Assembly (NCBI GenBank): GCA_027036355.1
Contig: JALVQZ010000171.1
Coordinates: 1-33,641 of the forward strand
DNA: 33,641 nucleotides
Direction: 5' to 3'
Source of the DNA: Acidimicrobiia bacterium
GTDB taxonomy: Bacteria; Actinomycetota; Acidimicrobiia; Spongiisociales; UBA5794
In this document: one piece after another, positions 1 through 33,641 of the stretch
How positions within the stretch are numbered: position 1 is the first letter of the stretch
Layout: the number at the start of each line of letters is the position of its first letter
Translations under genes and position numbers: made by a program
Notes under the pieces: generated by a model
What the model was told of the DNA's origin: nothing
Databases searched by the model: none
Seen by the model: only the letters and a program-made list of their open reading frames with translations

Positions 1-440
1 GTCTGGTCGTACTCGGTGGGGTAGGTGAGCAGCTCGTTGTGGTTGATCTTGGCGATGAACGGGATCCGGTGCGCGTACTTGCGGGACATGGCACCGAGCA
101 CCCCGAAGGTCGTCGCCACGGCGTTGCAACCGCCCTCGATGGCGAGCGTGATGATGTTCTCGGGGTCGAAATAGATGGGGTTGGGACCGAACGCCGAAGC
201 CCCCGAATGCTCGATGCCCTGGTCGACCGGGAGGATCGAGAGGTAGCCGGTCCCGGCCAGGCGGCCGGTGTCGTGCATCGACTGGAGGTTGCGCAGGACC
301 TGCGGGTTGCGGTCGGACGGTCCGAAGATCTCGTCGACGTGATCGGGCCCGGGAAGGTGGAGCATCGACTTGGGGATCCCCTTCGCCTCGTAGCTGAGCA
401 GCTCCGCTGCCTCGTCCCCCAACAGCGCGTGCAGATCCAT
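1..440 (-). CDS. fbaB: Class I fructose-bisphosphate aldolase (DhnA/FbaB type), 5' part only
   Basis: The reverse strand encodes about 146 residues from ATG at 440, and the gene continues past the left window edge. The segment [11 protein letters not shown], followed by [14 protein letters not shown] and [18 protein letters not shown], is characteristic of the DhnA-type (archaeal-type) class I aldolase. This family uses a Schiff-base lysine to interconvert fructose 1,6-bisphosphate with dihydroxyacetone phosphate and glyceraldehyde 3-phosphate in glycolysis or gluconeogenesis. The Schiff-base lysine lies in the missing part and cannot be checked. A GAGGAG ribosome binding site sits 7 nt before the ATG. 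The phosphohexomutase downstream of its promoter region on the same strand fits a sugar-phosphate setting. The family assignment is confident; the gene is incomplete. Confidence 0.9.
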
Positions 441-478
441 GGACGCTCTCCTCGTTCGCGATCGCCTCTGTTCCCCTG

Positions 479-484
479 ATTATG
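479..484 (-). promoter_or_regulatory. Candidate -10 box for the aldolase gene
   Basis: CATAAT on the minus strand lies 38 nt upstream of the aldolase ATG, in the 130-nt gap after the phosphohexomutase stop. No convincing -35 element is visible at the right distance. It suggests the aldolase has its own promoter, but rests on a single 6-base match. Confidence 0.3.
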
Positions 485-570
485 GTCGATGCCGCCGGCC
501 CCCGATCAGGGGCACACGACCCTGGCGCCCGATCCGGCGCGATCGTGCCGTCGTGGACGCCGGGATCCGG

Positions 571-2292
571 TCACGAACCCTCGAAACCGGCGAAGGCGGC
601 GAGGGCGACGGCGACACGGCGGGCCGACATCCGGAGCTCTTCCTCCACTCCCGCCCGATCGGCGCCCGAACCGAGCTCCCCGCGCAGGTCGACGTAGATC
701 TTCAACTTCGGCTCGGTCCCCGACGGGCGGATCAGCGCTCGACCCCGGTCGCCCAGCGTGTACTCGACCAGCGGCGTCGCACCGAGATAGAACGGCCGCC
801 GGTCGGCATTGAGCCGGTAGTCGGTGACGGCCGTGACCGGCAGACCGCCCAGTTCGGCCGGGATCCGATCGCCGAGGCGGTCCATGGCGGCGTCGATCTC
901 TCCGCGACCCTCACGGCCCGGACGCACGATGTTGTGATGCGCCGACACCCACACTCCATGCAGCCGGTAGAGACGTTCCAGGCGTCGCCACACCGAGCCA
1001 CCTGCCACCATCTCGTGACCCGCCATCTGGGCGAACACCGCCGCCGCGGAGATCCCGTCCTTGTCCCTGACCCGAGGCCACACCGAGTACCCGATCGCCT
1101 CCTCGTAGCCGAGCAGGAAGTTGCCTTTCCCCTCGGCTTCGAGAGCCAGCGCCGCGTTCCAGATCCACTTGAAGCCCGTCAGCGTCCGATCGTAGAAGGC
1201 GCCCGCCGCCTCCGCGACCGACGCCAGCATGGGCGACGACACCACCGTGTTGAGCACGATCGGGCGATCGACCGTGCCGTGTTCCAGCAGGAAGTCGGCC
1301 AGCAACACGCCGATCTGATCCCCGGTGAGCGGCCGCCACACACCTCCCGGCTCGGGGAGGCTGACCGCCAGGCGGTCCACGTCCGGATCGTTGGCGAGCA
1401 CGATATCGGCGTCGATCGCCGCGGCCAGCTCGTGGGCCAGGTCGAGTGCGCCCGGCTCCTCCGGGTTGGGGAACGACACCGTCGGGAAGCGCCCGTCGGC
1501 CTCGAACTGACGAGCGACCGGATACACCGAGCGGAACCCCGCCCGTTCCAGCGCCACGGTCGTGTACGGACCCCCGACCCCGTGCAGCGGCGTGTAGACG
1601 ACCTTCATCGACCGATCCACGGTCACGCCGACCAGCGCCGCGGGCAACGCCGACAGGTAGTCGCCGCGGAGGTTCGGGATCGGCCGCACCAACGGATGCT
1701 CGAAGGGATCGTCGACACGGGGAACCTCGTCGGCGGGTCCGACCTCGGCGATGGCATCCGCGATCTCCCGGTCGGTCGGCGGGATGATCTGGACGTGGTT
1801 CGCCGCGTAGACCTTGTACCCGTTGTACTCCGGCGGATTGTGGCTGGCCGTGATCACGATCGCCGCGACCGCGCCGAGTTCCCTGGCCGCGAACGCCACC
1901 CCCGGGGTCGGCGTCGTTCCCGGGCCGTAGACCACATCGAGGCCGGCCGCGGCGAGGACCGCGATCGTGTCCTCCATGAACGCCTGACTGGAGAGTCGGG
2001 CGTCCCGGCCGACCACGACCGGGCCGCGATCGGGTCCGGTCGTCGCCAGCAGATGATCGGCCACGCCCCGCGTCGTCCGGATGACGACCGCCCGGTTCAT
2101 CCGGTTCGACCCGGCCTCCACGACGCCACGAAGCCCGGCCGTACCGAACGTCAGCGTCCCGTCCATGCGGTCCGCGAGGTCGTCGACGGCGCCGGCGTCG
2201 ATCAGCGCCTCGAGCTCGGCCCTCGTGTGCGGGTCCGGGTCGTGGGCCGCCCAGACGCGGGCAGCGTCGATCGGGTCGTTGGGCAGCTCCAT
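571..2292 (-). CDS. pmmB: Phosphoglucomutase/phosphomannomutase (alpha-D-phosphohexomutase)
   Basis: This 573-residue protein has all four domains of the alpha-D-phosphohexomutase family, which interconverts hexose 1- and 6-phosphates. Visible motifs are TFGTAGLRG (about 48-56), the phosphoserine loop TASHNPPEYNGYK with Ser150, the Mg-binding loop DPDVDRLAV (302-310), the sugar-binding GYEEAIGY, and the phosphate-binding RPSGTEPKLKIY near the C-terminus. Length and motifs fit the PgcA/PmmB branch, where glucose and mannose specificity cannot be separated by sequence alone. The open frame runs further upstream, but homology begins at ATG 2292. A TAGGCT -10 box 8 nt before that ATG points to a leaderless transcript; an in-frame GTG at 2298 is the alternative. 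It is transcribed divergently from glpD. Confidence 0.92.
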   Translation of the reverse strand: MELPNDPIDAARVWAAHDPDPHTRAELEALIDAGAVDDLADRMDGTLTFGTAGLRGVVEAGSNRMNRAVVIRTTRGVADHLLATTGPDRGPVVVGRDARLSSQAFMEDTIAVLAAAGLDVVYGPGTTPTPGVAFAARELGAVAAIVITASHNPPEYNGYKVYAANHVQIIPPTDREIADAIAEVGPADEVPRVDDPFEHPLVRPIPNLRGDYLSALPAALVGVTVDRSMKVVYTPLHGVGGPYTTVALERAGFRSVYPVARQFEADGRFPTVSFPNPEEPGALDLAHELAAAIDADIVLANDPDVDRLAVSLPEPGGVWRPLTGDQIGVLLADFLLEHGTVDRPIVLNTVVSSPMLASVAEAAGAFYDRTLTGFKWIWNAALALEAEGKGNFLLGYEEAIGYSVWPRVRDKDGISAAAVFAQMAGHEMVAGGSVWRRLERLYRLHGVWVSAHHNIVRPGREGRGEIDAAMDRLGDRIPAELGGLPVTAVTDYRLNADRRPFYLGATPLVEYTLGDRGRALIRPSGTEPKLKIYVDLRGELGSGADRAGVEEELRMSARRVAVALAAFAGFEGS

Positions 2293-2380
2293 GCGCACGG
2301 AGCCTACCGGCCCTGCGTCGTCGCCCGCAGCGACCATCCGGCCGATCCGAGCCACCCCCCACGGCGGTAACCTCCGTCGG
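2293..2380. promoter_or_regulatory. Divergent promoter region, phosphohexomutase / glpD
   Basis: This 88-nt gap separates two divergent starts. On the minus strand TAGGCT (2301-2306) ends 8 nt before the phosphohexomutase ATG. On the plus strand TAACCT (2368-2373) ends 7 nt before the glpD ATG. Both match the actinobacterial TANNNT -10 pattern at the distance expected for leaderless mRNAs, and neither start has a good ribosome binding site. No operator-like palindrome is obvious. Confidence 0.45.
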
Positions 2381-4087
2381 ATGGACGCCACCGGACGCCT
2401 CGGACCCCAGGACCGCATCGCCGCCCTCGAGACGATGACCTCCACCGACCTCGACGTGCTCGTGATCGGCGGTGGGATCACCGGCGTCGGCTGCGCCGTC
2501 GATGCCGCGACGAGGGGACTGTCGGTCGGTCTGATCGAACAACGCGATCTCGCCTCGGGCACCTCGTCGCGATCGTCCAAGCTCATCCACGGAGGCCTCC
2601 GCTACCTCGAACAGTTCGACGTCCACCTCGTCAAGGAGGCGCTGCACGAGCGCAGCCTCCTCCTGCGAGAGCTCGCGCCTCACCTCGTCCACCCCGTCCC
2701 GTTCGTCTACCCGCTCAGCCATCCGGTCTGGGAGCGGGCATACGTCGGGACCGGCATCTTGTTGTACGACCTGCTGGCGGCGACGGGAGACAATCCGCTC
2801 CCCTGGCACCGGCACCTGTCCAAGCGGCGGCTCCTGGCCGAGTTCCCGTCGCTCGACCCCGACGCGTTCATCGGCGGGATCGAGTACTGGGATGCCCAGA
2901 CCGACGATGCCCGCTACGTCGCCGCCCTCGCCCGCACGGCGGCCCGCTTCGACGCCGCGATCGCCACGAGCGTCAAAGCCGTCGGGTTGATGCGCGACGA
3001 CGACGGAACGGTGGTCGGGGTCGAGGCGGTCGACCTCGAGGACGGCCGGCCCCTCAGGATCTCGTCGCGGGCGGTGATCAACGCCACCGGCGTGTGGAGC
3101 GACGACATCGAGGAGCTCGCCGGTGACACCCAGAAGCTCGTCGCCGCGTCGAAGGGCATCCACCTGGTCGTCCCGGGCGACCGGATCGACGCCAGGGTCG
3201 GTCTCATCACCAAGACGGAGAAGAGCGTCCTGTTCGTCATCCCCTGGGACCGCCACTGGCTGATCGGAACGACCGACACGCCCTGGACCCTGCACCGCGC
3301 CCACCCCGCCGCCAGCCACACCGACATCGAGTACCTCCTCGACCACGTCAACCGCCTCCTCGCCCGCCCCTTGACCGAGGACGACATCGTCGGCGTCTAC
3401 GCCGGGCTCCGCCCGCTGGTCGCCGGCAACGCCGAGAAGACCGAGAAGCTGTCGAGGGAGCACGTCGTCGTGAGCCCCGCACCGGGGTTGTTCACCATCG
3501 CCGGTGGGAAGTACACGACCTATCGGGTGATGGCGCAGGACACCATCGACGTCGCCACGCGACGCTTCGGAGGCGTGCCACCGTCGGTCACCGACCGGGT
3601 CCCCGTCCACGGCGCCGACGGCTACGCCGCCCTGTGGAACGCGAGGCGGCGGCTCGCCCGCGAGCACGGCCTGCCGGTCGAGCAGGTCGAGCGCCTCCTC
3701 AACCGCTACGGCTCCGACATCGAGGACCTCTTCGCGATGATCGCCGATCGCGCCGAACTCGGCGACGAGCTCCCCGGAGGCGGCGGGATCCTGGCGGTCG
3801 AGATCGTGTACGCGGCCACCCACGAAGGCGCGCTGCACCTCGACGACGTCCTCACCCGCCGCACCCACATCTCGATCGAGGTCCGCGACCGCGGGATCGA
3901 AGCCGCCAAGGCCTGCACCGAGCTGCTGGCGCCCATCCTCGGCTGGGACGAGGAAGCCATCGGACGGGAGCTCGCGCACTACGAGGCCCGCGTCGCCGCC
4001 GAACTGGAGTCCCAGACGAAACCGGACGACCGCACCGCCGACGCCGCCCGCATGGGTGCGCCGGACGTGCGCACCGGCACCCCGTAG
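2381..4087 (+). CDS. glpD: FAD-dependent glycerol-3-phosphate dehydrogenase
   Basis: The 568-residue protein oxidises sn-glycerol 3-phosphate to dihydroxyacetone phosphate and passes electrons to membrane quinone. The N-terminal Rossmann dinucleotide motif reads DVLVIGGGITGVG (about 25-37), followed by the family signature SGTSSRSSKLIHGGLRYLE (59-77). The middle contains substrate and FAD domain segments such as IPWDRHWLIGTTDTPW and the loop VYAGLRPLV. The C-terminal DAO_C helical domain is present (LNRYGSDIEDLFAMI, then TRRTHISIEVRDRG). Length is normal for the family. ATG 2381 was chosen because homology begins just after it and a -10 box ends 7 nt upstream. Dihydroxyacetone phosphate links it to the nearby aldolase, although the two are transcribed apart. 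Confidence 0.95.
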   Translation: MDATGRLGPQDRIAALETMTSTDLDVLVIGGGITGVGCAVDAATRGLSVGLIEQRDLASGTSSRSSKLIHGGLRYLEQFDVHLVKEALHERSLLLRELAPHLVHPVPFVYPLSHPVWERAYVGTGILLYDLLAATGDNPLPWHRHLSKRRLLAEFPSLDPDAFIGGIEYWDAQTDDARYVAALARTAARFDAAIATSVKAVGLMRDDDGTVVGVEAVDLEDGRPLRISSRAVINATGVWSDDIEELAGDTQKLVAASKGIHLVVPGDRIDARVGLITKTEKSVLFVIPWDRHWLIGTTDTPWTLHRAHPAASHTDIEYLLDHVNRLLARPLTEDDIVGVYAGLRPLVAGNAEKTEKLSREHVVVSPAPGLFTIAGGKYTTYRVMAQDTIDVATRRFGGVPPSVTDRVPVHGADGYAALWNARRRLAREHGLPVEQVERLLNRYGSDIEDLFAMIADRAELGDELPGGGGILAVEIVYAATHEGALHLDDVLTRRTHISIEVRDRGIEAAKACTELLAPILGWDEEAIGRELAHYEARVAAELESQTKPDDRTADAARMGAPDVRTGTP

Positions 4088-4136
4088 GCGTCGACCCGTT
4101 TCCTAGACTGTCGCGCACGCGAGCAGGGAGGCTTCG

Positions 4137-4706
4137 ATGACCACCGCCGACATGACCACCGAACAAGCGATCGGCAGGCTCTGGTGGATGTGGCTCGTCA
4201 CCGGGATCCTGTGGATCCTCTTCTCGGTGATCATCCTCCAGTTCAACACGGCCTCGGCGGCAGCGGTCGGCATCATCTTCGGGGTGATGCTCTTCGTGGC
4301 GGGCCTGCAGGACTTCGCCGTCGCCTCGATCGTCCGGGAGATGAAGTGGCTGTGGTTCGTCTTCGGCGGCATCCTCGTCATCGGCGGGCTCTTCGCCATG
4401 TTCTACCCGGTCGAGACGTTCCTCGCCCTCGCCGACATCTTGGGCTTCATCTTCGTGTTCATCGGCATCATGTGGATCGTCCAGGCCCTGATGGCCAAGG
4501 ACGTCGCCTCCCTGTGGTGGCTCAACCTGGCCGCGGGGATCATCATGGTCGTGATGGGCTTCTGGCTCGGGGGACAGTTCTTCATCACGAAGGCCTACAC
4601 GCTGCTGGTGTTCGCCGGCATCTACGCCCTCATGAAGGGCGTCACCGACATCGTGCTCGCCTTCGAGATCAAGCGACACGGCGGGGTCCCCACCGGCAGC
4701 TTCTAG
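4137..4706 (+). CDS. HdeD/DUF308-like six-helix membrane protein
   Basis: This is a 189-residue integral membrane protein with about six hydrophobic helices in three hairpins, for example WLVTGILWILFSVIIL, VGIIFGVMLFVAGL and GGILVIGGLFAMF. The pattern and length resemble the HdeD/DUF308 family. HdeD is linked to acid resistance in Escherichia coli, but most actinobacterial members have no known function. A strong AGGGAGG ribosome binding site (4125-4131) precedes ATG 4137, and TAGACT (4104-4109) could be its -10 box, so it probably has its own promoter in the 49-nt gap after glpD. It converges on the HybE-like gene and nothing ties it to hydrogen metabolism. Family assignment is moderately sure, function unknown. 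Confidence 0.75.
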   Translation: MTTADMTTEQAIGRLWWMWLVTGILWILFSVIILQFNTASAAAVGIIFGVMLFVAGLQDFAVASIVREMKWLWFVFGGILVIGGLFAMFYPVETFLALADILGFIFVFIGIMWIVQALMAKDVASLWWLNLAAGIIMVVMGFWLGGQFFITKAYTLLVFAGIYALMKGVTDIVLAFEIKRHGGVPTGSF

Positions 4707-4713
4707 CAGCCCG

Positions 4714-5196
4714 TCACGTCGCCGGGTCGGTCGGCGCCGGCCGACCCGTGAGATGCTTGAACAGGTCGCGCCGCGACGGGTTCTCGACGTCGCTCTCCTC
4801 CCAGGCGGCGGTGACGAGGGCCGTGAACATCTCACCGGCCTCGACGGCCGCCGCCCTGGCGTCGTCCTGATCGGCGAAGATCGACACATCCGGGATCAGG
4901 TTGACCGACAGGTAGCGACCGAGTCCCTCGATCTCGTTGGCCAGCACTCGACGGGCGGCACCCGCCAGCCGGAACGTGGCGGGAAGCCGTTCCTCGGCGG
5001 CGACGTCGGTGGGGAAGATCATGGCGTTGACCGTCCATGGCGTCACGAGCACCACGATCGGGCCGGGCCCCGCCTCCCGGGCGGAGACCACCTCCACGCC
5101 CAGGTTCGGGTTCGACACCGGGTCGCCTTCGAACACGTCACGGTGGATCTCCCGGAAGCAGGCCTCAACCTCGCCGGCGAGCATGTCCACGTCCAT
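4714..5196 (-). CDS. hybE: [NiFe]-hydrogenase assembly chaperone, HybE/HupJ family
   Basis: This 160-residue protein matches the HybE/HupJ pattern: an N-terminal helix (EVEACFREIHRDVF), then N-P-x-L-x-V-E, the signature VVLVTPWTVNAMIFP, and a C-terminal region rich in Ala and acidic residues (DDARAAAVEAGEMFTAL). Family members act as cytoplasmic chaperones in assembly of Tat-exported [NiFe]-hydrogenases. Its place directly beside, and divergent from, the small-subunit gene supports the assignment. ATG 5196 is preferred because TACGAT (5205-5210) ends 8 nt upstream, a leaderless arrangement; the frame also extends to 5226. The last codons overlap an inverted repeat (4723-4748). Domain recognition is by eye; context makes it likely. 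Confidence 0.75.
   Translation of the reverse strand: MDVDMLAGEVEACFREIHRDVFEGDPVSNPNLGVEVVSAREAGPGPIVVLVTPWTVNAMIFPTDVAAEERLPATFRLAGAARRVLANEIEGLGRYLSVNLIPDVSIFADQDDARAAAVEAGEMFTALVTAAWEESDVENPSRRDLFKHLTGRPAPTDPAT
4723..4748. terminator. Inverted repeat between convergent genes
   Basis: CGGGTCGG and CCGACCCG form 8-bp perfect arms around a 10-nt loop that contains GGCGCC. It starts 16 nt after the stop of the HdeD-like gene and lies inside the 3' end of the convergent HybE gene. It could end plus-strand transcription. There is no U-tract, so this is a structure-only call. Confidence 0.35.
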
Positions 5197-5336
5197 CGCT
5201 CGACATCGTATCGGGCGCCGGACCACGGTCCGAAACCGTCACCACCGGCGATCGGGAAATAGGGCCGTTCGACCCCTTTCTCACGACCTCTCCGGTGCGA
5301 TTCTGGAACGGAAGGAGATCGCAGAGAGGAGGGGCC
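5197..5336. promoter_or_regulatory. Divergent control region, hybE / hydrogenase operon
   Basis: This 140-nt region holds the starts for the chaperone gene and the nine-gene hydrogenase operon. On the minus strand TACGAT (5205-5210) is a likely leaderless -10 box for hybE. An inverted repeat ACGGT-CCGAA-ACCGT (5225-5239) sits just upstream of that box and is a candidate operator. On the plus strand an AG-rich block with GAGAGGAGGGG (5324-5334) is the ribosome binding site for GTG 5337. I do not see a clear -35/-10 pair for the operon and could not identify a known regulator's box. Confidence 0.4.
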
Positions 5337-6485
5337 GTGCTGGAGACGAGTACCCGACAGGATTCCATCGTCGAATCCCTCCTCGCCCGGGGAGTGACCC
5401 GGCGCAGGTTCCTCGAGTTCTGCGCCGCGACCACCGCCATCCTCGCCTTGCCGGTCACCTACGAGACCCGGATCGCCGAGGCCCTCGAGACCGCCGACAA
5501 GCCCACCCTCGTGTGGCTGGAGTTCCAGGACTGCGCCGGCAACAGCGAATCGTTCCTCCGTGCGCGAGACCCGGGCGTGGCGGACATCGTCCTCGACATC
5601 CTGTCGGTCGACTACCACGAGACCATCATGGCCGCCGCGGGCCATCAGGCCGAAGCGGCCAGGGAAGAGGCCATCGCCCGCGGCGGCCACATCGTCGTCG
5701 TGGAGGGGTCCGTCCCGACCGCCGCCAACGGGGTGTACTGCACGATCGGCGGCAAGACCGCCCAGCAGATCCTCGCCGAGACGGTGAAGGGGGCGGCGGC
5801 GGTCATCAACACCGGCACCTGCTCGGCCTACGGCGGCATCCCTGCCGCGGCGCCCAACCCGACCGGCGCCGTCGGCGTTCCCGATCTGGTCTCGGGCGTG
5901 CCGGTCGTCAACCTCCCCGGCTGCCCCATGAACGTCGACAACCTGACCGCGACGATCGTCCACTTCCTCACCTTCGGGGCGCTACCCGCCACCGACGAGG
6001 TCGGCCGGCCGCTGTTCGCCTACGGGGAACGCATCCACGACCACTGCGAACGCCGGGCGCATTTCGACGCCGGGCAGTTCGCTCTCGAATGGGGCGACGA
6101 AGGCCACCGCAAGGGATGGTGTCTCTACAAGATGGGCTGCAAGGGCCCGAGCACCTTCCACAACTGCCCGTCGCAGCGATGGAACGGCGGAACGTCCTGG
6201 CCGATCGGAGCCGGTCACGGATGCGTCGGATGCTCCGAACCGTTCTTCTGGGACACGATGACGCCCATCTACGGCCGCCTGCCCGCCCCGCCGGGGTTCG
6301 GGGTCACGACGAGCCTGGAGAGGATCGGGGCGGGCATCGTCGGCCTCACCGCCCTCGGCTTCGGAGCCCACGGCGTCGCCAAGGCCATCCAGCGCAAACG
6401 GGTCGGCGACGCCGTTCAGACCCCCGTCGAGATCGATCGCGCCGCCCTCCGGAAGGGCCGTGACGAGGAAGGAGGCGAACGATGA
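5337..6485 (+). CDS. hupS: [NiFe]-hydrogenase small subunit, Tat-exported, membrane-anchored
   Basis: This 382-residue electron-transfer subunit carries FeS clusters that take electrons from the NiFe site of the large subunit. A Tat signal is visible (TRRRFLEFCAATTAILALP, 21-39), and a hydrophobic C-terminal helix (IGAGIVGLTALGFGAHGVAKAI) would anchor it in the membrane. Cluster motifs in order are DCAGNSES (65-72), GTCSAYGG, LPGCPMN, the distal-site HDHCERR and WCLYKMGCKGP, and the medial-site NCPSQRW with GHGCVGC. In the proximal motif the usual C-x-G-C is C66-A-G-N69, so one expected cluster ligand is replaced by Asn (codon 5541-5543). The start is GTG 5337, just after a strong purine-rich ribosome binding site. 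The stop overlaps the large-subunit ATG by 4 nt. The HydDB subgroup within group 1 cannot be settled by eye. Confidence 0.95.
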   Translation: MLETSTRQDSIVESLLARGVTRRRFLEFCAATTAILALPVTYETRIAEALETADKPTLVWLEFQDCAGNSESFLRARDPGVADIVLDILSVDYHETIMAAAGHQAEAAREEAIARGGHIVVVEGSVPTAANGVYCTIGGKTAQQILAETVKGAAAVINTGTCSAYGGIPAAAPNPTGAVGVPDLVSGVPVVNLPGCPMNVDNLTATIVHFLTFGALPATDEVGRPLFAYGERIHDHCERRAHFDAGQFALEWGDEGHRKGWCLYKMGCKGPSTFHNCPSQRWNGGTSWPIGAGHGCVGCSEPFFWDTMTPIYGRLPAPPGFGVTTSLERIGAGIVGLTALGFGAHGVAKAIQRKRVGDAVQTPVEIDRAALRKGRDEEGGER

Positions 6486-8200
6486 GCCGCATCGTCGTCG
6501 ACCCCATCACCCGTATCGAGGGTCACCTGCGCGTCGAAGCCGAGGTCGACGGCGGCAAGATCACCGACGCCTGGTCGTCGTGCACGATGTGGCGCGGCAT
6601 CGAGAAGATCCTCAACGGCCGCGATCCTCGAGACGCCTGGTACTTCACCCAGCGCATCTGCGGGGTGTGCACCACCGTCCACGCGATGGCGTCGGTCCGG
6701 GCGGTCGAGAACGCCCTCGGGATCGAACCGCCGCTGAACGCCCAGCTCATCAGGAACCTGATCCAGGCCAGCCAGTTCGTGCACGACCACGTCGTCCACT
6801 TCTACCACCTGCACGCCCTCGACTGGGTGGACGTCGTATCGGCCCTCGACGCCGACCCGGCGGCGACCGCCGATCTGGCCCAGTCGATCTCGGCGTACCC
6901 GCGGTCGAGCCCGACGTACTTCGCCGCGGTCAGGGACCGCCTGGCCAACTTCGTGTCGGCCGGACGTCTCGGACCGTTCACGAACGGCTATTGGGGCCAC
7001 CCGGCCTACCGGCTCCCTCCCGAAGGGAACCTGCTGGCGGTGAGCCACTACCTCGACGCCCTCGAGTTCCAGCGCAAGTACGTCGAGATCCACGCCATCT
7101 TGGGCGGGAAGAACCCGCACCTGCAGACCTACCTCGTCGGCGGCATGGCGGTGCCCATCGACCCCAACAGCCAGAACGCGATCAACGCCGGCACGATCGG
7201 CCGGCTCCGCGGGCTCCTGCAGGAGGGCCTCGACTTCGTCACCCAGGCGTACATCCCCGATCTGCTCCTCGTCGCCTCCTTCTACGAGGACTGGGCCGGG
7301 ATCGGCGGGGGCCTGGGCAACTACATGTCCTTCGGCGACTTCCCGCTGGGCAACAAGAACCCGTCGATGGATCCCGACAACCTGTTCCTGCCCCGAGGCA
7401 TCGTCCTCGGCAAGGACCTCGGCACGGTCCATCCGATGGCCCCGACCAAGATCGCCGAGTACATCTCCCATTCGTGGTACTCGTACGAGGAAGGCGACGA
7501 CGTCGCGTTGCCGCCGCTGGAGGGGGAGACGACCCCCAACTACACGGGGCCGGAGCCGCCCTACGAGTTCCTCGACACCGACGCCAAGTACTCGTGGCTC
7601 AAGTCGCCGCGCTACGACGACACGCCCGTCGAGGTGGGTCCGCTGGCGCGCATGCTCGTCGCCTACGCGTCCGGCCACGAGCGGGTCGTCGAGCTCGTCG
7701 ACACGGTCCTCACCAAGCTCGGCGTCGGCGCCGAAGCGCTCTTCTCTACCTTGGGACGCACCGCCGCCCGCGGCATCGAGACCCAGGTCCTCGCCGAGTA
7801 CTCGCTGGCGTTGCTCGACACGTTGGCGGCCAACATCGCCGGCGGGGACCTGCAGATCCACAACGGGGAGCTGTGGGATCCCAAGACATGGCCCGACGAG
7901 GCATCCGGCTTCGGGATGCACGAGGCTCCCCGCGGGTCGCTGTCGCACTGGGTGAAGATCGCCGGCGGGAAGGTCGCCAGCTACCAGGCGGTGGTCCCAT
8001 CGACGTGGAACGCCGGGCCACGGGACGCCAACGGCCGGCGCGGCGCCTACGAGGCGGCGCTGCTCGACACGCCGATGGCCGATCCCGCCCAGCCGCTGGA
8101 GATCCTCCGAACGGTGCATTCGTTCGACCCGTGCATGGCATGCGCGGCCCATGTCCTCGACAAGGACGGGAACCCGGTCGTGGAGGTGCAGGTGCTGTGA
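6482..8200 (+). CDS. hupL: [NiFe]-hydrogenase large (catalytic) subunit precursor
   Basis: This 572-residue protein holds the NiFe(CN)2CO centre that splits H2. The N-terminal L1 motif RICGVCTTVHA contributes Cys60 and Cys63. The C-terminal L2 motif FDPCMACAAH contributes Cys551 and Cys554. His557 is followed by a 15-residue tail (VLDKDGNPVVEVQVL), the expected peptide removed by the maturation protease after nickel insertion. Conserved stretches such as HDHVVHFYHLHALDW, LGPFTNGYWGHPAYR and ISHSWY are typical of periplasm-facing group 1 uptake enzymes and look HybC/HupL-like. ATG 6482 overlaps the preceding stop (ATGA), and its stop overlaps the cytochrome b start, so translation is probably coupled. 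No signal peptide is present, as expected for export with the small subunit. Confidence 0.97.
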   Translation: MSRIVVDPITRIEGHLRVEAEVDGGKITDAWSSCTMWRGIEKILNGRDPRDAWYFTQRICGVCTTVHAMASVRAVENALGIEPPLNAQLIRNLIQASQFVHDHVVHFYHLHALDWVDVVSALDADPAATADLAQSISAYPRSSPTYFAAVRDRLANFVSAGRLGPFTNGYWGHPAYRLPPEGNLLAVSHYLDALEFQRKYVEIHAILGGKNPHLQTYLVGGMAVPIDPNSQNAINAGTIGRLRGLLQEGLDFVTQAYIPDLLLVASFYEDWAGIGGGLGNYMSFGDFPLGNKNPSMDPDNLFLPRGIVLGKDLGTVHPMAPTKIAEYISHSWYSYEEGDDVALPPLEGETTPNYTGPEPPYEFLDTDAKYSWLKSPRYDDTPVEVGPLARMLVAYASGHERVVELVDTVLTKLGVGAEALFSTLGRTAARGIETQVLAEYSLALLDTLAANIAGGDLQIHNGELWDPKTWPDEASGFGMHEAPRGSLSHWVKIAGGKVASYQAVVPSTWNAGPRDANGRRGAYEAALLDTPMADPAQPLEILRTVHSFDPCMACAAHVLDKDGNPVVEVQVL

Positions 8201-8916
8201 CGACGACCCCGCGAGAACGCGCCGAAGCCGCGGCGAGGGAGGACCCGCTCCAGGTCGTCGCCACCGCCGGGTGCGTCACCGTTCGCGTGTGGCAGCTCCC
8301 GGTCCGGGTCATCCACTGGACGATCTTCTCGTCGGTCGTGGTCCTGTCCCTCACCGGGTTCTACATCGGGACGCCGTACCTGTCGGTGGGATCGGACCCA
8401 CGGTTCGTGATGGGGTGGGCGCGGGCCGCCCACAACCTGGCGGCGTTCGTGTTCATCGCCGCCATCGTCGCCCGGATCATCTGGGCGTTCAGCGGCAACA
8501 AGTGGTCCCGCTGGGACCAGTTCATCCCCATCTCCAAGGCGCGCCGGGAGAACGCCTGGGCCGGGTTCAAGTACTACACGTTCCTGTCGCGGACACCGCC
8601 GGCCGGCGCCGGTCACAACGCACTGGCCGGCTCGACGTACCTGGTCGTCCTGGTGATGTTCCTCGTCCAGATCTTCACGGGCTTGGCGCTCCTGTCCCTC
8701 GAATCGGGAGGGGCCCTCGCCTCGATCTCGGGCTGGGTGTTCGCGGTCCTGCCGATCCCGTGGATCCGGTTCGTACACCATCTCATCATGTGGATGACCT
8801 GGGGGTTCGTCATCCACCACGTCTACTCGGCGGTCCTGATGGACACCGAGGAGAAGACCGGCCTGATCTCGTCCATCTTCACCGGCTGGAAGCGCCTCCC
8901 CGCCGACCGTCTATGA
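8197..8916 (+). CDS. hupC: Hydrogenase cytochrome b subunit (HyaC/HupC type)
   Basis: This 239-residue integral membrane cytochrome would carry electrons from the hydrogenase small subunit to quinone. It has four main transmembrane helices with His residues at heme-ligand positions: VRVIHWTIFSSVVVLSL, ARAAHNLAAFVFIAAI, RFVHHLIMWMTWGFVIHH. The N-terminal 30 residues are hydrophilic and cytoplasmic in the usual topology. The start is GTG 8197, overlapping the large-subunit stop (GTGA). Its stop overlaps the ATG of the protease gene. Order small-large-cytochrome b is the classic layout for respiratory uptake hydrogenases. The assignment is secure; which hemes are bound is by family analogy. Confidence 0.92.
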   Translation: MTTTPRERAEAAAREDPLQVVATAGCVTVRVWQLPVRVIHWTIFSSVVVLSLTGFYIGTPYLSVGSDPRFVMGWARAAHNLAAFVFIAAIVARIIWAFSGNKWSRWDQFIPISKARRENAWAGFKYYTFLSRTPPAGAGHNALAGSTYLVVLVMFLVQIFTGLALLSLESGGALASISGWVFAVLPIPWIRFVHHLIMWMTWGFVIHHVYSAVLMDTEEKTGLISSIFTGWKRLPADRL

Positions 8917-9395
8917 CCGCGCCGTTCCTCGTCCTCGGGCTCGGCAACGAGCTGTTCACCGACGAAGGCGTCGGGGTCGTCGCCGCGAGGGCCTTCGCCG
9001 CACGGCAGATCCCCGAGGTCGACGTCGTGGACGGCGGCACGCTGGGCATCGCCCTGCTGCCGACCGTCGTCGACCGCGAGGCGGTGCTCGTCTTCGACGC
9101 GGTCGTGGCCGACGACGCGACCCCCGGCGAGGTCGTGGTCCTCGCAGACGGCGAGGTTCGCCAGGGTCGTCGTGCCCTGTACTCGGCGCATCAGCTCGGG
9201 ATCGCCGAGGTCCTCGCCGCCGCCGATCTCGCCGGCGCCCCGGTACCGCGGGTGGCCGCCGTCGGGATGGTGCCCTATTCGCTCGACACCGGCTACGGCA
9301 TCTCGCCCGAGGCATCGGCCCGGGTCGAAGCGATGGTCGATCGGGGAGTGGAGATCGTCGAACGATGGCGACGGGAGGTGACGGTCGATGCATGA
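8913..9395 (+). CDS. hupD: Hydrogenase maturation endopeptidase (HybD/HyaD family)
   Basis: This 160-residue protease removes the C-terminal peptide of the large subunit after nickel is inserted. The opening LVLGLGNELFTDEGVGV carries the conserved nickel-sensing Glu in the DEG motif. DGGTLG (second acidic ligand) and SAHQLG (His ligand) complete the metal-binding triad known for HybD. ATG 8913 overlaps the cytochrome b stop, and the gene runs 8 nt into hypA. It sits in the same transcript as its substrate. Family and role are clear. Confidence 0.93.
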   Translation: MTAPFLVLGLGNELFTDEGVGVVAARAFAARQIPEVDVVDGGTLGIALLPTVVDREAVLVFDAVVADDATPGEVVVLADGEVRQGRRALYSAHQLGIAEVLAAADLAGAPVPRVAAVGMVPYSLDTGYGISPEASARVEAMVDRGVEIVERWRREVTVDA

Positions 9396-9711
9396 GCGCG
9401 CCCCCGTCGGCACGGCCGCGGCGCGGCTGCTGGCAGAGATCGACCCGTCGGATCCTCCGGCGAGCATCACCGTCGCTCTCGCCCCCGATGTGATGGCCGA
9501 CATCGCCCAGGATGCGTGGGCGTCGGCGACCCACGGCACGGTCCTGGAGACCGTCGAGGTGGAATGGGTCGTCCGCTACCCGCTGCTGGCCTGTCTCGAC
9601 TGCGGGGTCGAGTACGAAGGGGAGAAGCTCGACCGCTGCCCGACGTGCGGCGGGGACGGGCTCATCGTCGAGGACGTGCCGATCGCCGAGGTGCTCCCAT
9701 GGAGGTCCTAG
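9388..9711 (+). CDS. hypA: Hydrogenase nickel incorporation protein HypA
   Basis: This 107-residue protein should deliver Ni to the large subunit. It begins MHE, giving the nickel-binding His2 that fixes the start at ATG 9388. A C-terminal zinc site is formed by CLDC and CPTC, 16 residues apart. It overlaps the protease gene by 8 nt and hypF by 13 nt. Its usual partner, the GTPase HypB, is not encoded next to it or anywhere in this window, which is unusual for such a complete hyp set. The length is slightly under the typical 113 or so residues. Confidence 0.92.
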   Translation: MHERAPVGTAAARLLAEIDPSDPPASITVALAPDVMADIAQDAWASATHGTVLETVEVEWVVRYPLLACLDCGVEYEGEKLDRCPTCGGDGLIVEDVPIAEVLPWRS

Positions 9712-11966
9712 CCGGCCCCACGGCGCGCCTGCGGATCACCGTCACCGGGGTGGTCCAAGGGGTCGGCTTCCGGCCGTTCGTCCACCAGATCGCCACCGAG
9801 CTCGGACTCGCCGGGTTCGTCGGCAACGACGCCGACGGCGTCTTCATCGAGGTCGAAGGCGACCCCGGCTCCGTCGAGCGGTTCGTGTCGAGGCTCGAGA
9901 CGGACGCTCCGCCCCTCAGCCGGATCGAACGAGTCCGGACCATTCCCATCGACGTGGCCGGCGAAGGAACGTTCCGGATCGTCGCCAGCCGGCCCGCTCC
10001 GACCGGCACCGCCTTGGTCGCTCCGGACCTGACGGTCTGCGACGAGTGCGTGGCCGAGCTCGAGGATCCCGCCGACCGCCGGTTCGGCTATCCGTTCATC
10101 AACTGCACCGACTGCGGGCCGAGGTTCACGATCACGCTCCGTACCCCCTACGACCGGCCGGACACCACGATGGCAGCGTTCGACATGTGTCCGTCGTGCG
10201 CCGCGGAATACGACGACCCGGCGGATCGTCGTTTCCATGCTCAACCCAACGCGTGTCCGGCGTGCGGCCCGCGGGTCTGGCTCGAGACGATCGTTGGCGA
10301 GATCCCTCACGGTGACGGCATCGACGCCGCCCGCACGCTCGTCCGCTCCGGGGCGGTCGTCGCCATCAAGGGTCTGGGAGGGTTCCATCTGGCCTGCGAC
10401 GCCCGCTCCCGGTCGGCGGTGGCCGCGCTGCGCGAGCGCAAGGGCCGTGTCGACAAGCCCTTCGCCGTGATGGCTGCGGACCTGTCCACGGCCCGCTCCA
10501 TCGTGTTCGTCGACCCGGCCGAAGCGTCGCTGCTCACCTCCCGGGAACGCCCCATCGTGCTCCTGCGGAAGCGTCCTGGCGTCCACGTGTCGGATCTCGT
10601 CGCTCCCGGCAACGGGTACCTCGGGGTGATGTTGCCCTACACGCCGCTGCACCGGCTCCTCCTCGAACCGGGCGACGTGTGGGTGATGACATCGGGCAAC
10701 CGCTCCCAGGAGCCCATCGCCTACCGCAACGACGAAGCGCGGGAGCGTCTCGCCGATCTGGCCGACGCCTTCGTGATGCACGACCGCGACATCCACGTTC
10801 CGGTCGACGATTCGGTGGTGCGGATCCTCGATGGCGCCGAGCTGCCCATCCGCCGATCCCGAGGCTACGCCCCCTACCCGATCGCGCTGCCCATGGACGT
10901 CCCGCCGTTGCTGGCCACCGGCGGTGAGTTGAAGGCGACGTTCTGTCTCGCCGCCGGGCGGCACGGGTTCATGAGCCAGCACATCGGCGACATGGAGAAC
11001 CTCGAGACCCTCGATGCCTTCGGCCGAGCCGTCGAGCACATGCGATCCCTGTTCCGGATCGAGCCGGACCTGTACGCCACCGATCTGCATCCCGGCTACC
11101 TGTCGGGGGCCTGGGCCGAGCGTGTCGCCGGCGGCCGCCCGGTCGTCAGGGTCCAGCATCACCACGCCCACATCGCGTCGGTCATGGCCGAGCATCGGGT
11201 CACCGAACCGGTGATCGGCTTCAGTTTCGACGGCACCGGCTACGGCACCGACGGAACGATCTGGGGGGGTGAGGTCCTGATCGCCGATCTCGCCGAGGCG
11301 GAGCGAGCCGCTCATCTGCGTCCCGTCCCCCTCGCCGGAGGCGACCGCACGGTCCGCCGCCCCTACCGGATGGCCCTCGCCCACCTGTGGGCCGCCGGGA
11401 TCGCCTGGGAGCCGGGCATCGCCGCGGTCGAAGCCTGCCCCGCCGCCGAGCGCCGCGTCCTGAGGACGCAGCTGGAGCGGGGGCTCAACACGGTGCCGAC
11501 CTCGTCGATGGGTCGCCTCTTCGACGCCGTGTCCTCCCTCGCCGGGGTCTGTCACCAGGCGACGTACGAAGCCCAGGCCGCCATCGAGCTGGAAGCCCTC
11601 GTCGACGGACACGCTCGGGGCAGCTACCGGTTCGACCTCGACGGCGCGACCATCGACCCCGCCCCCGTCCTGCGGGCGCTCCTCGCCGACCTGGACGACG
11701 GCGTCCCCGTCCCGGTGGTCGCGTCCCGCTTCCACCGCTCGATCGCCGAGATGATCGGCGACGTCGCCGGGGACCTCCGGACGCGGACCGGACTCGGTAC
11801 GGTTGGACTGAGCGGCGGCGTGTTCCAGAACGCAACGCTGACGACGATGACACGACGACGACTGGAACGGGACGGCTTCACCGTCCTCACCCACAGGCTC
11901 GTTCCACCCAACGACGGTGGATTGGCCTTGGGTCAAGCGGTGATCGCGGCAACGAGAGCGAGGTGA
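9699..11966 (+). CDS. hypF: Carbamoyltransferase HypF
   Basis: This 755-residue enzyme uses carbamoyl phosphate and ATP to make carbamoyl adenylate and transfers the carbamoyl group to the C-terminal Cys of HypE, the source of the CN ligands. Domains in order: acylphosphatase (about 9-95, VVQGVGFRPFVHQ), four CxxC zinc-binding pairs starting at Cys114 (CDEC, CTDC, CPSC, CPAC), a YrdC-like domain (about 205-380), and a Kae1-like domain with HHHAHIASVMAEH near residue 485 and FSFDGTGYGTDG. ATG 9699 lies inside hypA, and homology begins about 10 residues later. Full length for the family, with no frame damage. Confidence 0.96.
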   Translation: MEVLAGPTARLRITVTGVVQGVGFRPFVHQIATELGLAGFVGNDADGVFIEVEGDPGSVERFVSRLETDAPPLSRIERVRTIPIDVAGEGTFRIVASRPAPTGTALVAPDLTVCDECVAELEDPADRRFGYPFINCTDCGPRFTITLRTPYDRPDTTMAAFDMCPSCAAEYDDPADRRFHAQPNACPACGPRVWLETIVGEIPHGDGIDAARTLVRSGAVVAIKGLGGFHLACDARSRSAVAALRERKGRVDKPFAVMAADLSTARSIVFVDPAEASLLTSRERPIVLLRKRPGVHVSDLVAPGNGYLGVMLPYTPLHRLLLEPGDVWVMTSGNRSQEPIAYRNDEARERLADLADAFVMHDRDIHVPVDDSVVRILDGAELPIRRSRGYAPYPIALPMDVPPLLATGGELKATFCLAAGRHGFMSQHIGDMENLETLDAFGRAVEHMRSLFRIEPDLYATDLHPGYLSGAWAERVAGGRPVVRVQHHHAHIASVMAEHRVTEPVIGFSFDGTGYGTDGTIWGGEVLIADLAEAERAAHLRPVPLAGGDRTVRRPYRMALAHLWAAGIAWEPGIAAVEACPAAERRVLRTQLERGLNTVPTSSMGRLFDAVSSLAGVCHQATYEAQAAIELEALVDGHARGSYRFDLDGATIDPAPVLRALLADLDDGVPVPVVASRFHRSIAEMIGDVAGDLRTRTGLGTVGLSGGVFQNATLTTMTRRRLERDGFTVLTHRLVPPNDGGLALGQAVIAATRAR

Positions 11967-11972
11967 TCGACG

Positions 11973-12266
11973 ATGTGTCTCGGCATCCCCGGGAAGGTGA
12001 TCGAGATCTCCGGTGAAGGGTTCATGCGCACCGGCAAGATCGACTTCGACGGGATCGTCAAGGAGGTGTCGCTCGCCTACGTGCCCGAGATCGAGGTCGG
12101 CGACTACGCCATCGTGCACGTCGGCTTCGCCATCACCCAGCTCGACGAGGAGTCGGCCCAAGAGACCTTGGCGCTCCTCCGCCGGCTCGACGTCGTCGAC
12201 GAGGAACTCGACCCGGAGGTCGCGCTCGCCGCGGAGCGGCGCCGTGCGGGAGGTGACACACCGTGA
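11973..12266 (+). CDS. hypC: HypC/HybG hydrogenase assembly chaperone
   Basis: This 97-residue protein begins [12 protein letters not shown], with the essential Cys2 that holds the Fe(CN)2CO unit together with Hyp[11 protein letters not shown] and [13 protein letters not shown] are the usual beta-barrel strands, and [14 protein letters not shown] is the C-terminal helix. It starts 6 nt after hypF, and its stop overlaps the hypD GTG (GTGA). One copy is present, so it probably serves both the HypD complex and as chaperone to the large-subunit precursor, with the HybE-like protein as a further assembly factor. Confidence 0.95.
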
Positions 12267-13366
12267 AGTACCTCGACGAGTTCCGCGACCCGGAGGTCGC
12301 CCTGCGTCTCATCGACGAGATCAACGAGCTGGCCAGCCGCCGGTGGGTCCTGATGGAGGTGTGCGGCGGCCAGACCCACTCCATCATCCGCAACGGCATC
12401 GACCGGCTCCTGCCCGACAGCGTCGAGATGGTGCACGGTCCGGGATGTCCGGTGTGCGTGACGCCGCTGGACACCATCGACAAGGCCCTGGCGATCGCCG
12501 CCCGCGACGACGTCATCTTCTGCTCGTTCGGCGACATGCTGAGGGTGCCGGGCTCCGACGAGGACCTGTTCCAGGTCAAGGGCGGCGGCGGCGACATCCG
12601 CGTCGTCTACTCGCCGACCGATGCCCTCCAGATCGCCAGGGAGAACCCCGACGAGGAGGTCGTGTTCTTCGGGATCGGGTTCGAGACCACGGCACCGGCC
12701 AACGCCATGGCGGTCTACCAAGCCAAGCAGGAGGGCCTGGAGAACTTCTCGATGCTGGTCTCGCACGTGCTGGTCCCCCCGGCGATGCGAGCGATCCTCG
12801 ACTCACCGACCAACCGCGTCCAGGCGTTCCTCGCCGCCGGCCACGTCTGTTCGGTGATGGGCTACGAGGAGTACTTCGCCATCGCCCAGGAATACGGCAC
12901 GCCGATCGTCGTCACCGGCTTCGAACCCCTCGACCTCCTGTCGGGCATCAAAGCCGCGATCACCCAGCTCGAGGAGGGGCGAGCCACCGTCGAGAACGCC
13001 TACCAACGAGCGGTGCGGCGGGAAGGCAACGTCCCGGCCAAGCAGATGATCGCCGACGTGTTCACGACCACCGATCGGAACTGGCGAGGCATCGGTCCGA
13101 TCCCGGCCTCGGGATGGGAGTTGTCGGAGCGGTACCGCGATTTCGACGCCGCCGCCCGGTTCCCCATCGGCGACATCGACACGAAGGAGTCGCCGCTGTG
13201 CCACGCCGGAGAGGTCCTCCAAGGCACCCGTAAACCGGACGAGTGCCCGGCGTTCGGCAAGGAATGCACACCGAGGACGCCTCTCGGAGCGCTGATGGTC
13301 TCGAGCGAGGGGGCCTGCGCCGCCTACTACCAGTACGGACGCTTCGCGAAGGCGGCGTCGTCATGA
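12263..13366 (+). CDS. hypD: Hydrogenase formation protein HypD
   Basis: This 367-residue FeS protein assembles the Fe(CN)2CO centre on the HypC-HypD scaffold. Motifs are [43 protein letters not shown] and a Cys-containing C-terminus ([13 protein letters not shown], then [10 protein letters not shown]) that binds the [4Fe-4S] cluster. The start is GTG 12263, overlapping the hypC stop; homology from [13 protein letters not shown] supports it. The hypE ATG overlaps its stop. Normal length and intact. Confidence 0.96.
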
Positions 13367-14409
13367 CGATCGACGGCTGGACCTGCCCGATACCCCTTCG
13401 CGACCAGCCCAACGTCGTGCTCGGACACGGCGGTGGCGGCAAGCTCGGCAACGAGCTGATCCAGCACCTGTTCCTGCCCGCCTTCGACGACGTCCACCTC
13501 CGGGACCTGGCCGACGCCGCCGCCGTGGAGTTGCCGCCGGGCCGAGTGGCCATGTCGACGGATTCGTTCGTGGTCCGGCCGCTGTTCTTCCCCGGCGGCG
13601 ACATCGGCGAGCTGGCGGTGAACGGCACCGTCAACGACGTCGCGATGCGAGGAGCGACGCCCCGGTATCTGTCGGTGGCGTTCATCCTGGAGGAGGGGCT
13701 CCCGCTGGCGACGCTGGCCCGCATCGTCGCGTCGATGGCGGAAGCCGCCAAACGAGCCGGAGTGGGTCTGGTCACCGGCGACACGAAGGTCGTCGACAAG
13801 GGCCACGGTGACGGGGTGTACGTCAACACGACCGGGATCGGGGTCATCCCCGACGGCGTCGACATCTCCCCGGACCGGGTGCGCCCGGGCGACGTGGCCA
13901 TCGTGTCTGGCACCATCGCGGATCACGGGATGGCGATCATGAGCGTGCGGGAAGGCCTCGGGTTCGAATCGGACATCGTGTCGGACACCGCCGCCCTCAA
14001 CGGCCTCGTCGCGGACCTCCTCGCCGCGGGCATCGACGTGCATGCGCTGCGCGACCCGACCCGCGGCGGCGTGGCGTCCACCCTCAACGAGATCGCCTCG
14101 GCATCCGATACGGGGATCGTCGTGGACGAGCGGGCGCTCCCGGTCCGCCGTCCGGTGGCGTCGGCGTGCGAGATGCTGGGCATGGACCCGATGTACGTCG
14201 CCAACGAGGGCAAGCTCATCGCGTTCGTCCCTGCCGCGCAGGCCGAGGCGGCCTTGGCGACGATGCAGGCGAATCCGCTCGGCACCGAAGCGGCCGTGAT
14301 CGCCGAGGTCGTCGCCGACCACCCCGGCATGGTGGTCGGGACGACCCCGCTCGGGGCGACCAGGGTCATCGACACCCAGGTCGGCCAGCAGCTCCCCCGC
14401 ATCTGCTGA
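13363..14409 (+). CDS. hypE: Hydrogenase maturation protein HypE
   Basis: This 348-residue AIR-synthase-like ATPase dehydrates its C-terminal thiocarboxamide to thiocyanate, the cyanide donor for the NiFe site. The protein ends PRIC, so the required C-terminal Cys is present. N-terminal [14 protein letters not shown] and the segments [18 protein letters not shown] and DPTRGGVA are family signatures. ATG 13363 overlaps the hypD stop. It is the last gene of the nine-gene operon, ending 21 nt before the convergent stop of the next gene. No clear terminator is seen there. Confidence 0.96.
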
Positions 14410-14430
14410 ACGATCGGACGCGACGACCCA

Positions 14431-14832
14431 TCATGCCGAGGGGACGGCCGCGGCGGCGCGCCGACGCGGATGGAACCACACGAGAGCGGCGATGAACACG
14501 ACCGGCATGAACGACGCCGTCGTCACCTGGCCGAGGGTCACCGACCCGGCGATCAGGGCGCCGATCGTCGCGACCCAGTCGACGAGCTGGATGCCGATCA
14601 TGGCGTCGATCCATCCGACGTGGCGACGGGGATCGCGGGCGGCGAGGAACATGCCGTACGCGAACCCCCCGAAGCGCGCTCCCATCATGGCGAACAGCCA
14701 GTTGGCCCAGTCCGGGGCGGCGGGCGTCAGGTCGAACATCGAGGCGGCGAAGGTCGGGGCGGCGACGAAGAGCACGCCGAGCACGAGCTGGAACACGCCG
14801 ATGACGACGAGGGTGATCTGCAAGGGACGCAT
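14431..14832 (-). CDS. Small four-helix membrane protein, function unknown
   Basis: This 133-residue protein has four hydrophobic helices (ITLVVIGVFQLVLGVLFVAAP, FAMMGARFGGFAYGMFLAA, WIDAMIGIQLVDWVATIGAL, FMPVVFIAALVWF) joined by short loops, with a basic C-terminus. It is of the general DoxX/DUF4345-like size and shape, but I cannot assign a family. ATG 14832 follows an AAAGGATC ribosome binding site. The divergent HxlR-type regulator and the palindromes between them suggest it is that regulator's target. On the minus strand TTGACA (14886-14891) with TACGGT (14861-14866) could form its promoter, with a long 19-nt spacer holding a palindrome. Confidence 0.7.
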   Translation of the reverse strand: MRPLQITLVVIGVFQLVLGVLFVAAPTFAASMFDLTPAAPDWANWLFAMMGARFGGFAYGMFLAARDPRRHVGWIDAMIGIQLVDWVATIGALIAGSVTLGQVTTASFMPVVFIAALVWFHPRRRAAAAVPSA

Positions 14833-14866
14833 GATCGATCCTTTCGGGTAGAGTGACCGCACCGTA

Positions 14867-14883
14867 GGTTCATCGAGTGAACC
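14867..14883. promoter_or_regulatory. Candidate HxlR operator 1
   Basis: GGTTCA-TCGAG-TGAACC is a perfect 6-bp inverted repeat. It lies between the candidate -35 (14886-14891) and -10 (14861-14866) of the minus-strand membrane-protein gene, and just before the regulator's coding region. Binding here could repress or activate both directions. Half-sites match those of the second palindrome at 14909. Confidence 0.5.
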
Positions 14884-14884
14884 G

Positions 14885-15274
14885 TTGTCAAGGAGGAATC
14901 TCGTTACCGTTCATGAACCATCGAGTTCTTCGGCGCTTCTCGAGGCTGCGTCGTGCCCCGATCCCGCCTGCCCCGTGGAACGGGCACTCGGCGTCATCGG
15001 CGGCAAGTGGACCCTGCTGGTGATCCGCGACCTCCTCGGCGGGACCCGTCGGTTCGGGGAGCTCCGCCGCTCCCTCGTGGGGATCAGCCCGAAGACGCTC
15101 ACCGATCGGCTCCGCGACCTGGAGCGTCACGGCATCGTGGAACGGCGGATGTACGCCGAGATCCCACCCCGAGTGGAGTACACCCTCACCGACCGTGGCC
15201 GGACCCTCGAGCCCATCATCGCTTCGCTGGCGGCGTGGGGCGGAACCCTCGACACGGACACCGGAGGGTCCTGA
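14885..15274 (+). CDS. HxlR-family winged-helix transcriptional regulator
   Basis: This DNA-binding protein of up to 129 residues has the HxlR core: CPVERALGVIGGKWTLLVIRDLL, RRFGELRRSL, the recognition helix GISPKTLTDRLRDLE, and the wing VEYTLTDRGR. Two Cys residues stand just before the core (SCPDPACPVE), the region where some HxlR proteins (YodB, HypR) sense thiol stress. The start is uncertain. The longest frame begins at TTG 14885, but an excellent AAGGAGG (14890-14896) lies inside it and no ATG, GTG or TTG follows in frame at the right distance. TAGGTT (14865-14870) is a possible -10 box. It probably controls the divergent membrane-protein gene. Confidence 0.85.
   Translation: MSRRNLVTVHEPSSSSALLEAASCPDPACPVERALGVIGGKWTLLVIRDLLGGTRRFGELRRSLVGISPKTLTDRLRDLERHGIVERRMYAEIPPRVEYTLTDRGRTLEPIIASLAAWGGTLDTDTGGS
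14909..14918. promoter_or_regulatory. Candidate HxlR operator 2
   Basis: GTTCATGAAC is a perfect 10-bp palindrome built from the same GTTCA/TGAAC half-sites as the site at 14867-14883, about 39 nt away centre to centre. It overlaps the 5' end of the regulator frame, a position suited to autoregulation. Confidence 0.4.
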
Positions 15275-15300
15275 CGACGCCGGGCCACCATCCGGGCTCT

Positions 15301-15316
15301 ATACCCCTGGGGGTAT
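15301..15316. promoter_or_regulatory. CsoR/CstR-type operator before the rhodanese gene
   Basis: ATACCCC-TG-GGGGTAT is a perfect inverted repeat with 7-bp arms. It resembles operators of the CsoR superfamily: copper-sensing CsoR and persulfide-sensing CstR, which bind TACCC/GGGTA-type palindromes. It ends 1 nt before a good -10 box, TATACT (15318-15323), so a bound repressor would block the promoter. With a rhodanese downstream, a persulfide-responsive CstR-like regulator is the more natural guess. No such regulator gene is in the window. Confidence 0.65.
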
Positions 15317-15317
15317 C

Positions 15318-15323
15318 TATACT
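15318..15323 (+). promoter_or_regulatory. -10 box of the rhodanese promoter
   Basis: TATACT lies directly downstream of the palindromic operator and 29 nt before the GTG start. No good -35 hexamer is seen 16-18 nt upstream. Confidence 0.5.
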
Positions 15324-15352
15324 CGCCGGCTCACCTCCCAAGGAGTACCCAC

Positions 15353-15664
15353 GTGCAGGCAGATACCGTGACGGTCGAGCAGGTTCCCGCCCGGGACTGG
15401 CAGGACTGGGCGGAACGGACCGGCGGAACGATCGTCGACGTCCGCGAGCCCATGGAATGGGCGATGGGCAGCCTCGCGGGCGCCGTCCATCTCCCCATGA
15501 GCGGCATGCCCGCCAACCTCGACGCTCTCGACCCGACCGCTCCCCTCTTGCTGATCTGTCGCACCGGCAGCCGCAGCCAGATGGTGGCCCGGTACCTGGC
15601 AGCCAACGGGTTCGACCAGGTCGCCAACCTGACCGGCGGGTTGTTCGCCCTCGGCCTCGCCTGA
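15353..15664 (+). CDS. Single-domain rhodanese-like sulfurtransferase
   Basis: This 103-residue protein is one rhodanese domain. It has the opening IVDVREPMEWAMGSLAGAVHLP and the active-site loop CRTGSRS with catalytic Cys69, which would carry a persulfide. There is no signal peptide, so it should be cytoplasmic. The start is GTG 15353 with an AAGGAG ribosome binding site 6 nt upstream (15341-15346). The CsoR/CstR-type operator in its promoter suggests induction by sulfane sulfur or, less likely, copper. It appears to be monocistronic, since the next gene has its own -10 box. Confidence 0.9.
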   Translation: MQADTVTVEQVPARDWQDWAERTGGTIVDVREPMEWAMGSLAGAVHLPMSGMPANLDALDPTAPLLLICRTGSRSQMVARYLAANGFDQVANLTGGLFALGLA

Positions 15665-15722
15665 TCCGAACCGCCGACACGGAGAGGGCCGGCCGGCCGC
15701 ACCGACCTACGATGGGGCGACC

Positions 15723-16280
15723 ATGACCCGCATCTCGGCTCGCGACCACTGGAACGCCCGCTACCGGGAACGGGGGTGGCCGGAGGAGCCCTCGTCGTGG
15801 CTCGTCGAGCACATCGAACGCATCCCCCACGGACGGATCCTCGATGTCGCCGGCGGCACCGGCCGCAACGCCCTCTGGCTCGCTTCCCACGGTCGCGACG
15901 TGACCATCGTCGACGCCTCGGACGTGGCCCTCGATATCGCCCGCGCCAGAGCCGACGACCTCGGCGCGACGGTGCGAACCATCGAAGCCGACCTGACGGC
16001 CGAGCCGCTCCCCGCCGGACCGTGGGATGCGATCCTCCTGTTCCACTACCTGGACCGGAACCTGTTCCCCGCCCTCCATGACGCCCGCCGGCCGGGCGGG
16101 ATCCTGATCGGCGCCATCGCCACCGTCCGCAATCTCGAACGACACGACCGCCCTCCCCGGCCCTTCGTGCTGGACGAGGGCGAGCTGCCCGGGCTCCTCG
16201 ACCGCGACGAGCTCCTCGAGTACGAGGAGGGCTGGCGCGAGGACCGCCACGACGCCCGATTCGTCGCCCGGCGACCATGA
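15723..16280 (+). CDS. Class I SAM-dependent methyltransferase, TehB-like
   Basis: This 185-residue protein has the SAM-binding motif I ILDVAGGTGRNALWLA (about 39-54), an acidic residue after the next strand (VTIVDASDVAL) and the motif ADLTAEPLPAGPWDAILLFHYLDR. The opening (DHWNARYRERGWPEEPSSWL) resembles small TehB/thiopurine-type methyltransferases. The substrate cannot be predicted. TACGAT (15708-15713) ends 9 nt before ATG 15723, indicating an almost leaderless transcript. Its stop overlaps the next ATG (ATGA), making it the first of a three-gene coupled set. Confidence 0.85.
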   Translation: MTRISARDHWNARYRERGWPEEPSSWLVEHIERIPHGRILDVAGGTGRNALWLASHGRDVTIVDASDVALDIARARADDLGATVRTIEADLTAEPLPAGPWDAILLFHYLDRNLFPALHDARRPGGILIGAIATVRNLERHDRPPRPFVLDEGELPGLLDRDELLEYEEGWREDRHDARFVARRP

Positions 16281-17071
16281 TCCCGAACGAGGCCCTGACG
16301 GAGTTCCGGCGGCGTTATCCGCCGCGCACCGTCCAGGTCGGTCCCGTCACCTGGCGGTACAAGGCGGCCGGGGCCGGACCGGGGCTCCTGCTGCTCCACG
16401 GGATGGCCGGCAGCGCCGATATCTGGTTCCAGCAGTTCGACGCGCTCTCCCATGGACACCGCGTCGTCGCCGTCACCTACCCGATCGTCGGCTCCCTCGC
16501 AGAGCTCCGGGCGGGGATCGACGCGGTGATGGACACCGAAGGCGTCGAGAGGTTCTCGGTGCTGGGAACGAGCCTCGGGGGCTACCTTGCCCAGTACCTC
16601 GTCGGTCGGGAGCCCGACAGGATCGAACGGGCGATCTTCGCCAACACGTTCCCTCCCAACGACATCATCGCCCGATCCTCGAACGCGCTGGCGCGAGCGG
16701 TCGGGTTCCTTCCCAACCGGCTCGTGGCCGCGTTCCTCCGTCGCAACGCCACCCGGAACCTCGTCCCGGCGGCCGACGGCTCGCCGCTCCTCGACCACAT
16801 GCTCCAGGAGCAGTTCTCCGGACCCGACGTGAAGCGATCGTTCCTGGCCAGGTACCAGTGCGTCGTCGAGCCGTTCGACGCTCCCTCTCCGGCGATGCCG
16901 GTGACGATCTTCGAGTCGGACAACGACCCGCTCGTCGCCGAGCCGCTGCGTCGCCTCCTACGAACGACCTATCCCGACGCCCCGGTCCGGACCTTCACCG
17001 GCGCAGGCCACTTCCCCTACATCAACCGGCCCGACGAGTACGCCGCCGCCATCCAGGCGGCCCTCGAGTGA
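16277..17071 (+). CDS. Alpha/beta-fold hydrolase, maspardin-like
   Basis: This 264-residue protein has the alpha/beta-hydrolase core. LLLLHGMAGSADIW forms the oxyanion region, GTSLGGYLAQ carries nucleophile Ser99, Asp217 lies in ESDNDPLV, and His245 lies in GAGHFPYINRP, giving a plausible catalytic triad. The GTSLGG elbow, with ANTFPPND after it, recalls the maspardin (SPG21) branch more than typical esterases, but this is by eye. No signal peptide. ATG 16277 overlaps the methyltransferase stop, and its stop overlaps the next GTG, so the three genes are probably translated together. The substrate is unknown. Confidence 0.85.
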   Translation: MIPNEALTEFRRRYPPRTVQVGPVTWRYKAAGAGPGLLLLHGMAGSADIWFQQFDALSHGHRVVAVTYPIVGSLAELRAGIDAVMDTEGVERFSVLGTSLGGYLAQYLVGREPDRIERAIFANTFPPNDIIARSSNALARAVGFLPNRLVAAFLRRNATRNLVPAADGSPLLDHMLQEQFSGPDVKRSFLARYQCVVEPFDAPSPAMPVTIFESDNDPLVAEPLRRLLRTTYPDAPVRTFTGAGHFPYINRPDEYAAAIQAALE

Positions 17072-17532
17072 CCAGGATCGAGGTGACGATGCGTCTTCCG
17101 GTCCCGCCGGCGACGGTCTGGGCCGACCTCGAGCGCCTCGAGACGCACGCCGAGTGGATGGCCGAAGCCGAACGCATCGGGTTCAACGGACCCCGAACCC
17201 GAGGCGTCGGGACGGTGATGACGGTCCCCACCAAGGTCGGACCGTTCCGGATCGACGACGTGATGGAGGTGGTGACCTGGCGACGCGAGCGCGAGATCGG
17301 CATCCGCCATGTGGGGCTCGTCTCGGGAACCGGCAGGTTCACGCTCGCCCCGGATGGTTCCGGTACCCGTGTCACGTGGACCGAGGAGCTCACGTTCCCA
17401 CCGCGACTCGGCGGACCCGTCGGTGAGCGCCTCGCCGCCGTCGTCCTCCGCCGGATCTGGCGTCGGAACCTGGACCGCTTCGGCCGGCGCTTCAGCGCGG
17501 CGCCGACCCGACGGACCGAACCCGACCGCTGA
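17068..17532 (+). CDS. SRPBCC/polyketide-cyclase-like ligand-binding protein
   Basis: This 154-residue protein follows the SRPBCC (START-like) pattern: an opening strand then VPPATVWADLERLETHAEWMAEAE, a middle strand series (GPFRIDDVMEVVTWRREREIGIRH), and a closing GTRVTWTEELTFPP followed by a C-terminal amphipathic helix. Such proteins bind hydrophobic ligands or act as cyclases or dehydratases. The start is GTG 17068, overlapping the hydrolase stop (GTGA). Function in this operon is unknown. The 163 nt to the next gene hold only a weak small reading frame on the minus strand. Confidence 0.8.
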   Translation: MTRIEVTMRLPVPPATVWADLERLETHAEWMAEAERIGFNGPRTRGVGTVMTVPTKVGPFRIDDVMEVVTWRREREIGIRHVGLVSGTGRFTLAPDGSGTRVTWTEELTFPPRLGGPVGERLAAVVLRRIWRRNLDRFGRRFSAAPTRRTEPDR

Positions 17533-17695
17533 CCAGGCGCCGGAGCAGCGCGATGGTGTGCCGATCCGGCACGTCGCCTCTGCCGTGGAGGGCGACGTGC
17601 TCGTCTCGCTCGGAACGCCGCTGAGGAAGGCGTCGTCGACGGACCATGACCTCTCCGCTGTCGTCGTGTCGCCTGTCGGCACGACGTCGTGCAGC

Positions 17696-18238
17696 TCAAG
17701 GGCGCCGGGCACCCGGATCGGCGAACCCGTCCGCCTGACGCCGCTGCAACCATCGGGTCAGCGGCGCCGGCATCTCCGCGGATCGATCACCCCAGTCGTA
17801 GACGACGACCGTGCCGGCGATGATGTCGTGCAAGGTTCGTCGTTCGCGATCGAAGAACGCCCACGCCAGCCCGAGCCCGAAGAGCACGAAGCTCAGTGGC
17901 ATCGCCAGGACGCGAACGAACGCCGCCCGCGGCTGGAGGGGCGAACCGTCGCGCTCGACCACCTTGAGGCCGACGAGCGCCATCCCCGGGGTCTTGCCGG
18001 CGATCGTCAGGCTGAGCGTGAAGTACAGGAACGCCCACGCGGCGAGAACCGCGAGCCAGGCGAGGCCCTGCTTGGCCGTCGGGATCTCCCATGGCGTCAC
18101 GAACACGACCACGGCCGCGGCGATCCCGGCGAGAACGCCCAGGAGCGTCGTCAGGATGAACCAGTCGAGGACGAGGGCGGCGGCGCGGGTGACGACGCCG
18201 GCGTAGTGTCCACTGACCCGGCCACGTCGGCTCGTCAC
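17696..18238 (-). CDS. RDD-family membrane protein
   Basis: This 180-residue protein begins with a basic segment, then RAAALVLDWFILTTLLGVLAG, which carries the RxxAxxxD start of the RDD domain. Two further membrane segments follow (LAWLAVLAAWAFLYFTLSL, ALVGLKVVER after GKTPGM, FVRVLAMPLSFVLFGLGLAWAFFD). The ending DRERRTLHDIIAGTVVV is the classic RDD C-terminal motif. RDD proteins are small membrane proteins, some linked to ion transport, with mostly unknown roles. The start is GTG 18238, overlapping the stop of the upstream repeat-protein gene (GTGA), so the two products probably act together. Confidence 0.9.
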   Translation of the reverse strand: MTSRRGRVSGHYAGVVTRAAALVLDWFILTTLLGVLAGIAAAVVVFVTPWEIPTAKQGLAWLAVLAAWAFLYFTLSLTIAGKTPGMALVGLKVVERDGSPLQPRAAFVRVLAMPLSFVLFGLGLAWAFFDRERRTLHDIIAGTVVVYDWGDRSAEMPAPLTRWLQRRQADGFADPGARRP

Positions 18239-19026
18239 GACGGCTCCGCCTCCCCGTCGGCTTCCGGTCCGTCGAGGACCAGCCCCGCCGGGCCGGCCGG
18301 CATCCGGTCGGGATCACGCCCCAGAAGCCGATCGATGCTGCGCGACACCACGACGTCGAGCCCGACCGCCTGCCGGCGGGCGAGGTCGAGGGCCGAGCCG
18401 GCCACCTGGCCGGTTCCCTTGGTCACGATGCCGCCGACCTCGACCCGCTCCATGACGGCGTCGACGTCCACCCGTTCCATCAGCCGGTCGACGTCGACCC
18501 GGTCGAGGAGCCGGTTGACGTCGACCCGATCCAGCAGGTGGTTCACGTCGACCCGATCCAGCAGGTGGTTCACGTCGACCCGATCCAAGATGGCATCGAG
18601 GTCGAGGCGGTCGAGGACGGCGTCCAGGTCGAGACGGTCGACGATGTCGACGGGATCGATCGCGTCGACGACGACCGGGACCACCGCCGCGACGATCTTC
18701 GCGATCTGGTCCTCGAGGCGTCTGACCACCCGATCCGACTCCGGAGCCAGCTCCTCGGCGACGGCCACCGCCACCTCGTTGGCCACCTGCCCGGCGAACT
18801 GCACCGGCGGTGTCCTCAGGACCCGGCGGGCCAGCACCCCGGTGGCCTTCGCCGCGATGCGGATCCCGGCCAGACCGGCCGCGACGGTGTTCTCGACGGC
18901 CCGGGAGGAGAAGCCCTCGACGGTGCGTTCTCGTCGCGGGTGGCTACGGATGACCGACACGGGGATCTCGGTGACGACCTCGGGAGCCGAAGCCTGCTCG
19001 GATGGGTGTTCGGGGGCATCCTCCAT
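18235..19026 (-). CDS. Nonapeptide-repeat protein paired with an RDD protein
   Basis: This 263-residue protein has no recognised enzyme motif. An Ala/Val-rich helical region (about 43-125) is followed by about eight tandem nine-residue units (126-196) of the form VDxLLDRVD, for example LDAVLDRLD, VNHLLDRVD twice, VNRLLDRVD, VDRLMERVD and VDAVMERVE. It ends in a Pro/Gly/acidic tail. Each unit would make a short regular turn, suggesting a repeat solenoid or a membrane-surface scaffold. ATG 19026 is preferred over GTG 19032 because TAGGCT (19033-19038) ends 6 nt before it. Coupling to the RDD gene suggests a shared function. I believe similar repeats occur in other actinobacterial RDD proteins, but no function is known to me. 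Confidence 0.75.
   Translation of the reverse strand: MEDAPEHPSEQASAPEVVTEIPVSVIRSHPRRERTVEGFSSRAVENTVAAGLAGIRIAAKATGVLARRVLRTPPVQFAGQVANEVAVAVAEELAPESDRVVRRLEDQIAKIVAAVVPVVVDAIDPVDIVDRLDLDAVLDRLDLDAILDRVDVNHLLDRVDVNHLLDRVDVNRLLDRVDVDRLMERVDVDAVMERVEVGGIVTKGTGQVAGSALDLARRQAVGLDVVVSRSIDRLLGRDPDRMPAGPAGLVLDGPEADGEAEPS
18439..18651 (-). repeat. In-frame 27-bp tandem repeats (nonapeptide units)
   Basis: The coding repeats are also clear at DNA level. Two adjacent 27-bp copies (18518-18544 and 18545-18571) are identical, and those on both sides diverge progressively. Identity in the centre with drift outward suggests recent slippage or unequal crossing-over within an older array. Confidence 0.85.
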
Positions 19027-19035
19027 GGCCACAGC

Positions 19036-20964
19036 CTACCGAGGGGCGCCCGACGCCCCTTCGGTCGAGATCCACGGCCCCGCGGTGAGCTCGCCGGTGG
19101 CTCGAACCAGGTCGCCGGTGATGAGCGAACGCATCGGAGCGGCGGCCCGCTCCCCGCCGCGGGCCAGCACGACGACGACCTCACCATTGTGGAAGGTGCC
19201 GGCGACCCGACGAACCCACCGGCGCCCCGGCAGCGACGACGTGGCGGCGGCGGCCTCGAGCAGTGCCCGATGGGCGGGACGCGGAGATCCCGACCGGTCG
19301 AGCAGCCCGTGACGGGGGAAGTAGCCGCGGTCGTGGTCCACGAACCCGTCGAGGAACACCGCCACCTGCGGGAAGGCGCTCGCGGCCACGAGCGACTCGA
19401 CCACGCGGTTCGCGACGGCGGCGTCGTCGACGAAGGCCTGCCCCTCCCCTCCTCGGGGGAGCTCGACGAGGGCGAGCGTTCCCAGGCCGAGACGGCCCGC
19501 AGCGCCATGCGAGCGTGCGATCCCGTCCCACACGTCGGCGTCGTGGCGGATCCGGAAGACGACCTCGTCGACGCCGACGGGAACCCTCCGGGGTGGCGCC
19601 CACGGGTCGTAGCCGTGAGCGACGAAGTGACCTCCCGCCCATTCCGACGACGAGAACGGAACGGCCGGACCCATGGCGATCCGCACGCCGGGAGGAGGAT
19701 CGGGAGGGACGAACGCTCCGGACCCGCGGGGTTGGACCAGCTCCCATCGTTCGATCCCGACCAGCGTCGGGATCTCCGCCGCGGTGCCCGCCGGCGCCAC
19801 CACCGAGAACCGTGTCCCACGCGCGGCGAGATCCGCGATCCTCTCCGCCCCGTCGGGATCGGCGATGTCCGCGACGGGAACACGGACGCGGTCGATCCTC
19901 GCTTCCCACAGGGCGAGGATCGCGGAATCGTCCCTGACCCGCTTCCGGACGAACGCGTCGAGTCCATCCATGGCCAGGTCGCGAGCGTGCGCCCAGCCGT
20001 GGCGCATCGTGACCCCGAGCGGATCGGCCCACGCCGGATCCAGAAAGGCGTCGATCCGCTCGGACGCTCCCTCGTCGACACGTCCGTAGGTGCGGACCGG
20101 ACGGACGACGTGATCGTGCTCTCCGACGTCGACGACGAACATCCCGAGCTTCGGCCGCTCGTCACGTCCGAACTCGTCGGTGGGGGCGATCGGGGACAGT
20201 TCCGCGTAGCCGGGTCGGACGAACCCCGTCGCAGGGACGACGTACAGATCGGTGTCGGCGTGGCGGCCGTGGAAGAAGTGGTGCACATGCCCGCTGAACA
20301 CCGCCTCGACCTGGTACTCCTGGACCAGTCCCAGGAACCACGCACGGCCCTCCGGACCGAGGTTGTCGTAGTGCTCGGGCTCGTCGGATCGCCACAGGAA
20401 CGGCGGGTAGTGGCCGAACACGAAGATGCGCTCTCCTGCTTCGCGGGCGTGGGCGAGGGTTCCTTCGAGCCATCGCCGGTGCTGGACGGCTCGCGGCAGG
20501 TCCGAGCCGATCGATGGAGTATCGACGAGAACGAACCGGCATCCCTCGACGCCGAACGCCTGGTAGGCCGGCCCCCACCGGCCTTCGAACCGTCCGTAGT
20601 GACGTTCGTCGACGCGGGGAGCGTCGACGAACCCGAAGGGCTTGTCGCCGACGTCGTGGTTGCCCGGCACCACATGCAGCGGCACCGTCAGTCGCCGGTA
20701 CGCATCGGCGGCCAGCTCGTTGGCGGCGGGGTGGTCGCCGTGGCCCGGAACAGGATGGACGACGTCGCCGAGATGCACGACGAACGCCGGGGCGATGCGT
20801 TCGATCAGCTCGACGGCGTGGCGATTGCGCCCGGCGAGGAGCCGGTTGGCCGGGAAGTCCCCGGCCGGCGCTTCCTCGAGCTGGACGTGGGTGTCGGCGA
20901 CGACGACGAAACGGAGCGTCACGCTCGACGACCCGCCGACGTCGGTGGCGCTGTCCCGGCGCAC
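19036..20964 (-). CDS. Calcineurin-like metallophosphoesterase with long C-terminal region
   Basis: This protein of up to 642 residues has the metallophosphoesterase motifs in order: ADTHVQ (D-x-H), HLGDVVHP, VPGNHDVG, FGHYPPF and FSGHVHHFFHGRH, all within the first 260 residues. It should bind two metal ions and cleave phosphomono- or diesters. The remaining 350 or more residues have beta-rich segments and no motif I recognise. No signal peptide is evident. The start is ambiguous: GTG 20964 lies 4 nt after the YCII gene's stop, but similarity begins at VTLRFVVVADTH, so GTG 20922 is possible. It is probably co-transcribed with the YCII gene. Confidence 0.85.
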   Translation of the reverse strand: MRRDSATDVGGSSSVTLRFVVVADTHVQLEEAPAGDFPANRLLAGRNRHAVELIERIAPAFVVHLGDVVHPVPGHGDHPAANELAADAYRRLTVPLHVVPGNHDVGDKPFGFVDAPRVDERHYGRFEGRWGPAYQAFGVEGCRFVLVDTPSIGSDLPRAVQHRRWLEGTLAHAREAGERIFVFGHYPPFLWRSDEPEHYDNLGPEGRAWFLGLVQEYQVEAVFSGHVHHFFHGRHADTDLYVVPATGFVRPGYAELSPIAPTDEFGRDERPKLGMFVVDVGEHDHVVRPVRTYGRVDEGASERIDAFLDPAWADPLGVTMRHGWAHARDLAMDGLDAFVRKRVRDDSAILALWEARIDRVRVPVADIADPDGAERIADLAARGTRFSVVAPAGTAAEIPTLVGIERWELVQPRGSGAFVPPDPPPGVRIAMGPAVPFSSSEWAGGHFVAHGYDPWAPPRRVPVGVDEVVFRIRHDADVWDGIARSHGAAGRLGLGTLALVELPRGGEGQAFVDDAAVANRVVESLVAASAFPQVAVFLDGFVDHDRGYFPRHGLLDRSGSPRPAHRALLEAAAATSSLPGRRWVRRVAGTFHNGEVVVVLARGGERAAAPMRSLITGDLVRATGELTAGPWISTEGASGAPR

Positions 20965-20968
20965 ATCC

Positions 20969-21337
20969 TCAGGCGCCTCGCGAAGCGTGGAACGGTCTCA
21001 CCTCGATCGCCTGGCCGACCACGTCGACGACCTTCCCGGCCCACGTGAGCGCCTCGTCGAGGTCGTCGACATCGATGACGTAGAACCCCGCCAGATGCTC
21101 CTTGGACTCCACGAACGGCCCGTCGGTGATGACACGGTCGCCGCCGGCGTCGGCGGGACGCACGACCGTGGCGGCATCGGGCCCGTGCAGGCCGCCGGTG
21201 AACACGAAGACGCCTTCGGCTCGCATGTCGGACTCGAGGTCGTCGATCCGTTGCATGAACGTCTGCATCTGTTCCGGGGTCGGCGGGGGACGGTCGGGGC
21301 CGCCGCCGGTGTGTAGTGACAGCAGGTACTGCGCCAT
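20969..21337 (-). CDS. YCII/DGPF-domain protein
   Basis: This 122-residue protein has the YCII-related (DGPF) fold. It opens MAQYLLSLHTGG and carries the signature TDGPFVESKEHLAGFYVIDVDDLDEA, with a helix of TPEQMQTFMQRIDDL between. Proteins of this family have a dimeric ferredoxin-like fold, and many act with ECF sigma factors, though no sigma gene is nearby. ATG 21337 has a GAGGAG ribosome binding site, and TAGGGT (21377-21382, minus strand) is a likely -10 box about 40 nt upstream. The metallophosphoesterase follows directly. Confidence 0.88.
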   Translation of the reverse strand: MAQYLLSLHTGGGPDRPPPTPEQMQTFMQRIDDLESDMRAEGVFVFTGGLHGPDAATVVRPADAGGDRVITDGPFVESKEHLAGFYVIDVDDLDEALTWAGKVVDVVGQAIEVRPFHASRGA

Positions 21338-21412
21338 GGTGTGCTCCTCGATCGGGTGCGGGGCTCTCCCGCGCTCACCCTACCGACGAACGGGACCGGC
21401 CGATCGAGACCG

Positions 21413-23125
21413 CTATCGCAGCGCGAGGACCTCGATACGGTCGCCGACCGCGACGACCAACAGCTTGGTCGGCTCGGCGGACTCGATCGCGGCGACGACG
21501 GCATCGACGTCGGGAGCGGCGCCCTCGGCGGTCGGCATGGCTCGCACCCGGGCGCCGGTGGTCGCGGCCACGCTCCGCGCCAGCTCGCCGGCCCCGGGCG
21601 CCACCAACACGACCTCCTTGGGCGGCGCCGCCCGCTCCGACGGGACGAGCCGGGTCCGATCGGTCCGCCACACCTGGACGTGATAGGCCCCGATCGCACC
21701 TCCCGTCAGCAGCGCCGCCAGCGCCCCCTTGAACGAACCGAACGATCCCTGACCCGACAGGACGAGCACCAGCAGACCCTGGAGGACGACGATGAGACCG
21801 ACGAACACGGCGATCGCCGCGACCCCGAGCACCCCGAAGATGTAGATCCGGCGGGTGACCGACCGCAGTTCGGCGGTCTCGTCCCCGTACCGCTCCGCCC
21901 GGAACCAGTGCACCCACCAGACGGGACCTCCGACGACCAGCGCCGTGATCGCTCCGATCAGCGTGTTGCCGGCGTTGGCTCCGGCGAGGGGAGGGGCGAT
22001 CAGATCGAACACCGCCAGCAGCAAGATGGCGATGCCGGAGCCGACCGCGACGAGTCCGGCGCCGGCCAGGAGGTAGTCGTAGATCCGATCCGGCTCGGTG
22101 CGGACCTGACGGTGCTCCGCGAGCACCCGCCGGTGGTAGGTCCAGATCGCCGCCGCCACGGTCACCGACGCCAGCTCCCACGGCATCTTGGCGAAGTGCT
22201 CCGACGCCGACGGGACCGTCGATCCGAAGAACCACACGAGAACGTCGAACAGGACCGCCGAACCGATGGCGACGCTGACGGCGACCGAACCGAGAACGGG
22301 GAACAACAACACGTAGCCGAACCACAGGGGCGAGCGTTCGCCATGGCGGGCACCGCGCCGGAACCAGTGGTACCCCCACCCGGCGCCGCCGACCACGAGC
22401 AGGGCGACGCCGGTGGCCACGGCGTCCCACAGATCGCCCGCCACGAGCGTGGTCGAGGCGATCAGGTCGTACACCCCCTCGTAGACCTGGCTGACGATCA
22501 GGAACAGTCCCGACGAGCCCGCGACGAGCCCCACGAGCGATCCGACGAGGGCCGGCAGGATCGGAAGGAGCTCGGGAGCGAGCCGGTCGTCCAGCCAGAT
22601 GCGCTGATGGAACACCCAGACGACCCCCCACACCACCAAGGCCGCCCACACCTCGCCGTCGAACCCTTCCCGGGTCAGGAGCGCGCGCAGCGCCATCGTG
22701 GCGGTGGTGGTGACGATCACGGCCGAGACCACGAGCGAGGCGTTGAGGTAGAGCATCCACGCGAGGCTGCGCCGCTCGGCGTCCTCGGCGACGATGCGCG
22801 GCCGGACGTACCGCCAGAGGCCACCCCACACGAGTCCGCCGACGACGAGCAGGCTGACCGCCGACGCGACCTGTGTCTCCGAGCCGGCGAAGGCGCTCGG
22901 CCGCACGACGAGGGCGACGATGACGCCTCTGACCCCTTCGGCGAACAGGACGAGGGACACGAACAGGAAGCCGTACACGAAGAAGCGCCGGATCGCCCCG
23001 GCGATGTCGTGCTCTTCTCCTTCGCCTCTGCGGGTGGCCTTGATGATGAAGAAGACGATCCCGATCACGATGCCGAGCTGCACGAACATGATCAGGAGCG
23101 AGATGAGGATGCCGACGATCTCCAC
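21413..23125 (-). CDS. DUF5671-like multi-repeat membrane protein
   Basis: This 570-residue protein holds about a dozen transmembrane helices arranged as repeats of two helices, each unit ending in a charged aromatic motif: WGGLWRYVRPR, WVFHQRIWL, GWGYHWFRRG, WTYHRRVLAE, VWWVHWFRAE and, degenerate, GAYHVQVWR. Units start with sequences such as RIYIFGVLGV, RIYDYLLAGA and FGYVLLFPVL. The layout matches DUF5671 repeats of unknown function. The last 75 residues are soluble, with VVLVAPGAGELARSVAATTG. ATG 23125 lies 4 nt after the stop of the upstream small anchored protein, so they form an operon. Confidence 0.8.
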   Translation of the reverse strand: MEIVGILISLLIMFVQLGIVIGIVFFIIKATRRGEGEEHDIAGAIRRFFVYGFLFVSLVLFAEGVRGVIVALVVRPSAFAGSETQVASAVSLLVVGGLVWGGLWRYVRPRIVAEDAERRSLAWMLYLNASLVVSAVIVTTTATMALRALLTREGFDGEVWAALVVWGVVWVFHQRIWLDDRLAPELLPILPALVGSLVGLVAGSSGLFLIVSQVYEGVYDLIASTTLVAGDLWDAVATGVALLVVGGAGWGYHWFRRGARHGERSPLWFGYVLLFPVLGSVAVSVAIGSAVLFDVLVWFFGSTVPSASEHFAKMPWELASVTVAAAIWTYHRRVLAEHRQVRTEPDRIYDYLLAGAGLVAVGSGIAILLLAVFDLIAPPLAGANAGNTLIGAITALVVGGPVWWVHWFRAERYGDETAELRSVTRRIYIFGVLGVAAIAVFVGLIVVLQGLLVLVLSGQGSFGSFKGALAALLTGGAIGAYHVQVWRTDRTRLVPSERAAPPKEVVLVAPGAGELARSVAATTGARVRAMPTAEGAAPDVDAVVAAIESAEPTKLLVVAVGDRIEVLALR

Positions 23126-23129
23126 GAGC

Positions 23130-23576
23130 TCAGCCTTCCAGATCGGGGTTCTCGGCGCAGTACTCCACCGGCCACGGGGACCGATCGATCCGCCAGCCCT
23201 CGTCGAGGAGCCGCAGATGGAACGACACGGTGCGTTCGTACCCCGGGTCGAGCAGCCCCCCGGACGTCCCGATCGAGACCCGCACCGACGCCTGGTCGCC
23301 GTCGATGCGGGAGTCGATCAGGGTGGCGCGGTCCTCGCTGGGCCCCCAGTTCATGACGTCGTCGAGGGCGTTCTCGCATCGAGGCTTCAACGACGGCGCG
23401 AGCCAGGACGAAGCCGACAAGGGGTCCCGGTCGAACACGGCCTGGAGGTACCGCTGGACGACACCTTCCGGGCTGCTGACGGGATAGACCGCGGGACGGC
23501 GGACGGCCGTCAGCGCGATCGCCGCGATCACCAGCACGATCAGGCCGCCGACCCAGATCCACGTCGATCGCTTCAT
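23130..23576 (-). CDS. Small membrane-anchored protein, function unknown
   Basis: This 148-residue protein has one N-terminal membrane helix (WIWVGGLIVLVIAAIALTAV) after a short basic start, then a domain outside the membrane opening SSPEGVVQRYLQAVFDRD, with beta-rich segments and a closing EGWRIDRSPWPVEYC. The shape recalls NTF2/SnoaL-like domains tethered to the membrane in actinobacteria, but this is only a structural impression. AAGGAG lies 7 nt before ATG 23576. It leads the two-gene operon with the DUF5671-like protein and faces a divergent secreted protein. Confidence 0.75.
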   Translation of the reverse strand: MKRSTWIWVGGLIVLVIAAIALTAVRRPAVYPVSSPEGVVQRYLQAVFDRDPLSASSWLAPSLKPRCENALDDVMNWGPSEDRATLIDSRIDGDQASVRVSIGTSGGLLDPGYERTVSFHLRLLDEGWRIDRSPWPVEYCAENPDLEG

Positions 23577-23632
23577 CGACGACTCCTTCCCGTCCGTCTC
23601 TCATCCTCGCGGCGATCCGGCTGCGGAACAAG

Positions 23633-23644
23633 GGTCCTATGACC
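23633..23644. promoter_or_regulatory. Palindrome in the 23577-23742 divergent region
   Basis: GGTC-CTAT-GACC is a perfect 4-bp-arm inverted repeat in the 166-nt gap between two divergent genes. A third GGTC follows 4 nt later. It may be an operator, but its arms are short. TACAGAT at 23720-23735 is a weak candidate -10 box for the plus-strand gene. Nothing else was recognised in this gap. Confidence 0.2.
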
Positions 23645-23742
23645 ATGGGTCGCTCGCCTCATCTCCGGGCGCCGATTCAAGTTCCGAGCCTCCGTTTTCC
23701 GATAGGGATCGAGAACGAACCGTACAGATCAGGAGCAGGCAC

Positions 23743-24954
23743 ATGCACCGAGGCCGAAACGTGGGGATGCTGCTGTTGGCAGCGGCGATGTTGGTGATGC
23801 TGGTGGCGGCACCGGCGCTCGCCGGGGGAGAGCCTCAAGACCTGGAATCGGTCCGGGCGACGGTGCTCGAAACCGTCGATTACAAGACCGACCTCGTCAC
23901 CGAGTTGTTGGCCGGGGCCGAGACGGCCGAGGCCGAAGCGATCTACCGCGATGCGCTGGCAGAGCTGGGCGGGATCCGCGAGCGGGTCCTCGTCGAGGAC
24001 GACATCGACGAGCTGTGGGCGCTCAAGAGCCGCGCCAAGGGGGTCTATGCCGAGGCCGCAGCCGCAGGGGCGACCGCGGGCAAGTCCGACGAGCAACTCC
24101 TCGCCGAGGCGCGAGCGGAGGCCCTCGGGACGATCGAGTACAAGCTGGGCTACTTCACCGAACGCAAGGCGAAGACCGACGACCCGACCCTGCGCCGGAT
24201 CTACGGCGAAGCGGTCGACGCGTTGGCGGCGTTGAAGCGCAAGGCCGAGGCGTCGTCGTCCATCGACGAGCTGCGTCAGCTCAAGGCTCGGGCCCACGAG
24301 ATCTACAACACGACGAAGGATCGAGCCGAAGATCCCGACGAGTACGCCAAGACCGAGGCGGAGAAGGCGGCCGAGCGGCTGGCCAAGGCCCGCCGTGCGG
24401 TGCTGCGGCTGATCGAGCGCAAGGTCGCGATCTTCCGGACCGCCGCCGAAGCCGCGACGATCCCGGCCGTCGCCGACATCTACCGTCGGGCGACGGAGGA
24501 GATCGCCGCCTTGGAGGCCGACGCGAAGGCGGCCAAGGGCGAACGTGCCCTCGACGAGATCGAGGAGCAGGTCAAGGCGATCTACGAACGGGCCGTCGAC
24601 GCGGTCGAGTCGCTCCGTGGCCGTGACTCCGACGACGAGACCAAGGACCGGCCGGCGGTCGACATGGAGGCCCACCTCGACCGGCTCCTCGGGGTGGCGG
24701 GCCGGCTGCTCGCCGTCGCCGAGCGGACCGCCGAGCTGAACCCCGACACGTACGCGGAGGTCGTCGACGCCTACGAGGCGCTGGTGAAGGCGACCGACCG
24801 GGCTCGCGACGTCGCCGAGTCCGGCAAGGGGCTCGAGGACCGCTGGCACGAGGTCAAGCAGGCCAAACACGACTTCGTCGAGGCGTTCGTCGACCATGTG
24901 CAAGCGATCACCGACGCCCCGATGAAGGTCTTCGGGATGTACGTCCCGGCGTAG
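23743..24954 (+). CDS. Secreted all-helical repeat protein
   Basis: This 403-residue protein starts with a signal peptide (basic MHRGR, hydrophobic MLLLAAAMLVMLVAAP, cleavage after ALA at about 27). The mature part is Ala-, Glu- and Lys-rich and helical. At least three repeats of about 70-75 residues are visible (about 35-105, 122-190, 213-290). Each has an opening helix of the form ARxxVLxxIExK, then IYRxAxxEIxAL, and a closing helix with IDEL...KxRAxxIY. The last 100 residues may be a fourth, diverged unit. There is no lipobox and no cell-wall sorting signal. AGGAG lies 6 nt before ATG 23743. Function unknown; an extracellular coiled-coil or spectrin-like role is inferred from shape only. 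Confidence 0.82.
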   Translation: MHRGRNVGMLLLAAAMLVMLVAAPALAGGEPQDLESVRATVLETVDYKTDLVTELLAGAETAEAEAIYRDALAELGGIRERVLVEDDIDELWALKSRAKGVYAEAAAAGATAGKSDEQLLAEARAEALGTIEYKLGYFTERKAKTDDPTLRRIYGEAVDALAALKRKAEASSSIDELRQLKARAHEIYNTTKDRAEDPDEYAKTEAEKAAERLAKARRAVLRLIERKVAIFRTAAEAATIPAVADIYRRATEEIAALEADAKAAKGERALDEIEEQVKAIYERAVDAVESLRGRDSDDETKDRPAVDMEAHLDRLLGVAGRLLAVAERTAELNPDTYAEVVDAYEALVKATDRARDVAESGKGLEDRWHEVKQAKHDFVEAFVDHVQAITDAPMKVFGMYVPA

Positions 24955-24963
24955 GGCACATCG

Positions 24964-24996
24964 GATGGGACGCGGGCTCGCCGCCCGCGTCCCATC
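24964..24996. terminator. Strong bidirectional hairpin
   Basis: A perfect 14-bp inverted repeat (GATGGGACGCGGGC and its complement) with a 5-nt loop begins 10 nt after the secreted-protein stop. It reaches the stop codon of the convergent nitrilase gene. It has no U-tract, common for high-GC terminators, and probably ends transcription from both sides. Confidence 0.7.
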
Positions 24997-25912
24997 AGCC
25001 TTGCGGGTCGAACACGACCGGATCGTGAGGCGATTCGTCGACGTGAAGCGAGAACACGTCCGGACGGGCGTAGTGGCCGGTCGCGTCGAAGTCGAACCGG
25101 GCCCGCGCGATCTCGGCGAGATCGATGTCGACCGCCAGGATGCCCGTGGCCTCCCGGAGCGGACCGGCGAGGAGCTCGCCGTTCGGCGCGACGATGCAGC
25201 TCCCTCCGGCGATGAGCGGATCGCCGACGTCGACGGGATAGTCGGCGGGGTAATCCGACCGGGTCGTGTACTGGCAGGCGGACAGGACGAAGCAGCGCCC
25301 TTCGACCGCGATGTGACGCATCGAGACGGCCCATCGCTCCCGGTCGTCGACGGTCGGGGCGGCCCACAGTTCGATCCCCTTGGCGTACAGCGTCGTGCGG
25401 TACAACGGCATGTAGTTCTCCCAGCAGATCGCCGCGCCGAGCCGTCCGGCGGGTGTGTCGACCACGGGCATCGTCGAGCCGTCGCCGAAGCCCCAGATGA
25501 CCCGTTCGGCGGCCGTTGGCATGAGCTTGCGGTGCTTGCCTCGCAGGGTCCCGTCGGAGCCGACGAGCAGCGCCGTGCAGTACAACGTTCCCCCGTCCCG
25601 CTCGATGGCGCCGACGACCGCCTCGATCCCTCGTTCGGCGCATAGCCCGGCGATGTGGTCGGTCTCGGGCCCGGGTACGTCGATCGCGCCGGCGTGGTAC
25701 CGGGCGAACCAGTCGCGACCTTCCTCGGATCGGGAACCGACGACGGTCCCGAAGGCGTGACCCTTCGGGTAGCCGCCGATGAAGGCCTCGGGGAAGACGG
25801 CGAGGGCGACGTCGTCCGCGGCCGCCTCGTCGAGCAGCGCCTCGAGCCGTTCGAGGGTCGCGGCGGGGTCGAAGGCAACCGATCCTGCCTGGACGACGGC
25901 GACGCGGGTCAT
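24995..25912 (-). CDS. Nitrilase-superfamily carbon-nitrogen hydrolase
   Basis: This 305-residue enzyme has the catalytic triad: Glu42 (FPEAFIGGYPKG), Lys129 (RGKHRKLMPT) and Cys163 (AICWENYMPLY), with the second glutamate Glu136 in PTAAERVIWGFGDGS. These motifs are those of true nitrilases (branch 1), including the FIGGYPKG loop, rather than amidases. Predicted reaction: nitrile to carboxylate plus ammonia, or cyanide hydration; the natural substrate is unknown. ATG 25912 was chosen because homology starts there (MTRVAVVQAG), although the frame extends upstream. It lies 14 nt after the cupin gene and is probably co-transcribed with it. Confidence 0.92.
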   Translation of the reverse strand: MTRVAVVQAGSVAFDPAATLERLEALLDEAAADDVALAVFPEAFIGGYPKGHAFGTVVGSRSEEGRDWFARYHAGAIDVPGPETDHIAGLCAERGIEAVVGAIERDGGTLYCTALLVGSDGTLRGKHRKLMPTAAERVIWGFGDGSTMPVVDTPAGRLGAAICWENYMPLYRTTLYAKGIELWAAPTVDDRERWAVSMRHIAVEGRCFVLSACQYTTRSDYPADYPVDVGDPLIAGGSCIVAPNGELLAGPLREATGILAVDIDLAEIARARFDFDATGHYARPDVFSLHVDESPHDPVVFDPQG

Positions 25913-25926
25913 GGGATCGCCGCCGG

Positions 25927-26238
25927 TCACCGCAGCAGCGTCAGGAGCAGGATGCTGGGCTCGAGCGCTTCGACGGCGTGTTGGAGGTGCGCGTCCATGT
26001 GGACCCACCCCTGGGGACCGAGGACGGTCTCGTCGTCGCCGAGGGTGACCTTGAACCGTCCCGAGACCACCTGCAGGATGGCGGGGACGGCCGCGGTGTG
26101 CTCGGTGAGCTCCTGACCGGCGTCGAAGGCGAACCCGACGACGCGGATCTGGGCGTCCTTGTAGAGGACCTTGCTGAGCGTGCCGTCGGTGGGGATCTCG
26201 AGGACGCCGGTGAGGTCCTCGATCACGGTGTGCGACAT
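25927..26238 (-). CDS. Small cupin-domain protein
   Basis: This 103-residue single-domain cupin shows the two-motif pattern: AGQELTEHTAAVPAILQVVSG (motif 1, one clear His) and WVHMDAHLQHAVEAL (motif 2, with several His). A metal site is plausible though motif 1 is not fully canonical. A strong AAGGAGG ribosome binding site lies 6 nt before ATG 26238. It precedes the nitrilase gene on the same strand. Possible role: a small metalloenzyme or regulator for nitrile metabolism; inference only. Confidence 0.82.
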   Translation of the reverse strand: MSHTVIEDLTGVLEIPTDGTLSKVLYKDAQIRVVGFAFDAGQELTEHTAAVPAILQVVSGRFKVTLGDDETVLGPQGWVHMDAHLQHAVEALEPSILLLTLLR

Positions 26239-26260
26239 GTGGCCTCCTTTCTTCGGCAGG

Positions 26261-27232
26261 CTACCCGGCGGTCATTCGCTCGAGGAGCGACCCGAAGATG
26301 CCCTGGAGCTGCCGATGCAGCGCCGCGACGTCCTCCGGCGGCCAGGACCGTGGGTCCTGGCGAAGGAAGGAGGTGCGGTCCGTGCGGTTGTCGAACACCG
26401 CGGCGGGGACCGGGATGCGACCGCCGGCGGTGTCGACGGGCACGTGCCGCCCGTTCCCTTGCTCGAGGAGCCAGAGCAGATCGTCGGTGCCGTACTCGGC
26501 GCGCATGACCTCGTCGGGGACGCCGTGGTGGAGGATGGTGGCGGCGCCGTCGGGCCGTGCCCGCTCCTGGTTGCGCCGGCGGCTCTCTGCGGGGGTGACC
26601 CACACGTAGAGGATCGCGGCTGCCCTCAGGACCTCGGTCGGGAACTCGGGGAGCGACGATCGGTAGCCGAGCGGATACGGGAGCGGAGGCGAGGCGCCTT
26701 CGGGTCCGCCGCGGGAGAACTCGACGAGCACGGTCTGGGAGCCGTCCCACGCCCCGGCGACGGCGCGCCGCTCCGCGCACAGCTCGGAGGCCGCCTGTTC
26801 GATCGCGGACGCGGCGACGGTCCGGGTGGCGGAGCCGGGCGGGAACCGCCCACCGAGGCCGGTGGCGTCCAGGTGCCGGTCCATCCGGTCGAGGAGCCGG
26901 TGGGCCGGGTCGGTCGTGGCCGGGAGGGTCGTCCCGAGGGCGGCGACGTCCTCGGCGAGGAGCCTCGTCAGGACGATCCACAGCAACGGGTCCCGGAAAG
27001 GACGGGCGTCGCCGTCGAAGAACACGGGATCCTCTCGGGCGTCACGCAACGCGTGGGAGACGAGACGCATCACGTGCACGTACGGGTAGTCGTCGAGGTG
27101 GAGGGTCGGGCCCAGCCCGAAGTCCGCCGCGGCGACCGTCGGGTCCAGCGATGCGAGGTACCGCCGGAGTTCGGATTTGCCCGATGCCGGGAGCCCGGCC
27201 AGCAGCACGTACGGCAGCGCCGGTGCGCTCAT
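26261..27232 (-). CDS. P-loop NTPase/kinase-like protein, function unknown
   Basis: This 323-residue protein starts with a Walker A motif, VLLAGLPASGKSELRRYL (about 9-26), so it binds nucleotide. THLHLDDYPY-like acidic residues (TLHLDDYPYVHV) and TVLVEFSRGG may serve as catalytic and Walker B elements; RRRNQERARPDG could be a lid. The architecture recalls AAA-type or zeta-toxin-like small-molecule kinases, but I cannot name the substrate. ATG 27232 was chosen just before the Walker motif; the longer frame reads into repeat DNA and is not credible. It ends 22 nt before the cupin start, so it may be the operon's first gene. Confidence 0.7.
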   Translation of the reverse strand: MSAPALPYVLLAGLPASGKSELRRYLASLDPTVAAADFGLGPTLHLDDYPYVHVMRLVSHALRDAREDPVFFDGDARPFRDPLLWIVLTRLLAEDVAALGTTLPATTDPAHRLLDRMDRHLDATGLGGRFPPGSATRTVAASAIEQAASELCAERRAVAGAWDGSQTVLVEFSRGGPEGASPPLPYPLGYRSSLPEFPTEVLRAAAILYVWVTPAESRRRNQERARPDGAATILHHGVPDEVMRAEYGTDDLLWLLEQGNGRHVPVDTAGGRIPVPAAVFDNRTDRTSFLRQDPRSWPPEDVAALHRQLQGIFGSLLERMTAG

Positions 27233-27328
27233 CTCGATGTCCGTTCGAGGCAGGCCCCGGTCTCCATGGTCACGTCCCTCCGGTCGCGTGCCGCCACCGT
27301 ACCCGCCTCCCAACCGTGGGCCGGCGAA

Positions 27329-27472
27329 GCCCTCAGAGGGCTCCCCCAACCCAGGGTTCCCAGCGCCCTCAGAGGGCTCCCCCAACCCAGGGTTCCCAGC
27401 GCCCTCCAGGGGCTCCCCCAACCCAGGGTTCCCAGCGCCCTCCAGGGGCCTCCCGAACCCTGGGTTCGGGAG
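27329..27472. repeat. Tandem array of 36-bp palindrome-containing repeats
   Basis: Four head-to-tail 36-bp units occupy the gap between acs and the kinase-like gene. Units 1 and 2 (27329-27364, 27365-27400) are identical, unit 3 (27401-27436) has two changes, and unit 4 (27437-27472) is diverged. A further decayed copy precedes unit 1 (about 27307-27328). Each full unit contains GCCCTC-A-GAGGGC (or a variant) and AACCC-A-GGGTT, so the transcript could fold into a series of hairpins. There are no unique spacers, so it is not a CRISPR. The unit is a multiple of three and gives open Gly/Pro frames, which explains the artefactual extensions of neighbouring reading frames. Confidence 0.85.
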
Positions 27473-27473
27473 G
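27449..27473. terminator. Perfect 25-bp palindrome after acs
   Basis: CCTCCCGAACCC-T-GGGTTCGGGAGG has 12-bp perfect arms and begins 3 nt beyond the acs stop on the minus strand. It is the last and most symmetrical unit of the repeat array and is a likely terminator for acs. Confidence 0.65.
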
Positions 27474-27476
27474 CGG

Positions 27477-29432
<1,956 letters not shown>

Positions 29433-29547
29433 CTCCTCCGTCTCGCTGCTTGTCGGAGCCAGCCTACGCATCCCACCGGCGGCCGTGCAGGGCCATTCGG
29501 ACCGAGAAGACGGAACGCCGCCGGAGCCGCCGGCGTTGCATGGGGTG

Positions 29548-30702
29548 ATGTCGTCCCTGTCCCGATTCGCGATGATGGCTGCCGGCGTCGGTCTGCTCGC
29601 TGCGGCCTGCACGTCGACGGCCGGAACCGCCGGGGATCTGGTGGTGGTGTCCGACCGCGGTGAGGTGGTGGTCGTCGGGCACGACGGTGGGGAGTCGGTG
29701 TCGCTCGACGACGGAGGGTCGGCGTTCCAGCCCATCTGGTCCCCCGACGGGGAACGGGTCACCTTCTCGGCCGGATCACAGGGTGACGCCTCGGTGGTGA
29801 CCGTGTCGGTCTCCGACGGCGATCGTGTGTCGATCCCGCTGGCGACGAGACCGTTCTTCGTCATGTGGGACCCGCCCGGCACGACGGTCGGATGGTTGCG
29901 CGGCACCGTGGACGGGATCGTGTTCGAGACCGCCGGTGACGTGCAGATCGAGGACGACGGGCGGCCCTTCTACCTGAGCTGGGCCCCGGACGGATCGCGC
30001 CTGGCGGCGCACGTGGGGATCGACCGCCTGGACGACGTCGGGGGCGACGGTGCGACACCGCTGGGAGTGACGCCGGGGACGTTCCAGGCGCCGGTCTGGA
30101 CCGACGACGGCGTCGTCGCCGTCGCCCGATCGGCCACCGGGCAGCATCTCGTCGTCATCGACGGCGCCGAGGTACGCCGTGTGGCGTCGGTCGACGGCGT
30201 CGTCCGGTTCGTCGTCGCCGCGAACCGCGCCGCCGTCGAGACGTTCCCGGCGGCGGACCAGCCGGACCAGGGCAACGGGGTGGCGGCCGCGTTCGAGACG
30301 CTTCCGACGGTCCCGCAGGGTCGGCTCGTCGTCGTCGACCTGGCATCGGGCGACACGATCGAGGTCCTCGACCGGACGGCGGCGGCGTTCTTCTGGAGCC
30401 CCGACGGACGGAAGCTGCTGATCCTCGACGTCGTCGACCGGCAGGGAACCTTCCGCTGGCTGGTGTGGGAAGACGGCGACCTCGCCTCGACGGTCGACTT
30501 CGTCGCCGATCCCGGCTGGTTCCAGACGTTCGTGCCGTTCTTCGACCAGTACGCCCAGTCGATGACGCTGTGGTCCCCCGATTCGACGGCGTTCGCCTTC
30601 CCCGGCATCGTCGACGACCGTCCCGGGGTGTGGGTGCAGGACCTGTCGGCCGACGAACCACGGCACGTGGCCGACGGGTCGTGGGTGGCGTGGCGACCGT
30701 GA
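29548..30702 (+). CDS. Lipoprotein with TolB/WD40-like beta-propeller repeats
   Basis: This 384-residue protein starts with a lipoprotein signal ([17 protein letters not shown], lipid-modified Cys21). The mature part is beta-rich, with repeated WSPDG-type motifs ([55 protein letters not shown]) typical of TolB/PD40 propellers. It would be anchored on the outside of the membrane and bind an unknown partner. ATG 29548 is used; GTG 29545 directly before it is an alternative. It is divergent from acs across 115 nt. The tRNA promoter begins 4 nt after its stop. Confidence 0.85.
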
Positions 30703-30706
30703 CCTG

Positions 30707-30734
30707 TGGACAAGCCCCGGAGCGCCGATATACT
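30707..30734 (+). promoter_or_regulatory. Promoter of the tRNA cluster
   Basis: TGGACA (30707-30712) and TATACT (30729-30734), separated by 16 nt, are the best sigma-70 match in the window. They lie 46 nt before the first tRNA, so all three tRNAs are probably made from this promoter. Confidence 0.7.
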
Positions 30735-30780
30735 CCCGCCCCGTGCCTTCCGGCGCCGGTTATGATGCCGGGGCGCTCAT

Positions 30781-30853
30781 GCCCCCATCGTCCAGCGGCC
30801 TAGGACTCCGCCCTTTCAAGGCGGCAACGGGGATTCGAATTCCCCTGGGGGCA
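30781..30853 (+). tRNA. tRNA-Glu (anticodon UUC)
   Basis: 73 nt including the discriminator A. The 7-bp acceptor stem pairs GCCCCCA with TGGGGGC. The anticodon stem CCGCC/GGCGG encloses CTTTCAA, giving TTC. The T arm GGGGA-TTCGAAT-TCCCC is intact. CCA is not encoded. Confidence 0.97.
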
Positions 30854-30859
30854 CGACGC

Positions 30860-30934
30860 GGGGGCGTGGTGAAGTCTGGAGTTCACGCCGGCCTGTCAAG
30901 CCGGAGGTCGCGGGTTCAAATCCCGTCGCTCCCG
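30860..30934 (+). tRNA. tRNA-Asp (anticodon GUC)
   Basis: 75 nt with discriminator G, as expected for Asp. The acceptor stem pairs GGGGGCG with CGCTCCC, including one G-T pair. The anticodon loop CTGTCAA gives GTC. CCA is encoded (30935-30937). It lies only 6 nt after tRNA-Glu. Confidence 0.97.
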
Positions 30935-30969
30935 CCACATCGTTCGCCCGGGTCACGACCCGGGCGCGC

Positions 30970-31042
30970 GGTCAGGTAGCTCAGCTGGAAGAGCGCCGGT
31001 CTGAAAAACCGGAGGTCGGCGGTTCGATCCCGCCCCTGACCA
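30970..31042 (+). tRNA. tRNA-Phe (anticodon GAA)
   Basis: 73 nt with discriminator A. The acceptor stem pairs GGTCAGG with CCTGACC, the anticodon loop CTGAAAA gives GAA, and the T arm GGCGG-TTCGATC-CCGCC is intact. CCA is encoded (31043-31045). The order Glu-Asp-Phe also occurs in mycobacteria. Confidence 0.97.
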
Positions 31043-31054
31043 CCATCGAGAGCA

Positions 31055-31070
31055 CCGGCCCGATGGCCGG
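31055..31070. terminator. Possible terminator of the tRNA operon
   Basis: CCGGCC-CGAT-GGCCGG forms a perfect 6-bp stem with a tetraloop, 10 nt after the encoded CCA of tRNA-Phe. There is no T-tract. It is short but well placed. Confidence 0.4.
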
Positions 31071-31406
31071 GAACCGTTGGGATCCCTCGCTTTTCCTCGC
31101 TCACGGCCCGCCGTCTCACGCCGTTGTTCACCGTTTCCCGCCGTCTTGAGGACTCTCGCGGACTTCGCCAAGGCTCGACGGCAATCCCTGCCCCCCGTCC
31201 CCACCGGCGCCATCCGGCTGATCGTCGTCGAGCAGCCCGAGCCGTGCGGCGGCGACCGGCGCCGGGACCCGCCCGGCGGCTCCCAACCGTTCGTTCTACT
31301 TGGTGGGATACTCAACGGAACCGGAATGAGAAAGCCGAAGACCGCGTACGGAAACGTGGAGAATGTAGGCTTTGCTGCCGGCACCTCACAGGGCGAGGAT
31401 CACTCG
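31071..31406. other. Long gap after the tRNA cluster, no gene recognised
   Basis: I find no credible gene in this 336-nt stretch. A frame continuous with the SnoaL-like protein runs through it, but its translation is low-complexity and without homology. From about 31290 the DNA becomes visibly richer in A and T than its surroundings. TAGGCT (31366-31371) is a possible -10 box for the next gene. No copy of the tRNA-Phe 3' end, integrase or insertion sequence was seen. Confidence 0.5.
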
Positions 31407-31898
31407 ATGCTCGAACGTCTGACTTTGGCATGTTGCACGGTCTTGCTGATGGCCGGGGGTAACTCCGGCGAGGAAGCTCGTCCAAGGCGCAGAATCGAGC
31501 CTCAGGCGGACCGATCCGAGGTCGCCAAAGCGATCGCCCGTAGGTGGTTCGATGAGGTCATCAACCAGCGGAACGTTGATGTCATCGCAGAGATCTACAG
31601 TGCTGACTACGTCCACCACGGTCCTGAGGGAGCCGAGATACGAGGCCTTGAGACCGTCCGACGACATGCTGCCTCCATCCTGGCCGCTTCGAACGACCGA
31701 CGCGCCGTCGTTGAACAGCAGATCGCGGAGGGTGATCTGGTTGTCACTCGCTTCACCAGCAGCGGTCACCACACGGGCATGTTCCAAGGCGTCGAACCCA
31801 CCGGCGAGGTCTGGACCACCGAAGGGATCGTCATCAGCCGGATCGAGCACGGAAGAATCGCAGAGGATTGGGAGATCGTTCACCACTCCGGGTTCTAG
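31407..31898 (+). CDS. SnoaL-like/ester cyclase domain protein
   Basis: The frame encodes 163 residues from ATG 31407. From about residue 37 it matches the SnoaL-like fold of the NTF2 superfamily: SEVAKAIARRWFDEVINQRNVDVIAEIYSADYVHHG is divided between the first helix and the substrate-pocket segment, followed by RGLETVRRHAASIL, TRFTSSGHHTGMFQG and a closing EDWEIVHHSGF. The first 30 residues (LTLACCTVLLMAGG) look like a poor signal or lipoprotein leader and may not be native. A GCGAGGA ribosome binding site supports this ATG; ATG 31326 is an upstream alternative. Codons are less GC-biased than in neighbours. The role is unknown. Confidence 0.7.
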   Translation: MLERLTLACCTVLLMAGGNSGEEARPRRRIEPQADRSEVAKAIARRWFDEVINQRNVDVIAEIYSADYVHHGPEGAEIRGLETVRRHAASILAASNDRRAVVEQQIAEGDLVVTRFTSSGHHTGMFQGVEPTGEVWTTEGIVISRIEHGRIAEDWEIVHHSGF

Positions 31899-32109
31899 AC
31901 CTGCGACAAGACAACGTGCGGCGACGGGCGCTGGACGAGTGCGTGCGGTTGGGCAATGCCGTGGGCAGGAGGTCGACCTCGTTGACGACGAAGGCGAGGT
32001 TCGGGAAGTCCTCGGTGGAGACCAGGTTCCCAACCGTGTCAACGAGTTGGTCATCGTTGGGCGTTTCGCCTTCGGTGGGATGGCTGGTCTCGGCCATCGC
32101 GTGACCCAT
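31834..32109 (-). CDS. Small hypothetical protein, doubtful
   Basis: This 91-residue frame starts at ATG 32109 after a good AAGGGGG ribosome binding site. Its first half is acidic and plausible (HPTEGETPNDDQLVDTVGN, then FPNLAFVVNEVDLLPTALP), but the second half becomes Arg/Ser-rich and reads like noise. Its 3' end overlaps the opposite-strand SnoaL-like gene by 65 nt. It could be a short gene truncated by frameshift or a chance frame. Nothing else was found between 31899 and 32190. Confidence 0.3.
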   Translation of the reverse strand: MGHAMAETSHPTEGETPNDDQLVDTVGNLVSTEDFPNLAFVVNEVDLLPTALPNRTHSSSARRRTLSCRRSRTRSGERSPNPLRFFRARSG

Positions 32110-32190
32110 GATGTCCCCCTTGGGAGAAGATCGACGGCGGACCGCCCCAGCCCCAGCCAGAGACCTTCGTGACGACACCTCGGCGCCCGG

Positions 32191-33309
32191 TCAGGCTCCG
32201 TGCGCAGAGCACACCGCCGTGACCTGATCCTCCCGGCCCGGATAGGCGGACCGATGAGCTGCGCAGAAGGCGTCGAACAGGTCGCGAGGGATCTGCTGCT
32301 CGGATCTGGGGAACGTTGCGTCGGTCCCCCATCCGCACCCCGATTCGACGTCCGGACGAACGACGTCGGGAGCCTGGAACGAGCGGACGCCGTCCAGGTT
32401 CGGTGCCACGCGGACATGCTGGCTCGGACAGTCGTCGTTGGGCGCTTGGTCGACGAACTGGACCGCGAGGAACTGCTCACCGTCGGCGGTCGTCCGAACC
32501 GTCACGAGCGGCTCGGGCGACTGAGGAACGTTCGTCGACGAGACGGTCGTCCCCGGGCCCGCGCCGATCCATGGTCTGCCGCTTCCGAGGAGAACGGACA
32601 CACCCAAAGCCACGACGACGAGCAGCAACGCGCCCCCGACGATGATCTTCGCGATGCTCCTGGCCGCCTGACGTCCCTCCGACCGCGGCTGGGGCAGCTT
32701 CCCGATCCGCAACCGGTTGGCGCCCCCCACCAGCGGTGCCAGGGCCTGTCGCGTCGCCTCCGCGGGGGACTTCGCCATCGACTCGACCGCCCAGTCCCTC
32801 AGCTCGGGATCTTCGAGGTACTCGCGGGCCGCACGTCCTCCGATCCGGTCCTCCCACTCGTCCGAACTCGGGCCGGACGTGGAGCCGTCGATGAGCTGCG
32901 CCGACGCCGTGTCGTACTGCTTGGCGGAGGCCTCCCACACCACCGTGATGGTGCCGTCGCCGTGCGCCGTCACATCGGGCGCCACCTCGAGTTCCAGGAT
33001 CGATGTCGCCTTCGCGGCGTCGACACCGTGACGCGGAAGCAACTGGCCGGCCTCGTCGATCCTCACGCGAAGACGAACGCTCTTGCCGAGAACGACCGGA
33101 ACCAACGTCCGTCCGATCCGGTGATCCTCGATGGACACGATCTCGGAGATCCCGATGATCTGCAGGCCCGCACCGGCGGCACCCTCATAGACCTGCCGGA
33201 GGAACTCCCGGTCCTCGTCGGTATATCCCGTCGATGCGGAAGGATCGTCCCCTGTCCGCGAACCGTCGGGACCCGCAGCCCCGCTATGACGACTCGATGA
33301 GCCTGACAT
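32191..33309 (-). CDS. Hypothetical single-pass membrane protein
   Basis: This 372-residue protein has a Ser/Gly-rich start, a cytoplasmic domain of about 190 residues (TDEDREFLRQVYEGAAGAGLQ is its opening helix, then strands including RTLVPVVLGKSVRLRVRI and TITVVWEA), one membrane helix (about 219-243, IAKIIVGGALLLVVVALGVSVLLG), and an external domain of about 125 residues with four Cys (DDCPSQ, SGCGWG, AFCAAH, AVCSAH) that may form two disulfides. No family was recognised. ATG 33309 follows a G-rich stretch that may act as a ribosome binding site, and TAGAGT (33332-33337, minus strand) is a possible -10 box inside a 12-bp palindrome, GCACTCTAGTGC (33330-33341). Confidence 0.65.
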   Translation of the reverse strand: MSGSSSRHSGAAGPDGSRTGDDPSASTGYTDEDREFLRQVYEGAAGAGLQIIGISEIVSIEDHRIGRTLVPVVLGKSVRLRVRIDEAGQLLPRHGVDAAKATSILELEVAPDVTAHGDGTITVVWEASAKQYDTASAQLIDGSTSGPSSDEWEDRIGGRAAREYLEDPELRDWAVESMAKSPAEATRQALAPLVGGANRLRIGKLPQPRSEGRQAARSIAKIIVGGALLLVVVALGVSVLLGSGRPWIGAGPGTTVSSTNVPQSPEPLVTVRTTADGEQFLAVQFVDQAPNDDCPSQHVRVAPNLDGVRSFQAPDVVRPDVESGCGWGTDATFPRSEQQIPRDLFDAFCAAHRSAYPGREDQVTAVCSAHGA

Positions 33310-33407
33310 GCCTACCCCCCCACGACGCCGCACTCTAGTGCTCGTGCAACGCCGGCACCGATGCAGCCCGGACCGGCGGTCGTGCGCCGTCGTCTACGCT
33401 GCGGACC

Positions 33408-33641
33408 ATGCGCGCATGGCAACTCCACGACACGACCGGACCCGAGAACTACGCCCTCGACGAGGTCCCCGTCCCCGAACCCGGCCCCGGCGAGGTTCGG
33501 ATCGCCCTCGAGGTCGTCGCCATCAACCACCTCGACCTGTGGGTGTCCCGGGGCCTGCCCGCCCCGCCGACCCTGCCGTTCATCACCGGCGCCGACGGCA
33601 CCGGCACCGTCGACGCCGTCGGCGAAGGCGTGACGCGGGTG
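33408..33641 (+). CDS. Medium-chain dehydrogenase/quinone oxidoreductase, N-terminal part
   Basis: The first 78 residues of a gene that runs past the right window edge. MRAWQLHDTTGPENYALDEVPVP, then PGPGEVRIALEVVAINHLDLWVSRG and LPFITGADGTGTVDAVGEGV, is the GroES-like domain of the MDR superfamily. Asn-His-Leu-Asp in place of the zinc-ligand Cys pattern and the quinone-oxidoreductase-like start make it closer to the zinc-free or zinc-type alcohol dehydrogenase group that includes QOR. TACGCT (33395-33400) ends 7 nt before ATG 33408, again leaderless-like. The nucleotide-binding domain is not in view. Confidence 0.88.
   Translation, partial: MRAWQLHDTTGPENYALDEVPVPEPGPGEVRIALEVVAINHLDLWVSRGLPAPPTLPFITGADGTGTVDAVGEGVTRV

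Follow-up and report, generated by a model that had tools for sequence, protein, structure and literature searches.

The [NiFe]-hydrogenase small subunit encoded in the window, by which we mean the whole 33,641-nucleotide stretch analysed (contig JALVQZ010000171.1 of an Acidimicrobiia bacterium), carries asparagine in place of the second cysteine of its proximal cluster motif. This replacement is real but not unusual, being an already described kind of swap. A sequence-only reading of the same DNA had taken the enzyme for a HybO/HupS type bearing an unusual residue; in fact, it belongs to a broad clade whose members normally have Asn or Asp at this position. It is probably a group 1f-type, Tat-exported uptake hydrogenase that delivers electrons through cytochrome b to quinone, with N69 serving as an oxygen ligand of the proximal cluster. 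We infer the group 1f label, the cluster type, the redox effect and the electron route.

The small-subunit gene and its operon

The features on which the analysis draws are as follows.

4714-5226, minus strand: HybE-like hydrogenase assembly chaperone (PF11939, 73 bits, cut-off 25)
5337-6485, plus strand: [NiFe]-hydrogenase small subunit, putatively group 1f-type, hyaS/hupS-like (TIGR00391, PF01058, PF14720)
5532-5543, plus strand: proximal cluster motif C66-A-G-N69 (sequence, alignment to solved structures, homologue table)
5820-5822, plus strand: C162, third proximal ligand (alignment; invariant in 36 relatives)
5922-5924, plus strand: C196, fourth proximal ligand (alignment; invariant in 36 relatives)
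6482-8200, plus strand: large subunit (PF00374, 761 bits; PDB alignment)
8197-8916, plus strand: cytochrome b subunit, quinone-reducing membrane anchor (PF01292 Ni_hydr_CYTB, 98 bits, cut-off 30.1)
8913-9395, plus strand: HyaD/HybD-type maturation protease (TIGR00072 over cut-off; PF01750)
9388-9711, plus strand: short HypA-like nickel chaperone (PF01155, 30.1 bits, cut-off 28.9; under the TIGR00100 cut-off)
9705-14409, plus strand: hypF, hypC, hypD and hypE (TIGR00143, TIGR00074, TIGR00075 and TIGR02124, all over cut-off)

The small subunit starts with GTG and comprises 382 aa, and in the profile search it scored 420 bits against TIGR00391 (cut-off 179.5), with PF01058 and PF14720 both matching as well. 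It bears the Tat motif TRRRFLEF, of which R22, R23 and F25 are invariant in the family alignment, and a hydrophobic helix near the C-terminus, predicted at residues 327-357 by a low-confidence AlphaFold2 model (mean pLDDT 65.9, low over 230-278) that was used for this helix only. Together with the cytochrome b gene in the operon, the Tat motif bears out the earlier description of a Tat-exported enzyme with a cytochrome b partner.

Codons 5532-5543 read TGC GCC GGC AAC, where TGC at 5532-5534 encodes C66 and AAC at 5541-5543 encodes N69. In a phmmer comparison with solved hydrogenases, N69 aligns gap-free with the later of the two Cys in the proximal C-x-x-C motif, in agreement with the sequence-only reading, which had also held the other cluster ligands to be intact. 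Indeed this alignment retains C66, C162 and C196 as well as every medial and distal ligand, with H234, C237, C262 and C268 in place in the distal set and C277, C296 and C299 in the medial set, the sets being named by established hydrogenase numbering. The alignment check called for in that reading brought no other Cys into the N69 ligand position, and no substitute Cys was found nearby in the aligned small subunit.

The large subunit has the L1 motif RICGVC, the L2 motif DPCMAC and a C-terminal peptide after the His; its H213 aligns in the PDB comparison with H229 of Hyd-5, the His that contacts the proximal cluster. The HybE-like gene lies upstream of the small-subunit gene in divergent orientation, outside the operon. 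The earlier description of the maturation genes as normal calls for a caveat, as HypA is short (107 aa, with the MHE N-terminus and two CxxC retained) and no hypB was detected: nothing over the hypB family cut-off was found in the source genome, of 97.7% completeness, or in eight relatives from the order that bear a hydrogenase, two of them estimated to be 100% complete. The best weak match, judged by eye from its sequence, reads as a MeaB/ArgK-type GTPase next to an enoyl-CoA hydratase. Nickel insertion may proceed without HypB here. Five matches to the COX1 family (heme-copper oxidase) were found in the genome.

Asparagine, aspartate and cysteine among homologues

Peptide patterns that left out the N69 column served to retrieve homologues from GTDB-based genomes, to which relatives of the host genome were added; the genome scan comprised the best 80 loci, and the counts hold for proteins close to this one rather than for all hydrogenases. 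Among the first 91 loci, the window itself and some duplicates being counted, Asp occupied the column 41 times, Asn 39 times and Cys 11 times, and in the 118 deduplicated small subunits used for the tree the corresponding numbers were 42, 36 and 40. The clade containing the window's enzyme has 84 rows (42 Asp, 34 Asn, 8 Cys) and spans Actinomycetota, Chloroflexota, Nitrospirota, Acidobacteriota, Deferribacterota, Desulfuromonadales/Geobacteraceae and others, also holding Chloroflexaceae and one Frankiaceae MAG. The eight Cys enzymes of this clade group together as one clade, whereas about nine changes between Asn and Asp are needed, of which supported branches force at least seven. The tree behind this estimate was built with the column masked; it came from a quick search, with SH-aLRT as the sole branch support, and some of its long branches are uncertain. 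The codons at the column are AAC/AAT, GAC/GAT and TGC/TGT, and a single base separates Asn from Asp, as would suit ligands that are nearly equivalent. Pelotalea chapellei (L068) is one of the Asn bearers.

Many sites in both subunits showed a raw association with the choice of Asn or Asp, but none of the associations listed held over seven independent branch pairs. One candidate correlate, the occurrence of Leu or Pro just behind the proximal-cluster His (positions 213-214 of the large subunit), was rejected as following phylogeny; the Geobacteraceae Asn enzymes have Pro there, and Cys enzymes have either.

Two further observations concern single sequences or sites. A homologue of the same phylum (L099) has the motif D-S-G-C, with Asp at the first proximal Cys and not the second. 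The window's small subunit has an extra Cys, C135 (in GVYC, codon 5739-5741), which matches no known cluster ligand; most clade members and HoxK share it, and many Desulfuromonadales/Geobacteraceae sequences have Gly in this column.

Relation to known hydrogenase groups

In Roseiflexus, Geobacter and Frankia, group 1f enzymes have been reported with Asn or Asp in place of the same Cys (Mohammadi et al., 2017; PMC5364354), as seen at the second proximal ligand of the window's enzyme. Its clade-mates from Geobacteraceae, Chloroflexaceae and Frankiaceae have small subunits about 56-68% identical to it, and it falls with them in the clade of 84 on the 118-row tree, whose rows include no HydDB-labelled reference, as would be expected of a group 1f enzyme. 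The Tat motif, the predicted C-terminal helix and the cytochrome b partner are likewise group 1f traits. The enzyme differs from described group 1f members in its host, which belongs to an uncultured Acidimicrobiia family, and in the lack of a detectable hypB. HydDB describes group 1f as oxygen-protecting with its role unresolved, and the text of that paper does not give proximal ligands (PMC5037454).

On sequence comparison, a non-Cys residue occupies this position in at least three hydrogenase groups. Asn has been noted in group 2a and in the HupS of mesophilic verrucomicrobia (PMC5364354), and a Cys-to-Asn substitution in N. punctiforme and a Cys-to-Asp substitution in G. metalloreducens have been listed (Yonemoto et al., 2014; PMC4070099). 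In our alignment, the group 2a enzyme Huc of Mycobacterium (7uur) has Asn in the same column, in the motif CSGNT; Asn is also found there in Huc homologues carried on plasmids of Mesorhizobium and Thermus. However, the group 2a plasmid homologues are only about 33% identical to the window's small subunit, the group 2a rows of the tree (L119 and L124) stand on a separate long branch, and cyanobacterial HupS and Huc lack the Tat signal found here; the enzyme therefore falls outside group 2a, and its Asn is of separate origin. For group 1h, the claim of the earlier reading that Asp stands in this column proved correct, as HofK (5aa5) and an actinobacterial homologue (L125) both read CDGD, Asp being a non-Cys oxygen ligand. 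HofK is about 36% identical to the window's small subunit, and group 1h has neither a Tat signal nor a membrane helix at the C-terminus (PMC5364354), unlike the present enzyme, which with its Tat motif and its CAGN is not a group 1h member. The O2-tolerant membrane-bound hydrogenases of group 1d (HoxK) share its fold, Tat export and membrane-bound uptake role, but HoxK of Cupriavidus pHG1 (L120) has the six-Cys pattern of a proximal 4Fe-3S cluster, and in the window's enzyme A67 and G167 occupy the positions of the extra Cys, which places it outside that type.

A putative oxygen ligand and its alternatives

In the proposed scheme, H2 would be split at the [NiFe] site of a periplasm-facing respiratory uptake hydrogenase, and electrons would pass from a proximal cluster held by three Cys and N69 to the medial [3Fe-4S] cluster, the distal His/3Cys [4Fe-4S] cluster and cytochrome b, which would hand them to the quinone pool. 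N69 would bind the fourth iron of a proximal [4Fe-4S] cluster through oxygen, weakly and possibly in a labile manner, in the role that Asp has in sister enzymes, and would shift the cluster potential without abolishing it. Because Asn and Asp were exchanged repeatedly, they would appear to do the same job, most simply that of ligating a [4Fe-4S] cluster through oxygen. The Asp of group 1h has been reported to coordinate a proximal [4Fe-4S] cluster (PMC7174314), and the engineered C81N and C81D variants of Alteromonas HynSL stay active (PMC4070099). A literature search for "3Cys1Asn" ligation gave no match, and the literature yielded no spectroscopic study of a group 1f enzyme.

The main counter-evidence to this scheme comes from Huc, which contains three [3Fe-4S] clusters, the proximal one being established by cryo-EM and EPR (PMC10017518) with Asn in the same column, so that Asn need not hold a fourth iron. 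It is conceivable, at roughly one chance in three by our judgement, that the same family has a non-ligating Asn and a Huc-like proximal [3Fe-4S] cluster of higher potential, biased to uptake at low H2, with Asp relatives keeping [4Fe-4S]. Aerobic and sub-atmospheric H2 oxidation has been associated with organisms bearing group 1f enzymes, among which Acidobacterium ailaaui is reported to take H2 to sub-atmospheric levels (PMC6776052), which would suit such a cluster; yet frequent exchange of Asn and Asp in close relatives is less expected if the residue alters cluster nuclearity, and a review gives the proximal [4Fe-4S] cluster of Nostoc HupS, which has the same Asn, as ligated by one Asn and three Cys (PMC6616624). 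That Asn is a specific O2-tolerance adaptation, setting the enzyme apart from its Asp and Cys relatives, appears unlikely to us. Group 1h Asp enzymes are O2-insensitive, and a contribution by Asp has been proposed (PMC5364354, PMC7174314), but both Asn and Asp occur in Geobacteraceae and other lineages regarded as anaerobic, and the absence of any other site tracking Asn versus Asp in either subunit, over only seven independent pairs, also speaks against it.

It could further be supposed, since the residue deviates from the textbook motif, that mutation or misassembly removed a Cys codon, leaving an impaired enzyme. However, a congener (96% identical), related genera and other families of the order carry Asn, so that the residue is neither an error nor a sign of decay, as the sequence-only reading had already judged with regard to decay. 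Asn recurs in other phyla in independent assemblies, which refute this explanation, the remaining ligands and the operon are intact, and Cys to Asn takes at least two base changes; we consider it next to impossible.

The Asn/Asp substitution itself is already published; new from the survey is the repeated swapping of Asn and Asp within one hydrogenase clade, the Cys enzymes being confined to a single branch. A bolder and rather improbable view is that this toggle in group 1f acts as a natural redox switch by a single base change, in which Asn would give a high-potential, Huc-like proximal [3Fe-4S] cluster suited to trace H2 and Asp a [4Fe-4S] cluster of lower potential. The two Asn precedents conflict, Huc having [3Fe-4S] and Nostoc HupS [4Fe-4S]; the clade provides a natural variant set for testing how one ligand sets the cluster type, the potential and the O2 response of a hydrogenase.
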